From Bacteroidota bacterium (GTDB lineage: Bacteria; Bacteroidota; Ignavibacteria; Kryptoniales; JAKASW01): a stretch of 64,000 nucleotides of DNA. The stretch is taken from positions 1 through 64,000 of the forward strand of contig JAJZVO010000004.1 of assembly GCA_021845665.1 (NCBI GenBank). The letters run 5' to 3'. This document shows positions 1-64,000 of the stretch, one piece after another. The position numbers and the translations under genes were made by a program. The stretch's first letter is position 1. Every line of letters starts with the position of its first letter. The notes below the pieces were generated by a model. The model had not been told where the DNA came from and searched no databases. It worked only from the letters and a program-made list of their open reading frames with translations.

Positions 1-573
1 ATGTGTCTTGCCGATACCGGTGTAAGGAGAAAGAATTGCCAGGAAGGACCGGGGGTGCTCGGCCCAGTTCTTCACGGCAGCGAAGAACTGCTTATTGCTC
101 GTTGTCAGCTGGTAGTTTTCAAACGAACGGTTTGAAAACTCTTCCGAGACGCCGGCAGCGATGAGGCTCTTATTAGCGTGCTCGTTCCTCCAGCTGAGCT
201 TGGCCTTCGCATATTCGACCTGGAAGTGCTTGAAGCACAGCTTCTCGTGTGTTGCGTTGTAAAGCGTCCACTCCTCGATCTCCGGGCTATGATCTGGCTC
301 GTCGGCAAGGATGCTGTTTCCGCAGACAGCGCACGGGGGCGCGGTGCGTATGCGTTCCTCGCGTTTGATCCGGATCCGTTCCATTGTGGCCGACAGGGCT
401 TCCGAAAAAGGACCCGGAAACTTGGGGACTGGGAGACCGGGAGACTGGGAGACGTTGGGACTGGCGGAGTTCATCGGGTCAGATTGCCGATTGTGATCCC
501 CGATTGAATCATTCGGGGATTCGGGAATGACATTCATGGAAGAATTCTTCGGAATGTCAGATAACGATTTCAC
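1..573 (-). CDS. DnaC/IstB-like replication ATPase (partial, runs off left edge)
   Basis: Reading the minus strand inward from the left edge gives an open frame of 191 codons whose last visible residues are a Walker A loop, SPYTGIGKTH, at about residues 182-191. This is the P-loop of DnaC-type helicase loaders; the rest of the ATPase lies outside the window. A CAVC pair at residues 81-84 and a later LCFKHF suggest a small zinc-binding N-terminal region, as in phage DnaC-like proteins. The GTG at 573 has an AAGG box nine bases upstream and overlaps the stop of the upstream initiator gene by 17 bases, which fits translational coupling; ATG 537 and ATG 384 are alternatives. The inferred role is loading the replicative helicase for the mobile element. 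An imperfect 8-bp tandem repeat at 423-462 lies in the N-terminal part. Confidence 0.75.
   Translation of the reverse strand, partial: MKSLSDIPKNSSMNVIPESPNDSIGDHNRQSDPMNSASPNVSQSPGLPVPKFPGPFSEALSATMERIRIKREERIRTAPPCAVCGNSILADEPDHSPEIEEWTLYNATHEKLCFKHFQVEYAKAKLSWRNEHANKSLIAAGVSEEFSNRSFENYQLTTSNKQFFAAVKNWAEHPRSFLAILSPYTGIGKTH
423..462. repeat. Imperfect 8-bp tandem repeat inside the DnaC-like gene
   Basis: Three near-identical units, GGGAGACC, GGGAGACT and GGGAGACG, lie head to tail at 431-454, flanked by decayed units at 423-430 and 455-462. The unit length is not a multiple of three, so gain or loss of one unit would shift the reading frame of the DnaC-like gene. It encodes a low-complexity Ser/Pro/Gln stretch between the start and the zinc-binding region. 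Confidence 0.75.
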
Positions 574-1375
574 AAGGATGAACCTTTCCGTTTGTAGTCT
601 TTGTTGGTTGTGATTTCATCTGCAGGAGAAGGGTCGTGTACTTCTCCCGCAGTTTCTGACCTGAAAGAATATTCGACCGCCAGAAGGAACTTGTTTGGGC
701 AAAGACGACGACCTGTCTTATTTCTTCCGGCGGCCGGTGGTCAAGCCTTAAGAGGCGATCTATCTGGAAAGCCCATCGCTGAAGGGAGGGTGCTTCAGCA
801 TCTGGGTTGCTTGCCAGAAAATTCTCGTCGTTTTTCCGGATCTCAGTAAGCAGAAGCTTCGACAGCTCATACTCGGTCGAATCAAAAGAGAAGACCTTTA
901 TTTTCTTCTTAACCTTCTTCTCATTCTTATTATTCTTGTTTGTAGACACGGGTGGGACAGATGTGGGACAAGGGTGGGACACGAGTGAGCCAGGAAGCGG
1001 GTCAGTCTGATTGGGATTGTCCTGGTATCGCGAGTAGTTGTTGACGGTTACGACGGTAAACCTCCGGGACACGGAGCGGGACAGAATTCCGAGTTTCTCG
1101 AGGAGTACAAGCTTCCTATGTGCACTCCTCGCGTTTACCCCGGTTTCTTTGGCAGCTTTACGCTGCCCGAATATGAACTGTCCTCTTTCGACTGTCAGCT
1201 CTCCTTCCTCCGACTGAGGAGAGAGAACTCTGCCGGGTTTGTGGTTAGCCTTTGCAAGACAGTAGAGGAACAGATGCAGCAGCTCGCTGTCCTGGAACAC
1301 GGGATGGAGAAGTATAGAGCGATGGATTTTCACCCAGCCTCCGCTGAAGAGTTCTTCCGGTTCAAGTGGCTTCAA
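557..1375 (-). CDS. Phage-type replication initiator / replisome organizer
   Basis: The product (272 aa from the TTG at 1375) starts with GGWVKIHRSILL at about residues 12-23, followed by a winged-helix segment with AKANHKP. This is the N-terminal domain seen in phage replisome organizers that bind an element's own origin. The C-terminal half is Lys/Glu-rich, like DnaD-type helicase-loading tails. The frame is open farther upstream to 1645, but that stretch overlaps the excisionase-like gene and reads as unstructured sequence. TTG 1375 is chosen because AAGGGAG lies nine bases before it and it overlaps the excisionase-like stop. Its downstream partner is the DnaC-like ATPase. A shortened relative occurs at 42224-42538 in the second island. 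Confidence 0.7.
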   Translation of the reverse strand: MKPLEPEELFSGGWVKIHRSILLHPVFQDSELLHLFLYCLAKANHKPGRVLSPQSEEGELTVERGQFIFGQRKAAKETGVNARSAHRKLVLLEKLGILSRSVSRRFTVVTVNNYSRYQDNPNQTDPLPGSLVSHPCPTSVPPVSTNKNNKNEKKVKKKIKVFSFDSTEYELSKLLLTEIRKNDENFLASNPDAEAPSLQRWAFQIDRLLRLDHRPPEEIRQVVVFAQTSSFWRSNILSGQKLREKYTTLLLQMKSQPTKTTNGKVHPCEIVI

Positions 1376-1649
1376 GACCTCTCGGTCTCCCTTGCTTGCG
1401 TTCCCGGGAAATGAGCTGATCGACTTCGCTTTTGACCCTTTCAGCGTCGACCGGCTCGACCTTTGATGTGTCCATCCAGCCGTCGATCTCCTCCCGCTTG
1501 AACACAAGCCGTCTCCCTTTACGATAAAACGGGATTGCCCCTCTGTACACAAGCTTCCTAAGCGTTTCGACAGCAAAGGTCGTGTAGTCAGCAGCCTGAT
1601 CAATGGATAACCAGGTGCGGGCTGAAAGGGCGTCAGTGGATTCAATCAT
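1362..1649 (-). CDS. Excisionase-like HTH DNA-binding protein
   Basis: A 95-residue protein with a MerR-like winged helix: WLSIDQAADYTTF then LRKLVYRGAIPFYRKGRRLVFKREEIDGWM at about residues 12-60. This is the HTH_17/excisionase fold used by element Xis proteins and small regulators. ATG 1649 is chosen over the in-frame 1679 start because GAGG lies six bases before it and it overlaps the upstream gene by eight bases. The C-terminal third is charged. It lies in the minus-strand operon between a Cro-like regulator and the replication initiator, so it could direct excision or activate early replication genes. Confidence 0.7.
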   Translation of the reverse strand: MIESTDALSARTWLSIDQAADYTTFAVETLRKLVYRGAIPFYRKGRRLVFKREEIDGWMDTSKVEPVDAERVKSEVDQLISRERKQGRPRGLEAT

Positions 1650-1923
1650 GGCCTGCCTCTTCCCCTGACAGCGTTTCATCGATATCGAAGATCTGCTCCA
1701 GCTGGCAGTTCAACGCTCTCCTGATGCGAAAGCCCTCGCTCAAGGTCGGCTCGGTTTCACCCTGGCAAAGCCTGAAGAATCGGTTGTAGTCTATTCGACA
1801 TCTTCGGGCAACCCACTTCATCATGATTCCATGTTCACAGAGGAAGGACCTCAGCTTTAGGCTAAATTCCGGGCGCCTTGGCAGGGCCGGAGCATCCCGT
1901 AAACTGATCTCGCTCTTGTTCAT
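1642..1923 (-). CDS. Cro-like HTH regulator of the integrative element
   Basis: A 93-residue protein whose centre (about residues 25-75) reads as a lambda-repressor-like helix-turn-helix: KWVARRCRIDYNRFFRL, then PTLSEGFRIRRALN and a short C-terminal helix. It is the first gene of the leftward operon and diverges from the repressor gene, the Cro position in temperate elements. The ATG at 1923 has AAAGGG five bases upstream. The likely operator at 1937-1954 overlaps the upstream region of this start, so its expression is probably controlled by the repressor, by itself, or by both. The family assignment is by pattern only. Confidence 0.6.
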   Translation of the reverse strand: MNKSEISLRDAPALPRRPEFSLKLRSFLCEHGIMMKWVARRCRIDYNRFFRLCQGETEPTLSEGFRIRRALNCQLEQIFDIDETLSGEEAGHD

Positions 1924-1936
1924 GTTAGCCCTTTAC

Positions 1937-1954
1937 TGCAATGTTTCTATTGCA
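1937..1954. promoter_or_regulatory. Candidate operator O1 (TGCAAT-N6-ATTGCA)
   Basis: A perfect 6-bp inverted repeat with a 6-bp spacer lies 14 bp upstream of the Cro-like gene, in the divergent region between it and the repressor. The same half-sites recur at 2000-2029. The symmetry and position are those of a phage-type repressor operator controlling leftward transcription. Confidence 0.65.
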
Positions 1955-1999
1955 TACCACAAATCAACGAGAGACAATTTATGAACAGAGTTCAGCCGA

Positions 2000-2029
2000 T
2001 GCAAGAAAATAATTGCAATTGTTCTTGCA
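2000..2029. promoter_or_regulatory. Candidate overlapping operators O2/O3
   Basis: Two overlapping inverted repeats share one half-site: TGCAAG-N6-ATTGCA (2000-2017, the same 18-bp layout as O1) and TGCAAT-N4-CTTGCA (2014-2029). TGCAAGAA and TTCTTGCA at the outer edges are exact inverses. A further TGCAAT half-site lies at 2055-2060. The cluster lies upstream of the strong ribosome-binding site at 2091-2098, so it probably controls the rightward repressor-immA-integrase transcript. Confidence 0.65.
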
Positions 2030-2103
2030 TTTTTGAGATTTGTTTTGTAGCCTGTGCAATACCGCAAGGATTATGCGGCATTTCGTTAAAAAAGGAGGCT
2101 AAT

Positions 2104-2571
2104 CTGAGCCGGGAACAATACGCCGGAGACGTAAAAAAGTTGGCTGCTTATCTGAAAGAGGTACGTACGAAGCTGGATTTTTCGACTAACTACGTCTCAG
2201 ATGAATCGAAGAGGAGATACCCCAGGAACAGGCAACGGCAGATATCTTTTGCCTACTTAGCCAGCATGGAGAGAGGAGAAGTGAAGGAGTTTTCCCCGCT
2301 GAAACTCAAGACATTGGCCGAAATCTACGGCCAAGACTACCTGTATTTGCTCTATCTTGCTGGTATTCTCCCTGAAAATGCGACTATAGACGCACCTATG
2401 ACCGAGCTTCAGAAGCTGGTTTACGACGAGCTTATCGAGAGCGGGCTGTTTGTGAATGCCGCCAGGTCAAAGACTATGGGTAAGATAGATCCGAAGACCA
2501 GGAACGCATTAAGGAAGGCTGTGCGAATAGCGGCAAAGACAGCGATCGAGACCATTTTGAACAGCGAATAA
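2104..2571 (+). CDS. Element repressor, XRE-like helix-turn-helix protein
   Basis: A 155-residue protein with an N-terminal lambda-repressor-like domain: DVKKLAAYLKEVR, then QISFAYLASMERGE and KLKTLAEIYGQDYLYLLYLAG at about residues 8-85. It is followed immediately by an ImmA-type peptidase, the usual repressor/anti-repressor pair of integrative elements. The start is unusual. The first in-frame ATG (1981) would place the operator repeats inside the coding region and add a Cys-rich stretch with no HTH character. AAAGGAGG at 2091-2098 lies five bases before a CTG at 2104 that opens the conserved part. The CTG start is an inference; ATG 1981 is the alternative. Confidence 0.65.
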   Translation: MSREQYAGDVKKLAAYLKEVRTKLDFSTNYVSDESKRRYPRNRQRQISFAYLASMERGEVKEFSPLKLKTLAEIYGQDYLYLLYLAGILPENATIDAPMTELQKLVYDELIESGLFVNAARSKTMGKIDPKTRNALRKAVRIAAKTAIETILNSE

Positions 2572-2600
2572 CAGGTAGATTTTACAATGGAGAGCGATCC

Positions 2601-3086
2601 ATGAGGGCTGTCGAACGGGCATTGAACGTGGTAAGGGAGAATTACCCCGGCTGCACAGTCGAGCAAATCTGCGAACGCGAAGGAATAGAGATTCGTAGGT
2701 GCGAAATGGGGGATGGCCAGAATGGCCTCTATGTTTCAGGGAGGAATTCACCGGTCATCTTCATCAAGGACACACTGAATCCGCAAGAGACACACGAGAC
2801 GCTCGCTCACGAAATCTGCCACCACTTCGACAAACCGCTGGACAGCATGCTTTCCAGGCGTGCCCTGAAGGACCCATTCCTGAGCTACTGTGGCCGAAGG
2901 GATGATTCGGAGGCGGAGATGTTCGCGGCGCTTTTCCTCTGCCCTGACGTCTCCGACTGCGAAGTGTACCATGATATAATGCGGAAATATAACTGCAGCA
3001 AGGACCTTGCGAAGCTCCGGATGAAGATAGAACAGGCAAGAATCTATGGAGGGCTTGATCATGGCTTTCTTGAGGAAGAAAGGTAA
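2601..3086 (+). CDS. ImmA/IrrE-type metallopeptidase
   Basis: A 161-residue protein with the zinc-peptidase motif HEICHH at residues 70-75 and a downstream helix SEAEMFAALFLCP (E104/E106) that supplies the third ligand in this family. ImmA of ICEBs1 cleaves the element repressor ImmR when induced; here the preceding gene (ending 2571) encodes the likely target. The ATG follows GGAGAG by seven bases. The coding end overlaps the integrase start by 26 bases, so the three genes form one rightward transcript. The expected role is to destroy the repressor in response to a host or cell signal and start excision. Confidence 0.85.
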   Translation: MRAVERALNVVRENYPGCTVEQICEREGIEIRRCEMGDGQNGLYVSGRNSPVIFIKDTLNPQETHETLAHEICHHFDKPLDSMLSRRALKDPFLSYCGRRDDSEAEMFAALFLCPDVSDCEVYHDIMRKYNCSKDLAKLRMKIEQARIYGGLDHGFLEEER

Positions 3087-4092
3087 GAATTATTACACGG
3101 TCTTTAAGTATCGGGGACAGAGGTATGAGATTAGCTGCAGGACCAGCCAGCGTGCCGTCGCTGAGTCTGTCCGGCGGGAGATAGAAACTCAGGTTGCGAG
3201 CAAGACATTCAAGATCAAAGACCTTCGTCAGGGGAAAACAAAGCCGCTGTTTGATTACGTCGAGGAATATCTAACCTACTCTCAGTCAAGCAAGGCCAGG
3301 AAAACGTACGAGCTGGACAAGATGTCTTTGGAGCGATTGAAAAAGGCCATCGGAAACGTCCCTGTTGATGCGATAACGACTCAGCAATTGGACAAGTTCA
3401 AATCCGAACTTTCGAAGACGTATTCTGTGACGTCCGTGAATATGATTGTGCGATCATTGAGGGCCGCATTTCAAAAGGCTGTCGTGTGGAGATATATCCA
3501 AGAAAATCCGATGAGGTCAGTCGAGTATATTCGTGTGCCTGAAGAAGAGGGGCCATTCTTGACAACCGAAGATGTTGACAGGCTTCGCAGCCAAACAACT
3601 CCCGGATTATACCGAGATTTTATTGAAACTGCCCTTTACACTGGGATGCGCGTCGGAGAGATCTGCAACCTGAAGTGGGATGACATTGACTTTATTCAGA
3701 TGAAGTTGAGGGTGAGAAACACTGAGACTTTTACAACTAAGTCGAAGAAGGAACGGACTATTCCTTTGCATCCAAAGTTGTCGGAGATCTTGGTGTCTCG
3801 TGGTCAGACGGATCATGTTCCGTATGTTTTTGTCCGCCCGGACGGAAAGCTTGTTTATCCTGGAACCGCCAATAAGAAATTTCGCAAGTACTGCAAGAAG
3901 GCCGGGCTCGACGAGCGATTTCACTTCCACACCCTCCGGCACACTTTTGCTTCGCATCTCGCCATGAAAGGCGTAAGTCTATACTTCATTCAGAAGATCC
4001 TTGGTCACCAATCGATACAGACGACAACCAGAATCTACGCGCACCTCCAGCCGGAGCCGCTTGCTCAAGCGATCAAGGTTCTGGAGTATTAG
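3061..4092 (+). CDS. Tyrosine recombinase / integrase
   Basis: A 343-residue integrase with an N-terminal AP2-like arm-binding part, a SAM-like core-binding domain (about 60-150) and the catalytic domain. Active-site residues are visible: R197 in TGMRVGE, a Lys in TKSKKER near 228, H290-x2-R293 in HTLRHTF, H316 in LGHQS and Tyr326 in RIYAHL. ATG 3061 is preferred because GGAGGG lies seven bases before it; the in-frame ATG at 3046 is part of that box. It ends 139 bp from the 3' end of tRNA-Lys, so it probably integrates there. The stretch NTETFTTKSKKER is shared with the second integrase (37717-38745). Confidence 0.92.
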   Translation: MAFLRKKGKNYYTVFKYRGQRYEISCRTSQRAVAESVRREIETQVASKTFKIKDLRQGKTKPLFDYVEEYLTYSQSSKARKTYELDKMSLERLKKAIGNVPVDAITTQQLDKFKSELSKTYSVTSVNMIVRSLRAAFQKAVVWRYIQENPMRSVEYIRVPEEEGPFLTTEDVDRLRSQTTPGLYRDFIETALYTGMRVGEICNLKWDDIDFIQMKLRVRNTETFTTKSKKERTIPLHPKLSEILVSRGQTDHVPYVFVRPDGKLVYPGTANKKFRKYCKKAGLDERFHFHTLRHTFASHLAMKGVSLYFIQKILGHQSIQTTTRIYAHLQPEPLAQAIKVLEY

Positions 4093-4194
4093 GTGCAGCT
4101 ACGACTTCTACATCTGAAAAAAGTCGTGCAACGGTGTGGGGTATATGTGGAAGATGGCTGTTATTTAGATGTTGTCTAATTGGGAGAAACAAAC

Positions 4195-4225
4195 AATCCC
4201 GCAACACGATTCGTATTGCGGGATT
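4195..4225. terminator. Bidirectional hairpin terminator between integrase and tRNA-Lys
   Basis: AATCCCGCAA (4195-4204) and TTGCGGGATT (4216-4225) form a perfect 10-bp stem with an 11-base loop. T-rich bases follow on both strands, so it can end the integrase transcript from the left and the tRNA-Lys transcript from the right. Confidence 0.8.
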
Positions 4226-4231
4226 TTGGTG

Positions 4232-4303
4232 TGAGGCCGGTTGGGATCGAACCAACGACCCTCTGCTTAAAAGGCAGATGCTCTACCACTGAGCTACGGC
4301 CCC
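4232..4303 (-). tRNA. tRNA-Lys (TTT)
   Basis: The minus strand reads a full cloverleaf: acceptor GGGGCCG pairing with CGGCCTC (one G-U pair), D arm AGCTC...GAGC, anticodon stem TCTGC/GCAGA with loop CTTTTAA (anticodon TTT), and T arm with GGTTCGATCC. CCA is not encoded. The 3' end faces the integrase, so this is the probable attachment site of the left element. The matching far att copy is outside the window. Confidence 0.95.
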
Positions 4304-4736
4304 ACTAAATTCTGTGGGATAGAGTATAATTTACGCATCCTCGGCATCGCCTGCAAGGGTAGTTCGATTGCGATTAACATCACGACCACCCACCAGGCCT
4401 TGGCCATCCGGGCCAGCCAAATTGGGACTCACCTGTAAGGGTCCATACTTATTTGCGTCATCATCATCAATGTGAGTCGCAATTGCGTGCAGCAAGAGAC
4501 TACTTAGAAAGGTCCCCACCGGGACTATGCTGTTTTTTCTTACACAAGCCCCGCCTCCGACTTTCATGCCAATAGATAGCACATAGATTTAACGAAGGTA
4601 AACGATCCCGCATAATGATCAATGAACTAATCCCTGCCGATCCGCCTCGCCTGTACTAGCCCTGTTCCATCCCTTATCTTGTTTACATTCTCGGTTTAAT
4701 TAATTAAACTCCCAGATAAATCAGGAGGCGCTGTAG
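4304..4736. other. Intergenic region upstream of cstA
   Basis: No convincing gene. A minus-strand frame of 78 codons (4331-4567) has no clear ribosome-binding site and no recognised motif; it is left out. The last 50 bp before cstA are AT-rich and carry the perfect palindrome described at 4694-4709. Confidence 0.5.
4694..4709. promoter_or_regulatory. 16-bp perfect palindrome upstream of cstA
   Basis: GTTTAATTAATTAAAC is a perfect palindrome ending 27 bp before the cstA start and 12 bp before its AGGAGG box. Its position in the promoter/leader suggests a dimeric regulator site; the protein is unknown. Confidence 0.5.
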
Positions 4737-6572
4737 ATGAATGCGATGCCGCTCATTCTTCTTACCCTTGCCATGTTCGCGATAGTGTACAAGTTCTACT
4801 ACAGCTTCATCGCCGCAAAGGTGGCGGTCCTCGACGATTTGCGTGAGACGCCCGCACACAGGCTCTGCGACGGGCACAACTACTATCCGATGAGCAAGTG
4901 GGTACTTTTCGGACATCACTTCGCCGCGATAGCTGGAGCGGGTCCGCTCGTCGGACCGGTCCTCGCCGCGCAATTCGGATTCCTTCCCGGATTCCTCTGG
5001 CTCCTCCTCGGCGTGGTGATCGCCGGTGCAGTCCAGGACTTCATCATATTCGCCGCATCCGTGCGCCATGACGGCAAGTCGCTCGCCGAGATCGCAAGGA
5101 CGGAGATCAGCCCGCTCAGCGGGGCCGTCGCCTCGGTTGCGATACTCGTGATCATCGTGGTTGCCCTCGCAGGACTCGGCATCGTGGTCGTCAACGCACT
5201 TGCCGAAAGCTCCTGGGGAACATTCGCAATCGGCATGACGATCCCCATCGCATTCTTCATGGGAATGTGGATGTTCAAGTTCAGGAAAGGAAAAACCGCC
5301 GAGGCAACGGTCATGGGAATAGTCCTGCTCACGCTCGCCGTCGTTTTCGGAAAATACGTGCCCGAATCGCCGCTCGCGGCTTATTTCACATTCAATCATG
5401 GCACACTCACGGTACTTCTGGCTATTTACGGCTTCTTCGCGTCAGTGCTCCCCGTCTGGCTGCTCCTATCGCCGCGGGATTACCTCAGCTCTTTCATGAA
5501 ATTAGGCGTCGTCGCGTTTCTCGCACTCGGCATAATAATCGTCGCGCCCGAGCTCAAGATGCCCGCTTTCACAATGTACACTCACGGCGGCGGACCGATA
5601 ATACCCGGCAAGGTCTTCCCCTACCTTTTCATCACAATCGCGTGCGGCGCGATATCCGGATTCCATGCCCTCGTAAGTTCCGGCACTTCTCCGAAGATGG
5701 TGTCGAAGGAGTCGCACATACGGACAATAGGCTTCGCCGCGATGCTCGCGGAAGGGTTTGTGGGAATACTGGCGTTGATCGCCGCTGCGAGCCTCTACCC
5801 GCACGATTACTTCGCGATAAACGTACCGGTGCAGAAATTCGCCGAGATGGCGGGACAGCTTAAGGTAATGGGCTTCACGGCCTCCAATCTAGCCGGGCTT
5901 TCAAAGGAAGTAGGCGAGCAGCTCGCAGGCAGAACAGGCGGCGCAGTTTCATTGGCAGTCGGGATGGCGCAAATTTTCTCCTCTATTCCGGGCCTCCGAG
6001 GCCTGATGGCGTACTGGTACCACTTCGCGATAATGTTCGAGGCCCTCTTCATTCTTACGACGATAGATGCCGGGACAAGGATCGGAAGGTTTGTCCTCCA
6101 GGAAGCACTCGGAAAAGTTTATAAACCGTTCGCCGAGACAAAATGGATGCCGGGAACGATTCTGACGAGCGCGGTCGTGGTATTCGCGTGGGCTTACTTC
6201 ATTTATACCGGAAGCATTTCCACGATCTGGCCGATGTTCGGCGCGGCGAACCAGCTTCTCGCCACAATAGCGTTGGGGATAGGCACCACTTACATAATCA
6301 ACCGCGGCAGGGCGAAATATGCATGGGTGACGCTCGTCCCGATGATCTTCGTCGGGGCCACTACTCTCACTGCCGGTTGGATGAACATGACTAACATTTA
6401 TTTCCCGATGACGTCGCAGCCGGGGATGGAAGTGTCGGGATACCTGAACCTGATTCTGACCGGGATCATAATGGCGAGCGCCGTGATAATCATCATGGAC
6501 GCAGTGCCGAAGTGGTACAGCACGGTCAAGGGAACGAGGCGGGTATTTGTGGAGGAAGGCGTTTCAAAGTGA
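4737..6572 (+). CDS. cstA: Carbon starvation protein CstA, peptide/pyruvate transporter
   Basis: A 611-residue polytopic inner-membrane protein with many hydrophobic segments. It has the conserved CstA features near the N-terminus: [33 protein letters not shown] read in pieces over residues 40-75, then AGAVQDF. In Escherichia coli, CstA and its paralogue import peptides or pyruvate during carbon starvation. The length suits the shorter, cstA-like form. AGGAGG lies eight bases before the ATG. It appears monocistronic, with a 16-bp palindrome in its upstream region; about 200 bp separates it from mlaE. Confidence 0.93.
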
Positions 6573-6778
6573 GTATGGTGCGGGAAAGCGGAGGAAGACA
6601 AAGAGAAGAGGGGACAAGAAGGATGGGAGAACGAAATCTTTCTGATTTCATTTTCTGGCTTTTGTGGTTGAAGGGTCGAGCAACCTTGGGCAGGGACCCG
6701 AAAAGATGGAACTATAGCATTCTTACAATACATTCGAGCCGGTGCATCAGGCCAAAAGTATGACTAAATTGGACTGAC

Positions 6779-7528
6779 ATGAAGAAATTCTTCATACATG
6801 TATATGATCTGACCGCTTTCTCTCTCAGATTCTTTAAGGAAGCCGTTCTCCCTCCCTATGAATTCGGCGAATTCGCAGGTCACCTGGAAAACTTCGGCTC
6901 GCGCTCATTCCCGCTCGTCAGCGTGATCGGGCTTCTCATGGGACTCATTCTCGCCCTGCAAACAAAGCCGACTCTTGCCCGCTTCGGTGCGGAATCTTTT
7001 CTACCGGCGATGGTCGCAATCTCAGTAGTCCGGGAGCTCGGCCCGGTAATCACCGCGCTCGTCGTGGCGGGCCGTGTCTCGAGCGGCATCGGCGCCGAAA
7101 TCGGCTCGATGAAGGTCACAGAACAGGTGGACGCGCTCGAAGTGTCGTCCGTCGATCCATACCGCTTCCTCGTGGTTCCACGCGTCCTCGCAGGCATAAT
7201 AGCTCTGCCGCTGCTTACCGCCTACGCCGACTTTCTCGGCATCATCGGCGCGTTTCTTGTTATGTTCGTGTCGGGCGGAATGGGATGGCAGCTTTTCATA
7301 ACTTCGACAATCCGCTCCCTTTCGATAGCCGACGTTATTCCCGGCATCGGAAAGACTTTTTTCTTCGGATATATCATAGCTATCGTCGGGTCTTACTTCG
7401 GCTTCAAGGCGTCGGGCGGAACGGAAGGAGTCGGCAAGGCAGCCACATCGGCGGTCGTCTTTGCATCCTTTCTGATACTGATAACGGATTTTGTTCTCGT
7501 GAAGCTAGGAATATTGCTCTTCGAATAG
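6779..7528 (+). CDS. mlaE: Mla-type ABC transporter permease (MlaE)
   Basis: A 249-residue multi-span membrane protein of the MlaE/Ttg2B permease family. Visible family blocks are VVRELGPVITALVVAGR and IGAEIGSMKVTEQVDALE (about residues 80-125) and PRVLAGIIALPLL. It forms the membrane channel of a phospholipid transporter linking the inner and outer membranes. It is the first of three collinear genes encoding permease, ATPase and MCE substrate-binding subunit, the minimal Mla/MCE importer or exporter. No mlaB or mlaC gene is next to them, as is common outside Proteobacteria. Confidence 0.93.
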   Translation: MKKFFIHVYDLTAFSLRFFKEAVLPPYEFGEFAGHLENFGSRSFPLVSVIGLLMGLILALQTKPTLARFGAESFLPAMVAISVVRELGPVITALVVAGRVSSGIGAEIGSMKVTEQVDALEVSSVDPYRFLVVPRVLAGIIALPLLTAYADFLGIIGAFLVMFVSGGMGWQLFITSTIRSLSIADVIPGIGKTFFFGYIIAIVGSYFGFKASGGTEGVGKAATSAVVFASFLILITDFVLVKLGILLFE

Positions 7529-7644
7529 GAGGTACAGAACAGCAAAGTGACAGTGTAACAGAGTGACAGGGACTATGAAAGATCAGGGACTGACCGGCTC
7601 CAATTGCCTTCCAGTTCCGACAGGTTACGGCATCATACATCGGG

Positions 7645-8376
7645 ATGAAAATGATAGAGATCGGCGGTTTACATAAATCATTCGGCGCCCAGCGTGTCCT
7701 GATGGGCTTGAATCTCAGCGTATCGAACGGCGAGACATTTTCCATACTCGGGAAGAGCGGAAGCGGGAAAAGCGTGATGCTGAAATGCATCGTCGGACTC
7801 ATGTTGCCCGACGCGGGCGACATCACGGTCGATTCCATGCGTGTCGACGCCGACGATCGCAAGACGCTCAAGCAGATCAGGAGAATGATCGGCTTCCTTT
7901 TCCAGGGAGGAGCTCTTTACGACTCGATGACTATCCGGGAAAATCTGATTTTCAACCTGACGAGACATCATAAGGTAAAACACAGCGAGGCGTCGGAAAA
8001 GGCCGCGCATTATCTAACGCTTGTCGGACTCCCGGACTTCATCGACAAGATGCCATCCGAACTCTCGGGCGGGATGAGGAAAAGGGCCGCGCTTGCGCGG
8101 GCGCTCGTAATCGAACCGCAAATACTTCTGTACGACGAGCCGACGACGGGCCTCGACCCGATCACTTCGGCGGAGATAGGCGAACTCATCAGAGAGATGC
8201 ACGACCGGTTCAAAGTAACGGGGATCGTCGTCACGCACGACATTCTCTGCGCGGGAATAGTGAGCGACAGGGCCGGCGTCTTGAAAGACGGGCTGCTGAA
8301 ATACACAGGAGCGCTCAACGAGCTCGTTCAAATCGAGGATAAAGAGATCAAGGGATTTTTCAGGAAGCCGATATGA
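7645..8376 (+). CDS. mlaF: Mla-type ABC transporter ATP-binding protein (MlaF)
   Basis: A 243-residue ABC ATPase. Walker A GKSGSGKS is at residues 36-43, the signature LSGGM at 140-144, Walker B LLYDEP at 161-166, and the switch His in VVTHD follows. The GGALYDSMTIREN stretch after the Q-loop is typical of MlaF/Mkl proteins. It should power lipid movement through the MlaE permease. The 116-bp gap after mlaE contains short degenerate repeats of GTGACAG but no obvious promoter. The start may be 7645 or the ATG two codons later. Confidence 0.93.
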   Translation: MKMIEIGGLHKSFGAQRVLMGLNLSVSNGETFSILGKSGSGKSVMLKCIVGLMLPDAGDITVDSMRVDADDRKTLKQIRRMIGFLFQGGALYDSMTIRENLIFNLTRHHKVKHSEASEKAAHYLTLVGLPDFIDKMPSELSGGMRKRAALARALVIEPQILLYDEPTTGLDPITSAEIGELIREMHDRFKVTGIVVTHDILCAGIVSDRAGVLKDGLLKYTGALNELVQIEDKEIKGFFRKPI

Positions 8377-8431
8377 AGAAAAACAGTTTTGACATAAGAA
8401 TAAGTAATCAATATTACCGGGATCCGATGTC

Positions 8432-9505
8432 ATGAAGAAAACTTATGCTGCATTGCTGGGGCTGTTCGTCGCGGTAGGTGTACTGATACTTGTCGCGGGC
8501 ATATTCCTGATCGGCGAGCGCCAGGGGATATTCACCAAGTCGACCGATATTCTGGCGCGGTTCAACTCAGTCGAGGGACTCAAGAAGGGCGCCGCCGTGC
8601 GCCTCCTCGGAATAGACGTCGGCACCGTCTCGGACATCAGGATATGGAACAATGTCGCACTTGTCGATCTTAAGGTCTTTTCGGGCTCCAGGAAGTTCAT
8701 CAAGCGGGACTCGAAAGCAATGCTCGAAACTGAGGGACTTGTCGGAAACAAGTTCGTAGTCCTCACTCCCGGGACGGATGGTTCTCCCTCCGTGCAACCG
8801 CTCGACACATTGAATTCGATAGAAGAGCCGAACATTTCCCAAATCATAGTTGAGACGAGAGAAACGATCGCGAGCGTGAAAGATATGGTCACCCAGTTTT
8901 CGGGAATCCTTGCGGACGTCAGAGGGGGACGCGGAACTCTCGGTAAGCTTGTGACCGACCCGAGCGTGTACTATGCACTTCAACACGCGACATACGAGGC
9001 CGATTCGAGTCTCAAGAAAGTCTCCCAGAAGTTCTCGGACATGGCAGACGTTATATCTGGCCTCGGCGTGTCGCTCAATCGCGTTGTCGGCAAGACCGAC
9101 TCCGTCCTTTCCAGCGTCAACCTTGCCGTGCAGAACTTCGACACGACCTCCGCGAATATCAAGCTGATGGTGGCACAGCTCGACACCGGTCAGGGATTGG
9201 TCTCTTCCCTTCTCCACAACCGCGCTGTGTATGACACGGCGATGGCGGTGGTCTCGACGACGCTTTCCGCTGTGAAGGAGGCACAGATCGGACTGCAAAA
9301 ATTCGCCGGCAACATGGAAGCGCTGCGCCACAACTGGCTTTTCAGCAGCTATTTCGCTGGACAGGCGCAGGACGAGTATTCCAAGAAGGAGAAGGAACTG
9401 AAACAGATCGAGCAGCAAATCCAGGAGAGGAGCGAACAGCTCGACACAATGGAGAAACAGATGAAAGAGATACAGAAAAAGATCGGTGCGGCACAGGAAA
9501 AATAA
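8432..9505 (+). CDS. mlaD: MCE-domain lipid-binding protein (MlaD-like)
   Basis: A 357-residue protein with one N-terminal transmembrane anchor (about residues 6-27), then an MCE domain from roughly 35 to 120 (VEGLKKGAAVRLLGIDVGTV read in part), a helical middle and a charged coiled-coil tail rich in Glu, Gln and Lys (about 305-357). MCE proteins form hexameric rings on the periplasmic side and receive lipids from the MlaFE complex. The long coiled-coil tail makes it larger than E. coli MlaD (about 180 aa) and may form the tube that spans the periplasm. It is the last gene of the mla operon. Confidence 0.9.
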   Translation: MKKTYAALLGLFVAVGVLILVAGIFLIGERQGIFTKSTDILARFNSVEGLKKGAAVRLLGIDVGTVSDIRIWNNVALVDLKVFSGSRKFIKRDSKAMLETEGLVGNKFVVLTPGTDGSPSVQPLDTLNSIEEPNISQIIVETRETIASVKDMVTQFSGILADVRGGRGTLGKLVTDPSVYYALQHATYEADSSLKKVSQKFSDMADVISGLGVSLNRVVGKTDSVLSSVNLAVQNFDTTSANIKLMVAQLDTGQGLVSSLLHNRAVYDTAMAVVSTTLSAVKEAQIGLQKFAGNMEALRHNWLFSSYFAGQAQDEYSKKEKELKQIEQQIQERSEQLDTMEKQMKEIQKKIGAAQEK

Positions 9506-9741
9506 CGGAATCGTGGGAAAATAGGGAAAGGATGGGATGGTGGAATACGGGAATATTGGAACAAGGAATTGATGGATTATATGGATAATGCCGAGTGCCG
9601 AAGAATGTTGAAGTAAATCCAACGCTTCACGGGAGATCGATGGAGTCATGTGGTTCTCAAGCAACCGTTAGCGCGTTAGGCGCGGCCTGTTTGTAGAAAT
9701 CCGGCAGAGGAAGAACTCGCGAGCCCCGGAAGGGTGGCCGG

Positions 9742-10119
9742 TCAATTGAGGGCTGAACTCTTCCTAAACGCAAGATTCGCACTCACCGATTTCAAACCCA
9801 ATATCATCAATGCAATGCCCGCGGCAAGCAGACTGGCTATGGAATCAATTTCCCCTGCAGGATGGAGCCTCATGACAATTTGTCCGGCGTTCCCCAGCAC
9901 CGACAGGAACGCCCACAGACTAAGCGCGCCGATCTCAAAAAGGATCAGCCCAACCAGGACATTCGCGATCGACTCAAGCATCGGAAGCTTCGGCCGCTCT
10001 TTAGGCATTATTCTTCCAAGCTTTTCAAATTCCACCTGCAATTCCAAATTGTGACGCCTTTGCTGCTGATCGAAGAACGCGGATATAACGACTGCGACAA
10101 TGAGTATGGCGACAAACAT
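9742..10119 (-). CDS. Small membrane protein, unknown function
   Basis: A 125-residue protein with three hydrophobic stretches: an N-terminal MFVAILIVAVVISAFF, one at about residues 50-80 and one at about 92-110. A soluble segment with a KPERPKLPM-like basic/Pro patch lies between the first two. No family is recognised. It starts three bases after the stop of 10123-10473 and is surely co-transcribed with it. The pair diverges from an ECF sigma factor, so it could be a target of that regulator. It ends the minus-strand unit; the 9506-9741 gap before it holds only low-complexity purine-rich sequence. Confidence 0.6.
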   Translation of the reverse strand: MFVAILIVAVVISAFFDQQQRRHNLELQVEFEKLGRIMPKERPKLPMLESIANVLVGLILFEIGALSLWAFLSVLGNAGQIVMRLHPAGEIDSIASLLAAGIALMILGLKSVSANLAFRKSSALN

Positions 10120-10122
10120 ACG

Positions 10123-10473
10123 TTATCCTTTCCTGAGCTTTCCAGCGTCTCTCAACGCCATCACAGAAAGAAGGACCGAAAGCAATATGATCTCCGCAGC
10201 GAAAATGAAAAGAAACGCCTCGCGCAGAAGGACGAGCCTCCTAAAGAAAAAGAGGCCGACCAGATCCACAACAAGAAGAGCAAGTGCAGTAGCGGCTGTA
10301 GTTGCTACCTTCGTCCAGTTCGGACGAATTCCGTATTGCGGCTCAATGCCATTCCTCAGTCCGTAAATGGCCTTCTTATGCCGAATATCGCGCTCGTGAT
10401 ATTCCCAGAATCCCCAAACCACAATTAGACTTATTACAATGATCGTTGAAGCGTTGCTAGTCTCCAGTTCCAC
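10123..10473 (-). CDS. Small membrane protein, unknown function
   Basis: A 116-residue protein with an N-terminal transmembrane helix (TIIVISLIVVWGFWEY), a basic loop containing HERDIRHKK and two more helices at about residues 58-75 and 84-103. The GTG start has GGGAGG six bases upstream. No family is recognised. It forms a two-gene unit with the following membrane protein and shares its 128-bp upstream region with the divergent ECF sigma gene. Confidence 0.6.
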   Translation of the reverse strand: MELETSNASTIIVISLIVVWGFWEYHERDIRHKKAIYGLRNGIEPQYGIRPNWTKVATTAATALALLVVDLVGLFFFRRLVLLREAFLFIFAAEIILLSVLLSVMALRDAGKLRKG

Positions 10474-10517
10474 TCGTAACCTCCCTATTTCAATCCTTTA
10501 GACAACTCCGAACAGTT

Positions 10518-10538
10518 TTTTCTTTCACTGAAAGAAAA
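10518..10538. promoter_or_regulatory. 9-bp inverted repeat in the divergent sigma-factor control region
   Basis: TTTTCTTTC (10518-10526) and GAAAGAAAA (10530-10538) are exact inverses around ACT. The repeat lies midway between the divergent membrane-protein gene and the ECF sigma gene. It can act as an operator for either direction; a hairpin with a three-base loop is the alternative reading. Confidence 0.5.
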
Positions 10539-10601
10539 TTAGCTTGAAGGAAGTCTAACCTTTTGTACGCGCCATGAAACACTAGTGTCAGAAAATTCGG
10601 G

Positions 10602-11141
10602 ATGGGCTTGGACAAATCTGCAGCAGGCGGGACATTCAGGGATATCGTAAACCTCTACTCAGAATGCGTGTTCAATCTCGCACTCAGGATGTTAGGCAAC
10701 CGGGAAGAGGCCGAAGAGGCAACGCAAGATGTATTCATGAGAGTGCTTCACTCGATCGATAAATTCAGAGGAGATTCAGGTCTTGGGACGTGGATCTGGC
10801 GTATTGCGACAAACGTCTGCCTGACCCGCAGAAAGAAGAAAAACATCTTTTCGGTAAGCCTTGACGCCATTCAGGTCGATCCGTCCGATGGGAGAATCGA
10901 GAGCCATTCAAGACAGGAAAGATCGCTTTTTGCCCGAGAGCGCACAGATATTATCCAACATTACATATCGTTGCTGCCGCCGGGCGAATCGGCGGTTATC
11001 ACGCTTTTCTACCTTGAAGAACTTTCTTACGAGGAGATATCAGATATATTGAAAATGCCGGTCGGCACTGTATCCACCTCGCTGCATAGAGGACGGCAGA
11101 AGCTCGGAGAGATGTTAAGAAAGGACGAGACAAATTTATGA
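10602..11141 (+). CDS. ECF-type RNA polymerase sigma factor
   Basis: A 179-residue sigma-70 family protein of the extracytoplasmic-function type. Region 2 is at about residues 14-80 (ALRMLGNREEAEEATQDVF, FRGDSGLGTWIWRIATN). Region 4 is at about 120-172 (SAVITLFYLEELSYEEIS, then MPVGTVSTSLHRGRQKL), separated by a flexible linker. It directs transcription of a small regulon when released from its anti-sigma factor. Its stop overlaps the start of the zinc-finger protein downstream by four bases, the standard sigma/anti-sigma arrangement. A 9-bp inverted repeat lies upstream. Confidence 0.92.
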   Translation: MGLDKSAAGGTFRDIVNLYSECVFNLALRMLGNREEAEEATQDVFMRVLHSIDKFRGDSGLGTWIWRIATNVCLTRRKKKNIFSVSLDAIQVDPSDGRIESHSRQERSLFARERTDIIQHYISLLPPGESAVITLFYLEELSYEEISDILKMPVGTVSTSLHRGRQKLGEMLRKDETNL

Positions 11142-11566
11142 ATTGCGAAGACTTCAGATACCGCTCGGATAACATGGCGGAGTCGAGGAAGCCGGTCGTT
11201 CCTGGTAATCTTCCTCCGGACATGCATTCCCATATTGACAAATGTGCGGCGTGTGCGCTCTATCTCGATTATGCCCGTGCCGGTGCAGACGCAATGCTAA
11301 AAGCACGACACAAAGAGATGCCTCATGAGCTGTATGAAAGGCTCATCCAGCTCGAAGCTGAACCGCGCGGAACCGTGCGGCAGACATTCAACACATCTTT
11401 TCTTATTTATATCCTTCAGATTTTTATCCCGACAATGATGATATGGATAGCTGGAGAATTCATGCCGGCTCCCGCATCCGCTTTGATTGAAATCCTCTTG
11501 ATGGTCTTCGCGATGGTGTTGGCCTTCGAGAAAACCGCCAGAAGGCTCGTGACGGACAGGGTCTGA
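11138..11566 (+). CDS. Zinc-finger anti-sigma factor, membrane-anchored
   Basis: A 142-residue protein with the H-x3-C-x2-C motif of ZAS anti-sigma factors (H32, C36, C39) in its cytoplasmic N-terminal half. Two hydrophobic helices follow at about residues 85-103 and 108-128. It overlaps the ECF sigma gene by ATGA and should hold that sigma factor at the membrane until a signal releases it. The periplasmic part is very short, so the signal is more likely sensed in the membrane or cytoplasm than by a large sensor domain. Confidence 0.85.
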   Translation: MNCEDFRYRSDNMAESRKPVVPGNLPPDMHSHIDKCAACALYLDYARAGADAMLKARHKEMPHELYERLIQLEAEPRGTVRQTFNTSFLIYILQIFIPTMMIWIAGEFMPAPASALIEILLMVFAMVLAFEKTARRLVTDRV

Positions 11567-11595
11567 GTCCCACAAGCGGCTGCGCAAAAGATTGA

Positions 11596-11694
11596 CCACG
11601 GAGAGCACAAAGACTAAGCGGCGCCCCACACTCAGAAAGTCCGCAAAGAATTTATCCGGATTCTTTGTGCCCTCTGTGCCCTTCCTTTGTGGCC
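11596..11694. repeat. Dispersed imperfect inverted-repeat element (copy 1)
   Basis: The stretch begins CCACGGAGAGCACAAAG and ends with its degenerate inverse, CTTTGTGCCCTCTGTG followed by CTTTGTGG, so the RNA would fold into a long imperfect hairpin. A related element with exact 9-bp ends lies at 37316-37419 and a half copy at 53987-54009. It sits between the converging anti-sigma and TonB receptor genes. Confidence 0.6.
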
Positions 11695-11723
11695 TCTATG
11701 GTAAAAAAAGCGCAGCACCCAGC

Positions 11724-13943
11724 TCAGAAACTCGTCGACACGACCAGCATGTAATTCCTCAGCGGCGCCATGTTCCCTATCATCTCAACGTAGTAGTAAT
11801 TAAACAGGTTATTGATGATGAGGTCCACATCCAAGGGTATTCCCGCCGAAGAGAGATCTACTCCGCCCCGGACGTCAGTGATGTACGCCGGCACCCGGTC
11901 ATTGCCGTTCCTGACAATCCCCAGTTGTACCAGCTGCCTGTCATAATTCTCGAACTTGCTGACGTATCTGAAGTCGACGGACGCACGGTAGATCGATTTC
12001 TGAAAATCGGCGGACACGTAGAACAGCTCTCGCGACCTGTATTTCAGAATATCGTGGTTCGTGAGATCGAGAGGATAGATGCGAGTGTAGCTCGCCTTCA
12101 ACGTGAGAAAGTCGGTCCCGGCATCGCTCGACGCGTCGATCTCGTATCCCTGGATTCTCGCGCGGGTAACGTTCTGAAAAGTAATCTGCCCGGAATTATT
12201 GAACTCAGGCTCGATCATGTTCCAGTAGTCGCTCTGAAAAATCGCGGCGTCAATTAATCCATAAAACGAAAGCGGCACGATACCTCCGATCTCCTCGGAA
12301 AGGCTCCGCTCAGGCAAAAGATTTGGGTTCGGAACAATCGAAACCCCGCCGGATTGTATAGACGCATATGTCTCTCCCACGCTGGGCGCGCGAAATCCTG
12401 TACCTATCGAAGCGCGAAACGCCGTCCCATTTCCGATGTCGTACACCAGGCCGAGCTTCGGGTTGAACTGGTTGAAGGAGGCCTTCCCTTGAATCTTCTC
12501 GTAATCGTACCTTCCACCTACGGTCGCGCGGAGGCTGTCGAACCTTTGTTCTGCTTGAATGTATGCCGCGCCGGAGTTGCTCTGCTTATTGGTGAAGGAA
12601 TTTGAATTGATGAAATCGAGCTCCCCATCCGCGCCGAACGTCAGAACAGTCGACGGCGACGCATTCCATGTCCCCTGGTATTCAAGATATCCTGTACTTG
12701 AATTTGACGTGTCGCCGATACCGGTCGGCGTGTTTCCAAAATTGTCGTACCAGTAATTGTAGTAATAACTCCCGCGCAGGACGTAAAGGAATTTATCCGA
12801 CACAACGTTGGTATAAATACCTGCGAGGTTGGCACGTGTCGACTTAACCCATTGACCGAGCGAATTTGCCGACGGCTGAAGGGCGTGGTCTATATCTTCC
12901 CAGTAAAGGAAATTGCCGGAGTACTGGTCGAAAAGGTTTCCGAAGATTTTCAGACTCTGGTTCGAACCGATGGTACCGGCCGTTTCCGCGAAGAGGTTCA
13001 TCCGCCTGAAGAAATCGTTCTGTATGTAGCCGTCGTCTCTCTTGTAGCTGAGCGACGCCGTGACGCCGAAATCGCCGAGTCCGATCGGCTGCGAGTGGGT
13101 AATCGAAGCGCCCTGGAAATATCGCGGATGCGGCGACCACTGCCAGCTTGCATAAGTCGGCTGCTGGTAGAAACCGCCGTACATCTTTACACTTGTCGAG
13201 TTCACGTCGACGTTGTTCTTTGTTATCACATCTATGACGCCGCCGAGCGCGCTCGATCCGTATAGCGCGGAGCCGGCACCCTTCATCACTTCCACTCGCT
13301 CGATGTCGGATACCGGAATCGATTCCCAGACGGCCTGGCCGGTGTCGCCCGTGAGAAGCGGTATGCCGTCGATGAGGAGAAGGACCCTGCTCCCTATTCC
13401 GCGGGCGTAGCCGCTCGAGCCGCGTATGTTTAACTGGTCCTGCACGAAGTTCACGCCCGGCACGTACCGGAGCGCGTCGCCAAGCGAAACGACATCCCTC
13501 CGCTGAAGAGATGCCGAGCTGATCACGCTCATGCTGACCGGGACATCGGTTAAGAGCTGTCTCCTCTTGCTCGCGGTCACCACCACCTGGTCCGCCTGGA
13601 TCGGAGATGGTATGAGGTAAATCCTCAGCGCCTCCGCCTCGGGATTCCCGGCGGATACGGTTCTGATGGATTTCTTGAAGCCTATCATCGAGACAGAGAG
13701 CCGGTAAGTGCCTGAAGGTATTTGCTGAAATCCGAAACTCCCGTCTACTCCTGAGAGCGTACCTGTCCTGATTTGTTTCCCCTGACCGCGTGATTGCAGC
13801 ATGACTGTTGCGCCGGCGACTGCGCTGGAATCTTCGGCAGACAGCACGACGCCTGCAACCCTTGATTGCGGGAAGCTAGTGCCGTACAGAAGGAGAAGCG
13901 AGGCTGCCGAGAGGATTAGGAGGCGTATTTTTGAAATCGACAT
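11724..13943 (-). CDS. TonB-dependent outer-membrane receptor
   Basis: A 739-residue protein with a signal peptide (about residues 1-25), a carboxypeptidase-like beta-sandwich of about 80 residues, a plug domain with the TonB-box-like region and GGVIDVITK, and a beta-barrel ending in an aromatic Phe. The plug shows DVPVSMSVI, LRYVPGVN, IRGSSGYARG and ERVEVMKGAGSALYGS in order. Such receptors import metal chelates, vitamins or glycans using TonB energy. The substrate cannot be told from sequence. The start overlaps the preceding lipoprotein gene by 68 bases in another frame, so the two are probably co-translated. It is length-typical for the family. Confidence 0.92.
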   Translation of the reverse strand: MSISKIRLLILSAASLLLLYGTSFPQSRVAGVVLSAEDSSAVAGATVMLQSRGQGKQIRTGTLSGVDGSFGFQQIPSGTYRLSVSMIGFKKSIRTVSAGNPEAEALRIYLIPSPIQADQVVVTASKRRQLLTDVPVSMSVISSASLQRRDVVSLGDALRYVPGVNFVQDQLNIRGSSGYARGIGSRVLLLIDGIPLLTGDTGQAVWESIPVSDIERVEVMKGAGSALYGSSALGGVIDVITKNNVDVNSTSVKMYGGFYQQPTYASWQWSPHPRYFQGASITHSQPIGLGDFGVTASLSYKRDDGYIQNDFFRRMNLFAETAGTIGSNQSLKIFGNLFDQYSGNFLYWEDIDHALQPSANSLGQWVKSTRANLAGIYTNVVSDKFLYVLRGSYYYNYWYDNFGNTPTGIGDTSNSSTGYLEYQGTWNASPSTVLTFGADGELDFINSNSFTNKQSNSGAAYIQAEQRFDSLRATVGGRYDYEKIQGKASFNQFNPKLGLVYDIGNGTAFRASIGTGFRAPSVGETYASIQSGGVSIVPNPNLLPERSLSEEIGGIVPLSFYGLIDAAIFQSDYWNMIEPEFNNSGQITFQNVTRARIQGYEIDASSDAGTDFLTLKASYTRIYPLDLTNHDILKYRSRELFYVSADFQKSIYRASVDFRYVSKFENYDRQLVQLGIVRNGNDRVPAYITDVRGGVDLSSAGIPLDVDLIINNLFNYYYVEMIGNMAPLRNYMLVVSTSF

Positions 13944-14469
13944 CTATATCTATTCCATTTACAAATGAGCCCGGGGTGACGACAACGGAATCGGGCTGGC
14001 CGACGCCATGCGAGTAACCGTAAGCACCGACGACCTTCCAGTCCTGAAAAACATTCGAGCCGTACTGAAGCGCCACGGCAACGTATTCAAAAGCTGCGGC
14101 CGAATCGAGATTGAACTTATACGAAAGCGAGTCGACAAATTTCGGCAACCCCGCCGCCCCGATAATGGGATAAACGAGAGCCTGCCCATTTGTCACCTCG
14201 GTGAGGATATTCGTAGGCGGATATTTATAAAACGCCACAACCCGAAGATCCTGCACACTGTCCGACGGAGGCCACGCAGAGACAAACCGTACTGTTCCAC
14301 CAAATCCCATTTGACCGGCAGAAGAAGACTGAGTTGGCGCGAGACCGCCGTTGCAGCCTGCGAACAGCGCTGTAAAGAAGAACGCCGCAATCGAGATACT
14401 GAGCCTTAGTGCACGTAGAGAGTTGGAAGTACCGGTTGTCAGATATGCCGATCTCAATTGGGCTTTCAA
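13876..14469 (-). CDS. Putative lipoprotein upstream of the TonB receptor
   Basis: From TTG 14469 the product is 197 residues with a lipobox, FTALFAGC, at about residues 30-37 and a mature domain rich in beta strands, containing VRFVSAWPPSDSVQDLRVVAFYKYP in part and a C-terminal GIDIDVDFKN. TTG 14469 is chosen because GGAG lies seven bases before it and it gives a normal lipoprotein signal; the frame continues upstream to 14730 without sense. No family name is certain. It probably sits on the periplasmic or outer face and works with the TonB receptor whose gene it overlaps. Confidence 0.6.
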   Translation of the reverse strand: MKAQLRSAYLTTGTSNSLRALRLSISIAAFFFTALFAGCNGGLAPTQSSSAGQMGFGGTVRFVSAWPPSDSVQDLRVVAFYKYPPTNILTEVTNGQALVYPIIGAAGLPKFVDSLSYKFNLDSAAAFEYVAVALQYGSNVFQDWKVVGAYGYSHGVGQPDSVVVTPGSFVNGIDIDVDFKNTPPNPLGSLASPSVRH

Positions 14470-14548
14470 AGCATAACTCCAAATAGTTTCTATGACAAAA
14501 GGCCGATAGTCAGTCAGGACGGGTTTCACAGACATGTCCAGATTCTTA

Positions 14549-14666
14549 CTAGTGCCCATCCAACAATCGTTTGCTAAGTTGGTCCCGCCAAAAGCGGGCG
14601 GGATGCTCATTCCAACAATAATTTTACCTGCACGTTGTTTGGTAAAATTAGTTGGAATGGCACTAG
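14549..14666. mobile_element. MITE-like 118-bp inverted-repeat element
   Basis: The ends CTAGTGCCCATCCAAC (14549-14564) and GTTGGAATGGCACTAG (14651-14666) are inverse copies with 14 of 16 matches. Inside lie further inverted pairs: ATTCCAAC/GTTGGAAT, AATTTTACC/GGTAAAATT and CCCGCC/GGCGGG. It has no coding capacity. It sits just upstream of the lipoprotein/TonB receptor operon and may carry or disturb its promoter. Target-site duplications were not identified. Confidence 0.5.
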
Positions 14667-14835
14667 CAGCATGAGGAACACAGATCGATTCCGGCGGCTG
14701 AAAACTAGCCATCAAGTGGTGGATTTTCAACCGGAAGGCTAACTATGCACAAGTACGTGGCTTGCGGGGTGGATGGGGCTGTTTTCTTCGAACTTGATCG
14801 GGTAACGCAAGGCCTCATATCGACTCTTGAACTAT

Positions 14836-16260
14836 CTACCGGGTCGCCCCGAAAAGCGTCCACGGATAGGAAAGCATGTTATGAAGATACAGGCCTTCCC
14901 ACTTGTACCCCGGGTGGCGCCGGAAATACTCGGACGCGATGAAGTTCGTGCCGTCGGGATGTCCCATGTGTGCCCAGAGATCCATCTTGTCAGCCAGGTC
15001 CGATGATGTCACCTTTCCCTGCACGGCGCCGGCGGGATTGAACGGACCCCATCCCCACTGGCGGACGCCGAGCGGATCCTCGTCGTTGTGTCCGCAAATC
15101 ACATAGCTGTCGTGGGCGAACCTTCCGCGAACCTGGTCGTAATCGTCGCCTAAGATTTTCTCGGCAATCTTCACGTCTATCTTTCCTTTGTACTCCCGCA
15201 TCAGAGTCTCAAGCCGGAGTTTCCTGTCGTCCATCGAGCTGTATTTGTCGTACGGATTAAATACCGTCTCTTCCCTGATGATCTTCGGATCGCTCGGAAA
15301 ATTTGAGCCTACGAAATAGCCGTTGTCCGTGCGCCAGACCTTGAAATACTTCAGGCCGAGTTCCAGGCGCGCGATCTCGTTTGTCTTTGTATCGCCGATA
15401 AGCCAGTCGTTCGCGTAGGCGCCGTTGTTGTCCTTCGTCATGATCCGCACGAAGTCGCCGATAGTGTTCGAATACTGCTCGGCTTCTCTGGCGCGCATGA
15501 ACTCCGGCGCGCCGTCCGGATTGAATCCTCTGAAACCGGTTATCGTGGTTTCGGTAATGAGTATGCCGGCACTGTTCTCAGCGAAGTCGTCGCCGCTGTC
15601 GATGAATCCGGGAAACGCGTCCATGAGTATGCTGTTCCCTTTTTCAGGGACGATATCCTCAATGATGTTCCACCGCTCACCGATAATGTAGTCGGTCCAG
15701 CAGTTATGTGCCATGACGATCCTGCCGTTGGATGTGTAACTGCCGGTGGCAATGAACGCGCTGCAATTTCCGGGCGCCTTCCCTCGATCTCTCCGTTCCC
15801 TGAGCTCCCGGATGAGCTGGGGGCGGTAATAATAAGCGATTTCCATCCACCCGTTCAGAGCAGTTATATCGATCGCGTCGTATTTATAGCCGCGGGCGCG
15901 AAGGCCGTCGGCAATTCCTCCGATCTCGCTCCTGTATTCGTCGGTCAGCTTCGGCCAGAACATGCGTCGAGCCGCGTCTCGATAGAAAGTCCAGTTTTCT
16001 CGTGTGGTGCGGCCGAGATAAAACTTCAGCATGCGGATGCCGTCGTCGATTTCGGGAGCGAGGAGGTAGCCGTCCTGGTAGCCGATGTCGGCAGGTGAGC
16101 CCTGGAGGTGAACGAATATCCAGCCGTTCTTGTCGACCCTGAAGGAATGCGCTAGTTTTGGATTGGGAGAAACAAACGCCACGCTGCCGGAAAACATTGT
16201 CGCGGCAATTAATACAGCAAAACCTTTCAAACGACCGAAAAGAAGGTTAGTGGTGATCAA
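14836..16260 (-). CDS. C45/phospholipase B-like Ntn hydrolase, exported
   Basis: A 474-residue protein with an N-terminal signal-like helix (about residues 8-30). The core has APGNCSAFIATG with the likely nucleophile Cys166, then NGRIVMAHNCW and MDAFPGFIDSG, blocks found in autoprocessing acyltransferases/amidohydrolases of the peptidase C45 and phospholipase B-like group. Cleavage before Cys166 would expose the catalytic N-terminus. The substrate is an amide or ester but cannot be named. The TTG start overlaps the stop of the SPOR gene (TTGA), implying coupled translation; no good ribosome-binding site is seen. Confidence 0.75.
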   Translation of the reverse strand: MITTNLLFGRLKGFAVLIAATMFSGSVAFVSPNPKLAHSFRVDKNGWIFVHLQGSPADIGYQDGYLLAPEIDDGIRMLKFYLGRTTRENWTFYRDAARRMFWPKLTDEYRSEIGGIADGLRARGYKYDAIDITALNGWMEIAYYYRPQLIRELRERRDRGKAPGNCSAFIATGSYTSNGRIVMAHNCWTDYIIGERWNIIEDIVPEKGNSILMDAFPGFIDSGDDFAENSAGILITETTITGFRGFNPDGAPEFMRAREAEQYSNTIGDFVRIMTKDNNGAYANDWLIGDTKTNEIARLELGLKYFKVWRTDNGYFVGSNFPSDPKIIREETVFNPYDKYSSMDDRKLRLETLMREYKGKIDVKIAEKILGDDYDQVRGRFAHDSYVICGHNDEDPLGVRQWGWGPFNPAGAVQGKVTSSDLADKMDLWAHMGHPDGTNFIASEYFRRHPGYKWEGLYLHNMLSYPWTLFGATR

Positions 16261-16847
16261 TTGCTCGGTTGTGACGGGTTCCTGAAGACATTATCCGGTA
16301 CGGACCAGGCATTAGGGAATCCGTGGTTTGCGATATAATTGACCGCCTGGTTTGCTTCGTACCTCGCGCGGAAGTCACCCACTCTCACCTTGTAGTAGGG
16401 CGAATCATAGACGATGTAAATGTTGTAGCTAGGTAAAAGCGAATCGGCCTTCGCTTTCATGGCAATAGCTTCGGTAAGGTTCTGAGTTGTCAGTATCTGA
16501 ACACGGAATCCAGGAATCGTATTATAACTCGCGGCGCTTGTCAGTATTTGAAGCGTATCTTTCTTTGCCGCGACGGTATCGCTCTTTGCACCGGTAGTGT
16601 CGGAGAGGATAGAGAGAGAATCCGTGGCAACGTTGGCCGTATCGTTTGCCGAAGAGAGCGAATCCCTTTTCAGGCCCGTGGTGTCGCGAACAATCTTTAC
16701 AACAATGCCTACCGCCGATGAAGTCGGGTTTGAGCTCGTATCTGTTTGCGAGATCTGGCAAATTGCAGGCATCGATGAAAATGTGAGGAAGACGATGAAG
16801 AGTGGCGAAATAATCGAGAGAGGAATAAAGGTTCCGCGTTTCTCCAA
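16257..16847 (-). CDS. SPOR-domain protein, exported
   Basis: A 196-residue protein with an N-terminal signal peptide (about residues 5-30), a long Ser/Thr/Asp-rich linker with repeated SDTTGAKSDT-like units, and a C-terminal SPOR domain (about 115-185: FRVQILTT, then YYKVRVGDFRARYEA and a GFPNAW end). SPOR domains bind denuded peptidoglycan at division sites. TTG 16847 follows GGAG by six bases. It precedes and overlaps the C45-like hydrolase, so both may act in the periplasm on cell-wall or envelope substrates. Confidence 0.85.
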   Translation of the reverse strand: MEKRGTFIPLSIISPLFIVFLTFSSMPAICQISQTDTSSNPTSSAVGIVVKIVRDTTGLKRDSLSSANDTANVATDSLSILSDTTGAKSDTVAAKKDTLQILTSAASYNTIPGFRVQILTTQNLTEAIAMKAKADSLLPSYNIYIVYDSPYYKVRVGDFRARYEANQAVNYIANHGFPNAWSVPDNVFRNPSQPSN

Positions 16848-17318
16848 AACTAGCTCCAGTTGCTGTTGATAATCACTGGAAAGAAGTTACGGGCACTGGC
16901 TTTTTAAAACAAGGGGGCGGTAATTATCGATTTTGCTCCAAATTCAGCCATCGCTGATCCGAAAATAGTTTTTCAATCCCAAAGTCCGCCAAGAAGCGCA
17001 AAGCATATTCGATAATGAGAAACTCTTCGGACCTTCGCCCTTCCGCACGAACATTCTTGAAAGAGTGGTGCTTCCCGCACATGAGTGAGCAAACTGGAAT
17101 ATGCGGGATGCAACTCGATGGAATCCGGCGGTTGATTTGCCATATGCGGCATGACGTAAGATCGGGCTACGGCCGATTGACCTTACGGTCGGTCTTCACG
17201 CGTATTGATCCGTGATCCTCTCTTGATTTCCGTGTGCAAAGGTTTCTCCCGACAAACAAAAGAAGGCGGACGGAGTTAACCGCCCGCCCTCAGGGTAGAA
17301 GGGTCGATAGGGACGACC
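16848..17318. other. Intergenic region, no gene seen
   Basis: No supported coding region. A GCCAAGAAGCGCAAAG stretch near 16988 resembles the half-site of the dispersed repeat family. A GC-rich inverted sequence near 17264-17291 may terminate the T9SS protein gene. Confidence 0.5.
17264..17291 (-). terminator. Probable terminator of the 773-aa T9SS gene
   Basis: On the minus strand GGGCGG...CCGCC arms are followed by TTCTTTTGTTTG. The stem is imperfect in the middle. It lies 28 bp beyond the stop codon at 17319. Confidence 0.45.
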
Positions 17319-19640
17319 TTACTTCAACAAAAGCATCTTCTTTACTGCCGAGAAATTCGGAGTCGACAGCCTGTAGAAGTACACTCCGGTCGGCATCATG
17401 GCGCCGTTGCCGTTGCGTGCGTTCCACGTTACGACGTGCGAGCCCGCACCCATCGTTTCGTTAACGATCGTCGCAATTCTCTGTCCGAGGATATTGTAGA
17501 TCGTTACCGTCACGTGCATCGACGCAGGGATGCTGAACGCTATCTGTGTCGTCGGGTTGAACGGGTTCGGGTAGTTCTGGTCGAGCGTGTAGTTCACAGG
17601 CTGAACCGGCGCGCTCTGCTGAATTGCCGTCGGTACTTCGGGAGTCACGGTCATATTTGAGGTGGACGTTACCGGGTTGCCGCTGGCATCATAGGACGGC
17701 GAGGCAGTCTGAGTCGAACCCGATGTGAAGCCTATTACGTCGGTTTCCACCGTATAGTTTCCGGGAGCAAGTCCGGGAATCGTGTAGGAACCGTCGCTGT
17801 GAGTGATGCCGTAGCCGGCGAGGTTACCGTTGGAATCAAATGCATAGACAATGGCACCGTCGACTCCCGCGGATGTCGAGGAGGACGTAACGGTTCCGTT
17901 GATGGCGGTGTAGCCGGAGGTCGAGGACGCCATCGACATCACGTAGATGTCTACGCCGCTGGTGGTGTTACCGTCAATCTGCACAGCAGAGGCATCCTTC
18001 CATTTCACAGTCGGACCGGTAAGGCTGTAGAACGACGGCGCATAGCTTCCGAGAGGTATCGCAAGGATCTTGTAATATCCCGGAGGGAGATTTGCGAGAG
18101 TATAGGCACCTGTACTGTCGGCATCCGCGAAATACGCACCCGCCACATGCATCTTCAGGGTATCGCGATAATCCCAGACATCCCGGAAAGCGATGATCCT
18201 GGCAGGAATTCCGACGCCGCTGGTCGAATCCATAACGGTGCCGCTAATCTGTCCGAGCGCGACGGGCGGCAACGGCGAGAGTGCGAAGTTGATCCCAGTC
18301 GTATCGCTGTTTAGTGCGATAACATCGGCGGCCAAGAGGTTGGATTCATTATTGAAGAAGACTCTGTGAAAGCCCGGAGCCTGCGCGAAAGCGATATAGA
18401 AGCCCTCGGGGAGAGAATCGGCAGTATAGACTCCGTTGCTGTCGGTATGGGTCTTGTAAATGTAAGGAGAGTTGCCATCGAGATTGAATGCGCGGACGGT
18501 ATTCCTCTCCTGGTACATGTGCTGGAAGATATCCCGGTAGTTATCGCCAATTTGCCACTCGTTCCGGTCTTCCTTTGCGGAATTGAACACGAATCCTGCC
18601 CTTGCAAAGACGACGAGCGCTCCTTTAACGACACCTCCCGTTGTATCGGTCACAGTCCCGGTAACGCTGAACTTAGGAAGGGCAGCAAAACGGTCCTGCA
18701 GTTTGAAATCAGCGATCTGGGGAGTCGTGTCGCTGACAACGACGGGTGTCGCGCTCTCCATATCCGATGCTCCATTATACCACTGGGGTAGATAGTTCGG
18801 GTTCATCGGTATCGCACGCACGAAATACTTCCCGGCATCGACGTGATGGATCGCATAGTCGCCGTTCGAGTCGGTAACTGCATGATAATCGAAGTGCCAG
18901 TCATTGTCTCTTTGATAGAGTCTCACAAGGACGTTTCGTTCAGGGTTTCCGAGGGTATCGGTGACTGTCCCGGCGATAGTGCCGTTGAGGGCCGCAACCC
19001 TTATCGCGAATTCCTGATTCGCGTGACCGCCGTTACTCGAAATCACCACGACATCCACGTCATACCAACCTCTCGCCTGTGGGATCCAGGATATGAGTCC
19101 GGTGGAATCGATCGCCATAAGCTGCGGATGATCCTCACCGAGCTTGTAAGTAAGCACAGAAGTCGAATCTGACGAGACCGCCGTTACCTGATAACTGTAA
19201 AGTGAATCCACGGTCCCGTTGAGCGGAGGTGCAGAAGTTATCGTAACGTGATCAATGTTGTAGTTTTCGAGGTTCACAAATACTTTTGCATAGTTACTGA
19301 CTTTCATCTGCCCGGCTGCGTTAAAAGCCCTGACCTGATAAACGAGCGCCATCCTGGTGTCGGCTATCGAGGTATCGTTGTACTCCGTTGCGATTGTAGA
19401 ATCAATTTTGGAATAGGAAATATTCATACTTGTATCGGTGATGCTCATCTCTCCACGGTAGACCAGATAATACGCGACCGTGAAGTTTTCCGGTTTCTCC
19501 CAGGAGAGAGAGACCTTTCCTTCATCAAGGGATGCTTCGAGAGAGAAGTTGCCGCTCAACATCTGCGCGAATGCAGAGGAGAACGTCAGCATCACTCCCG
19601 CCATAACGAGGAAAGAGAGGGTATATATTTTTCTTAACAT
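17319..19640 (-). CDS. Large exported protein with carboxypeptidase-like repeats and T9SS sorting domain
   Basis: A 773-residue protein with a signal peptide (cleavage after SSAFA, about residue 25), a fibronectin-like N-terminal domain, a cadherin/Ig-like segment with PLNGTVDSLYSYQV, then at least four carboxypeptidase-regulatory-like beta-sandwich units (each GTVTDT...G.Y...LPPGYY). The C-terminal 90 residues are a type A T9SS sorting domain (NYPNPFNPTTQ, YNILGQ, GVYFYRL, KKMLLLK). It should be exported through the type IX machinery and displayed or released at the cell surface. It stands alone downstream of the kinase operon, 160 bp away. Confidence 0.85.
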   Translation of the reverse strand: MLRKIYTLSFLVMAGVMLTFSSAFAQMLSGNFSLEASLDEGKVSLSWEKPENFTVAYYLVYRGEMSITDTSMNISYSKIDSTIATEYNDTSIADTRMALVYQVRAFNAAGQMKVSNYAKVFVNLENYNIDHVTITSAPPLNGTVDSLYSYQVTAVSSDSTSVLTYKLGEDHPQLMAIDSTGLISWIPQARGWYDVDVVVISSNGGHANQEFAIRVAALNGTIAGTVTDTLGNPERNVLVRLYQRDNDWHFDYHAVTDSNGDYAIHHVDAGKYFVRAIPMNPNYLPQWYNGASDMESATPVVVSDTTPQIADFKLQDRFAALPKFSVTGTVTDTTGGVVKGALVVFARAGFVFNSAKEDRNEWQIGDNYRDIFQHMYQERNTVRAFNLDGNSPYIYKTHTDSNGVYTADSLPEGFYIAFAQAPGFHRVFFNNESNLLAADVIALNSDTTGINFALSPLPPVALGQISGTVMDSTSGVGIPARIIAFRDVWDYRDTLKMHVAGAYFADADSTGAYTLANLPPGYYKILAIPLGSYAPSFYSLTGPTVKWKDASAVQIDGNTTSGVDIYVMSMASSTSGYTAINGTVTSSSTSAGVDGAIVYAFDSNGNLAGYGITHSDGSYTIPGLAPGNYTVETDVIGFTSGSTQTASPSYDASGNPVTSTSNMTVTPEVPTAIQQSAPVQPVNYTLDQNYPNPFNPTTQIAFSIPASMHVTVTIYNILGQRIATIVNETMGAGSHVVTWNARNGNGAMMPTGVYFYRLSTPNFSAVKKMLLLK

Positions 19641-19801
19641 AAATTCCTCCAGTTTTTATAGCAGTAAATTTCAAAGCGTATGCCGCAAAATTATCCGCCG
19701 TAATCTGCTAAATAGGGGGATTCCTAATGGTTAGTCCTGAGGCCATGCGCAAAAATTGCATCGTCGATGCGGCGTATGTGCAATTTAGGATTGGGAAAAG
19801 A

Positions 19802-20686
19802 TCAAAAATTAACGTTGAAGCTGAGTCCCACCGATCGGGTCACAGGAGAGTATTGAGGGGTGAAGTGTGGCGGAAGATGAAGGAACGAATCGAACTCTGA
19901 GTAAAGGTAGAACACTATGAAAGCGGAAACCGAATAGAACTCCGTCTTGTAGTAAAGGTTGTAAGTCTTGTACCTGCTCTCCGCGAGCGCTGGCGTAGAG
20001 GCATCCAGATAACTGGTGCGGGCATTTCGGCGGAGTATATCGGAAGCGATCGCCGACAAAGCGGCGGCGGTTCCTGCACCGAGGAGTATGTATCCTTTTG
20101 TACTTCGTCCCTGATGAATCTGGTCCCATCCGGGAAAAACTATTGCCCTGAAGGTCGCCTCACTCCGTTGGAGGACTTCGACACGCTTCGTCAACCGGGC
20201 GCTCTCCTCATGCGAATGAAATTTCCGCCTCGCCGTTTCGAATACGCTCAGTATTTTAGGCGATGTCAGAACCGGGTCTAGCGTCAACGATGAGTCGAGA
20301 CGCAGCGCCTTCATGAAATGCTCGATCGCCGATTCGTTCCGCCCCTCCGCGACAAGGGCGAATCCGAGATACTTCTCGAGTTGAACTCTAGCTGAGTCGC
20401 TCACGTGTCTGTCTTCGAGCATACGTCTCCCCTCAAGCTCCGCGGAAATATAGGAGCCATTGTCGAAGAGCTGTTTGATTTCCGAAATCGTGGAATCGGT
20501 TGAAGGCGAAATCTGTGCGAAGGATACGGAAGGCAGGCACGATAAAAGTGACAGGGCCAGCCAAAATGTGAGGGATGGCCTTAACTGTTTACAACCGCCT
20601 GCGCGGTTAGTGTGCGCTGAGGCGCCGATGGCTTCCCGCGACAAGACATGTTCGATGAAGCGGGACAACTTGTTGCCAATCGCCAT
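19802..20686 (-). CDS. TPR-like / DUF5683-type membrane protein
   Basis: A 294-residue protein. An N-terminal hydrophobic helix (about residues 37-57) is followed by a helical-repeat part containing YLGFALVAEGRNESAIEHFMKAL in part, a TPR signature. The C-terminal part has PGWDQIHQGRSTKGY, LLGAGTAAALSAI and a tail with aromatic beta strands, close to the DUF5683 pattern (PGxGQxYxxRxxKG) of Bacteroidota. It is the last gene of the kinase operon and overlaps the kelch gene by one base. The function is unknown; it probably acts at the envelope. Confidence 0.65.
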   Translation of the reverse strand: MAIGNKLSRFIEHVLSREAIGASAHTNRAGGCKQLRPSLTFWLALSLLSCLPSVSFAQISPSTDSTISEIKQLFDNGSYISAELEGRRMLEDRHVSDSARVQLEKYLGFALVAEGRNESAIEHFMKALRLDSSLTLDPVLTSPKILSVFETARRKFHSHEESARLTKRVEVLQRSEATFRAIVFPGWDQIHQGRSTKGYILLGAGTAAALSAIASDILRRNARTSYLDASTPALAESRYKTYNLYYKTEFYSVSAFIVFYLYSEFDSFLHLPPHFTPQYSPVTRSVGLSFNVNF

Positions 20687-22005
20687 TACTTGATCAGGAC
20701 CATTTTCCTGTAAAGACTTCCTTTTTCGGTTTCTAACCTGTAAATATAAGCCCCGCTCGGCAGATTCGCACCATTGAACACCGCACTGTAGCTTCCTGGG
20801 TGCATGAACCCGTCAACAAGGTTCTTCACTTTTTGACCAAGCATATTGTAGACGTTCAGGCTCACCTTGCTTCCGGGAGAAGGAACAGCGTAACGTATTG
20901 TGGTAGTGGGATTAAACGGATTCGGATAATTCTGATCGAGTGAAAATCCCTCAGGAACAGGAGGCGATGGGTTGTTGACGACGGCGGTAACAAACTGCGG
21001 GACCTGATAAACCGAAGCGACAGCTACCTGACCGTTCTTGTAGTTCGGCGACACTCCACCGAAGAGGTAGATAGCTCCGTTACTTCCCAGGGCAGCGACA
21101 AAACCTCTCCGGGGAGAGTCAATGAATGCGGTTGTAGGTTTCTCAACTACGCTATCCGGGTTTCGGAAGTTGAACATTTCGACATCCTGGAAGTACCCGC
21201 TGCTGTTATTGGAAGAGCCGTATCCGGAAACGACAAAGACAGAGTCTTCCTCAACCACATATCCAAAGAAAGCCCTTGTGTTACTCCATGTGAGTCCGAC
21301 GCTCACGACTCCGACCAACGGCACATATCTCTCGATGATCCCGATCGGCCCAATAGTCGCACCAACACCGCCGAAAATATAAACCGAGTTTCCAACTTTC
21401 GCGACATGATGGAACGCCCGCCCAAAGAGGGTCGGCTCGGGAAGTATTCTCCAAGTCGCATTCTCAGGGTTGTACTCTTCGACCTCTTTGTGAAGGACAT
21501 TTTCGGAATCACCTCCGCCAAAGACGAGTATGTGACCGTCGTAAGCAGTGGCAGCGGCTCCCTTTCTGGCAAATTTCATACTTGCCGTATAACGCCAGGT
21601 ATTGCTGGACGGGCTGTAAACCTCAACTGAGTTCAGGACATTTCCAAGGCTGTCGACACCACCCATTACATAAACCGAATCGTCGACAGCAACAGCGCAG
21701 GCAAAGACTCTAGGAGTCTCGAGCGGCGCAATATTCGTTTTCCACGAATTAGTCTCGAAGTCAAAGGCCTGAACAGTAGAAGTGCCGGTCAGGTTCTCAA
21801 TGTTTCTTCCACGCAAATCCTGCGCACCGCCTATGAAATAAATGGTGTTCTCGATTCGGGCGGAGCACATGCCGACCCGCGGATAAGGCATATCCGGTAC
21901 GCTGCTAACTTCTGCAAAGGCAGAGGCTTGCGATGCCAGCAACAACGCGAATGCCGCCATCAGTATCTTCGCGAAATATGTCTTTATGTTCCGATCCACT
22001 ACCAT
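20686..22005 (-). CDS. Kelch-repeat protein with T9SS sorting domain
   Basis: About 439 residues from ATG 22005 (a TTG at 22023 is in frame). A signal peptide ends near ASAFA. Six or so kelch repeats follow, each with a paired Gly (YFIGGAQD, YVMGGVD, LVFGGGD, YIFGGVG, VVSGYG, YLFGGVS), folding as a beta-propeller. The C-terminus is a type A T9SS sorting domain (NYPNPFNPTTT, YNMLGQ, YIYRL, RKMVLIK). It should be a cell-surface binding propeller. It lies 11-30 bp after the Ser/Thr kinase gene and is followed by the DUF5683-like gene with a one-base overlap. Confidence 0.85.
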   Translation of the reverse strand: MVVDRNIKTYFAKILMAAFALLLASQASAFAEVSSVPDMPYPRVGMCSARIENTIYFIGGAQDLRGRNIENLTGTSTVQAFDFETNSWKTNIAPLETPRVFACAVAVDDSVYVMGGVDSLGNVLNSVEVYSPSSNTWRYTASMKFARKGAAATAYDGHILVFGGGDSENVLHKEVEEYNPENATWRILPEPTLFGRAFHHVAKVGNSVYIFGGVGATIGPIGIIERYVPLVGVVSVGLTWSNTRAFFGYVVEEDSVFVVSGYGSSNNSSGYFQDVEMFNFRNPDSVVEKPTTAFIDSPRRGFVAALGSNGAIYLFGGVSPNYKNGQVAVASVYQVPQFVTAVVNNPSPPVPEGFSLDQNYPNPFNPTTTIRYAVPSPGSKVSLNVYNMLGQKVKNLVDGFMHPGSYSAVFNGANLPSGAYIYRLETEKGSLYRKMVLIK

Positions 22006-22034
22006 TTTCAATATATTCTGCAATGGGCGTGCCG

Positions 22035-23621
22035 TTACTTACCTTCCTTATTCGGAAGAAAGCTGAAGTTCAATCGGAGTGTATCTCCAGGTTTCACGTC
22101 GAGGGACTTAACGATATCCTGAAAAGCCGGATTGTGAATTCGAATGCGTCGCGTGCCGGCAGAAACTACGATCGGCTGCGCGGAGGGGGTGGTCTCGCGG
22201 AATTGGTCGTCCACATAGACGTTTCCCCATGGCTCGACACTCACCAACAAATATCCTGAGCTCTTGAGGAAATTTGCGTCCACAATAGAAAGATTGTCCT
22301 TTGTGACATCGACCTGTTTTACAATCGGGGCAAAATTGGGATTGCTGAACGTCACGGTGTGATCTCCGGTCGGGATTTTTATGGAGCCCGAAATTGGAGT
22401 TGTGCCGGCATACTCATTATCGATGAATATTTTTGCCCATGGAGTGCAGTGAATCGCGATGTAACCGGAATCAGTTATCGAGTCTGTTACGCGCGCCGCT
22501 GTGCCGAGGGCAACTTCAGACGTGTCCGCGGCCGCCGACGGGATCGTTTTTCTTCCGGGCTCGGGTTTTCGATAAATCCCCTGAGACATTTCAGCAGGCA
22601 CTCGCGCAAATTCTCCTGGAGCATGTCGAGGTTTCAGAAGGACAGTCGAAGCAGTATCCTTGTGCGCTGCAGTCGAGTCGGCGATGTCCGATACGGCTTT
22701 CATTGCCGGCCGCCTTAATGCAAATACGATCCCGGCGATTAAGATGAGGCCGATCGCCCCCGGTATCAGAATCCGTCTTCTCATCGGTCCGGCAGGCAAT
22801 GCAGGGGAAAGAGTCGGCTCGTTCTCTTCACCTTCAAAAGAAGCGAGCGCTTCGTTCGCCGAGGCAAAGCGGTTATGTTTGTCGGGAGCGAGAAGCCGCT
22901 TCAGAAACTCTAAAGTATGAAGAGAGCATTGAGAGGCGAATCGGTCTATGGACCGCGCATCGAAAGACTGGATTTTGCTGATGCATTCTGCATACGACCT
23001 TCCCGCGAGTATCTTTTCACCTGTCAAAGTTTCCACCAGCGTGACGCCGAGTGAAAAGAGATCTGTCCTCTGATCGACCGTTTCCCCTCTGGCCTGCTCA
23101 GGCGACATGTACGCCGGGGTACCTATCAGACTTCCCTCCATCGTGAGAGACGGCGCATCTGAAACTGCGGCGAGTCCAAAATCGGTAACTTTTATGGTCC
23201 GGTCATCGGAAACGAGGATGTTTCCCGGTTTGATATCGCGGTGAATGACGCCTCTGTCATGCGCGTAGGAAAGCGCCTTCAGAACGGACAACGCGACTCG
23301 CTTCATGAGTTCTTCCGAACGAACATCCTTGTTCTGCAAGAGGTCTTCCAGTGATTTCCCCTCGACATATTCCATGACGATGGCCGGGGATCCTTCCACC
23401 TCCGTGAGGTCATAGACCTGCACGATGTTTTCGGATTTGAGAATGGCACACGCCTTGGCCTCACGTGAGAAACGGGCCACGAGATCCTTGTCCCGCAAAA
23501 GGTGCTTATGAAGTACTTTTAGAAGAACCGTCCTGTCAAGGATATTCTGGTGAGCCTTGTAGACGCTTGTGGTCGGGCTCTGGCTGATGAGTTCCAGTAT
23601 GGTGAAGTTATCTTGAGCCAT
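22035..23621 (-). CDS. Membrane Ser/Thr protein kinase with two PEGA domains
   Basis: A 528-residue Hanks-type kinase with all key residues: K35 (LLKVL), E54, HRD 127-129, N134, DFG 147-149 and SPE 173-175. The glycine loop is weak (SQSPTTSVYK). A transmembrane helix lies at about 285-305. Outside it are a linker and two PEGA beta-sandwiches (about 395-460 and 465-525: CTPWAKIFIDNEYAGTTP and VEPWGNVYVDDQF), which commonly bind surface or cell-wall ligands. Its start overlaps the stop of the sigma54-activator gene by 14 bases. It could phosphorylate that activator or another partner in response to an envelope signal. Confidence 0.92.
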   Translation of the reverse strand: MAQDNFTILELISQSPTTSVYKAHQNILDRTVLLKVLHKHLLRDKDLVARFSREAKACAILKSENIVQVYDLTEVEGSPAIVMEYVEGKSLEDLLQNKDVRSEELMKRVALSVLKALSYAHDRGVIHRDIKPGNILVSDDRTIKVTDFGLAAVSDAPSLTMEGSLIGTPAYMSPEQARGETVDQRTDLFSLGVTLVETLTGEKILAGRSYAECISKIQSFDARSIDRFASQCSLHTLEFLKRLLAPDKHNRFASANEALASFEGEENEPTLSPALPAGPMRRRILIPGAIGLILIAGIVFALRRPAMKAVSDIADSTAAHKDTASTVLLKPRHAPGEFARVPAEMSQGIYRKPEPGRKTIPSAAADTSEVALGTAARVTDSITDSGYIAIHCTPWAKIFIDNEYAGTTPISGSIKIPTGDHTVTFSNPNFAPIVKQVDVTKDNLSIVDANFLKSSGYLLVSVEPWGNVYVDDQFRETTPSAQPIVVSAGTRRIRIHNPAFQDIVKSLDVKPGDTLRLNFSFLPNKEGK

Positions 23622-25110
23622 TCGAAGTATCCTTCGGGACTCCCCATTCTTTCAAACGGTACTGAAGCCAGCGAAGAGAGACTCCGAGCTTTTCGGCAGT
23701 CCGTGTACGGTTGCCTCCGGTCTCGTTTAGAGTCCTTTCGACGAGTTTCCTTTCAAATTCCTCAAGTGTTAGCCCGGTCTGAAGCAATTCCTCCTCCGAG
23801 TACTGTTCAAGCTTCAGGTCCTCTTCCGCAAGCTCCTCCGAGCGGGAGAGAACCACGGCGCGCTCGATGACGTTCTGCAGCTCCCTTACATTGCCGTACC
23901 ATGGATGGCTCAACAGTTTCGACATTGCGACAGATGAAATGCGCTTTACATTCCGGCCGTGAGTATCGTCGGCTTTTTTCACAAAATGGTTTGCCAGAAC
24001 TGGTATGTCGTCCGCTCTGTCCCGTAATGGCGGGAGATGGATTCCAACAATGTTCAGTCTGAAATAAAGATCCTCTCTGAATCTTCCTGCCTTGATTTCT
24101 TCATGTAGTTTCTTGTTGGTCGCAGAGATTATCCGTACGTCTACTTTCAGTGTCTCGAGGTCACCCAGCCTACGGATTTCCTTGTCCTGGAGCACTCTCA
24201 GTAGTTTTGCCTGGAGAGGAGCTGGCAGGTCGCCGACTTCATCCAGAAAGAGAGTTCCTCCATCGGCGTGCTCGATCAATCCTTTCTTGTCCGCGTTTGC
24301 GCCCGTGAATGCACCCTTCTTATAACCGAAGAGCTCGCTTTCCAGGAGCTGCTCGGGGATAGCGGAGCAATTGATCGCCATGAAATGTTTGTCTCTCCGC
24401 TTTCCCTGGTTGTGGATGGCACGTGCTATCAGTTCCTTTCCCGTACCGCTCTCGCCGGTTATCAGGACGGACACATCGGTGTCGATCACGCGCTGGACGA
24501 GATCGAGAGCCGCCTCCCACTGCTTGCTCTTGCCTATTATACCCTGGAAAAGGCTCGCGCTGCTGATCTCGCTCTGGAGACGCGTATTCTCGCTTTTAAG
24601 TCTGGCGTAGCGTTTTGCGTTCTCGACGGCCACAGCGGCCAGGTTGCCGAAGACTGCCAGAAATTTCATTGTATCGGTAGTGAACATTCCGCGAGACTTG
24701 GTGCTATCAAGATAGATCGCACCTATAGTCTCCTCTTGGAGTCTGAGAGGGACGCAGATTATGGAGAGAATCTTTTGGGCGACGATGCTTCTCGATGCTT
24801 CGAAACGTTCGTCGCTTAGCGCATCGAATGTCAGAACCGGCTCGCCCGACTTCAAGACATTGTTGATCACGGAGGAAGATGCGGCGGATTCGATTGCGTC
24901 TTTCGGACTGCTGAAGTTCCTGTAGACGACGACGCTGAAGCCACGCTGGTCGGATTCGTCCATCATAACGATGTATCCGCGTTCGGCATCCAGATGGGAC
25001 ATCGCATTTTCCAGGACTCGCTCCAGAAGTTCCTCTTCATCGAGGATAGAGTTGATCCGTTGAGCTATTTCGTAGAGGACTGTGAAATTATCTTTTTGTG
25101 GCTCGGTCAT
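23608..25110 (-). CDS. Sigma54-dependent activator with GAF domain
   Basis: A 500-residue bacterial enhancer-binding protein: N-terminal GAF domain (about residues 15-165), AAA+ domain with Walker A GESGTGKE (219-226), the sigma54-contact loop GAFTGA (266-271), Walker B GGTLFLDE (284-291) and arginine fingers in LYFRLN, and a C-terminal Fis-type HTH (about 450-492). It should remodel RNA polymerase-sigma54 at target promoters. No receiver domain is present, so control probably comes through the GAF domain or through phosphorylation by the kinase encoded next. It is separated from the preceding lipoprotein gene by 10 bp. Confidence 0.95.
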   Translation of the reverse strand: MTEPQKDNFTVLYEIAQRINSILDEEELLERVLENAMSHLDAERGYIVMMDESDQRGFSVVVYRNFSSPKDAIESAASSSVINNVLKSGEPVLTFDALSDERFEASRSIVAQKILSIICVPLRLQEETIGAIYLDSTKSRGMFTTDTMKFLAVFGNLAAVAVENAKRYARLKSENTRLQSEISSASLFQGIIGKSKQWEAALDLVQRVIDTDVSVLITGESGTGKELIARAIHNQGKRRDKHFMAINCSAIPEQLLESELFGYKKGAFTGANADKKGLIEHADGGTLFLDEVGDLPAPLQAKLLRVLQDKEIRRLGDLETLKVDVRIISATNKKLHEEIKAGRFREDLYFRLNIVGIHLPPLRDRADDIPVLANHFVKKADDTHGRNVKRISSVAMSKLLSHPWYGNVRELQNVIERAVVLSRSEELAEEDLKLEQYSEEELLQTGLTLEEFERKLVERTLNETGGNRTRTAEKLGVSLRWLQYRLKEWGVPKDTSNGSR

Positions 25111-25120
25111 GTCAGCTCTT

Positions 25121-26110
25121 TTAGGGCACTATGAATGAGGCTTCTTTGGATCGGGAACTGTTGCCATAGCTATCGGTGATCCCAATAGTCCAGAAATACT
25201 GTCCTGGTACAAGCGAATCAGGATAGGTATAGGAAATGGAATCCGGCCCGAGTATGATCGGGTTCCCCACCTGGGAAGGCGTGCCTGCATTTACCAAAAA
25301 GACCTGAAGTGAATATGTGTAATTGAATGAAACCGGTGGGGGGGCCCATTCAAACTTCGGGTATGCAGAAGTCGTATCGCTATTGGCAGGGGAAGTCGGA
25401 GAAGGCTCAGACTCAATTATTCTGGAAACGTAAAACGGTCCATGAACAGCTGAGCCATTTTCCCTGTCCCTGGCATCGACGAAAAATTCTTTACCAACCA
25501 GCCACTGCAGGTCCTGGCCCGGAAGCTGCGTCGCGTTAATAGTCGCCTGGAATATCCCCGTGCCTCCGGAGTAGTTCATCCTGAACGATAGCGAATCCAC
25601 CTGTACGCTCACCGATGAGTCTACTATATCGCCGATGCCGTCCGGGTCTATCACGTTTGCAGTAACTGTTGCATAGTAAACAGGACCCGGCCACCATTGG
25701 TCGATTTTGGTAGTGACGACCTGTGGATTAGTGATAACCGGGAGCGCGTCGAGATGTAAAGTGGCATCGTATTTTCCCCCGACCGGCAGCGTAAAGTTCA
25801 ACGTATCGCTCATGTATGACGGTTTTGAGACAATCACGTTAAGACTTCCGGCGGGTGCGTCAGTAAAGCCGAAGCTTCCGTCGGAAGCCGTAAGTTGGGC
25901 CGAACCGTTCTGTTCTATCGTAACTAGCGCGTTGGGGATGCCGGAATAAGGATAGCTCAATGTAAGGACTCTTCCGGTAAGATTTCCCGCATTCCGGTAA
26001 TTCGGAGAAGCGGGATCCAGAGGATTATCGTGAGGGGCATCCGGCGAGCAGCCAAACTGGATCACCATCAGGCTGCAAAATATCATGACGACACCTATCG
26101 AACTCCTCAT
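25121..26110 (-). CDS. Lipoprotein with carboxypeptidase-like and Ig-like domains
   Basis: A 329-residue protein with a lipobox, VIQFGC, ending at residue 21. NPLDPASPNYR follows, a phrase common in Bacteroidota/Ignavibacteria surface lipoproteins, then a carboxypeptidase-regulatory-like sandwich (about 45-105) and two beta-rich domains, the last fibronectin-like (SYTYPDSLVPGQYFWTIGITDS in part). It opens the five-gene kinase operon and is likely a periplasmic or surface partner, perhaps the ligand-facing component read by the kinase. No promoter of recognisable class is seen in the 239 bp upstream. Confidence 0.75.
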   Translation of the reverse strand: MRSSIGVVMIFCSLMVIQFGCSPDAPHDNPLDPASPNYRNAGNLTGRVLTLSYPYSGIPNALVTIEQNGSAQLTASDGSFGFTDAPAGSLNVIVSKPSYMSDTLNFTLPVGGKYDATLHLDALPVITNPQVVTTKIDQWWPGPVYYATVTANVIDPDGIGDIVDSSVSVQVDSLSFRMNYSGGTGIFQATINATQLPGQDLQWLVGKEFFVDARDRENGSAVHGPFYVSRIIESEPSPTSPANSDTTSAYPKFEWAPPPVSFNYTYSLQVFLVNAGTPSQVGNPIILGPDSISYTYPDSLVPGQYFWTIGITDSYGNSSRSKEASFIVP

Positions 26111-26349
26111 TAGCTCCTACTCAATCAAACTATTTTATTAACAGAGCTGTGCAAAATCAAGTGTAGAGGAACGTTAAATAAATGCAACCCCCGACCGTAC
26201 GTGCCGGTTCCGGACGAGATATGATCGGTTAGAACAATGAGAAATGGGCAACGATGGAGCGGACCGACGAGAGGAGGCACACTCCGCCGTCCACCCGTCC
26301 GCACGAACTTGTGTATGTTTACCGAATTAGAATGGAAGGAAAGTTACGC

Positions 26350-26631
26350 CTATTTACCGCGGATGACCTTCACGAGTGAACTGGCGACGGAATTTAGGAC
26401 GTCTTCCGAATTGTAAAAGCCGCTGTTGATTTTCCCGCGCACGTCCGTCAGCTTACTTTGCATTTGTGCATCGTGGAGCTTCACCGCCTCAGGCGAAAGT
26501 TGAACCTTGTCACTTACGTTTCCGGTCGAACTCCCCTCCACTTGAGATGTTTTCTCTGTGGCGTTCAATTTGTTTTTGGCTTCTTTCACGTTTAGAGGGC
26601 TGAGACTTTGGTCAATCGGGTTAATAGCCAT
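26350..26631 (-). CDS. flgM: Anti-sigma28 factor FlgM
   Basis: A 93-residue protein, disordered and polar in the N-terminal half, then VQLSPEAVKLHDA and VRGKINSGFYNSEDVLNSVASSL in part, the sigma28-binding helices of FlgM. ATG 26631 is chosen because GAGGAGG lies five bases before it. FlgM holds sigma28 inactive until it is exported through the finished hook-basal body. It overlaps the FlgN-like gene by 11 bases and lies downstream of fliD, so late flagellar genes and their regulator are co-transcribed. Confidence 0.88.
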   Translation of the reverse strand: MAINPIDQSLSPLNVKEAKNKLNATEKTSQVEGSSTGNVSDKVQLSPEAVKLHDAQMQSKLTDVRGKINSGFYNSEDVLNSVASSLVKVIRGK

Positions 26632-27022
26632 GTCGGCCTCCTCGAATCTTATCCTGCTCATCCTTTGTCGATTTCGCACGAGCAGGGTGGCGCATAGCGG
26701 CATAGGCGGCAATTTTTCTTGCGCCTGTGATCGTAGCGAGTTCCTTAGTTAACGACGTCATTCTGGCTCTTATGGTGGCATTAGCTTCAGACACGTCATT
26801 TTCGATGTTTTTCATCAAATCTGTCACTTCATTCCTAATATCGGAACTTGCGAACGAAACTTTAGCCTCGCTGAGGATGCGCAAGGCTTCTATAAGGGTG
26901 ACCCGTTCGCCCGTCAACCTGGCAGCCTCCTGCAGGTGGCAATCGACTATATGGAGTTTAATCTGAGTTGCATTTCTTGCCAGTTCCCGGATTATCCTCA
27001 CAGCCTCTTGTTCTTTATTCAT
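26621..27022 (-). CDS. FlgN-like flagellar chaperone (tentative)
   Basis: A 133-residue, almost entirely helical, coiled-coil protein with no signal peptide and no membrane helix. It lies directly upstream of flgM (11-base overlap) and 50 bp after fliD. Size, helicity and position match FlgN-type export chaperones for hook-associated proteins, but no diagnostic motif is visible, so the name is from context. The C-terminal 25 residues are basic. Confidence 0.5.
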   Translation of the reverse strand: MNKEQEAVRIIRELARNATQIKLHIVDCHLQEAARLTGERVTLIEALRILSEAKVSFASSDIRNEVTDLMKNIENDVSEANATIRARMTSLTKELATITGARKIAAYAAMRHPARAKSTKDEQDKIRGGRHGY

Positions 27023-27071
27023 CTAAAATCACTGCTTAACAGGACCAATTTTTCTATAACAGGTAAAATCG

Positions 27072-28580
27072 TCATACAGCCATTCCACTCGACGCCATTC
27101 CGCTCCAGATATTGTTCAGGTTGCTCTGGGTCTGGCTAAGTTGGATCAGCGTTGACTCGTATGCGGAATACTCCTGCTGCATGGCGTTGGCCTGCAGATT
27201 AATACTTTGCTGCATGGAGGTTATCATGTTGTTCATCTGAGTCACCTGGTCTTGAGCGCCGTTGATCTTCTGATCCATGACGCCGCCCGGGTTGGTGAAC
27301 TGTTGCAGCATGGTATTAAGCTGAGTCGCAACACCCGAAGAGGAATTGAAGAGCGCGATGACTCCACTCGGGTTGGATGTTAGGGCACTGTTGAGCTTGG
27401 ACTGATCGCTTATCGAAAGGCTGCCGTCGTTGTTCAGCGTAATCCCTATCGCACTCAATGAAGTCGGTCCGCCGCTGGCTGCCGAACTCACCTGCCCCAT
27501 CACGACATTTTCCAGCGACATCTGAAGGTTCATTATGCTGACATCACCGGCAAGGGATCCTCTGTTGACCGTCTGGTTGCCGGAGGAGTCTGTGGATGTC
27601 GTATCGGTAATGTCAGTATTGAGGGTTGACACGACGCTGTTATACTTGCTTATGAAATTGTTCAATGTCGTCTGAATGGCGGTTGTATCGGGACCGACCG
27701 TCAGCGTGACGGGATTGGCCGTCGACGCCTGCGAGGCGGCCAGGTTCAGAGTGACACCGGTCAAGACATTTGAAACGGTATTCGAACCGCTGACAATGGG
27801 TATGCCGTCGAGTGTGAAATTCGCATCGAGTGTGCTTGTCGAGGTATTCACATATCCCGCCCCCGTAGAGGTAGAAGCGGTGCGCGAGCTTATTACGCTG
27901 CTCGTCCAACCGACGTTCTGTAACAATGTGCCTGTCACATCAGCGACGCTTATTGCATTTGCAGATCCGGTATTGGTACTCTGAAAGACAAGCCTGGATG
28001 TGGTTGATGTATCGTTGACAACCGAAGCGGTAACTCCTGCACCCGATGAATTAACGGCGCTCGCGATATTTGACAGCACCGTCGAGTTGGTGTCGCCCGC
28101 CGCCACGTTCACATTTACATTCGTAGCTTTTCCATTGACGGTTATCGAGAATGTGAAAGTACCGGCCCCGGTGGCGGTGGAAATACTTATGCCCGACTGG
28201 GTGAGCTCGTTTGAGACGAGGGTATCGCTCTTCGCGAGCTGGGATACGGAAATGGAGTGCGTTCCGGCGGTAGCGGTCGGCTGTGCAGTAGCGGTTACCA
28301 CCGAATTGTCTGAAGAAGTTACGGTCTGTGCGGCGAGTGGAGACAGAGTTCCGATCTGCGAAAGGTCGCTTGCCTGTGTCTGCAGGTTTGAAAGAGTGCT
28401 TTTGAGCATCTGGTAAACTGAGATCGTCGAATTGATCGACGACACCTGCGCCTGCATATTGTATACCGGTGTACTAATAGACTGGACGTAAGCCTGGACG
28501 AGCTGGTCGACGATCGAGGAGGTCGACGCATTCGTACTCAAAGTGGGAGCGGAAGCAAGGCTTGAAATAGAAGAAGACAT
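27072..28580 (-). CDS. fliD: Flagellar filament cap protein FliD
   Basis: A 502-residue protein with Ser/Thr-rich, Ala-rich composition. The FliD N-terminal region is at about residues 10-110 (ASTSSIVDQLVQAY, then LKSTLSNLQTQASDLSQI) and the C-terminal FliD domain at about 300-500 (NNFISKYNSVVSTLN, GDVSIMNLQMSLENVV, IGITLNNDGSLSI). Both ends are heptad-rich, as needed to form the cap ring. ATG 28580 is chosen because GGGAGG lies five bases before it. It sits between fliS and the flgN/flgM pair. Confidence 0.93.
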   Translation of the reverse strand: MSSSISSLASAPTLSTNASTSSIVDQLVQAYVQSISTPVYNMQAQVSSINSTISVYQMLKSTLSNLQTQASDLSQIGTLSPLAAQTVTSSDNSVVTATAQPTATAGTHSISVSQLAKSDTLVSNELTQSGISISTATGAGTFTFSITVNGKATNVNVNVAAGDTNSTVLSNIASAVNSSGAGVTASVVNDTSTTSRLVFQSTNTGSANAISVADVTGTLLQNVGWTSSVISSRTASTSTGAGYVNTSTSTLDANFTLDGIPIVSGSNTVSNVLTGVTLNLAASQASTANPVTLTVGPDTTAIQTTLNNFISKYNSVVSTLNTDITDTTSTDSSGNQTVNRGSLAGDVSIMNLQMSLENVVMGQVSSAASGGPTSLSAIGITLNNDGSLSISDQSKLNSALTSNPSGVIALFNSSSGVATQLNTMLQQFTNPGGVMDQKINGAQDQVTQMNNMITSMQQSINLQANAMQQEYSAYESTLIQLSQTQSNLNNIWSGMASSGMAV

Positions 28581-28596
28581 TAATGCCTCCCGTTTC

Positions 28597-28920
28597 TCAC
28601 GACAGTTTGAAAGCTTGTGCCCATGTAGAACGGAGTTGTCCGATGATTTTGGCAACTTCATCGAAGTTCCCCTTCTGGGCCTGATTCTGACAATATCTAT
28701 AAAGTTTGAAAAGACCGAGCGAGACTTCCTTATAGTCGAAATTGAGTGCGGCTATCAACTGGGTAAGGCCCGCACTTACGTTATCGTAATTTCTCACCTT
28801 CGAATTGACGATAATATGGTCATAGACCTTGAGTATCAATTGAACAGGACTCAAGCTCATTATTTCATTCTGCTTGTAATGATTGAAAGCTTTTTTAGGT
28901 TTATACGATATGGTTTCCAT
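28597..28920 (-). CDS. fliS: Flagellin export chaperone FliS
   Basis: A 107-residue helical protein with the FliS signature near the N-terminus (SLSPVQLILKVYDHIIV in part) and aromatic LGLFKLYRYCQ. FliS binds the C-terminus of flagellin and stops early polymerisation. It begins 61 bp beyond the flagellin terminator hairpin and 17 bp before fliD, so it is the first gene of the fliS-fliD-flgN-flgM unit. Confidence 0.88.
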   Translation of the reverse strand: METISYKPKKAFNHYKQNEIMSLSPVQLILKVYDHIIVNSKVRNYDNVSAGLTQLIAALNFDYKEVSLGLFKLYRYCQNQAQKGNFDEVAKIIGQLRSTWAQAFKLS

Positions 28921-28980
28921 CGCCTCACCTCGATTTCACTATCAGTTCATGTAATCAGTTGTGCAGGTAAAAAAAAGGAG

Positions 28981-29009
28981 ACCCGTCCAAGATGGATCCT
29001 TGGACGGGT
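28981..29009 (-). terminator. Strong terminator after flagellin
   Basis: ACCCGTCCAAG (28981-28991) and CTTGGACGGGT (28999-29009) form an 11-bp perfect stem with a 7-base loop. On the minus strand it is followed by a run of eight T. It lies 14 bp past the flagellin stop. Confidence 0.93.
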
Positions 29010-29022
29010 TTCCACAAGCCGA

Positions 29023-29850
29023 TTACGGGAAGAGCTTCAGGATGCCGCCGGGTTGTGCATTTGCCTGTGCCAATTGAACCGTAGCGGTTTGTTCCAGTAT
29101 CTGGAGCTGAGTCGCCTGGACCTGGACCTGAGCGATGTTTGCATCCATTATCTGGCTCGCTGCCGCCTGAGTATTGGTTATAGACGTTTGCAGAACCTGC
29201 TGCTTGAAGCTAAGCCGGGACTCGAGAGAACCGACGTACTGCAATTGCGAAGTTACCGTGTTGATGGCATTGTCGACGCTGGTGAGCGCGTTCGCGATGT
29301 TCGTGGTGCTGAGACCTGTGAGACCCAGCGCTGACGAGTCGATCGCGGTAGACAACGAAACCGACAAGGTGTCTCCGCTATCGGCGCCCACCTGGAAGGT
29401 CTTGCCTGTAAACACGTTATTCAGCAGCTGCTGGCCGTTAAACTTGGTCTCCGTTATCGTCTGACCAATTTCATTCAGGTAATCATTGGCCTGGGTGACA
29501 ATGGCGCCGAGTTCCGAAGAACCTAGTCCGGCGTTGCCTGCTTCCGTCACGAGGGTCTTGATGTTTACGAGAATGTTGTTGACAGCCTGAAGACCGCCTT
29601 CAGCGGTGGAGAGAACGCTTTGTGCGTCCCCAACGTTCGTTAAAGCCTGGCTCAACCCCGCAGCCCTGGCGTTAAGCTTTGTGCCGATGGTGTACCCGGC
29701 AGGATCAACGCCGACGCTGTTGATTCGCTTGCCGGTAGCCAGCTGCAGCTCAGCCTGGTTCAGCTGCTGGTTGATGTTGTCCAACGCATTGTACGCGTTC
29801 TGCGCGCTGATGTTAGTCGCAATGCGGAACCCCGATGTGAAATCGGACAT
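29023..29850 (-). CDS. fliC: Flagellin
   Basis: A 275-residue flagellin. The conserved N-terminal helix has NISAQNAYNALDNINQQL and LATGKRINSVGVDPAGY (about residues 12-55), and the C-terminal helix has ASQIMDANIAQVQVQATQLQILEQTA read in part, ending in GILKLFP. The central variable region is short (about residues 140-200), so the filament surface is small. GGAGG lies ten bases before the ATG. Transcription very likely starts from the sigma28-like promoter at 30072-30098, giving a leader of about 220 bases, and ends at the hairpin at 28981-29009. Confidence 0.96.
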   Translation of the reverse strand: MSDFTSGFRIATNISAQNAYNALDNINQQLNQAELQLATGKRINSVGVDPAGYTIGTKLNARAAGLSQALTNVGDAQSVLSTAEGGLQAVNNILVNIKTLVTEAGNAGLGSSELGAIVTQANDYLNEIGQTITETKFNGQQLLNNVFTGKTFQVGADSGDTLSVSLSTAIDSSALGLTGLSTTNIANALTSVDNAINTVTSQLQYVGSLESRLSFKQQVLQTSITNTQAAASQIMDANIAQVQVQATQLQILEQTATVQLAQANAQPGGILKLFP

Positions 29851-30071
29851 GGTACTATACCTCCATGTTGTTTTTTTTGAGCGACGTCCATGCCGCCCGT
29901 TAAAATCCGCAGGTCCTTTTCCATCGGACTCAAGTCCGACCGGATGAGTACGGGACCTCCGGCTAGAGGAGTTATTAGTTCAAGGCCGACCGGCGGCTCT
30001 CCTCTCGCCGCCGCTCCCGCGAGCCCAAGCTTCTGAGGCTTTTTCCGGCTCACGAGCGTGCCTTAACAGTA
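29851..30071 (-). promoter_or_regulatory. Long structured 5' leader of flagellin mRNA
   Basis: Between the sigma28-like promoter and the flagellin start lie several inverted repeats: AGGTCC/GGACCT (29911-29916/29953-29958) enclosing TCGGACT/AGTCCGA (29924-29930/29933-29939), CGGCGGC/GCCGCCG (29991-29997/30007-30013) and GAGCC/GGCTC (30021-30025/30047-30051). The region is GC-rich and has no convincing coding frame. It could be a regulatory leader or stabilise the mRNA. It does not show the GEMM c-di-GMP riboswitch core that I know. Confidence 0.55.
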
Positions 30072-30098
30072 CTATCGGAAGACGCCACCGGAACTTTA
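30072..30098 (-). promoter_or_regulatory. Sigma28 (FliA)-type promoter of flagellin
   Basis: On the minus strand TAAA (30098-30095) is separated by exactly 15 bases from TCCGATAG (30079-30072), matching the sigma28 consensus TAAA-N15-GCCGATAA at 10 of 12 positions. It points at flagellin, 222 bases downstream. The presence of FlgM in the same cluster supports sigma28 use. Confidence 0.75.
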
Positions 30099-30146
30099 GG
30101 AATTTTCCCCTTCATTTACTCCTCAAAACCGGAGAGCCTGCGGAAT

Positions 30147-31136
30147 TCAGACCTTGAGCAGTTCCTTGCAGGCCCTGATGAGGTGTTCGAGCTGAATATC
30201 CAGCCTTAGATTGCTCCCGCCATTCTCGCGGATTCTAAGGAGCATCTGGTACCCGTCGGTTATTTTGTTCATCGAAAGGAGGCCGAATGCCGCTACGTAC
30301 ATCGCTATACCGTTTGAAGCATTGTAGTCGAGGCACCGGCGAGCATACATCACCGCATTATCGTTCTCATTCCTTTCAAGCGCGACCTGGGACATTTTCA
30401 TAAACAGTCTTTCAAGAATCTCACTCCCCATCCCGGCATAGTCGAGGGTGAGGACTCTCTTCATTTCTGCGTACGCTTCTTCCTTCCGTCCCATGCTCAT
30501 TAACGTCACGCCGGTCTGGTAATGTAAATACGGATCATCGTCCGAACGCGAGAGGGCATGCCGAAGTATCGCGAGATTTCTCTCTCCCCTATCCTCAGCC
30601 CCCTGGACAGTTTTCCTGGAGTAGCCGTGATGGACGATCATCAGATCGGATCTCTCGATCTTTCCGCCATTCTGCTCGATGCTTCCCCTGATTTGCTCGT
30701 GGACCGGCATCGTGTACCTGTAATTCTTCCGGTTCCTGAAAAGCCTTACTATCATCATGTCTTCATATTTCAGCACATCCGTCTCGGGCATCTCACTGCG
30801 AACGACCATTTCGACGCCGTCCGCTTGCGATGTCTTGATAAAGTCGCGCATCTTCTCTCTCGACAGTCGACTCAATTCCTCGTCGGCATCGAGGACGAGT
30901 ATCCAATTCCCGGCCGCCGATTCAAGAGATAGATTTCTCGCCGCGGAAAAATCATTCTCCCATGAGTGAAACACTACCCTGGCTCCGTGCCTTCTGGCAA
31001 TTTCAACGGTCGAATCGGTCGAGCCTGTATCGACAATTATCATCTCGTTCGCTACGCCGTCTACGCTTTTCAAACACGCGTCGAGATATTCTTCTTCGTT
31101 CCTGACTATCATGCAAAGCGATACACCGATCTGCAT
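30147..31136 (-). CDS. GT2 glycosyltransferase with TPR tail, next to flagellin
   Basis: A 329-residue protein: an N-terminal GT-A fold of the SunS/GT2 type (SLCMIVRNEEEYL, IVDTGSTDSTVEIAR, ENDFSAARN, VLDADEEL with the metal-binding DxD) and, from about residue 195, helical repeats (YLHYQTGVTLMSMGRKEEAYAEM in part). ATG 31136 has GGAGG nine bases upstream and is preferred over 31145. Glycosyltransferases of this shape near flagellin genes often glycosylate flagellin; that substrate is inferred from location only. It lies about 50 bp upstream of the flagellin promoter and runs the same way. Confidence 0.85.
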   Translation of the reverse strand: MQIGVSLCMIVRNEEEYLDACLKSVDGVANEMIIVDTGSTDSTVEIARRHGARVVFHSWENDFSAARNLSLESAAGNWILVLDADEELSRLSREKMRDFIKTSQADGVEMVVRSEMPETDVLKYEDMMIVRLFRNRKNYRYTMPVHEQIRGSIEQNGGKIERSDLMIVHHGYSRKTVQGAEDRGERNLAILRHALSRSDDDPYLHYQTGVTLMSMGRKEEAYAEMKRVLTLDYAGMGSEILERLFMKMSQVALERNENDNAVMYARRCLDYNASNGIAMYVAAFGLLSMNKITDGYQMLLRIRENGGSNLRLDIQLEHLIRACKELLKV

Positions 31137-31179
31137 CCGAATCATCCTCCGATTTTGCCGACAAAGCCCCTATGCGGGA

Positions 31180-34100
31180 TCACATCGGCCTGAACCTGGT
31201 GATGGTATCCGATTCGAGAGGACGAAGCGAAATGTAGTCCACTCCTTCGGATTTTTCCTCCCCTTCCCTGTTGGTAAGGAGGACGGTAGTGCAATCCGGG
31301 TTCGCCTTCTTCAGCTGGCCGCAAAGTTCTCTTCCATTTATCGAGGGAAGACTCAGGTCGACGAAAGCGACGCTGAATTTCTCAGTCCGGAAGAGTTTCG
31401 CGGCTTCGACGGCATCGCCCGCGACCTTGAGCCGGGGAAATACCAGCAAAATATTCCGTGATTCCTCCTCGACAAGATGCTTGTCGTCTTCCACGAGGAG
31501 CGCGGAGATCACACCTGCATTCGCACCTTCGGCCGGCCTCGATTCAAAGATTTCAAATGTCATCACGTTGGCCTGCACATCGGCTTCTACTGTATAACCA
31601 AGCTTTTCGATTTTTCCGACGAGCGCTCTTATACTTGCGCTACCTTCTATTTGCTCCTGATCTACCGTCTCATTTTCCGCTCCGGTAAGTCTCAGCCCCA
31701 CCCGCTTCCCTTTCCCTTCCGCCGCGTCACCCGGGCCGGGCTGGGAAGTTGCGGCGAGCACATCGCATTCCTTCAAGCCGGAAACCAGAACGACATTCGA
31801 CAGGAGATCACGGAGAAGATCGAACGTAGACTGATCGACCCTGAATTCTGCGAGCGATGAAGTCTCAAAGCTTTTTATCCTGGTCGGTGTCTTTACCGAA
31901 CCGGTCCCAGCCGAATTAATTAATGCGGTTCTGACGGCCTCAAACAGTTCGTCCTGACGCTTTGATGAGCTGTCGAGGTCAACCGACATTTCCTTTGCCG
32001 CGGCGGCAAGATGCAGGCGAATTTCCTGCAGGATTTTATCTTCGCCCTGAACGAAGGAAAGACGCGAGAGGACATTGTCAATAGCTATTCTCGCGTTCCT
32101 CAGCGAAACGGGGATATTCTCTATGGATTCACGCAGACTTGCCTGCTCTTCTTTCGCCCGGTCCAACCTGGAGCGCAAGACCGAACTCTCGGCCTGAAGT
32201 GCCGGGAGTCTCATGGCAAATATGCTTTTGATCTTGTCGACAGAGAGTCCAACCATGGTACTGGAAAGAGGGTCGCCTGCACTCTTCACCGACAACAGCC
32301 CCATGCCGACACTTGCGAAATCTGCTTCGTAGAGCCCGGAGCCCTCGCCGTCTTTCTCTACAAGCTCCATCGGTCGGCTCGCCTCAGTTTCTGCATTTCC
32401 AGGAGACAGGACCACCGATGATTCTTTCATCTTCGCAGACAAAGAGTCCGCAAGAACTTTTACGACCGCTTCGGGAGTCCCGGCTTTGGAAAGCTTCATC
32501 ATGAATTCGCTCATGATTTTTGAATTTTCCAGAAGCTGTGCCGCAATCTTCGCCTGTTCTTCGGAACTTTTCCTGCCTTCAAGCATATCCAGCGAGACGG
32601 ACGCGACTGCATTAAGCTCCGATATTGACGGTGAGACAGCGATGAACCTGAGCAAGAGCACAAGAAGCTGGCGTCTCGACTTGACCGCGAAATATAAGCC
32701 TTCGGCTCCCTTCATGTCCGGCGACTCAAGCTGGTTTGCCGGCACGAGCGCGCCGAATTTCGTCGCGGGTAAGGATAATTCTTTTGGGAGATTCCCATTA
32801 GAAATTACAAGCGACATCGCGGTTCCTACGAGAGCGTATACTCCGGCCGACTCGGCTGCAAAGACATGCCGGACCAGATCGGTCACGTGCAGGGAGTATT
32901 CGTCAAAGGAGCCATCTCCCATCCCGGTCAAGCCGACAACGGCACGCGTCACTTTTCCGCTCTCTTCAAATCTTCTCTCCGCGGACATTCGAGCGTACAA
33001 GCCTGCGGCCACAGACGATGCCGCTTTCAGGACCGGGGCGAGCTCGTCCATATACTGTGACTGAACGCCTGAGGAAGGGAAGGATATTGACGCAAACCCG
33101 AGAACGTCTCCTACCGCAGTGCTTTGCAGAAGAAGTCGCGAGTCTCCCGCCGAAACCACATTCATGAGTGTGGAATCAGGGATCTCAATCCCTGAGAAAG
33201 CCCCGCCGTGACGGGCCACAGTAACATCGCTCTCGGTAAGGCTGAGTGAAAGCGACGGTTCCATTCTGCCCGATGCCGCCGTCAGAAGGAAGACGTCTGC
33301 GGTCCCTCGCGATGTATGCAGGGTGCCTGTACCTATTACTTTGGCACCGGAATATAACTCGGCGGCAAGCAGATCGCTGAGGCTTTTGAGTATCCCTTCG
33401 AACTTGTCGGCGGAAGGGAGATCTCTCATGATCACATTCCGCCGTTTCAACTTTTCAATTTCCGCCCGCTGCCCGACTTCTTGACTGACCGGTCTGAACC
33501 TGTACACCTGAGTATTCCCGACCGGTATGTTTTCGACTTTGTAGAAACGGCCGTTCAATTCACCGGTATCCTCAGGACGGGAGATCCCGATGCCCGATAG
33601 AATCTTCGTCGGATCGATGCTTTCGTCGAGCCGTATAGAAAGTTTGTTCCTCGCCGCCACATTTGCGGCACGGACAATCCCGCTCTCGAGGACAAAAACA
33701 GGATCGTCGACAAAAGATTCAAGAAGGTTACCCAGCATACCTTGCGCGCCGCGGAGTTGCTGCTTCAGCACCTCCTGCTCCGTAATGTCTTCCAGGAAAA
33801 GGAAAGTCGCGTCTTCGGTGACTGAAGCTCTAGCGTTTAGGTACTTCCTGTCGGTAGTGCGGCACATTCGCATGACGATCTCTCCCGCACGCAGCTCCGA
33901 CTTGAAACTTTCCGGAGATTCGCCGAGGTACCTGAGGAAACCGTCGAAGCTTCTGTCGGTGGAAAGAAATTCCTTGAAGAGGCTTTCGAACATTTCGTTC
34001 CACCTGGAAAGCTTTCCGCCGCTGACGGCGGCAGTCGGGAGAAAGCTGTTGAAGAGCCTCTCCGACTCCATCGCCGACTTTCTAAGTTCTTCTTCGATCT

Positions 34101-35427
34101 TCTTAAATCCAGAAACATCCCTGAATGCATAGAAGCTTATGCCGGCGATATCCCAGTGAGCCACCGAGAAAGCCCTGCCCCGATTGTCAACCACTTCGCG
34201 ATCGCCCTCGAGGGCTGTCGGGATGACCAACCCGTTCGAGGACAAAAATTCCCCCACCTGCTGTCCTTCTTTCACATCGAACATTTCGCGCACGGGGCGG
34301 CTCAAGACGGAAACGATTCCATTTGAAACAGCCATAACCGGCAGGGCAGCACCTCGTACCGACTCCTCTGAGAATTCCCTCGCTTCACCGACACTCTTTT
34401 TTAGAGCCTCGTTCTCGGAACGGAGTGCGTCGATGGTTCGACCAAGCTCATTACGAAGCTCGATATCGGAAGTGTCGTCCGAGAGGTAGACCGCCGACAG
34501 GCCGCGCCCGCCGTCGGGTTTCTTCCTGGTCACTACATAAGTCTTGAAGTGTTTTCCGGACATCACGACGGATGTCGGGCGGCTTTCGCCTGCGCCGATT
34601 CCGACAAGAAACTCGATGAATCCCTGTCTCGCATCTTCATCCACCAGAGAGGAGAAGGATTGTCCTTGGGGCTCTACGCCAGGCCCGGCGAGGCGTGTCA
34701 GAGCCTCGTTGGCTTCAACTATTATACCACGCTCATCCAGGACCGCAGCGGCCAGCGCCATTTCATTGAAAAGATGAAGATGTGAGCTTTCTTTTTCCCG
34801 TAGTTCTCCTTTGAGCTTGACCAGTTGTTCATCGAACCGATTCTGCAGGGTTTGCAGCCGGCTCTTCACCTCCGAAAGATGGGAAGCAGCTTTGAGGAGA
34901 AACACAAATCGGCCGAGGTCTTCACGGAGTGCCGGCGGCTTTTCACGAAGGAGAAGGAGAAGCGCTAACTCGGAAGCGTCAGTCTTCACGGAAGCTGCCG
35001 CGACGAGCCCCGCTCCCAACTCCCGCTGAAGTTTCCTGCAAGCCGCCGACGTAGTCATATCGCCGAGCAATTGAAATATCTCGTCAAACTCAGTGAACTT
35101 TTCTTCGAACGCTTTCTTCCGGCCGCCGGTGAGAGGGATTTTGTCGGTGGATAGCCTGATCCCCGCGTTTTTAAAAGAGTCGGCGATCTGCTTCGGGTTG
35201 TCCGCTGAATAGGCGGTCAAAGCGGCCGTTCCTCCCGAACGACTGAAAAGGAAGGAGTGACAGTCGAATGCTTTTCCGACTGCGGACACTATCGAGCCGA
35301 CGATATTGTCCGGCCGGTCCGTGAATATTGTTTCCGAGAGCGCGGCGAAAAAAGCCTCCTGAAATCTCGCGTGGTGACTCGCCGTGTTTATCGTCTCTGA
35401 GGATTTACTCTTTTTCAGATTAAGCAT
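31180..35427 (-). CDS. Giant multi-PAS/GAF sensor-like protein with degenerate kinase and receiver
   Basis: A 1415-residue cytoplasmic protein with no transmembrane helix. By pattern: an N-terminal GAF-like domain (about 20-190), a coiled coil, several PAS-like domains (about 225-650, e.g. AAAVLDERGIIVEANEAL), several GAF-like domains (about 690-1100), a helical segment, a C-terminal ATPase-like remnant (about 1150-1290) and a receiver (about 1300-1415). The kinase region has no recognisable H-box, N-box or glycine-rich G boxes. In the receiver the acidic EDD, Asp1357 and Thr1385 are kept, but the invariant Lys is Arg1402 (SLRPL). It looks like a sensor scaffold rather than an active hybrid kinase. 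Its neighbour is an intact histidine kinase. Confidence 0.65.
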   Translation of the reverse strand: MLNLKKSKSSETINTASHHARFQEAFFAALSETIFTDRPDNIVGSIVSAVGKAFDCHSFLFSRSGGTAALTAYSADNPKQIADSFKNAGIRLSTDKIPLTGGRKKAFEEKFTEFDEIFQLLGDMTTSAACRKLQRELGAGLVAAASVKTDASELALLLLLREKPPALREDLGRFVFLLKAASHLSEVKSRLQTLQNRFDEQLVKLKGELREKESSHLHLFNEMALAAAVLDERGIIVEANEALTRLAGPGVEPQGQSFSSLVDEDARQGFIEFLVGIGAGESRPTSVVMSGKHFKTYVVTRKKPDGGRGLSAVYLSDDTSDIELRNELGRTIDALRSENEALKKSVGEAREFSEESVRGAALPVMAVSNGIVSVLSRPVREMFDVKEGQQVGEFLSSNGLVIPTALEGDREVVDNRGRAFSVAHWDIAGISFYAFRDVSGFKKIEEELRKSAMESERLFNSFLPTAAVSGGKLSRWNEMFESLFKEFLSTDRSFDGFLRYLGESPESFKSELRAGEIVMRMCRTTDRKYLNARASVTEDATFLFLEDITEQEVLKQQLRGAQGMLGNLLESFVDDPVFVLESGIVRAANVAARNKLSIRLDESIDPTKILSGIGISRPEDTGELNGRFYKVENIPVGNTQVYRFRPVSQEVGQRAEIEKLKRRNVIMRDLPSADKFEGILKSLSDLLAAELYSGAKVIGTGTLHTSRGTADVFLLTAASGRMEPSLSLSLTESDVTVARHGGAFSGIEIPDSTLMNVVSAGDSRLLLQSTAVGDVLGFASISFPSSGVQSQYMDELAPVLKAASSVAAGLYARMSAERRFEESGKVTRAVVGLTGMGDGSFDEYSLHVTDLVRHVFAAESAGVYALVGTAMSLVISNGNLPKELSLPATKFGALVPANQLESPDMKGAEGLYFAVKSRRQLLVLLLRFIAVSPSISELNAVASVSLDMLEGRKSSEEQAKIAAQLLENSKIMSEFMMKLSKAGTPEAVVKVLADSLSAKMKESSVVLSPGNAETEASRPMELVEKDGEGSGLYEADFASVGMGLLSVKSAGDPLSSTMVGLSVDKIKSIFAMRLPALQAESSVLRSRLDRAKEEQASLRESIENIPVSLRNARIAIDNVLSRLSFVQGEDKILQEIRLHLAAAAKEMSVDLDSSSKRQDELFEAVRTALINSAGTGSVKTPTRIKSFETSSLAEFRVDQSTFDLLRDLLSNVVLVSGLKECDVLAATSQPGPGDAAEGKGKRVGLRLTGAENETVDQEQIEGSASIRALVGKIEKLGYTVEADVQANVMTFEIFESRPAEGANAGVISALLVEDDKHLVEEESRNILLVFPRLKVAGDAVEAAKLFRTEKFSVAFVDLSLPSINGRELCGQLKKANPDCTTVLLTNREGEEKSEGVDYISLRPLESDTITRFRPM

Positions 35428-35500
35428 AATGATTCGGATTGATAATGAATGACGGGAACAAAGGTATCACTTCAAGAAGGAAAGGGATATCCTCCCTTTC

Positions 35501-37138
35501 TCATTGCCTCGGGAGCGTGAAAAGGAAAGTCGAACCTTTTCCTTTACCTGCCGATTCGACCCAGACGGTTCCACCGCTCAGTTCGACGATTTTCTTGACA
35601 AAAGCGAGGCCCAAACCGCTCCCTTCGACTTTCTCAGTGTCGCTTGTTTTCACTCTCTGAAAGATCGCAAATATTCTCTCGTGGAATTCCTGCTGAATGC
35701 CGATTCCATTATCGCGAACATAGAAGAGATAATGATCAACTTTATCTTGTACTCCTATCGTCAATTGTGGGCTCGCCTGATCGCCCATGTATTTGATCGC
35801 ATTGTCTACCAGGTTCATGAAAATACGTTCCACGTAACGGGCAACGACATATAACTGCGGGAATGTGCCTTCAAGAGCGACGTTGACCTTCTTCTCGGCG
35901 AGCCTGATCGACATATCGTTGAGGACGCGTTCGACGAGCTGCGCCATATTGGTCTCCTCAGGAACGGCGTCGACACTTCCGACCCTCGCGAGGTCGAGGA
36001 GGTCGTTCACGAGAGAGTGCAGGCGGGCGGAAGACGTCATGATGGCGTCTATCAAGACATCCTGCTCGACTTCGAGTCGTCCGCTTCTCTTGAGTTCCCT
36101 TGCAAATCCCTCGATGACGAGTATCGGAGATTTCAGGTCGTGCGTGATGGCATAAGTAAATTGCTGGAGCTCACGATTCTTGCTTTCGAGAAGGCGGGTC
36201 TTCTGGATCGTTTCCTCGTGAAGTCTGGAGTTCTCGATCGCGGCGCCGATAACCGTGCCGATGCCTTCTATAATTTCCCGCTGGGCGCCCTCGAGCACGC
36301 GTGACGATTCGCTGAAGAGTGCGCCGACTCCGACGGCCTTTCCTTTTGCTTTCAGAGGGAATACCACCAGTGAAGCGAAGGGGGATCTTCTCATCGTGCG
36401 GGGCATCAGGACCTGGTTCTCATTCCGGCTTATGGATTCTACGGTGTCGGCCCTCAATACCTTTCCGAACACGTTAGAAGTTATCTCCGAGCCGTGGACC
36501 TCCGAAAGGAAATCCTCGCTCAGGTTAGCGCTTGCCGCAACGAAAATCCTGCGGCCCGCTTTGTCGGGAAGAAGTATGGCTCCCGCGTCTCCGGTGAAAA
36601 TGTCCATTGTCTGCCTGACCGAATACTCGAGCACCTCCCTGAAGTCTATCGTCCGGTTGAGAAGAGTGGCTATCCTATTGATTGCGCTGAGCTGAAGGTT
36701 CCTCTGAGTGAGCGTCTCCTCGAGTTTCCGACGATTCGTGACGTCGATTAATATGCCGAGAGTCCCTGCGAGTACGTTATCCTCACCGAAAAATGGGGAG
36801 GTAGAGATCTGAATGAAGAATTCCTTGCCGTCCGGTCTTTTCAGCAGAAACTCTTTCGAATCTATCGGTCTTTCGCTGGCGATGGTTTGATTAAAAGGCA
36901 GGTTGGGCGAGGCCACGGGGCGTTTCGTATTCGGATCGCAAACCCCGCTGAGGAGAAGGGCGGAATTCTTGCGAAGGTTGAGTTCTCTATCTACGCCGAA
37001 TACCTTTTCCGCCGCCCTATTCATCCCGACTATTTCCCCAAAGCGATTAGTGACTATCATCCCCTCACCGATCCCTTCAAACAGCCTCAGGAGATCCTCG
37101 GAGATGACCACTCCATTATTTTTCACATCAACGCCCAT
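35501..37138 (-). CDS. PAS-GAF sensor histidine kinase
   Basis: A 545-residue soluble kinase: PAS domain (about residues 13-138, with FGEIVGMNRAAEKVFGVD), GAF domain (about 160-305), DHp helix with phospho-acceptor His333 in YAITHDLKSP, and a HATPase domain with N446 (NLVDNAIKY), DNGIG (476-480) and GSGLGLA (507-513). All catalytic boxes are intact. It ends with LFTLPRQ, typical of the ATPase fold. It has no receiver and no partner response regulator next to it; the 1415-aa protein downstream (74 bp away, same strand) carries the only receiver, which is degenerate. It may control motility or flagellin through a distant regulator. Confidence 0.93.
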   Translation of the reverse strand: MGVDVKNNGVVISEDLLRLFEGIGEGMIVTNRFGEIVGMNRAAEKVFGVDRELNLRKNSALLLSGVCDPNTKRPVASPNLPFNQTIASERPIDSKEFLLKRPDGKEFFIQISTSPFFGEDNVLAGTLGILIDVTNRRKLEETLTQRNLQLSAINRIATLLNRTIDFREVLEYSVRQTMDIFTGDAGAILLPDKAGRRIFVAASANLSEDFLSEVHGSEITSNVFGKVLRADTVESISRNENQVLMPRTMRRSPFASLVVFPLKAKGKAVGVGALFSESSRVLEGAQREIIEGIGTVIGAAIENSRLHEETIQKTRLLESKNRELQQFTYAITHDLKSPILVIEGFARELKRSGRLEVEQDVLIDAIMTSSARLHSLVNDLLDLARVGSVDAVPEETNMAQLVERVLNDMSIRLAEKKVNVALEGTFPQLYVVARYVERIFMNLVDNAIKYMGDQASPQLTIGVQDKVDHYLFYVRDNGIGIQQEFHERIFAIFQRVKTSDTEKVEGSGLGLAFVKKIVELSGGTVWVESAGKGKGSTFLFTLPRQ

Positions 37139-37527
37139 AGGGTTATATTGTTCTCCAGCTGTTCCAAGTTAAAAATCGACCACTTTACTTACAAACTTGC
37201 GTCCCATCGGAGCCTGACCCGATTTTACAGTTGAAGAGTATCCGTGCTCTGACCTGTAAGGTCCGCGTCCGAAGCCAGCTAGGGGCGTGGCCGAAAACCC
37301 GCCGCAAAACCATTTAACCACGAGGTCACGAAGAAAGGGCGCAAAGAGCACAAAGAAAGAGCGATAAATGAATAGATCCCTTCGTGTCCTTCGTGAAAAA
37401 TCTTCGTGCTCTCGTGGTTGGACTTTTCGGCCGCGTCTCTAGGGAAGGAACGCGAACCATCCTTGCAGATAAAGGCGAGAGAATCTATATTATCGAGTCG
37501 AAATTGGTGGTATTCTTTGATAAACCC
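37139..37527. other. Intergenic region before tRNA-Ala
   Basis: No gene is supported. It holds the inverted-repeat element at 37316-37419. A minus-strand frame across 37279-37800 runs through the tRNA and is rejected. Confidence 0.5.
37316..37419. repeat. Dispersed inverted-repeat element (copy 2, complete)
   Basis: The ends AACCACGAG (37316-37324) and CTCGTGGTT (37411-37419) are exact inverses. Inside, CACGAAG-type and CTTCGTG-type words face each other, so the 104-bp unit folds into a long hairpin. The word family CCACGAAGG...GCAAAG recurs at 11596-11694 and 53987-54009. It is non-coding. Confidence 0.7.
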
Positions 37528-37600
37528 GGGGCTGTAGCTCAGCTGGGAGAGCGCGTGAATGGCATTCACGAGGTCAGGGGTTCGATCCCCCTCAGCTCCA
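37528..37600 (+). tRNA. tRNA-Ala (GGC)
   Basis: A cloverleaf is readable: acceptor GGGGCTG/CAGCTCC (one G-U), D arm AGCTC...GAGC, anticodon stem CGTGA/TCACG with loop ATGGCAT (anticodon GGC), T arm with GGTTCGATCC, discriminator A. CCA is not encoded. The integrase at 37717 lies 116 bp beyond the 3' end, so this is the probable attachment site of the second island. No second copy of its 3' end was found by eye in the window. Confidence 0.95.
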
Positions 37601-37716
37601 CAAACTTTCCACCCTGCAAATCCCACCATTCGATTCCGATTCAGATTGAGACTGTACAATTTTGTGTACACTGCCTTGTCCTTTGACTTTCCTTCCGAGA
37701 GAAATGGGAGGAAATC

Positions 37717-38745
37717 ATGTTTCTTTTCAAACGACGCGGTTACTTCTACGTTGACTATTTCGATGGAGCCGAAAACCGCAGGAAACGAATCTCTACTCAT
37801 GCGACAAGGAAAGACGAAGCACTGAGATTTCTTTCCGAATTCAAAGACAGGTTAAGCGAGTCCCAAAAGCCAGACTTCATTTCCCTGTCAAGGTTTACTG
37901 AAGCATACAACCAATACGTCAAAAACCGGCACACCCCAAATTACTTCCTGACCGTCGAGCGAAGCCTTGGAGCATTGAAAGTCTTTGCCGGAGATATTCC
38001 TCTCAAGGATGCTGACCGGAGATTACTCGAATCCTTTTTCGATTCCGTTTCTGAGCGAAGCAAGAATACGTCAAACTTGTATTATTGCACACTTGCAGCG
38101 GCATTCAGCAAAGCCGTCGAATGGAATTATCTCTCAGAGAATCCGCTGAAGAAAATCAAGCTGACAAAGATTCCGAAGAGACTTCCAGTCTTCTTAACTG
38201 AACCAGAACTTAGCTCAATCCTTGAGCACACCGCAAAACCGGATATGAAGGACTTTTTCACTTTGGCATTCCATACAGGCTTGAGACTATCCGAGATTCT
38301 CAATCTCGAATGGCAGGCCGTGAACCTTGCAGAAAGAATAATGAAAGTCTCAAACACAGAGACGTTCACCACGAAGAGCAAAAAAGAGCGCATCGTTCCA
38401 CTTAACCAAACAGCCCTTGAGGTTCTAACAAAGAGACAGCCTAAAGTCTTCAACCTCGAAACAAAGAACTATGTCTTTCAGAAATATCCGGGCATTAGGT
38501 ACGAAAGAGATTTTCTCAGCAAACAATTCAAGAAAGTTGTCCGGGCCACGGGACTCAACGAAGGTTTACACTTCCACAGTCTCCGCCACTCCTTCGCGTC
38601 AAATCTCATTAAGCGTGGTATTCCAATCGTAGCAGTCAAGGAACTTTTAGGACACAGCGACATTTCCACAACCATGATTTACAGCCACGTCCGACGTGAG
38701 GACTTGGTCAATGCGGTCAAGATGTTAGAGAGAGGGGGATATTAA
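37717..38745 (+). CDS. Tyrosine recombinase / integrase of the second island
   Basis: A 342-residue integrase with N-terminal arm-binding beta strands (FKRRGYFYVDYF), core-binding domain (about 55-145) and catalytic domain with R190 (TGLRLSE), a Lys near 220, H287-x2-R290 (HSLRHSF), H313 (LGHSD) and Tyr322 (MIYSHV). GAGGAAA precedes the ATG. It is clearly related to the integrase at 3061-4092, sharing NTETFTTKSKKER. It reads away from tRNA-Ala into the island, the common layout for tRNA-targeting islands. Confidence 0.93.
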   Translation: MFLFKRRGYFYVDYFDGAENRRKRISTHATRKDEALRFLSEFKDRLSESQKPDFISLSRFTEAYNQYVKNRHTPNYFLTVERSLGALKVFAGDIPLKDADRRLLESFFDSVSERSKNTSNLYYCTLAAAFSKAVEWNYLSENPLKKIKLTKIPKRLPVFLTEPELSSILEHTAKPDMKDFFTLAFHTGLRLSEILNLEWQAVNLAERIMKVSNTETFTTKSKKERIVPLNQTALEVLTKRQPKVFNLETKNYVFQKYPGIRYERDFLSKQFKKVVRATGLNEGLHFHSLRHSFASNLIKRGIPIVAVKELLGHSDISTTMIYSHVRREDLVNAVKMLERGGY

Positions 38746-38988
38746 CCGATGTTCCGAGTTATGAACGTACTTGCAGCGATAGGAAGTGACAAAATTCAGT
38801 CGAGGAAGGCCGTTCAAAGTGCCCAAAACGCCTTCCCCGAAGGGGTCCTTCGGACAAGAATGCCCGACATCGAAGGAGAAGCTGCCGGAGATACTTCTCC
38901 CTTTCCTCATCTGATTCATCACACAACCGTTGAATTCGTCTTACAGCTGCACTACATTACTTCAGATTTAGAAAGGAAGGATAAAGTT
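38746..38988 (+). other. Non-coding gap with two hairpins after the integrase
   Basis: The frame is open here upstream of dinJ but reads as random sequence. CCGAAGG/CCTTCGG (near 38836-38852) and GGAGAAG/CTTCTCC (near 38875-38901) are inverted pairs that may terminate the integrase transcript or form part of a recombination site. Confidence 0.45.
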
Positions 38989-39249
38989 ATGGCGAAGACA
39001 GCAATGGTGCAGGCACGAATTGAGCCTGAACTGAAAAGTGAAGTTGAGAAGATACTTCGCTCACTCGGACTGAATACGACTTATGCGATAAGTGTTTTCT
39101 TCAAGCAGATAAAACTCCACAAAGGGATTCCGTTTGCCGTGGAAATTCCGAACGCAGAAACACGCAAGGCAATTGAAGACAGTCGTAAGGGAAAGAATCT
39201 TGTAAAGGTGAAGAATGCAGCCGAGCTATTCAAAGAGCTTGGCGTTTGA
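38989..39249 (+). CDS. dinJ: RelB/DinJ-family antitoxin
   Basis: An 86-residue protein with the N-terminal ribbon-helix-helix of DinJ/RelB antitoxins (VQARIEPELKSEVEKIL, then GLNTTYAISVFFKQI) and a C-terminal toxin-wrapping part (NAETRKAIEDS, AAELFKELGV). ATG 38989 is chosen because GAAAGGAAGG lies eight bases before it; the open frame upstream is not conserved-looking. It binds its own promoter and neutralises the YafQ-like toxin encoded next, whose ATG overlaps its stop. Confidence 0.92.
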   Translation: MAKTAMVQARIEPELKSEVEKILRSLGLNTTYAISVFFKQIKLHKGIPFAVEIPNAETRKAIEDSRKGKNLVKVKNAAELFKELGV

Positions 39250-39518
39250 TGTTAACACCGGTATTTCACAAACGATTCAGGAGAGACCTTCGCCTTGCAG
39301 CTAAGAGAGGGATAGATATTGAAAACATGAAGGACATAATGGCACTTCTCTTAGAAGGGGAACAACTTGAACCGAAATATAGAGACCATAAATTGAAAGG
39401 CAAGTACGAAGACTGTAGAGAATGCCACGTGCAACCGGATTGGCTCTTGATATATCGAGTCGTAGGAAATGAGCTCCACCTTCTCCGTACTGGTACACAC
39501 ACAGACTTGTTTGAATGA
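39249..39518 (+). CDS. yafQ: YafQ-family mRNA interferase toxin
   Basis: An 89-residue RelE-superfamily toxin of the YafQ type: FHKRFRRDLRLAAKRG at the N-terminus, KLKGKYEDCRECHVQPDW in the middle and RTGTHTDLF at the C-terminus, where the His is catalytic in E. coli YafQ. It cleaves mRNA on translating ribosomes. It overlaps the dinJ stop by one base (TGATG). Length and motifs are complete, so the module looks functional and may keep the island in the population. A strong terminator follows. Confidence 0.92.
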   Translation: MLTPVFHKRFRRDLRLAAKRGIDIENMKDIMALLLEGEQLEPKYRDHKLKGKYEDCRECHVQPDWLLIYRVVGNELHLLRTGTHTDLFE

Positions 39519-39577
39519 TGGTACAACTTAAGTGAAATAGAGCGACGGAACTTCCGAATATCCGCAAAGACAATCTC

Positions 39578-39643
39578 AATCCCGACTATGTTCACCTTCG
39601 AGGTGAGTCCCGACCTATCGGGATCGGAAGCATAGCCGGGATT
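39578..39643 (+). terminator. Long branched terminator hairpin after dinJ-yafQ
   Basis: AATCCCGACTATGTTC (39578-39593) pairs with GAAGCATAGCCGGGATT (39627-39643) with two imperfect positions, followed by TTTTC. Two smaller hairpins, CACCTTCGAGGTG and CCCGACCTATCGGG, lie in its loop, giving a cross-shaped structure. Confidence 0.7.
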
Positions 39644-39664
39644 TTCTTGTGGGGAGAATCCCAA

Positions 39665-40100
39665 ATGACAAAATTCTTTCTGTTTGTAATTCCTGCTTGC
39701 TTAATTGCTTGCTAGTTGTAACGGCAAAAGTAACAATCCAACAAGTCCAACAAGTCCAACCAACTCGACAGGCCCCAACCTCAACGGAGAATGGATAGGC
39801 AATGGTACAAATTATGGGAACTCGATAAAAGCTGACATCCACCTCGTTCAAAGCGGCGATAACATAACCGGATTGGGGTCTTTTTCAAAGGGAACACAAA
39901 TCATCGGGGAAATCACCGGGATGGTCGGAACCTATATCTATCCTGAAGTCTCACTTCTTATGATGGAAGTCAGTAGTAGCATGGCGCCTGAGGGGGAAGC
40001 CTCCTTCCAGTGCACTCTTTCTGGTTCAGACACTCTTAATGGCACCATGGTTTTGCCCGGGTACAGCGAAGAGTTCTCTGCTGTGCTCATAAAGAAGTGA
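39665..40100 (+). pseudogene. Small lipoprotein gene with a frameshift in its signal peptide
   Basis: ATG 39665 opens a signal sequence (MTKFFLFVIPACLIAC) that hits TAG at 39713. In another frame, starting at 39705, LLASCNGKSNN follows: a perfect lipobox and the mature protein of about 125 residues, with a PTSPTSPTNST linker and a beta-rich domain ending SAVLIKK. One added or lost base near 39700-39710 would join the two halves. Either the gene is broken or the base call is wrong; TTG 39705 alone would give no export signal. The function of the mature part is unknown. Confidence 0.6.
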
Positions 40101-40141
40101 GAAAATAGAGCCATCAAACGTTTTCAATTGAGGAGGCACAC

Positions 40142-40516
40142 ATGCTCAGAAAATATCGTTATGGCTTCGCGGTCTTTATACTCGCGGCAATCTTGATCAC
40201 CCTTTTCCCACCAATGACTTACATAAGGGAAGTTCCCACTGGAGGCGATGATTCAAGCGGGATGACCACCTATAAAGTGAGTTACAATGTTGGATTCATT
40301 TATCTGTTCAGTTGGTATGCAGCCGGACATTCTGATCCGTACGTCGATTCGTATGTCGGCGAAGGGGGGAATGTCTGGTACCATTATGACAGAGGTTCGG
40401 AAGTACACTCAAGTTTCTATGTCAATCGCGGCTTGATAACTTTGGAATACATTCTCGCCGTATTACTCGGAGCCGCAATTGGACTTATTCGCGTTTTCGT
40501 CCGAAGGGGTGAATGA
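40142..40516 (+). CDS. Two-span membrane protein, unknown
   Basis: A 124-residue protein with hydrophobic helices at about residues 9-25 and 100-118 and a polar, Tyr/Gly/Asp-rich loop of about 70 residues between them, probably outside the membrane. GAGGAGG lies before the ATG. No family is recognised. It overlaps the next gene (ATGA), so the two are a unit. Together with the lipoprotein upstream they may be envelope cargo of the island. Confidence 0.6.
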   Translation: MLRKYRYGFAVFILAAILITLFPPMTYIREVPTGGDDSSGMTTYKVSYNVGFIYLFSWYAAGHSDPYVDSYVGEGGNVWYHYDRGSEVHSSFYVNRGLITLEYILAVLLGAAIGLIRVFVRRGE

Positions 40517-41352
40517 TGGAACAAGAAGAAAAGAAGCCAGACACTTCCGACAGAGGAACAGTTTTACGCGAGGTTATGGAGTCCAAACAGACACAATTGC
40601 CTAATAGCTTCTCCGACATGTTAAGCGGAAGCTGGTTAAATGATTTGTTATTCATGGAACATCCCTGGAAAGACGAACTAAAGAAAGCTATGGAGAAACA
40701 ATTTAACGAGTTCTATGAAGAATTTGCTGAAGGTGCTAATGAACGTTCAATAGAGTTGAAGAACCTGCTTCGTGACATGTTGTACAGGCAGATAAAAAAC
40801 GCTATCGAGGATAATCTTGAAACTTACACGATAAAGAAATACCGACGGCCAACAGGGAAAGAGAAACAGTTTCCCGACTACATTCCTTACCGCGAATTAG
40901 ACTTATCTAAAGCAGAACACCTGCTTTCACAAACATTTTTCCTGCCGACCATATTACTTACAGTCCAGAATAGGGGTTCACTCAAAAAAGACATTCGCAA
41001 TATGAAGGAACAACAGGAACGTGAACGGAAGTTAAAAAGAGAAGAACAAAAGTTGATTGACACTTATTTCAGCACCTGGGAGGCAACATATCCGAACAAG
41101 CCAACCCTTGATGCTTTGGCCAAAAAATCCGATAAGTCCAAAGCCTTTTGGTCTAAGAAATTGAATGACTCTTACTTCCTTGCAGCCGCATACAAAAAAG
41201 CGTTCCACAAAACGCATCAGGCAAAGAAGGGGAAAGAGAAGCGGATTCACATTGAGCAGATAATTTCCGACAGACTGGAGAGTCTGAACGAAAAGAGAGT
41301 CAAGAACAAAGAATCGACATTCATTAACAAAGTTCCCCATGAGGAGTTTTGA
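40516..41352 (+). CDS. Charged helical protein, unknown
   Basis: A 278-residue, soluble, mostly helical protein with no signal peptide. The N-terminal third is acidic, the middle has RELDLSKAEHLLSQTFF, and residues 155-180 form a basic coiled coil (MKEQQERERKLKREEQKL in part). The C-terminal region has a possible HTH-like stretch (TLDALAKKSDKSKAFWSKKLND). It may be a DNA-binding protein of the island, but no family is recognised. The ATG overlaps the upstream stop. Confidence 0.55.
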   Translation: MEQEEKKPDTSDRGTVLREVMESKQTQLPNSFSDMLSGSWLNDLLFMEHPWKDELKKAMEKQFNEFYEEFAEGANERSIELKNLLRDMLYRQIKNAIEDNLETYTIKKYRRPTGKEKQFPDYIPYRELDLSKAEHLLSQTFFLPTILLTVQNRGSLKKDIRNMKEQQERERKLKREEQKLIDTYFSTWEATYPNKPTLDALAKKSDKSKAFWSKKLNDSYFLAAAYKKAFHKTHQAKKGKEKRIHIEQIISDRLESLNEKRVKNKESTFINKVPHEEF

Positions 41353-41502
41353 AGGAGTTTGTGAACATTCTTCTATTGTTGATGACAAAATTCCATCAAC
41401 ATATTTCCATCAATCAAAGACTCGAAAAGATTCGTGGTGAGGCAAGTGTCCGTTCCATGTTGAGAGCGTTGTCATCCGCTTGCCCACCACATAATAACCA
41501 GC

Positions 41503-41961
41503 ATGGAGCAGAAAAAGATGACAACGCATTCCTCCCCAATTACCCTCCAGCCTAACCACGGCGGCTTACGCATTTATCTCAACAGTAAGCAAGGTCAAAA
41601 ACTACTCGGCCTAATCGTTCGGGATACGCTGCGAGTATTCAAGACCCAAAGACACTATCACCGTTCCCTACAAGGCTACGGCGTCAACTCCGAGGTTCTC
41701 CGGGATCACAACCGTTTCCGGTTCTCGTGGATCGAGCTGACGATTGAGCACGCGGACGGAAGGAAAGAACGTCACCGGATTACAAGAGACAAATGGCAAA
41801 CCCAAGGCATCCGATGGATGCACTTCCAATACGCCTGTGAGTCTCAGTATATCTTGCCCTTGGCAATCATTCGCGGCGAAGCCTCAGCAAGCCAAGCACG
41901 AGAAGTCGTATCGCCAAGCAAACCGATTCAGCCCTCATTATTTGCGGAGGCTCTGCCATGA
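41503..41961 (+). CDS. Island protein, unknown
   Basis: A 152-residue basic protein without membrane segments. The centre reads as a compact domain rich in aromatic and basic residues (VFKTQRHYHRSLQGYGVN, FRFSWIELTIEHADGRKERHRI), which suggests nucleic-acid contact but matches no family I know. ATG 41518 is an alternative start. Its end overlaps the next small gene by four bases, and that gene overlaps the truncated initiator, so the three look like one early-replication operon of a phage-like element. Confidence 0.5.
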   Translation: MEQKKMTTHSSPITLQPNHGGLRIYLNSKQGQKLLGLIVRDTLRVFKTQRHYHRSLQGYGVNSEVLRDHNRFRFSWIELTIEHADGRKERHRITRDKWQTQGIRWMHFQYACESQYILPLAIIRGEASASQAREVVSPSKPIQPSLFAEALP

Positions 41962-42227
41962 TGGAACCTCTTTCACACTTGCAAATCACCCTGTCGAATC
42001 TCATTCGCGCGATTGATAACGAGTATCTTTCTTTGTCCAAGTCCACTGACTTCCCGAAGGAACACCTTCCTTTGAAAAGAAAGCTACTGGATTACCTTTC
42101 CGTTTCCTTCGACTCACTAACCGAGGCATATTCCCTTTGCGGCGATATGCTCCATTGCGAGATTGACGGCGTTGACCTGTCGGAATTGCTGGAATCGCTC
42201 AATGAGAAAGAAGAAGGTAAGCCATGA
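41958..42227 (+). CDS. Small acidic island protein, unknown
   Basis: An 89-residue, helical, acidic protein (LPLKRKLLDYLSVSFDSL, then DLSELLESLNEKEE). No motif is recognised. It is linked by four-base overlaps to both neighbours, so translation is coupled with the truncated replication initiator. Confidence 0.5.
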   Translation: MMEPLSHLQITLSNLIRAIDNEYLSLSKSTDFPKEHLPLKRKLLDYLSVSFDSLTEAYSLCGDMLHCEIDGVDLSELLESLNEKEEGKP

Positions 42228-42538
42228 AAGGCTGGCTCAAATTGCATCGGCAGAGTTTGGATTCTACCATGTTCCAGAATGCGAACCTCTGGCAAGTGTG
42301 GTGCTTCTGTCTTATGCGAGCGAATCACAAGCCAACCAGGATAATTTGGAACGGCAGGGAGAATATCATGGAGACCGGTCAATTTATCACCGGACGCTTT
42401 GAAGGTGCTAAGGCTTGCCGGATGAAACCGAGTACATTTCGAGACCAACTGGTTCGGCTCAAGTCTCTTCAAAGTCTCGACATCAAATCCGACAACAGAA
42501 ATTCGCTCATAACCGTGATAGCCCAAGTTCGACGGTAG
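42224..42538 (+). pseudogene. Truncated phage-type replication initiator
   Basis: The 104-residue product begins KGWLKLHRQSLDSTMFQ and continues CLMRANHKP, the same N-terminal winged-helix domain as the initiator at 557-1375. It then follows the same pattern up to the recognition-helix end (DIKSDNRNSLITVI), but stops at residue 104 while the relative has 272. The IS1634-like remnant starts 66 bp later, so insertion of that element probably removed the C-terminal half. It marks the island as a relative of the left element, now replication-defective. Confidence 0.65.
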
Positions 42539-42604
42539 TGGTACAGAAAAGGTTTTTTTGCAGGCAATTTGATTGGGATGAGCGGATGAGGCTGGAAAAG
42601 TCGA

Positions 42605-43300
42605 TGTAGTGCCGACCTTGGTTATTGTAAAGGGGTAGAGGCGAGTGTTAACTTTGTAGCATGTTCTTGCGACGCAAATGCAAGTATAAGGATGGGAAGG
42701 CGCATTTTTATTGGTCACTGGTTGAGACGTACAGGACGAGTTCAGGGCCGCGGCAGCGGACAGCTGCATACCTTGGAGATATGGATGAAGCGGGACGGCT
42801 TGGAGTCAAAGATGCTGCCGAAGGCCATGGAGGAGAACAGACAGATGTATTCCACAGTGCTGAACCGGAGTGGGTAGAGGTTAATATTCGGGGAGTTCGC
42901 GCGGAGCGGTGCCGGCGCTTTGGGGATGTGCCGCTTAATTATTCTAAATGGGTATGCGGCATGGCGCAAGGCGCACACCTGGATGGCACTGGAGATCATG
43001 AAGAAGCTTGGCTTACCTGAGTTGTTCGAGGTGCTGATTCCGAAGACACATGAGAAGATCAGGTGGTCGACACTCGTACAGGTTTTGGTCGTGTCAAGGT
43101 TCTGTGAAGCAAGTAGTGAACTATTCATAGCGGAACAGTTCTACCGTCAGAGTGCACTCGCAGATTTGTTTGGCGTCAGCGAGGGAGACATATATCACAA
43201 CAGGCTGTGCGTGTCAAAACCAGATAAAGACCTTGCATGGATGTTGCAGAAACTACAGATCATCCCCCCGGAGCGGCTCACGAAAGAGTACAAATTGTAG
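42605..43300 (+). mobile_element. IS1634-like insertion sequence remnant
   Basis: A transposase start (42661) reads MFLRRKCKYKDGKAHFYWSLVE in part, followed by RQRTAAYLGDMDEAGRL, the N-terminus of IS1634-type DDE transposases. Near 42920 the frame changes and the match continues as MALEIMKKLGLPELFEVL and FCEASSELFIAEQFYRQSAL to about 43300, where the gene is cut; the DDE catalytic region is missing. TAGTGCCGACCTT (near 42606) and TAGTGCCAACTTT (near 43298) have the same orientation, not inverted, suggesting that two left ends of separate insertions now flank the fragment. It cannot transpose. Confidence 0.7.
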
Positions 43301-43477
43301 TGCCAACTTTTCACCCTTTTCCTCTATTCTCGCATGGAATCAGCCTTTTTCATCGAGAACTGCCGAACTTGGGTTAATGCGCAAGTGAGAGGACCGCAAC
43401 CTCTTCTCTTTGAAAGCCGCAAGAAACGGAAGCGGCGCGGTATTTACTTCAGGATTGGAACGACACAGGGATAAAAG
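43301..43477. other. Gap after the IS remnant
   Basis: A 46-codon plus-strand frame (43334-43474) has no good ribosome-binding site and no recognised motif; its C-terminus is basic. It may be a gene fragment left between recombination scars. Confidence 0.3.
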
Positions 43478-43918
43478 TCAAGCTGGTACGTAAGTTTCTG
43501 TTTTCTCTCGTCTATATTCTTGATATCTGACTTCTTCTTCTGTGTCCGTAATTTCCTCGGCGGCTTTTCTCAGTTCATCAGTTATTTTAGATTTCTGCTT
43601 TGCCATCGAGAGCCATTTCACTTGAATCGTTGCCTTAATCGAAGCTACCTCAAGTACATCGTTTTCACCGAACTCCAATAACTGAGCGGGCTCGGGAATG
43701 TCGCTCTTCATCTCAAGGTGTGCAGCTATGTATTCGTCAAAAAGTCCCTGCAGATTTGCCACGGCGTCGGCTTCTGTTTCTCAGTCTGTCTTACAACCTC
43801 GCAGCTCCGCAAACTCCGCCGTCCAATACGTAGTTTTGTCTTCCTCAGTTATCAGTTCCATCCTCAGCGAGTAAGGAAGCCGCTTATAATATTCAAGGTC
43901 CTTTTCTTTAACTTTCAT
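43478..43918 (-). pseudogene. hicB: HicB-type antitoxin with premature stop
   Basis: The frame from ATG 43918 reads KRLPYSLRMELITEEDKTTY, then WTAEFAELRGCKTD, matching HicB-like RNase-H-fold antitoxins. It meets TGA at codon 46 (43781-43783) and continues ETEADAVANLQGLFDEYI to 43478, ending with a helical tail. One base change, TGG to TGA, explains the stop (a Trp or Gly-like codon is expected after TD). A short restart is possible but would lose the fold. The ATG overlaps the stop of the hicA-like gene upstream. Confidence 0.65.
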
Positions 43919-44142
43919 TATTGCCTCCCCTCTCTTTTTGGTTCTCCAACTCCCGCAACTTCTCTTTCAGTTCATCCACTAGCTTCACTGCATCGCGTGC
44001 ATAGCACGGTTTCGACTCATCATGGCGAAGAATACTGATCAAGAGTTCATGAAATTTAGGGCGAACATAAACCGCGTGTTTAGTTTCCTTTAGGTCAAAC
44101 CCAAATCCGGATAAAAGAGTTTCAAAATCATGTTGACTCCAT
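43908..44142 (-). pseudogene. hicA: HicA-like toxin remnant, frameshifted at the start
   Basis: A frame reads HDFETLLSGFGFDLKETKHAVYV, then PKFHELLISILRH and ARDAVKLVDELKEKL, consistent with a small HicA-type dsRBD-like toxin, though the key His of HicA is not certain (KHAVYV). It has no start codon in frame; ATG 44142 is one base out of frame (ATGGAGTCAACATGA), and removal of one A would restore it. The stop overlaps the hicB start. The pair is therefore a decayed toxin-antitoxin module; identity is moderate. Confidence 0.5.
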
Positions 44143-44158
44143 ACTTAATATACATGGC

Positions 44159-44440
44159 TTAGTTTATGCAACGCTGGACAAAATTGAGCTGCTTGTTGCT
44201 CGTCTCGATTGTGAAGTCCTCACGCTCCGGTGCCTGGTTTGCGCCCTTTGTGCCGAACGGAGGATTCGTGAGTATCACGTCGAACCGCTCTCCACGGTCG
44301 GGTTCGTAAATCGTATAGCCGAGCCTGATAGTACCATCCAGACCATGCAGAAAAAGATTGATGAGACCGAGTCGCCTCGGCCTTGCCACGAGGTCTTGCC
44401 CGAAAGTGTCTTCCACGAGCAATCCACTTTCATCTTCTTA
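44159..44440 (-). pseudogene. hsdM: Fragment of type I DNA methyltransferase HsdM
   Basis: The frame holds LLVEDTFGQDLVARPRRLGL, then GERFDVILTNPPFGTKGA and TSNKQLNFVQ. NPPF is the catalytic motif IV of N6-adenine methylases, and the flanking words are those of HsdM. Only about 90 residues remain of an expected 500 or so: the AdoMet-binding part before it and the C-terminal part after it are missing, and it ends abruptly 17 bp before the hicA remnant. It directly follows the broken hsdR. Confidence 0.75.
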
Positions 44441-44452
44441 CCGGTTTCCGTC

Positions 44453-45618
44453 TCAATTTCCATCGACAACAGGTTCATGAGCATACGCGTACTTGGCGAT
44501 CTCCCCGATAATTTTCCTGTTTGTATCAGGAACCGTGATCTTCTTCTCGACTTCCTGAAATGGGAAATCACGCTCATCTTCGAGCTCATCGTATGTCTCT
44601 TTACCCGTCTCTCTATCAATTTCTCCGACCTGTTCGCCTTCCTTCAGAAAGGCTCCGTTTATGAGGACATCGGAGCTGATCTTGTACGGCTCGTAATCAA
44701 CAAGCCAGCCGTCAGCAATCGCCTCATCGGTGGTATACCGAGAAACAACTTCTTTAAACAAAGTCAACGAGCGAGGAGCGGGAGTAGCAGTTAAACCGAT
44801 CCTGACTGCATCGAAGTACTGTATCACCTCACGCCATCTTGCAGTTTCACTTGAAGTATACCCTCTGTGACACTCGTCGGCAATGATCAGACCAAAGGCA
44901 TGATTTGGAATCGTGAAGCTGCCTAACTCCCGTACGGCCTGTGCCGCTAATGCCCTTCGGTCAACCAGGAACAGTATCCGTTTGAATGCACGAACCTCCA
45001 GGAGTCTGTATATCTGGGAAACGGTGAGAAAAGTCTTTCCCGTCCCGGTAGCCATCGCCACCAGCATCTCCCGCTTCCCATGCCTTATGGCTCCCTCAAT
45101 TTCCGATATGGCTTTCCGCTGATACGGACGAAGCCGTTCAATATCCGGGAGCGAATCCCACGGGAGATCGGAAAAATCCGTCGCCCCACGCTCATAGATC
45201 TCGGCCAATGCGTCAGGGGTTGGGTATGCAAATACCTGGCGCGACAGGTTCTTCTCTTCCCGCACGTCGAGGAAGTAAATCTTCCTCCGTTAGTCGAGTA
45301 GAGAAGTGGCACACCGTAGTTGACCCATTTCCCAAGGCCGTCCTTCACACCTTTCGAATAGCGTTTCGCCTGTTCAAGGACATTCTGTGGATCGAGCCCA
45401 ACCTTCTTTGCTTCCATGATGCCAAGGAGCTTTCCCTTCACAAAGAAGGCATAGTCCGCAGGACCGTTTTCGGTTGGGTATTCCTCTACGGCATGGTTAA
45501 TCAGCGAGGATGGTTTTACGTTCTCCGTGTACCGGACAATTTTCCACGGTTGAGGCAGGCTGCTGAGCTTGGTATTGATGCGCTCCCGCCGTGTTTGCCA
45601 CTCAAGTTCCTCGGACAT
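44453..45618 (-). pseudogene. hsdR: Type I restriction subunit HsdR, frameshifted and truncated
   Basis: The N-terminal frame (45618 to about 45285) has the PD-ExK nuclease core, D55 in GPADYAF and E69-A-K71 in IMEAKK. A one-base loss near 45285 shifts it to a second frame (to 44453) that starts YFLDVREEKNLSRQ and holds helicase motifs: ATGTGKT (Walker A), IIADECHRGY (DEAD-box) and GLTATP. The gene ends after the first RecA-like domain, so domain 2 and the C-terminus are lost. It sits head to tail with an HsdM fragment, indicating that a deletion joined two genes of a former restriction system. Confidence 0.82.
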
Positions 45619-45878
45619 TTGAGAAACTGCCGTCGACTCCTGGATTGTGGTTCAGAATTTTGCAGGGCGGACGAAATCTTCTCTCGGTGCGAATATTCCC
45701 CGAGCATCCTCGCGGCAACGACTAGCCCTGCGGTTAATGTTGAAATCTAAAGCAGGTGTGACAGATAATCAAATTCGCCCCCCACCGAACCGTCAGCTTT
45801 TCTTGTCCGGCCGCCTTCCCTTCCGACTCCTCCGACTTTCTTTTCTCCATTGCTTTACGGTATCCTTCAGCAACCCGG

Positions 45879-46220
45879 TTATAGCTCTTCCGGCGCTCCT
45901 ATTCCTCTGCGGCCTCGCATTCTTCCTCGAATCTCTTCAACTCCTCTGTCTCTGCGGTAATCGAAAAGCGTGTCGAATCCTGCTAAGAACGGGATGTTTA
46001 TTCGTTCCAATCTCAGTCCATGCCTGGTTCCGCTGACGGGTGCGGCTCTGCCCGTTTCGCTGAGATAGTCTTCATGGATCTTTACAAGCACGGCAGCACG
46101 GTGCTGTTCAAAGATCAACTTCTCGATCAGGTAATCAATGATGAAAGCTTCGTCGATTCCGTTGTTGTGTAGACGGGATGCTGCAACTGCCCCTCGAAGG
46201 ATTTCGTCCCGGTTGCTCAT
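45879..46220 (-). CDS. Hypothetical protein upstream of hsdR remnant
   Basis: A 113-residue product with a helical start (ILRGAVAASRLHNNGIDEAFIIDYLIEKLIF) quoted here in part only, and a basic end. No family is recognised. In a different frame just downstream (about 45870 to 45750) a Glu/Lys-rich helical sequence (YNRVAEGYRKAMEKRK) with one TAG looks like the continuation, so the gene may itself be frameshifted. A good GAGGAAATGA start is present at 46220. Confidence 0.4.
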   Translation of the reverse strand: MSNRDEILRGAVAASRLHNNGIDEAFIIDYLIEKLIFEQHRAAVLVKIHEDYLSETGRAAPVSGTRHGLRLERINIPFLAGFDTLFDYRRDRGVEEIRGRMRGRRGIGAPEEL

Positions 46221-46361
46221 TCATTTCCTCCTGACTTTATGCTTTAAGATACCCGAGGCGCCGTTAACTGTCGTATCATTGCATGATAATAATACTTCGC
46301 ATTAAGTATCGTGCTTCAGGCCAAAATCACATGAGCCCGAACATCGATGCCGAGTTAAGCG

Positions 46362-46910
46362 CTATTCGCTCCGGCCCGGCTGAAGCCTGCGAGTCTCCGT
46401 AATCACTTCGCGGAGGGTGTCGGCAAACAGTTCTCGTATCGTATCGGGCACCTTACCATCATACACCTGGTGAAGCTTTTCGAACTTCGCGATCTGCTGA
46501 TCCGGCGGAGCGTTCATGCGTTCGTAGACGTTGAAACCGGCTCGTAAAGACTGCAGCATCGACCGCATGTTGTCGATCTTGTCGCAGGCCGAGATCGCAA
46601 GTGTTTCTTTGTTCGCGGAGCCGATTCTTTCAAGATAAGCTTGCTGCCTTTCAGTCCAGCTGTGACTCTTGTCCGGTTCGGTGGCATCAGAATCCTCAAT
46701 CGTGTCGTGCAGTATTCCGGCAGCAACAACCTCCTCGTCGAAGTCAGCCTCCCGAAGCATCATACCCACCTTCACGGGGTGCGCAATATACGGAATATCC
46801 CTTTCGGGATTCTTGCGCTTCTTGCCATTGTGCTTAATTGCAGCAAACTCCACCGCTCTGGCGATTACGCCGCCGTTGCCCGCAAGCAACCCATTTGTTC
46901 CTGTCTCCAC
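46362..46910 (-). CDS. HD-domain phosphohydrolase (SpoT/MESH1-like)
   Basis: A 182-residue protein with an HD fold: FAAIKHNGKKRK, YIAHPVKVGMML and AGILHDTIEDSD give the metal-binding H...HD...D set, close to the hydrolase half of RelA/SpoT and single-domain MESH1-like enzymes that cut (p)ppGpp or related nucleotides. No synthetase domain is present. GTG 46910 is chosen because GGAGG lies five bases before it; longer forms from 46994 lack such a site. It stands alone at the right part of the island region, so it may be cargo or an old chromosomal gene. Confidence 0.75.
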   Translation of the reverse strand: METGTNGLLAGNGGVIARAVEFAAIKHNGKKRKNPERDIPYIAHPVKVGMMLREADFDEEVVAAGILHDTIEDSDATEPDKSHSWTERQQAYLERIGSANKETLAISACDKIDNMRSMLQSLRAGFNVYERMNAPPDQQIAKFEKLHQVYDGKVPDTIRELFADTLREVITETRRLQPGRSE

Positions 46911-47601
46911 AATTACCTCCAATATTTTTTTTGCTTTTCCCAAGCTCGCGGTAAGAAGCCGAGCCGATCTCAATAACAACTCAGTAGTCGTCACAACTGA
47001 AACATCATCCCTGCCCCGCTGACTTCGAGGACAAATCTACCGATGATCAACCTACATCAAAATAGGGACTTGATATTAACCTGCCCCCGCCCTGATGCCA
47101 ACGGACTTATAACGATATAGATATGGCTCCAAACCGGTATACTCCCCCCCCCACAAATATGCAGTGATCCACCAACCGACTCAGGCAAGAGTAGATTGTT
47201 GTCCCTCCTATTTAATCGACGATAAAATAGGCCAGTGCACATAAAAGAGATATTGCTCACCTATCCTGAACCAGCGACGTGGGGCCCTCCTTTTCGCAAC
47301 GAATACCGGTTAGTGGATTATTACATTCGCGTATTTGAATGTCTACAAGCATTCTTACCGCTCCCATGTTCTTTCCTTTACTGGACGTGCCAAAAGCAAA
47401 TCCCCTGCTCGCTTTAAACTTGTTGCATCCCTTGTTTCCACCCACGCGGTCAATCGGCATGAACGTACATTCTTCTTCGCGGGCAGAACTGCGGCGCTCA
47501 GAATTCCCGGGTTGAAGGACGAATTGCAAACGGACGTCTCTTTTCTCAAGACGTTCAAAAAGAGCCCTTCCAATTGAAAGTCGCGGCGCTTCTGAAAGGA
47601 A
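46911..47601. other. Gene-poor region at the probable right boundary of the second island
   Basis: About 690 bp without a gene I can support. Frames of 70-90 codons on both strands overlap one another and lack ribosome-binding sites. A C-run lies near 47141-47150. No copy of the tRNA-Ala 3' end was found, so the boundary is only approximate. Confidence 0.45.
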
Positions 47602-48096
47602 TCAGCTCCGTCTTTCCCTATAGAATCCTATCAAATCGGTATTAACCGGCTGGTACCCGAGCTCCCTCTGCAACGCCACGATCTGACCGCGGTGGTAAGT
47701 GAAATGATTGAAGAGCTGGTTGAAGGCCCACAGCTTGGGGTGATAATATTTGTTGCCCCTTGAATCCTGATATCCCATCATTGCCTGGGGCTGCGAGTCG
47801 TTCACCCCTGCAAGGACACCGGTCATTCTGTTGTCGAGATCATCCCAGGCTTTCCGGAAGTCTTCAACGCTCTTTAGCTGCGAAGCGTCGAGAGGGGTAA
47901 CTTGATTCCCTTCAAGCCTGCTGAGCCAAATGTTTTCGGCGTTCACCATGTGAAACAGTGTTCCCTGTATCCCTCCATGACTTGAGTGAAGATCTTTCGA
48001 AAAATCTTCCTGCTTCACTTGAGCAAGGGAGTCAAGAAGTCTTACTTTCGCCCATTGATTGTATTCGAAAAGCTCCAACAGATCATCCCTGTTCAT
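47602..48096 (-). CDS. DinB-family metal-binding protein
   Basis: A 164-residue four-helix-bundle protein of the DinB/YfiT superfamily. The probable metal ligands H49 (TLFHMVNAE), H131 and H135 (LFNHFTYHRGQI) are in their usual places, and EYNQWAK opens the fold. Members include thiol-dependent transferases and hydrolases; the substrate here is unknown. It precedes rpsT on the same strand with a 150-bp gap and is a chromosomal gene, marking the end of the island. Confidence 0.9.
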   Translation of the reverse strand: MNRDDLLELFEYNQWAKVRLLDSLAQVKQEDFSKDLHSSHGGIQGTLFHMVNAENIWLSRLEGNQVTPLDASQLKSVEDFRKAWDDLDNRMTGVLAGVNDSQPQAMMGYQDSRGNKYYHPKLWAFNQLFNHFTYHRGQIVALQRELGYQPVNTDLIGFYRERRS

Positions 48097-48246
48097 TTTG
48101 CATCTCCGTCAATTTAGAAAGAAGCCTAAGAATGGAACAGCCCGGAAGTGAAACAAGTTGCATAATGAGGTGAAATGACGTTCGAGTTTCTATCCGTAGT
48201 GCGACGGGCGGGGGCGAGGACACCCCCGGCCGACTCGCGCGCTGAA

Positions 48247-48522
48247 TTACGCCGCTTGGGCCGGCGGTGTGCTAAGCTTATTGAGATGCTTCGCCAGTTT
48301 GGATTTCTGATTGGCGGCTTTCCGTTTATGGATAATTCCTTTCGCGGCCAGCTTATCCAGAGCAGACGTCGCCTCCTTCATCGCGGCGGTTGCCTTCTCC
48401 TTGTCAATTTCGGTCTTTGCTTTCTTGAGAAGCGTCTTGACCTCAGACTTGATTTCCCTGTTGACAGCACGATGTTTGTCGCTCTGGCGGGCTCTTTTTT
48501 CCGCCGACTTGTGTTGTGCCAT
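48247..48522 (-). CDS. rpsT: 30S ribosomal protein S20
   Basis: A 91-residue, highly basic helical protein starting AQHKSAEKRARQS, with KSEVKTLLKKAK and GIIHKRKAANQKSKLAKH in the usual S20 order. It binds 16S rRNA at the bottom of the 30S body. Size is normal; the Pro-Ala-rich tail (PPAQAA) is a little longer than in most. The gene starts 16 bp after the stop of the DUF4921-like gene. Confidence 0.97.
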   Translation of the reverse strand: MAQHKSAEKRARQSDKHRAVNREIKSEVKTLLKKAKTEIDKEKATAAMKEATSALDKLAAKGIIHKRKAANQKSKLAKHLNKLSTPPAQAA

Positions 48523-48537
48523 GACGATTCCTTTCTT

Positions 48538-49854
48538 TTATTTTAAGTAATATTTCAGCGGATTCGGCTGTAATTTGCACTCTTCCGCAACTCTCAAATA
48601 CTCAATTTTCTTTTCGTCCCTGAGCTTATAGAGAACCGGTACGAGCCGGTCGCGAAGCTCGACTGGAGTCATCGGGTTGATATAGATGCTGGTACCGCCT
48701 TCGAACCCTGCGGGGACATTTATTCTCCACTTTATCAAAATCCTCCAGGGCATTTTGTATACGGAGTCGATCGGCGTGTAGTACCATTCTTCGTTACACG
48801 AAATGAACGGTCCGGTGGCCGCATGTATTGCGTGGACGAGGTTGCTCATTCCCCGTATTTCTTCCTCGGAATGTTCCTGGGGGCGGGAAGCCTGCGACTT
48901 TGAGAATATCTCTATTGTAGGAAAGCGATGTCCGATCCCAGCGAAGGCGATGGCATAATCGTTCTCCGCGAACACGAGATTGTGGTGCCCGGCGAAGTTA
49001 GGTCCGTACTCATTGAAGCAGTTCGGATCTTCACGGACCATCCTGGTTTGATCGCCGATAGACGCCCCCCACTCGTCGAGGGCGACAAGCTGCTTGTGGA
49101 GATGGTCGACGGATGCGCCCGCCGGGCTCAACCAGTTCTGGAAAATGCTTATGTACCTCGCGTACCTGTTCGTCGAAAAGATATCGATCATCGAATCTAT
49201 TGCGAACCTAATGTAATGATAATGCTCCTCGGGAGTCAGATCGCCGGAGGATAAGAGCTGGTTGTCGAATTTCGCCTCCGGAAGGAAATGTTTATGCGCG
49301 ATTATGATCTCGTGACTCCCACCGAAGAATGAGTCGGCAAGATGAAGCTTTTCTTCAAGCGGGGCTTTCTCGACTTCCTCGAATGATTTGCCCAGCCTGT
49401 TCATCTTGTAGTTAATGATATCGATGATATGCCTGAGCCCCACCGGGTTATTAATATAACTCTCACGCCACTTGACCTGCTTGGGCGTGAGCTTGTAGCT
49501 GTAGTTCTTTCTCCAGTAGTCAAGGGTGACGATCTCGAAAAGGTTCGGTACCCGTCTGAAAACCGGAGAGGTTTCAGTGTACCTGTCCGGTGCGAGGTAC
49601 TCAAGCTTCACGAAGTTATTCCCGTCCCTCACCAGGCGAGCTTTTTCGGGAGGTGTCTCGAAAAAACGAGTCTCGCAGAAGCTGCAGTAATCTTCCTTCT
49701 CTTTCGTTGCGATGTTCTTCGGCTGCACTGTCTGGCCGGCGGATACGGGCTTGCTGCTCCTTCCGGGCACTGCCCAGACCTCGGTACCGGTGAAAGGGCT
49801 CACCTGCTTGGTAGTGCCGTCAGGCATTATATGGTAGTAATTTGCGTAATCCAA
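48538..49854 (-). CDS. DUF4921-like protein of the GalT/HIT superfamily
   Basis: A 438-residue protein. Near the N-terminus IMPDGTTKQVSPFTGTEVWAV and a CSFCETRFFETPPEK motif (C-x2-C) are typical of DUF4921 proteins, relatives of galactose-1-phosphate uridylyltransferase. A VDHLHKQ motif (His-x-His type) lies near residue 255. A nucleotidyl-transfer role is possible but unproven. The start at 49854 is TTG; ATG ten codons later is an alternative. It is directly followed by rpsT. Confidence 0.8.
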   Translation of the reverse strand: MDYANYYHIMPDGTTKQVSPFTGTEVWAVPGRSSKPVSAGQTVQPKNIATKEKEDYCSFCETRFFETPPEKARLVRDGNNFVKLEYLAPDRYTETSPVFRRVPNLFEIVTLDYWRKNYSYKLTPKQVKWRESYINNPVGLRHIIDIINYKMNRLGKSFEEVEKAPLEEKLHLADSFFGGSHEIIIAHKHFLPEAKFDNQLLSSGDLTPEEHYHYIRFAIDSMIDIFSTNRYARYISIFQNWLSPAGASVDHLHKQLVALDEWGASIGDQTRMVREDPNCFNEYGPNFAGHHNLVFAENDYAIAFAGIGHRFPTIEIFSKSQASRPQEHSEEEIRGMSNLVHAIHAATGPFISCNEEWYYTPIDSVYKMPWRILIKWRINVPAGFEGGTSIYINPMTPVELRDRLVPVLYKLRDEKKIEYLRVAEECKLQPNPLKYYLK

Positions 49855-49980
49855 TTCGGGGTTCTTCCGAGAAAATACTGCAAAATTTAACTCTAATAGG
49901 GAGAAATAGCAAAGTAGACGGACTCGTTTGGTTTTCAGGCCATCGCAATTTAATTTTTTGCACCAACAAAGCAGGAGAAC

Positions 49981-50991
49981 ATGCCTTACACAATCACACT
50001 CATTCCAGGGGACGGAATCGGACCGGAGATCAGCAGTGCAGCAAAGCGCGTGGTGGAATCCACCGGCGTTAAGATTGACTGGGATGTCCAGGAGGCGGGA
50101 CTTAATGCAATCGACAAATACAAAGATCCACTTCCACAGTCGGTCATCGAATCGATCGGGAAAAACAAAGTCGCTTTGAAAGGACCCTTGACTACTCCGG
50201 TCGGGACGGGATTCAGGAGTGTAAACGTCGCGCTAAGGAAAGAGTTCGAGCTTTACTCGAATCTTCGTCCAGCCAGATCGTTCGAGGGAGTGAAGGCACG
50301 CTACGACAAAATAGACCTCATAATAGTCCGTGAGAACACGGAAGAGTTCTACAGCGGCATAGAGCACTACGTTGACGCGAAGAGAAGCGCGGCGGAGACT
50401 ATCGGCATTGTCACTCGAACGGGGTCGGAGAGAATAATCCGTTTCGCTTTTGAGTACGCGAGAGAACACGGCAGAAAGAAGGTCACGGTAGTCCACAAAG
50501 CCAACATACTGAAATATACCAGCGGTTTATTTCTCGACGTTGCAAGGTCTATGTCCAAGGAATACCCCGATATTGAAATGAACGACAAGATCATAGACAA
50601 CATGGCCATGCAAATGGTGATCAACCCGTACCAATTCGATGTCGTCGTGACTACGAATCTCTTCGGGGATATACTATCGGATCTCGCTTCGGGGTTGGTC
50701 GGCGGGCTCGGGGTGGCACCGGGAGCAAATCTCGGCTATAACACCGCGATCTTCGAGGCCGTACACGGTAGCGCGCCTGACATCGCGGGCAAGAAAATCG
50801 CCAATCCGTCGGCACTGATCCTGGCGTCCGCGATGATGCTCGAGCACATCGGAGAGCGAGACGCGGCGCGAAGGATCGAGAAGGCTGTTGCATCGGTCAT
50901 CAAAGAAGGGAAAAGAGTAACCAAAGACATCAACCCCGACCAGCCCGTTTCAACGGACGAGATGGCAGACGCGATTATCGAGAGCCTTTAA
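49981..50991 (+). CDS. NAD-dependent isocitrate dehydrogenase (isocitrate/isopropylmalate family)
   Basis: A 336-residue decarboxylating dehydrogenase: LIPGDGIGPEI at the N-terminus, NLRPARSFEGV, ENTEEFYSGIEH with the catalytic Tyr, VHKANILK with the catalytic Lys, and VVTTNLFGDILSD with metal-binding Asp. HGSAPDIAGKKIANPSAL near the C-terminus fits the NAD-type isocitrate dehydrogenases found in thermophiles and mitochondria; homoisocitrate or isopropylmalate activity cannot be excluded. AGGAGA lies seven bases before the ATG. It likely serves the TCA cycle. Confidence 0.9.
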   Translation: MPYTITLIPGDGIGPEISSAAKRVVESTGVKIDWDVQEAGLNAIDKYKDPLPQSVIESIGKNKVALKGPLTTPVGTGFRSVNVALRKEFELYSNLRPARSFEGVKARYDKIDLIIVRENTEEFYSGIEHYVDAKRSAAETIGIVTRTGSERIIRFAFEYAREHGRKKVTVVHKANILKYTSGLFLDVARSMSKEYPDIEMNDKIIDNMAMQMVINPYQFDVVVTTNLFGDILSDLASGLVGGLGVAPGANLGYNTAIFEAVHGSAPDIAGKKIANPSALILASAMMLEHIGERDAARRIEKAVASVIKEGKRVTKDINPDQPVSTDEMADAIIESL

Positions 50992-51037
50992 ATAAACCGC
51001 TCTCAGAAAGGGCGGTCAACCAAAGCGGAGGACCAAA

Positions 51038-51735
51038 ATGGCTGAAACTTCCAAAGATAAAAGAGTATTCAAGAACGGCCTGGAAATTAGATGGCTGGGC
51101 CACGCTGCCTTCAAAGTAAAATCGCCTGGCGGAAAGATAATCTACATCGATCCGTGGCTGGAAAATCCCGTGGCCCCTCCCGACGCAAAAGAGGCGGAGA
51201 GCGCCGACTTGATAGTTCTGACACACGGCCGTTTCGACCACGTCGGGAACACGCTCGAGCTCGCCGCGAGGGCGAATGCGAGAGTCGTCAGCAACTTCGA
51301 GATATAGGTGTTTTTAAAGAGCAAGGGTTTGCCGGACTCTTCTCAGACATGAAGCTTATCGCCTGGCTTTACAAACCGCATGTGGTGATGATGTGCATCG
51401 GCGGATTTTACACGATGAGTCCTATCGAAGCGGCAGAGGCCATCAAATTGCTGAAGCCGAAAATGGTTATCCCGATGCATTTCGGAACGTTCCCTGCGCT
51501 CAGCGGTAGCCCGGAAGCATTGAAAAAGGCGCTGCCGAAATCAGTTCCCACGAAAGTTGTCGCACTTAAGGCGGGCGAAGTTCTGGCATATTCCGGAATT
51601 TTCCGCCGGGACAGGACCCATCCCAGCGGAAACAAGCTTGAGCGGGAACTGCTGATGTCAAGGCATTGGCTGCCCAATGCTGGCCCGATGGTTTGCCCCG
51701 CTTTGATCGGCGATTCATGCAACTGGAACCCATGA
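51038..51735 (+). pseudogene. UPF0173 metal-dependent hydrolase, deleted and frameshifted
   Basis: The first frame (51038-51307) starts like a beta-lactamase-fold hydrolase: GLEIRWLGHAAFKVK, IDPWLEN and LTHGRFDHVGNTLE, then stops after VVSNFEI. Another frame continues with GLFSDMKLIAWLYKP and KPKMVIPMHFGTFP, the C-terminal part of the same family. The 80 or so residues normally between them are missing, so a deletion joined the halves out of frame. The metal motif is also altered: THGRFDH instead of THxHxDH. It is very likely non-functional. The last 30 codons after SGIF are beyond the normal end. Confidence 0.8.
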
Positions 51736-51841
51736 GCAAAGTTTTGTATCTAAGATTATGTGGAACCTGGGGGACTTTTTCAGGCCACTTTTCATTTTCC
51801 TAATTTTGACCATTACATGCAAATCTTTCGGACAATCAGTA

Positions 51842-53044
51842 ATGAAACGTTCACCTATCTATGTAGTACTACTGACAGTTTTCATCGACCTGCTTGGCTT
51901 CGGCATAATAATTCCGTTACTTCCCTTCTATGCCGAACATTTCGGCGCAACGCCGGTCGTCATAGGTTTACTGACGGCGGCTTACTCCTTCATGCAATTT
52001 CTATTCGTTCCCTTCTGGGGCCGGCTCTCCGATCGAATCGGTAGGCGGCCTATAATACTCATAAGCGTTTTCGGGTCGTTCATATCTTATCTCATGTTCG
52101 GGTTTGCCGGATCGCTCACCGTGCTTTTCATCTCGAGACTACTCGCCGGTTTCATGGGTGCCAACATCTCGACAGCTAACGCCTACATCGCCGATTCCAC
52201 ATCATTCGATGAACGCGCGAAGTATATGGGAATTATCGGTGCGGCATTCGGAGTCGGCTTCATGCTCGGTCCGTTCACGGGAGGGATAATGAGCAAGCTA
52301 AGTTACGGTGCGCCGGGCTTCCTTGCCTCAGGGCTCTCACTCATAAACCTGGTTTTCGCATACTTCGGGCTTCCCGAATCGCTGAACTCTAGGTCGGAAA
52401 AGTCCAGGAGAATCAGCCTCTTTAACTTTTCAGCGGTCAGGGAAGCATTCAAGAGACCCGCCATCGGAAGCCTCGTGATGGTATTCTTTTTTTACACGAT
52501 TGCCTTTTCGACACTCTACGTTGCATTTCCCCTCTTCACCGGAGAAGTTTTCAAATACGGAGCCGAGGCAAACGGCTATATCTTCGCATACATTGGTTTA
52601 GTCGGGATACTGGTACAGGGCGGTGCCACCGGCAGACTCGTAAAGAGATTCGGTGAAAAGGCACTGCTGATAACCGGTGTTGCACTCCTTTTTGCAGGCC
52701 TCACATTCGTTCCGCTGGTTCACACCCTGACGCCGCTGCTCATTCTTATAACACTTCTTGCCATCGGAAGCGCCCTTGTCACTCCATCGCTCAACAGCCT
52801 GCTCTCCAAATACGCCGGCGAAGGAAGGCATGGGAGCGTTCTCGGAGTCTCATCTTCTTTCTCGAGTCTTGCGAGAGTACTCGGACCTTTCTGGGGAGGA
52901 TTCATAATCAGCACCGCCGGCATTACCTGGCCGTTCTATACCGGCAGTGTTATGCTTCTGGCGGCACTGTTCTTCGCTCTGAAGATTCGGAGACTTTCTC
53001 CCCCTCCCGTAGAGGCTGCCGCGGTCGGAGCGACTTCCGAATAG
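51842..53044 (+). CDS. MFS efflux transporter (TetA-like)
   Basis: A 400-residue inner-membrane protein with 12 predicted helices. The N-terminal signature FIDLLGFGIIIPLLPFYAE and motif A WGRLSDRIGRRPI place it in the drug:H+ antiporter family with TetA-type proteins; residues ANISTANAYIAD (motif C-like region) and GGIMSKL follow. ATG 51842 is preferred; the in-frame upstream ATG at 51758 adds an extra hydrophobic stretch. No substrate can be given. It lies alone between the hydrolase remnant and a hypothetical gene. Confidence 0.9.
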   Translation: MKRSPIYVVLLTVFIDLLGFGIIIPLLPFYAEHFGATPVVIGLLTAAYSFMQFLFVPFWGRLSDRIGRRPIILISVFGSFISYLMFGFAGSLTVLFISRLLAGFMGANISTANAYIADSTSFDERAKYMGIIGAAFGVGFMLGPFTGGIMSKLSYGAPGFLASGLSLINLVFAYFGLPESLNSRSEKSRRISLFNFSAVREAFKRPAIGSLVMVFFFYTIAFSTLYVAFPLFTGEVFKYGAEANGYIFAYIGLVGILVQGGATGRLVKRFGEKALLITGVALLFAGLTFVPLVHTLTPLLILITLLAIGSALVTPSLNSLLSKYAGEGRHGSVLGVSSSFSSLARVLGPFWGGFIISTAGITWPFYTGSVMLLAALFFALKIRRLSPPPVEAAAVGATSE

Positions 53045-53081
53045 TTTGCTTTTTGTTGTTTCTTTTTGAATTTTTAGGCGT

Positions 53082-53693
53082 ATGAAGCAAAAGAAAAGAC
53101 AGCCCCCGAAAGAGAGCAAAGAGAAAAGCTCGCGACCTCCCGCGAAGAAACAGTCCAATGACAGTGCCGCTCATAAAGGGCTCGACAGGCAGCAGCTGTC
53201 ATTCGAAATCGAGACCGGCATATATGAGGTGGACAAGATTTTCGAAGGGCAAGGTGACCGCTTGAATGACTCGTATGTAATCGAGTCACTTGCGACATTC
53301 GTGAAGGTAATCAAAGAGAACACTTTCGGCGGCTACGCCGAGACTTTGAAGGAAGGTTCGGATGAAGAATCCGACATGATGCACATTAACATCGTCAACA
53401 GGATCAGCTCCGCCGCGGAGGAACTGGAGATGGAGTTCTCCGACGCCGAGTTGATTGAGACAGTAAAGGACATCCTATCACGCGTTAAAAAGGCGAGCTC
53501 GACAAAGTCGCCCCGCGCTTACCTCGATCCGCTTTCAAAGCAGCTGAAGGAGATGGGGTTCAAATCCGATTTCATCACAGACAGCGATATAGACGGCGAG
53601 ACGATTCGCCTTGAAGACATCGAGAACCTCGACGATCTCAATCTCGACGATGACGACGATCTCGACCTCGATAACTTCCGTCCCGGTTATTGA
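53082..53693 (+). CDS. Hypothetical protein with acidic tail
   Basis: A 203-residue cytoplasmic protein. The first 35 residues are Lys-rich, the middle is helical (YVIESLATFVKVIKENTFGG in part, AEELEMEFSDAELIETVKDIL in part) and the last 30 are almost only Asp, Leu and Glu (NLDDLNLDDDDDLDLDN). Basic head and acidic tail suggest a nucleic-acid or ribosome-associated partner, but no family is recognised. It begins 37 bp after the transporter stop, so they may share a transcript. Confidence 0.7.
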   Translation: MKQKKRQPPKESKEKSSRPPAKKQSNDSAAHKGLDRQQLSFEIETGIYEVDKIFEGQGDRLNDSYVIESLATFVKVIKENTFGGYAETLKEGSDEESDMMHINIVNRISSAAEELEMEFSDAELIETVKDILSRVKKASSTKSPRAYLDPLSKQLKEMGFKSDFITDSDIDGETIRLEDIENLDDLNLDDDDDLDLDNFRPGY

Positions 53694-54196
53694 GTAGAAG
53701 GATAGCGCGGGCGGATAAAATCCGGCAAGGGTCTCGCTGAATCCGCCGTGGCTCCACGGTGAGTTCAAAGTTGAAGAAAGCACCCGTCAGTAGTCGTTGA
53801 GCCAAGTTCAGAAAGGCTTTCCCCTGCATTTTCACGACCTTCGCGTCCCGGCCTACAATGGTACTGCCGGTTCGCGATTTGCATGCGTAGAGAGCGACGA
53901 ATCAAGTTGCTTCCCGACGTCCTTGTTGCCATAAGCGATGCACTCTTCCATGTATGACATGCCTGGTATAACAAGTGAGAGAGAGTCCACGAAGGCCGCA
54001 AAGAGCGCCAGTCAAACGGCTGATGCCACGGACAAGAGACATTTGCATGATTCCCGTTCAGTATCGCGTTTTGCTTAGTATATCATCGCCGATTTTTGTT
54101 ATTTTATCATTGATAATTTATTCGGAATCAGTGTTTCTATGATTTCTCTCCAATTAGATTGGCATTAATTGTTAGTAATAAATGGTGAATTGACCA
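53694..54196. other. Intergenic region upstream of ychF
   Basis: No supported gene. CCGTGG/CCACGG near 53746-53760 is a small hairpin, a half copy of the dispersed repeat lies at 53987-54009, and the last 120 bp are strongly AT-rich and probably hold the ychF promoter. Confidence 0.5.
53987..54009. repeat. Dispersed repeat, half copy
   Basis: CCACGAAGGCCGCAAAGAGC matches the arm words of the elements at 11596-11694 and 37316-37419. No inverted partner is seen, so it looks like a solo arm. Confidence 0.5.
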
Positions 54197-55294
54197 ATGG
54201 GTTTCAACTGCGGGATCATCGGGCTGCCGAACGTCGGCAAGTCTACAATCTTCAACGCGCTCACGGCTGCCGGAATCGCGGCAGAGAACTATCCATTCTG
54301 TACCATCGAGCCGAACATGGGCATAGTACCGGTGCCCGACAAAAGGCTCGACAAACTTGCGGCGCTCTACGAGACGCAGAAGATTATCCCGACGACTATC
54401 GAATTCGTAGACATCGCAGGACTCGTCAAGGGAGCGAGCAAAGGAGAGGGACTCGGCAACCAGTTCCTCGGACACATCCGCGAGGTCGATGCAGTGGCAC
54501 ATGTCGTCAGGTGCTTCGACGACCCGAATGTTGTTCATGTGGACGGCTCGGTCGACCCGAAGAGGGATATAGAAGTAATCGAGACCGAACTGATCATAAA
54601 GGACCTCGACACGCTTCAGCGGAAATTGAAAGAGACCGAAGGGCGGGCCAGATCCGGCGACAAGAAGGTTAAGGAAGAATACGATGTCTACTTTCGTCTG
54701 AACGACCATCTGAATTCCGGAAGACTCGCCAAATATCTTGAGTATGAAGACGAGCAGCACCGCGAATATGTCAGGCAGCTCCATCTTCTCACGGATAAAC
54801 CGGTGATGTACATCGCCAACGTTGACGAGGCGAGCGTCAGGACCGGAAACAAATACGTCGAGACCGTCAAGGGAATTGCCGCGCGCGAGGGAGCCAGCGT
54901 CGTCGTGGTGTCGGGAAAAATAGAAGCCGAACTTTCTCAGCTATCCGCGGACGAAAGAGAAGTCTTCCTCTCCGATCTCGGCCTGAGCGCGTCGGGTCTT
55001 GAGAGAGTCATCCGGGAGGGATACTCACTCCTGAGGCTTGTTACATTCTTCACCGCGGGACCGAAGGAAGTTCACGCGTGGACGGTGGAAGCAAACACCG
55101 CGGCGCCCCGGGCCTCCGCAAGAATACATTCCGATTTCGAAAAGGGATTCATCAGGATAGAAGTGATCAAGTATGACGACCTGATGAGACTCGGCTCGGA
55201 ACAAGGAGTGAAGGACGCAGGACTCCTCCACATCGAAGGAAAGGATTACCAGGTACAGGACGGGGACATAGTGGTAGTTAGGTTCAGCGTCTGA
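54197..55294 (+). CDS. ychF: Redox-regulated ATPase YchF (OLA1 family)
   Basis: A 365-residue TRAFAC P-loop protein: Walker [10 protein letters not shown] at residues 9-17, then FCTIEPN, the G3 motif [14 protein letters not shown], a coiled-coil insertion (about 135-190) and a C-terminal TGS domain (about 280-363: [37 protein letters not shown]). The NVDE motif in place of NKxD explains the ATP preference of this family. It binds ribosomes and modulates stress responses. Length is exact for the family. Confidence 0.97.
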
Positions 55295-55338
55295 TCCAAG
55301 CCCCTTCCGAAATAAATCCTCGAAACATACGGAGATAA

Positions 55339-56217
55339 ATGCAAATGAAGAACCATATTCGTATCACCGTGGCTATACTTCTAATGCTGCCTTTAACCGC
55401 ATTCGGGCAGTCGCGACTTCGCCGCCTCAGCTACTATTCACATTTCGTCCATGACACGATGCATGTAGTGGTGCTCCTCCCTTCACACTACGATCCGGCT
55501 CACGCGTATCCCGTATTATTTCTGCTGCACGGATACGGAGGGGATCAGAACGACTGGACTACCAAGACTAACCTCGTCGAATACACCTCGCATATACGGC
55601 TTATCGTTGTAATGCCGGAGGCGAAGAACTCATGGTACGTCGATTCGCAGACGGACCCACGAGCGAAGTATGAGGACTACGTAATCCGCGAGCTGCCGGA
55701 ATTCGTCAACAAACGCTTCCCCATCGACACCACTCGGGAAGCAATCGCAGGGCTTTCGATGGGTGGTTACGGTGCACTGATGCTCGGACTAAGGTACCCG
55801 CACAAGTTCCAATTCATCGGCGATCTCAGCGGGGCAATAACAACCCCGGAAATAATCGACTCGATGCTTGACGTACCCGGATTTAACCTCGGTACACAAC
55901 GGGGAATCATGCCGAGCATCATCAAGGCGTTCGGCAAGAACGACAAGCGCTTCAGGGATGCTCACAACGTGTTCGATTTAATCGAGAAGGATCCTCCCGC
56001 AACGATTCCATATATCTTCATGGCGGCCGGCACACAGGATGGTTACATCGAATTCCGTCCCGCGGATCATGCTTTCATAGATTCGCTTCACGCCCACGGT
56101 GACACTCGCTATGAATACCACGAGCTTCCCGGCCAGCACGACTGGAAATTCTGGAATAAAGAAGTCCGGCCGATGCTCAGGAGAATGGCGGAGATAATGG
56201 AACTGAGAAACCAGTAG
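55339..56217 (+). CDS. Exported esterase (esterase D/Fes-like family)
   Basis: A 292-residue alpha/beta hydrolase with a signal peptide (cleavage near AFGQS, residue 24). LLHGYGGDQNDW is the oxyanion-loop region, GLSMGGYGAL holds nucleophile Ser140, a late Asp lies in AAGTQDGYI and the His in LPGQHDWKFW. This order matches the putative-esterase family that includes esterase D and feruloyl/tributyrin esterases. It is exported to the periplasm or beyond. GGAG precedes either of two ATGs (55339 or 55345). Confidence 0.88.
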   Translation: MQMKNHIRITVAILLMLPLTAFGQSRLRRLSYYSHFVHDTMHVVVLLPSHYDPAHAYPVLFLLHGYGGDQNDWTTKTNLVEYTSHIRLIVVMPEAKNSWYVDSQTDPRAKYEDYVIRELPEFVNKRFPIDTTREAIAGLSMGGYGALMLGLRYPHKFQFIGDLSGAITTPEIIDSMLDVPGFNLGTQRGIMPSIIKAFGKNDKRFRDAHNVFDLIEKDPPATIPYIFMAAGTQDGYIEFRPADHAFIDSLHAHGDTRYEYHELPGQHDWKFWNKEVRPMLRRMAEIMELRNQ

Positions 56218-56311
56218 AAGGAAAGAACGGCGAGCCGTTCGGGATCGCGAAACGAAGATAGAACATTTTGAAAATGCAGGACTCCGGCTTTCATCGCTGA
56301 ATTCCGGCATC

Positions 56312-56962
56312 GTGAAGTGCAGGAGATGTCCACGCCTCGTAGAGTGGCGTGAGAAGGTCGCACGGGAAAGAGTGGCTCGTTTTTTCGATTGGGAGTATTG
56401 GGGGAAGCCGGTTCCCGGATTCGGCGATCCGAATGCGCGGCTTCTCATCGTGGGGCTGGCGCCGGCCGCACACGGCGCCAACAGAACCGGACGAATGTTT
56501 ACGGGCGACAGAAGCGGCGAATGGCTTCATCGGACTTTGCACAAGTTTGGTTTTTCAAACAGGGAAAATTCTTCGACGAACGATGACGGCCTCGAACTCG
56601 TCGACTGTTACATCACGGCAGTCGCAAGGTGCGCGCCTCCGCAGAACAAGCTCCTGAAAGAGGAGATAGAGAATTGCAGGCCTTTCCTTCAGGAAGAATT
56701 CCGGATTCTACGAAACGTCCGGGTGGTCGTAGCTTTGGGCAAACTGGCTTTCGACCAGGTTTTGACCAATTTTCTGAGGGATAAGTCCACCCCACTGAGA
56801 AAGAGACCGATATTCAAACATGGCGCAGCGTATCATTTGAATTCCACCATCACAGTAATCGCGTCATACCACCCAAGCCAGCAAAACACATTTACCGGCA
56901 AGCTGACAAGGCCAATGTTTGAATCGGTATTCAGAAAAGTTCGAGCAGCATTGCCGCGTTAG
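56312..56962 (+). CDS. Family 5 uracil-DNA glycosylase (UDGb)
   Basis: A 216-residue glycosylase with the UDGb motif GLAPAAHGANRTGRMFTGD in the first third and SYHPSQQNTFTGK near the C-terminus. Four Cys (C3 and C6 in KCRRCP, then C-x14-C) form the Fe-S cluster site. Family 5 enzymes lack the catalytic Asp/Asn of other UDGs and also remove hypoxanthine. The GTG at 56312 is probably too far downstream: LRLSSLNSGIV just upstream in frame looks like conserved family sequence, but there is no ATG; CTG 56297 or another start may be used. Confidence 0.88.
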   Translation: MKCRRCPRLVEWREKVARERVARFFDWEYWGKPVPGFGDPNARLLIVGLAPAAHGANRTGRMFTGDRSGEWLHRTLHKFGFSNRENSSTNDDGLELVDCYITAVARCAPPQNKLLKEEIENCRPFLQEEFRILRNVRVVVALGKLAFDQVLTNFLRDKSTPLRKRPIFKHGAAYHLNSTITVIASYHPSQQNTFTGKLTRPMFESVFRKVRAALPR

Positions 56963-57277
56963 GAAGTCGGGTAGCGAGATGCCTCGAAAGCCTTCGGAAG
57001 GTTCGGGAATGCCTTCGGATAGCTCAGGAACGCTGCCGGCAATCTCCGGGGTAACGGTCTGGCAAGCCGTGGAAAAGGGACCGGGTGTGTCATTCTCCAC
57101 GGTCTTTGGTTTCGGGGCCTCCCCTGGTCGCATACGACATGAGATATCATCATGTTTCTCAGCGGCTTCGGCTCACTCTATGGCCGGTAAAGTTTACATC
57201 TTTTTCGTCCGATAATTGTTAGTGAGACACTCAGGAAGAGTGCGAAATACTTAAGTACAACATAAAGAGAGTACGTC
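56963..57277. other. Intergenic region, nothing clear
   Basis: Frames on both strands are short and lack ribosome-binding sites. The sequence has repeated CCTTCGGA/GCCTTCGGA words (near 56987-57020) but no extended structure. Confidence 0.45.
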
Positions 57278-57508
57278 ATGGACGACGAAAAAAGTGGTGT
57301 GCCCTCCCGGCGCCTAACGCGAAGGGAGGAAGAGGAGCTGTTTTCAGCGATCATCACGGGATATTTGAAGGACAAGGTTGAACTTGAAATATACCCAAAG
57401 GGAATCTCAATCAAAGAAACATCGAACCCTGACGCGAGGGAAATTTTCTTCCCGTTCGATGAAGAGGATAGCGCCCCTCCGGGACCGGAGGAGTGCACGG
57501 ATCAATGA
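57278..57508 (+). CDS. Small acidic protein, unknown
   Basis: A 76-residue protein with a charged start (RRLTRREEEELFSAIITGYL in part), a middle part that reads as beta strands (VELEIYPKGISI) and an acidic Pro-rich end. AAAGAGAG precedes the ATG. No family is recognised. It converges with the radical SAM gene, whose stop is 7 bp away. Confidence 0.5.
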   Translation: MDDEKSGVPSRRLTRREEEELFSAIITGYLKDKVELEIYPKGISIKETSNPDAREIFFPFDEEDSAPPGPEECTDQ

Positions 57509-57514
57509 TTGTGC

Positions 57515-58504
57515 TCAGCGCTTGAACGGCTGTATGCGATTTGTGAAATCTGGTTTGTAATAATCCTGGCTTTCGAATTTCTGCATCCAACCGTTTTCGA
57601 AGCCGAACTCATCCAGAAGATCGAGGACCTTGTCGTATTCCGATTCGCGGATATGCCTGCTCAGGAGCATAATCGATTCCGCCTTGTTGGTCGGATAGTA
57701 CTGTGACATCACCGACAAGGCGACATCGTTTCCGAGTTCTTCGGCGATCCACTTCAATGTCTCCCTGCTTCCGGCAAGGTCGTTAGGAAGCACGAGGTGT
57801 CGTATAAGGAGACCGCGCTTCAGCAGACCGTCATCGCCGATTACGAGACCGCTCCCGACCTGCCGGTGCATTTCCTTTAGAGCGAGGCGTGCGAACTTCG
57901 GATATTCCTTAACCTTCGAATACATGTATCCGTCGATCTCTTCCGCGTATTTCAGGTCAGGCAAATAGATGTCTACGATCCCGTCGAGAAGCTTGAGCAC
58001 ATCGACGGAATCGTACGCGTTGGTGTTGTAAACAACCGGGAGGTGCAGGCCCTGCTCGACCGCTATCGCGAGAGCGCGGATAATTTCGGGGACAAAATGT
58101 GTCGGTGAAACAAGCCCGATGTTGTGACATCCCTTTCCCTGCAGCTCCAGCATGATTTCGGCCAGTCTCTCGAAGGTGACTTCGTTCTTAAGCTCGACCT
58201 TGTAGTTCTGGCTGATTTGATAATTCTGGCAGTACACGCAGCGAAGGTTGCAGTTGCCGAAGAATATGTTCCCGGCACCGTTGGTGCCGACAAGAGGCGG
58301 TTCTTCGCCGAAATGCGGGCAGTAGGAACTCACGATGGGAAGATAGCGCGAATAACATCTCGCGATCTCGCCTTTCTTCCTGTCGACCTGGCAGTCGAGT
58401 GGGCAGATGTTGCACGATTCAAGCATCCGGCCTAGGACTTCGACACGGCGTTGCAGCTCACCGGATTCGTGGAGCCTAAGGTAGGACGGCTCGAACTCTA
58501 TCAC
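57515..58504 (-). CDS. Radical SAM protein of the PflA-like group
   Basis: A 329-residue protein with the radical SAM cluster motif CNLRCVYC near residue 85 and an extra N-terminal Cys set (CNICPLDC and ARC at about 31-50) that probably holds a second cluster or zinc. VSPTHFVPEI and NTNAYDS, then YLPDLKYA, follow as in pyruvate-formate-lyase-activating-enzyme-related proteins. The glycyl-radical or other partner is not nearby. The start is GTG. It stands between a small hypothetical gene and an SDR, the latter about 100 bp upstream. Confidence 0.88.
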   Translation of the reverse strand: MIEFEPSYLRLHESGELQRRVEVLGRMLESCNICPLDCQVDRKKGEIARCYSRYLPIVSSYCPHFGEEPPLVGTNGAGNIFFGNCNLRCVYCQNYQISQNYKVELKNEVTFERLAEIMLELQGKGCHNIGLVSPTHFVPEIIRALAIAVEQGLHLPVVYNTNAYDSVDVLKLLDGIVDIYLPDLKYAEEIDGYMYSKVKEYPKFARLALKEMHRQVGSGLVIGDDGLLKRGLLIRHLVLPNDLAGSRETLKWIAEELGNDVALSVMSQYYPTNKAESIMLLSRHIRESEYDKVLDLLDEFGFENGWMQKFESQDYYKPDFTNRIQPFKR

Positions 58505-58602
58505 TTTTGTATCTCGTTTATCTATTTGTAAAATGGGAACTGCTCCGAGACCGGTTCTTGCCCGATCAGTGATTTTTCCAGGGATTCATCGATCCAGGTT
58601 TT

Positions 58603-59376
58603 CTACGGGTTCGTTGCCCAGAGCTCGACTTCGCGTACCAGGGCTCTTGGAGGGAGTTTGATAGCAGCGATGATCGTGTCGGCGACATCCTCGGCTCGCA
58701 GCCTCGCGCCTTTTCCGCCCTTAAGTATTTGACGGCTATCCCTTTCGCTCGAATCGACTGAGCTCGGTGTTACCACTATAACGCGGATGTTGTGGCCCCG
58801 GACTTCCTGAAGAAGGGCCTCGGAAAAGCCCTCGATACCGAACTTCGAAGCGGCGTATACGGCAGAGTTCGCCTTCGCCCGCTTCCCCGACGTGGACGAT
58901 ATCATCACTATCGTACCGTCCATCTTTTCGATCATCTCGGGAAGGACCGCACGTGCAAGCAAAAACGGCCCCGTGAGATTGGTCCCGATGATTGAGTCCC
59001 AATCGCTCAGGGACATCTCGGTAACGGGCTTCTCAATATATTGTCCGGCGTTATTTATGAGAATGTCTATCGTTCCAAATTCGGTAAGGGTTTTCGAGAG
59101 GAGTCTGTGCACGCTCTTCTCGTTCGATACGTCGGTCTGCACCGCAATCACTTTGCCGCCGTTCCCGGAGATATCCTCGGCAGCGGCTTTGAGATCCCCA
59201 AGCGTCCTTCCTGCAATGACTACCGAGGTCCCTTCCTGTGCGAGCCTTTGGGCTATGAGCCTTCCGATACCTCTCGAACCTCCCGTAACTATCGCCACTT
59301 TTCCAGCGAGGCTCCCGCCGGGATTTTGTGTCGTCGATTCCGACCTGACTTTCTTTGAAGATCCGGATCTAAGCAT
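58603..59376 (-). CDS. Short-chain dehydrogenase/reductase
   Basis: A 257-residue classical SDR: nucleotide-binding TGGSRGIG near residue 30, NNAG, catalytic Ser in ISSTSG and YAASK with the active Tyr and Lys. Resembles 3-oxoacyl-ACP reductases, but the substrate is not fixed. ATG 59376 is chosen because it begins two bases after the hprK stop; a longer start at 59397 would overlap hprK. The first 25 residues are basic and not part of the fold. Confidence 0.9.
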   Translation of the reverse strand: MLRSGSSKKVRSESTTQNPGGSLAGKVAIVTGGSRGIGRLIAQRLAQEGTSVVIAGRTLGDLKAAAEDISGNGGKVIAVQTDVSNEKSVHRLLSKTLTEFGTIDILINNAGQYIEKPVTEMSLSDWDSIIGTNLTGPFLLARAVLPEMIEKMDGTIVMISSTSGKRAKANSAVYAASKFGIEGFSEALLQEVRGHNIRVIVVTPSSVDSSERDSRQILKGGKGARLRAEDVADTIIAAIKLPPRALVREVELWATNP

Positions 59377-59377
59377 T

Positions 59378-60394
59378 CTACTCAAAGTCCCTTTCAAAAT
59401 ACCGGTTCGCGCCGGTGCCCTGTTTTTTCTTCTTCTTGATAGCTTCCTGAATTTTCTGGTTGAACACCTCGGCCGCGTCGTAATCGTAAGAACGCAGGAG
59501 TTGATTCAACGAGATGACCTCAGCTATTACAGTTATATTTTTCCCTGGGAGAATCGGGAGCTTGATGAAGGGGATGTCGACACCGAGCATCGAAATAAAT
59601 TCGTGATCCAACCCCGTCCTTGTATATTCCTGAGTGGAGTCCCATTCTTCAAGTTCGACCACCACTTCTATTCTCTTTCGTTTCCTGACGGCTCTTATTC
59701 CGAAGACACTCCGGACGTCTATCACGCCGAGGCCGCGAACTTCCATGAAATGCTGGGCGATGTTGGAGCTTTTCCCGATAAGGATGTCCTCACCTTCTCT
59801 ATAAACTCCGACAGCATCGTCGGCCACGAGCCGGTGGCCGCGCTCGACCAGGTCGAGTGCAATTTCACTTTTGCCGATTCCGCTCTTCCCTACGAACAGA
59901 AGGCCAATGCCGTAGACGTCAACAAGCGAGCCGTGAATTACCGTGCTCGGCGCGAATATCTGATCCAGAAACTCACCGAGGAAGTAGACCAGCCTCGTCG
60001 TCTCGAGTGTGCTCCGGAAGACCGAGACGCCGTGCTCGGTGATGAGATCGATGAGGTCCTGCTCGAGCTCGTTGCTGTTCGCGACGATGACACAAGGTAT
60101 CTCGAATTGCAGGATAGTTTGTAACGCGCGGCGCCTGTCCTCGAGCTTCAGCGAGCTGAGATACCTGACCTCCGTGTTGCCGAATATCTGTACCCGGTTG
60201 TAGGTGAACAACTCGACGTAGCCTGCCAGCGCGAGACCCGGCCGGTGCACGTTCTTATCAGTTATCAGCTTCGCGCGGCCGATGTCGCCGTTGATCTGCT
60301 GCAGTTTCGTCTTCTCATGCATCGTCTTGTACAGCTCGCCGACGCTGACGTCTTTTCGCCTTATTTCCTTGGTATCCCAAATACGTGATGCCAT
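59378..60394 (-). CDS. hprK: HPr kinase/phosphorylase
   Basis: A 338-residue protein: N-terminal MurF-like domain (about 1-140) and C-terminal P-loop kinase domain with FVGKSGIGKSE (Walker A, about 165-175), RGHRLVADDAV and the K/R-rich RAVRKRKRIEVVVELE segment, then MLGVDIPFIKLPILPGKN. It phosphorylates and dephosphorylates HPr Ser46 in response to metabolites. In this phylum the PTS is often incomplete and HPrK is kept next to envelope or adhesion genes. It ends next to the SDR start; no ptsH is in the window. Confidence 0.95.
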   Translation of the reverse strand: MASRIWDTKEIRRKDVSVGELYKTMHEKTKLQQINGDIGRAKLITDKNVHRPGLALAGYVELFTYNRVQIFGNTEVRYLSSLKLEDRRRALQTILQFEIPCVIVANSNELEQDLIDLITEHGVSVFRSTLETTRLVYFLGEFLDQIFAPSTVIHGSLVDVYGIGLLFVGKSGIGKSEIALDLVERGHRLVADDAVGVYREGEDILIGKSSNIAQHFMEVRGLGVIDVRSVFGIRAVRKRKRIEVVVELEEWDSTQEYTRTGLDHEFISMLGVDIPFIKLPILPGKNITVIAEVISLNQLLRSYDYDAAEVFNQKIQEAIKKKKKQGTGANRYFERDFE

Positions 60395-60611
60395 AACGCT
60401 AAAAATATATGAACAAATGCGGGGAAATGCACCCTAAATCGAAACCAAGCGCGTGTCAAGCACACGCGCCATCTCCTCAACCCTATCAACCGGCGTCACA
60501 AGCGAGCCGATGCCGGACTTCCGCGCGAAGATATCGACATTATCGAAAGCCACATGAATCGCAGAGGTGACATGACTTTGCCTCCTGCCGCGATTGTTAG
60601 ATTCTCAGGAC
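60395..60611 (-). other. Gap between hprK and GT2, with a hairpin and an orphan frame
   Basis: GCGCGTGT (60449-60456) and ACACGCGC (60462-60469) form a perfect 8-bp stem with a 5-base loop. A 57-codon minus-strand frame (60434-60604) reads like the end of a real protein (SGIGSLVTPVDRVEEM, VLDTRLVSI) but has no ATG and no recognised family; it may be a gene remnant. An AGGAGG lies seven bases before an out-of-frame ATG at about 60574. Confidence 0.45.
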
Positions 60612-61352
60612 TCAGAGACCGGAGGGAGCTCTGAATCTGGTGAAATCCTTCGCGAAAAAGGCACGGAAGTAGGCCCGCGTATATTGGTAATTCACTTTCC
60701 AGAATCCTGTCTCGTCGAACCGTCTCGGTGAGGTTTGCGTCCACACTTTCCTGGAGAACCTCACTTTGCCGGCCATGCGCACCAGCATCATTCCGATGAC
60801 GGCATCGTCGCCCCAGAAACTGATGGGAGGAATTCCACCTATAGTGTGAAGGGCGTCCCGGGTCACGGCAAAGTTACCACCGATGATGACCGCAGCTTTC
60901 CGCCAGAAGACGGCTCTAAGGAGCACGGGCAGCGCAGGAAGGACCACCCAGGAATACAACTTATTCAGAAATGCTTTGTAGCCAGCCGAGAATCCGTAAT
61001 AATACGGCCCGCTCACCGCCTTTGCTCCGTTTTCAATCTCAAGTTTGATGTTCGTTATCCAGTCGGTCGGGACCACGCAATCGGAATCGAGAAAGCAGAT
61101 CACATCTCCGGTTGACTCGAGGAAGCCGCGTTGGCGGGCAAGATTGGGACCCGGCATTTTCTCGAACACTACCTTACCGCTATCCCCGAGAGCCATAGTC
61201 GCTGCAGTATGCGTATGGTCGCTGGAATTGTTATCAACGACTATAATTTCAACGGAATCGCCCGGCACAAGTATCTGGGCACGAACGGCCGTGACAGCCG
61301 ATTCGATGTGTTTGCCTTCGTTGAAAGCAGGTATCACTACGGAAAAATTCAT
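60612..61352 (-). CDS. Family 2 glycosyltransferase
   Basis: A 246-residue GT-A enzyme: FSVVIPAFNEGKHIE at the start, VDNNSSDHT, CFLDSDCVVP with the metal-binding DxD, and a hydrophobic stretch (about 150-170) that may touch the membrane. It transfers a sugar from a nucleotide sugar to an unknown acceptor. ATG 61352 matches the usual GT2 start; the frame is open to a TTG at 61376. It is the last gene of the polysaccharide-like cluster, after the radical SAM/SPASM gene (9-32 bp). Confidence 0.85.
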   Translation of the reverse strand: MNFSVVIPAFNEGKHIESAVTAVRAQILVPGDSVEIIVVDNNSSDHTHTAATMALGDSGKVVFEKMPGPNLARQRGFLESTGDVICFLDSDCVVPTDWITNIKLEIENGAKAVSGPYYYGFSAGYKAFLNKLYSWVVLPALPVLLRAVFWRKAAVIIGGNFAVTRDALHTIGGIPPISFWGDDAVIGMMLVRMAGKVRFSRKVWTQTSPRRFDETGFWKVNYQYTRAYFRAFFAKDFTRFRAPSGL

Positions 61353-61384
61353 TAAGTCGGCACCATCACTCTTCAAAGTCTCAG

Positions 61385-62428
61385 CTAATTGTTTTTGGCC
61401 TTCTCGAATATATCACACTTGGAGCAGATAGTGCGTGTGGTACTCCCTTCATAATCCGGCGCGGCAAACAAACTTCGTGAATAAACATATTTCTCATTAT
61501 ACCATATCTCTTCGAAGGACTCTTTCGAAAGATCTCCCCAGACATTTTCCCTGCTCGTAATCCAGCAACAAGGCGCTACTTTCCCATCCGGATTGACAAC
61601 CGGAGAAGTGAAGAGCTGGTTGCACGGTTTATTGTTGATCGGCGGTTTACTCCCATTCCTGTAGTAGTCATGGACAAATCTGGAATCTCTCGGGAGCCAC
61701 ATATCTTTTCTTTCGTCGAGAGTGCCGGGGAAAGTCATGTCCGGTATATCGTCGGACAGTCCCATCTTGTCGAACATTATGTCTATTTTCATTTCCCTGG
61801 CCATTTTCCTCGCACGTCCTATTTCATGCTCATTGAATCTGTTCACGATAAATTTCCAGACAATTTTCGGATCTCTTTTCCGCAGTCTTTTCTTCGCTGC
61901 CACTGTCATCCCGACGTTCTCCATCACCCAGTCGAGACGCCCTTTCACCCTGTATTTCTCGTACGATTTCTGCGAAGCGCCATCGGCTGAGATAACAAGC
62001 TGATGCAGACCGGATCCGACGAGCACATCGAAGAATTCGGGCTTTTGCCTGAAACTGAAGTTTGTGTGAACGACGGTATAGATGTTCCTCGAGACTGCTT
62101 CCCTTATCATTCCAGGCGTTTCATGGTACAGGAGAGGTTCACCCCAGTTGAAGAGGATGAGCACCTTGACCGACGGCATCTTGTCCAACACCATCTTGAA
62201 AGTGTCGAAGGACATTTTTCCCTTGTCATAGTCCTGGTTCCTGGATGCGCAGAGCGGGCAATCCAGGTTACAGACGTTTACCGGGTCGAGCGTAAGGGCG
62301 CTAGGAAGAGGCGGGTGCAGATTATTCGGGTTGAACCGGAATTTGAGCCATTCAGCGATTCTGTTCTGAATATTTATCGGGACTCTTTGCCAGAAAAAAA
62401 GGTAAGCCTGAAAGAGAAACCTGTTCAT
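61385..62428 (-). CDS. Radical SAM/SPASM protein in polysaccharide cluster
   Basis: A 347-residue radical SAM enzyme. The SAM cluster motif CNLDCPLC lies near residue 48, TNFSFR and LVISADGASQ follow, and the C-terminal SPASM-like Cys set is CNQL, CCWI and CSKCD. These enzymes can modify peptides or carbohydrates; next to glycosyltransferases a sugar or lipid-linked intermediate is plausible. ATG 62428, three bases after the GT2 stop upstream, is preferred over 62500, which overlaps that gene. Confidence 0.85.
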   Translation of the reverse strand: MNRFLFQAYLFFWQRVPINIQNRIAEWLKFRFNPNNLHPPLPSALTLDPVNVCNLDCPLCASRNQDYDKGKMSFDTFKMVLDKMPSVKVLILFNWGEPLLYHETPGMIREAVSRNIYTVVHTNFSFRQKPEFFDVLVGSGLHQLVISADGASQKSYEKYRVKGRLDWVMENVGMTVAAKKRLRKRDPKIVWKFIVNRFNEHEIGRARKMAREMKIDIMFDKMGLSDDIPDMTFPGTLDERKDMWLPRDSRFVHDYYRNGSKPPINNKPCNQLFTSPVVNPDGKVAPCCWITSRENVWGDLSKESFEEIWYNEKYVYSRSLFAAPDYEGSTTRTICSKCDIFEKAKNN

Positions 62429-62430
62429 GC

Positions 62431-63159
62431 TTACCTGATAGCTTCCCAGTTCTTGTAGAACCGCTTCAACTTGATCAAAGGTAACGAACTCAGCAGCCAC
62501 GCCGAGATGGTTCGCCGGTACCCCCAGGCGCGATATCGTCGCGGAGATTCATAGACGGTTACCGCCCATGTGAACAGGATTCTCCCGTGTTTCCTTATTC
62601 TCGTGAAAAGATCGAAGTCTTCACCGGTTATAAGTTCTTCCCTGTAACCGCCGACATTTTCGTAGACTTTCCGCCTGATTACCTGGAATTCGCCACGGGC
62701 CATCCCCAGTCCGGCCAAATTCGAAAAATAGTAATAGACATTGCAGACGGCGCTGAAACATTTGTCGCTCAGCTTTTCCTGTTCCGGCACGCATTTTATG
62801 GGACAGGTCATCGCGACGTACCCGTCCGACGCGAACTTCATCTCTGCCGTCGTCAGAAGTCTCTCGACGTCGAAAGTGACGTCGGCATTTATGAAGAGGA
62901 GATTCTCACCGCTCGCGGATTTTGCTCCTTTCGACCTGCAAGCCGAGATAGACCTCACCTCCCCCTTTTCATAGCGGACGACCTTATCACAGTGCTGACG
63001 TGCAATCTCCAGCGTCCGGTCGGTGCTCCCCCCGTCCGAGACAATGACCTCGTAATCGAACTTCGATTTGAGAACCGGTTTGCACAACGATCCGAGGAGA
63101 CCGGGAAGCAGTTTTTCTTCGTTCAGAGTAGGAATGATGATAGAATATTTCAAGTTCAA
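62431..63159 (-). CDS. Family 2 glycosyltransferase
   Basis: A 242-residue GT-A enzyme: YSIIIPTLNEEKLLPG, VSDGGSTDRT, RSISACRSKGA and FINADVTFD (DxD-type), plus GEDFDLFTR, where the Glu-Asp is the likely base. The C-terminus is basic and may bind membranes. The TTG start overlaps the stop of the outer-membrane protein gene (TTGA) with no strong ribosome-binding site, so translation is probably coupled. It builds some surface polysaccharide or lipid-linked sugar. Confidence 0.87.
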   Translation of the reverse strand: MNLKYSIIIPTLNEEKLLPGLLGSLCKPVLKSKFDYEVIVSDGGSTDRTLEIARQHCDKVVRYEKGEVRSISACRSKGAKSASGENLLFINADVTFDVERLLTTAEMKFASDGYVAMTCPIKCVPEQEKLSDKCFSAVCNVYYYFSNLAGLGMARGEFQVIRRKVYENVGGYREELITGEDFDLFTRIRKHGRILFTWAVTVYESPRRYRAWGYRRTISAWLLSSLPLIKLKRFYKNWEAIR

Positions 63160-64000
63160 AAGTCCGTAGATATTGTGGCGTAAAAGTACTGATCCAGAAA
63201 GGTATGCGACGCATAGATTTTGTCGACCGATTGGAGCGAGTAATCGACATCTAAATAATACTGCCGGATAGGTTCGATTCGCGCCGACAGAGTTAGAATA
63301 TCTCTGTTGACCCTGTAGCCCATGAGGAAATCGTTCGTGTATTTCCCATCGAGGTCGCCCCGGTTGACATCGCCGCCGAAGTTTCTCGTAATGGCTCCCT
63401 GGTCGTTCAGCGTGAAATTTCCGTTGGCATCCAGGAAACCGATTCCCGACCTCTGGTGCCTGTACAGCATTTCCAGCGTTATACGATTCGTAAGGTAGTA
63501 CTGCAACTCGAGCGCAATCTGATCGGAATTCGGCGGGAGGGGCGATCCCATGCTGATTCCCCAGTTTGTGTATGTGCTCGCATTAGTCCTGTGCGAGTAA
63601 ACGAACGGGTCGAGGAGTGTGTATTCGAGGATAGCCGTAAGGTTACTGATGCCAAACGGCTCCACATACATGAAGCCGGCCTGGTAACCAAACTTGTTGT
63701 CGTCGCCTCTTGGAGTCTTGTTGCCGAGGGTGCTGAAGTTGAGATCGTCTATAAGCAGGGTAAGTTGCAGCCCCATGTCTGTGGCGGGCCTGATCTCGCA
63801 ATCGAATCCCATCATCGCGTTGCTACGCGAGTCGGCCGTTGGTCCCGTGCTGATTTGTTCCGACTCCAGGATGCTTGCGGGATTCATATAGGTGAAAGAA
63901 AGCCCATCATTGCTGAGTATTAGGCTTTCGTACATTCCGAACCTGAAGGAGGGCGATAGTACGATATCCAACCGATGACCCACAATGTTTTTGGACGTAA
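63156..64000 (-). CDS. Outer-membrane beta-barrel protein, Wzi-like (partial at right edge)
   Basis: The frame is open past position 64000, so the N-terminus is missing. The visible 281 residues show alternating amphipathic beta strands with aromatic ends (e.g. GFDCEIRPATDMGLQLTLLI in part, LELQYYLTNRITLEMLY in part), asparagine/glycine turns and a C-terminal Phe, a beta-barrel pattern. GHRLDIVLSPSFRFGMYESL in part resembles capsule-assembly Wzi proteins. It shares an operon with two GT2 enzymes and a SPASM protein, so it may anchor or export a surface polysaccharide. Confidence 0.7.
   Translation of the reverse strand, partial: TSKNIVGHRLDIVLSPSFRFGMYESLILSNDGLSFTYMNPASILESEQISTGPTADSRSNAMMGFDCEIRPATDMGLQLTLLIDDLNFSTLGNKTPRGDDNKFGYQAGFMYVEPFGISNLTAILEYTLLDPFVYSHRTNASTYTNWGISMGSPLPPNSDQIALELQYYLTNRITLEMLYRHQRSGIGFLDANGNFTLNDQGAITRNFGGDVNRGDLDGKYTNDFLMGYRVNRDILTLSARIEPIRQYYLDVDYSLQSVDKIYASHTFLDQYFYATISTDF

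Follow-up and report, generated by a model that had tools for sequence, protein, structure and literature searches.

To our knowledge, few pseudo-histidine kinases have been studied. DivL, a dead kinase, senses a phosphorylated regulator and feeds into a second kinase, with a part played by its PAS domains (PMC4211667), and a ChrS pseudokinase heterodimerises with a live kinase (PMC9491836). Receivers with missing helices are also on record: α4 is missing or disordered in CckA, and helices are missing in the accessory receivers of RcsC and ShkA and in Sma0114 and SdrG (PMC9981736). The locus described here holds a live histidine kinase always paired with a dead hybrid one, and natural losses of the ATPase region, the receiver Asp and the C-terminus make the family a ready series for finding out what in a dead kinase remains important and if two proteins can share sensing and catalysis between them. 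The relevant genes in the window (the whole 64,000-nucleotide stretch of DNA that was analysed) are:

35501..37138, minus strand: intact PAS-GAF-HisKA-HATPase histidine kinase without a receiver (Pfam; catalytic boxes invariant; 12 of 12 genomes)
31180..35427, minus strand: 1415-residue pseudo-hybrid histidine kinase (ORF, orthologues, selection)
30147..31145, minus strand: family 2 glycosyltransferase with TPR, the next downstream gene (Pfam; conserved order)
29023..29850, minus strand: flagellin (Pfam; conserved order)

The open reading frame of the large protein starts with ATG and has the position and length (1415 aa) that the first-pass annotation gave it. Because orthologues occur in 11 other genomes and dN/dS is low, the frame is a genuine gene and purifying selection acts on it. 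Against the nearest orthologue dN/dS is 0.125 overall, 0.05 in the ATPase-like region and 0.09 in the receiver; by domain, values among close relatives range from 0.05 to 0.27, and in close pairs the values for DHp, ATPase and receiver (0.05–0.14) indicate that these parts are selected and not decaying. Among full-length members no domain is more similar than the receiver, whose mean pairwise identity is 0.715, against 0.50 over the protein as a whole. The neighbouring kinase (545 aa) is conserved more strongly than the large protein, with dN/dS of about 0.03–0.04 (two unsaturated pairs).

The N-terminal part had been described as a series of PAS/GAF-like units. In the copy of the large protein encoded in the window, Pfam detects nothing beyond the receiver (3e-8) and a PAS below threshold; PAS is recognised in 10 of 11 orthologues, with a best value of 1e-6. 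The AlphaFold2 model of the N-terminal 1075 residues (11 orthologues; mean pLDDT 75, pTM 0.30) predicts with moderate confidence eight sensor modules with helices between them (four are PAS-like, about four GAF-like), which agrees with the description. Module boundaries and PAS/GAF labels were read by eye from the AlphaFold2 secondary structure:

34948..35385, minus strand: GAF-like module 1, residues 15-160 (AlphaFold2 secondary structure)
34477..34779, minus strand: PAS-like module 1, residues 217-317 (Pfam PAS in 10 of 11 members and AlphaFold2)
34117..34338, minus strand: PAS-like module 2, residues 364-437 (AlphaFold2; conservation)
33787..34035, minus strand: PAS-like module 3, residues 465-547 (AlphaFold2)
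33487..33699, minus strand: PAS-like module 4, residues 577-647 (AlphaFold2)
33076..33402, minus strand: GAF-like module 2, residues 676-784 (AlphaFold2)
32644..32958, minus strand: GAF-like module 3, residues 824-928 (AlphaFold2)
32278..32475, minus strand: reduced GAF-like module 4, residues 985-1050 (AlphaFold2)

PAS-like module 2 is the fastest-evolving part of the large protein. Foldseek matches the array to the tandem-PAS proteins PpsR, DosP, LOV-HK and FixL and to phytochromes. Five orthologues have a hydrophobic stretch at the N-terminus that could be a membrane anchor.

The sensor array is followed by three C-terminal regions:

31903..32202, minus strand: DHp-like helical bundle without a conserved His, residues 1076-1175 (AlphaFold2, Foldseek, alignment)
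31540..31881, minus strand: degenerate GHKL ATPase-like domain without glycine boxes, residues 1183-1296 (AlphaFold2, Foldseek, alignment)
31192..31506, minus strand: α4-less receiver, residues 1308-1412; Asp1357 kept, Arg1402 in place of Lys (Pfam, alignment, AlphaFold2, spacing)

The histidine-kinase boxes, reported missing in the first-pass annotation, are indeed absent: NCBIfam is silent on residues 1084-1303, the whole protein has no kinase match and the alignment of nine orthologues contains no conserved His in residues 1060-1300. Invariant Ser1101 lies at the His position if Pro1106 is the H-box Pro, a tentative assignment made by eye. In the search for N, G1 and G2 boxes in the same alignment the glycine boxes were unrecognisable and the lid is short; Asn1211, which is invariant and by eye at the N-box position, is the sole box residue kept. 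Searching the PDB by sequence with the DHp/ATPase region returned nothing, and neither did a sequence-profile comparison of the dead with the live kinase. Structure prediction, the check proposed for this region, gives for residues 1060-1415 (9 sequences; pLDDT 77, pTM 0.43) long helices, then the strand and helix order of a GHKL ATPase and then a receiver, and Foldseek agrees with a DHp/ATPase/receiver fold. The hybrid kinase ShkA is the top match; the HK-only chains of DesK, HK853, KinB and DivL, and a phosphotransferase, match over 205–255 columns (E 1e-6 to 7e-6), so the DHp/ATPase match is independent of the receiver. These matches have a high rmsd, which makes the relative placement of the domains unreliable. 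As modelled, the large protein is a histidine-kinase fold without catalytic residues, and the phospho-His, the ATP-binding boxes and the receiver Lys of an active hybrid histidine kinase are all missing.

The receiver retains Asp1357 and Thr1385 and carries Arg1402 for Lys, as had been read from the window copy, and the orthologue alignment conserves this pattern. E1313-D1314-D1315 and D1357 are invariant in the nine full-length orthologues, eight of which have Thr at position 1385 (G004 has Val), and R1402 replaces Lys in all nine as well as in G011, i.e. in every member with a receiver. Beyond what the earlier reading saw, the receiver has by prediction lost helix α4, and its sequence has lost the β5 aromatic switch residue. 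Thr and Arg lie 17 residues apart in each of the nine full-length orthologues, whereas Thr and Lys are 22–23 apart in ten canonical receivers of related genomes; the AlphaFold2 receiver model has a short β4–β5 segment and no helix α4, and the switch position on β5, an aromatic one (Tyr/Phe), is Ile or Met. An α4-less receiver is unusual, not unique. The domain does not belong to the aspartate-less type, Asp1357 being present and replaced (by Ser) in G011 only.

Three relatives have lost C-terminal parts of the large protein. In G011 the DHp/ATPase region is gone, and in the receiver Ser replaces Asp and one acid of the pocket is lost; in G005 a natural stop follows the final GAF-like module, leaving no DHp, ATPase or receiver; and in G003 an in-frame TAA splits the first 1025 residues from the remainder. 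The kinase is intact in all three, with its catalytic residues invariant. G005 and G011 group together (tree with midpoint root), and since G011 retains the family receiver, loss is likelier than primary absence. What stays constant is thus kinase plus sensor array, while the receiver can be dispensed with; this speaks most strongly against a split phosphorelay and in favour of a sensory or allosteric role.

The large protein is present in 12 of the 13 genomes of the genus, and the neighbour is, as first described, an intact kinase without a receiver, by Pfam in the window and in all 12 of these genomes. Co-conservation of the two, another check that had been proposed, holds in every genome having either gene. 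The order kinase, large gene, glycosyltransferase is kept in 12 of 12, and flagellin comes next in 11; between kinase and large gene the distance varies from a 4-bp overlap (G004, G008) to a gap of 73 bp, and in most genomes 18–49 bp separate the large gene from the glycosyltransferase. No response regulator adjacent to the kinase was seen at the loci. The conserved kinase/pseudokinase pair is well supported. Outside the genus, 48 other relatives match the large protein at the receiver domain only, and N-terminal or DHp/ATPase profiles had no match in 293–296 genomes of the phylum (the samples overlap). A plasmid search for the large protein gave no match, and a search of a contig database for a wider family gave one relative only, of the same identity as the G012 copy. 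A sister family has flagellin and a related glycosyltransferase without the large protein or a close relative of the kinase, so the pair arose at, or moved to, the locus in this genus. A second, partial kinase/large-protein copy in G012 (L047, G012:C61) resembles G003 and not the other G012 copy, and is probably contamination of the draft genome.

Upstream of the kinase, tRNA-Ala (GGC) has an integrase gene and a RelB-like antitoxin next to it (37528-39249); as the kinase directly adjoins the tRNA in most relatives, a mobile element has probably inserted here. At 22035-25110 (minus strand) the gene of a PEGA-domain Ser/Thr protein kinase overlaps that of a GAF-type sigma-54 activator without a receiver, and both genes are near the flagellin locus in L033 and L037 too.

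The module sits in a flagellar neighbourhood. In G009, flagellin, FlhA, rod proteins, the glycosyltransferase, the kinase and the large protein were all undetected. In G008, flagellin, FlhA, rod proteins and CsrA were undetected while kinase, large protein and glycosyltransferase are kept, and the 700 bp past its glycosyltransferase (L042 13556-14264) contain no flagellin. These are draft genomes; G008, rated 100% complete in about 30 contigs, is apparently non-flagellate. A strict flagellar role was considered; as G008 keeps the module without detected flagellar genes, the flagellar link, which is one of position, may not be strict.

The flagellin leader (29851-30098, minus strand), common to eleven genomes, precedes flagellin and has in most of them a sigma-28-like site (TAAAGTTC...CCGATA) that is conserved in the alignment; the strict sigma-28 pattern was not found despite this site, and sigma-54 sites were at chance level. 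Hairpin 1 of the leader, which is specific to the genus, has a covarying stem (four pairs with double changes), and the complementarity of its GAGGAG loop to a downstream CTCCTC is nearly invariant. Hairpin 2 is GCGGC-AUGGAC-GCCGC, and the flagellin ribosome site reads AUGGAGG. The sister family shares the promoter and the second hairpin; its stem differs and the loop A[UA]GGA stays. Rfam gave no significant match for the leader. CsrA binds GGA in hairpin loops and at the ribosome site. Flagellin mRNA is under CsrA control elsewhere (PMC4894983), CsrA was found in 10 of the 13 genomes of the genus and, from its motifs, the leader looks like a candidate CsrA target. Directly 3′ of flagellin, a strong terminator-like hairpin (28981-29009, minus strand; 12 pairs and a T run) suggests that FliS and FliD are transcribed separately.

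We give an even chance to the reading that the large protein is a non-catalytic sensory or allosteric partner of the upstream histidine kinase, with a DivL-like logic. The precedents of DivL and ChrS lead to the proposal that it binds the neighbour or the neighbour's regulator and sets activity, and the losses of receiver Asp, of DHp/ATPase or of the entire C-terminus seen among G003, G005 and G011 beside an intact kinase point to a role without phosphotransfer. It would descend from a PAS/GAF hybrid kinase, with a transmitter and a receiver that have lost their normal function: the array would sense cytoplasmic signals, and coiled coils, the DHp-like bundle and the α4-less receiver would contact the kinase, or its response regulator, and so shift the kinase/phosphatase balance without phosphoryl transfer, with an output in the flagellin/glycosyltransferase locus. 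The contact, the direction of control, the signals and the output at the locus are what we infer. The first-pass annotation had suggested one split signalling complex with the large protein as scaffold or allosteric partner. A scaffold or allosteric partner suits the results, and the link to the kinase and the predicted fold stand; the stronger reading, in which the neighbour phosphorylates the receiver, is not supported, given the losses in G003, G005 and G011. Points against a sensory or allosteric partner are that co-inheritance and synteny in one genus are also expected of unrelated operon genes, that the acidic pocket and Asp are kept in nine orthologues, more than a pure scaffold needs, and that, with a dispensable C-terminus, contact may be made through parts other than those proposed.

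The invariant Asp1357 and pocket acids of nine orthologues speak for a split hybrid phosphorelay, in which the kinase phosphorylates Asp1357 and the large protein supplies the missing receiver as relay step or phosphate sink. The receiver is the best conserved domain, the kinase has neither a receiver nor an adjacent response regulator, and α4-less hybrid-kinase receivers can still relay, as in CckA (PMC9981736). We nevertheless consider it unlikely and rank a working relay below the sensory or allosteric partner: relatives lose the receiver or its Asp (Ser in G011, no receiver in G005, a stop before it in G003) and keep the kinase intact, every member has Arg for Lys, and an Ile/Met switch position with α4 missing makes switch-type output unlikely. 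Somewhat less probable again is an independent sensor or scaffold for the flagellin or glycosylation machinery that shares the operon and does not act on the kinase. The large gene is in most genomes as close to the glycosyltransferase as to the kinase, the receiver of the motility protein FrzS works without phosphorylation (PMC1974792) and the possible membrane anchor of five orthologues would fit; yet the fold is kinase-derived, in every genome the kinase adjoins the large gene, and all three genes persist in G008, where flagellar genes were undetected. Least probable is that the C-terminal half is a decaying relic and that the sensor array alone, or nothing, is functional. The C-terminus is shortened or interrupted in 3 of 12 genomes, but in close pairs dN/dS of the ATPase-like and receiver regions is 0.05–0.09 and the receiver is the best conserved domain of full-length members; a decaying gene was ranked low on the same grounds.

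An extension of the sensory or allosteric partner, which we hold only tentatively, is that the dead hybrid kinase, specific to the genus and carrying about eight sensor modules, serves a live kinase as its obligate non-enzymatic subunit. Within one signalling unit most of the sensing and all of the catalysis would be split over two proteins, and the C-terminal relic could be trimmed stepwise while sensor array and kinase stay together.

The large protein resembles several known systems in part. With the pseudo-receivers, FrzS (PMC1974792) and the aspartate-less ones (PMC4395418), it shares a receiver fold with an altered active site and no normal switch; Asp is absent there, whereas most members of this family keep Asp, with Arg for Lys and without α4. 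ChpT-type phosphotransferases also combine a DHp with a degenerate ATPase-like domain, and 4qpj and 4qpk (described as phosphotransferase with/without receiver domain) are among the Foldseek matches, but ChpT keeps the phospho-His and the large protein has no conserved His. CckA, ShkA and RcsC share the sensor-DHp-CA-receiver order, ShkA is the top Foldseek match and their receivers also lack helices (PMC9981736); the transmitter is active in those proteins, while His and glycine boxes are missing here. Caulobacter DivL, itself a Foldseek match, likewise carries PAS modules on an inactive histidine-kinase fold and modulates a second kinase, as the large protein may do. DivL has Tyr for His, has no C-terminal receiver and acts with CckA, whereas the large protein combines roughly eight sensor modules with a degenerate ATPase region and an atypical receiver, and its live kinase is encoded by the adjacent gene.
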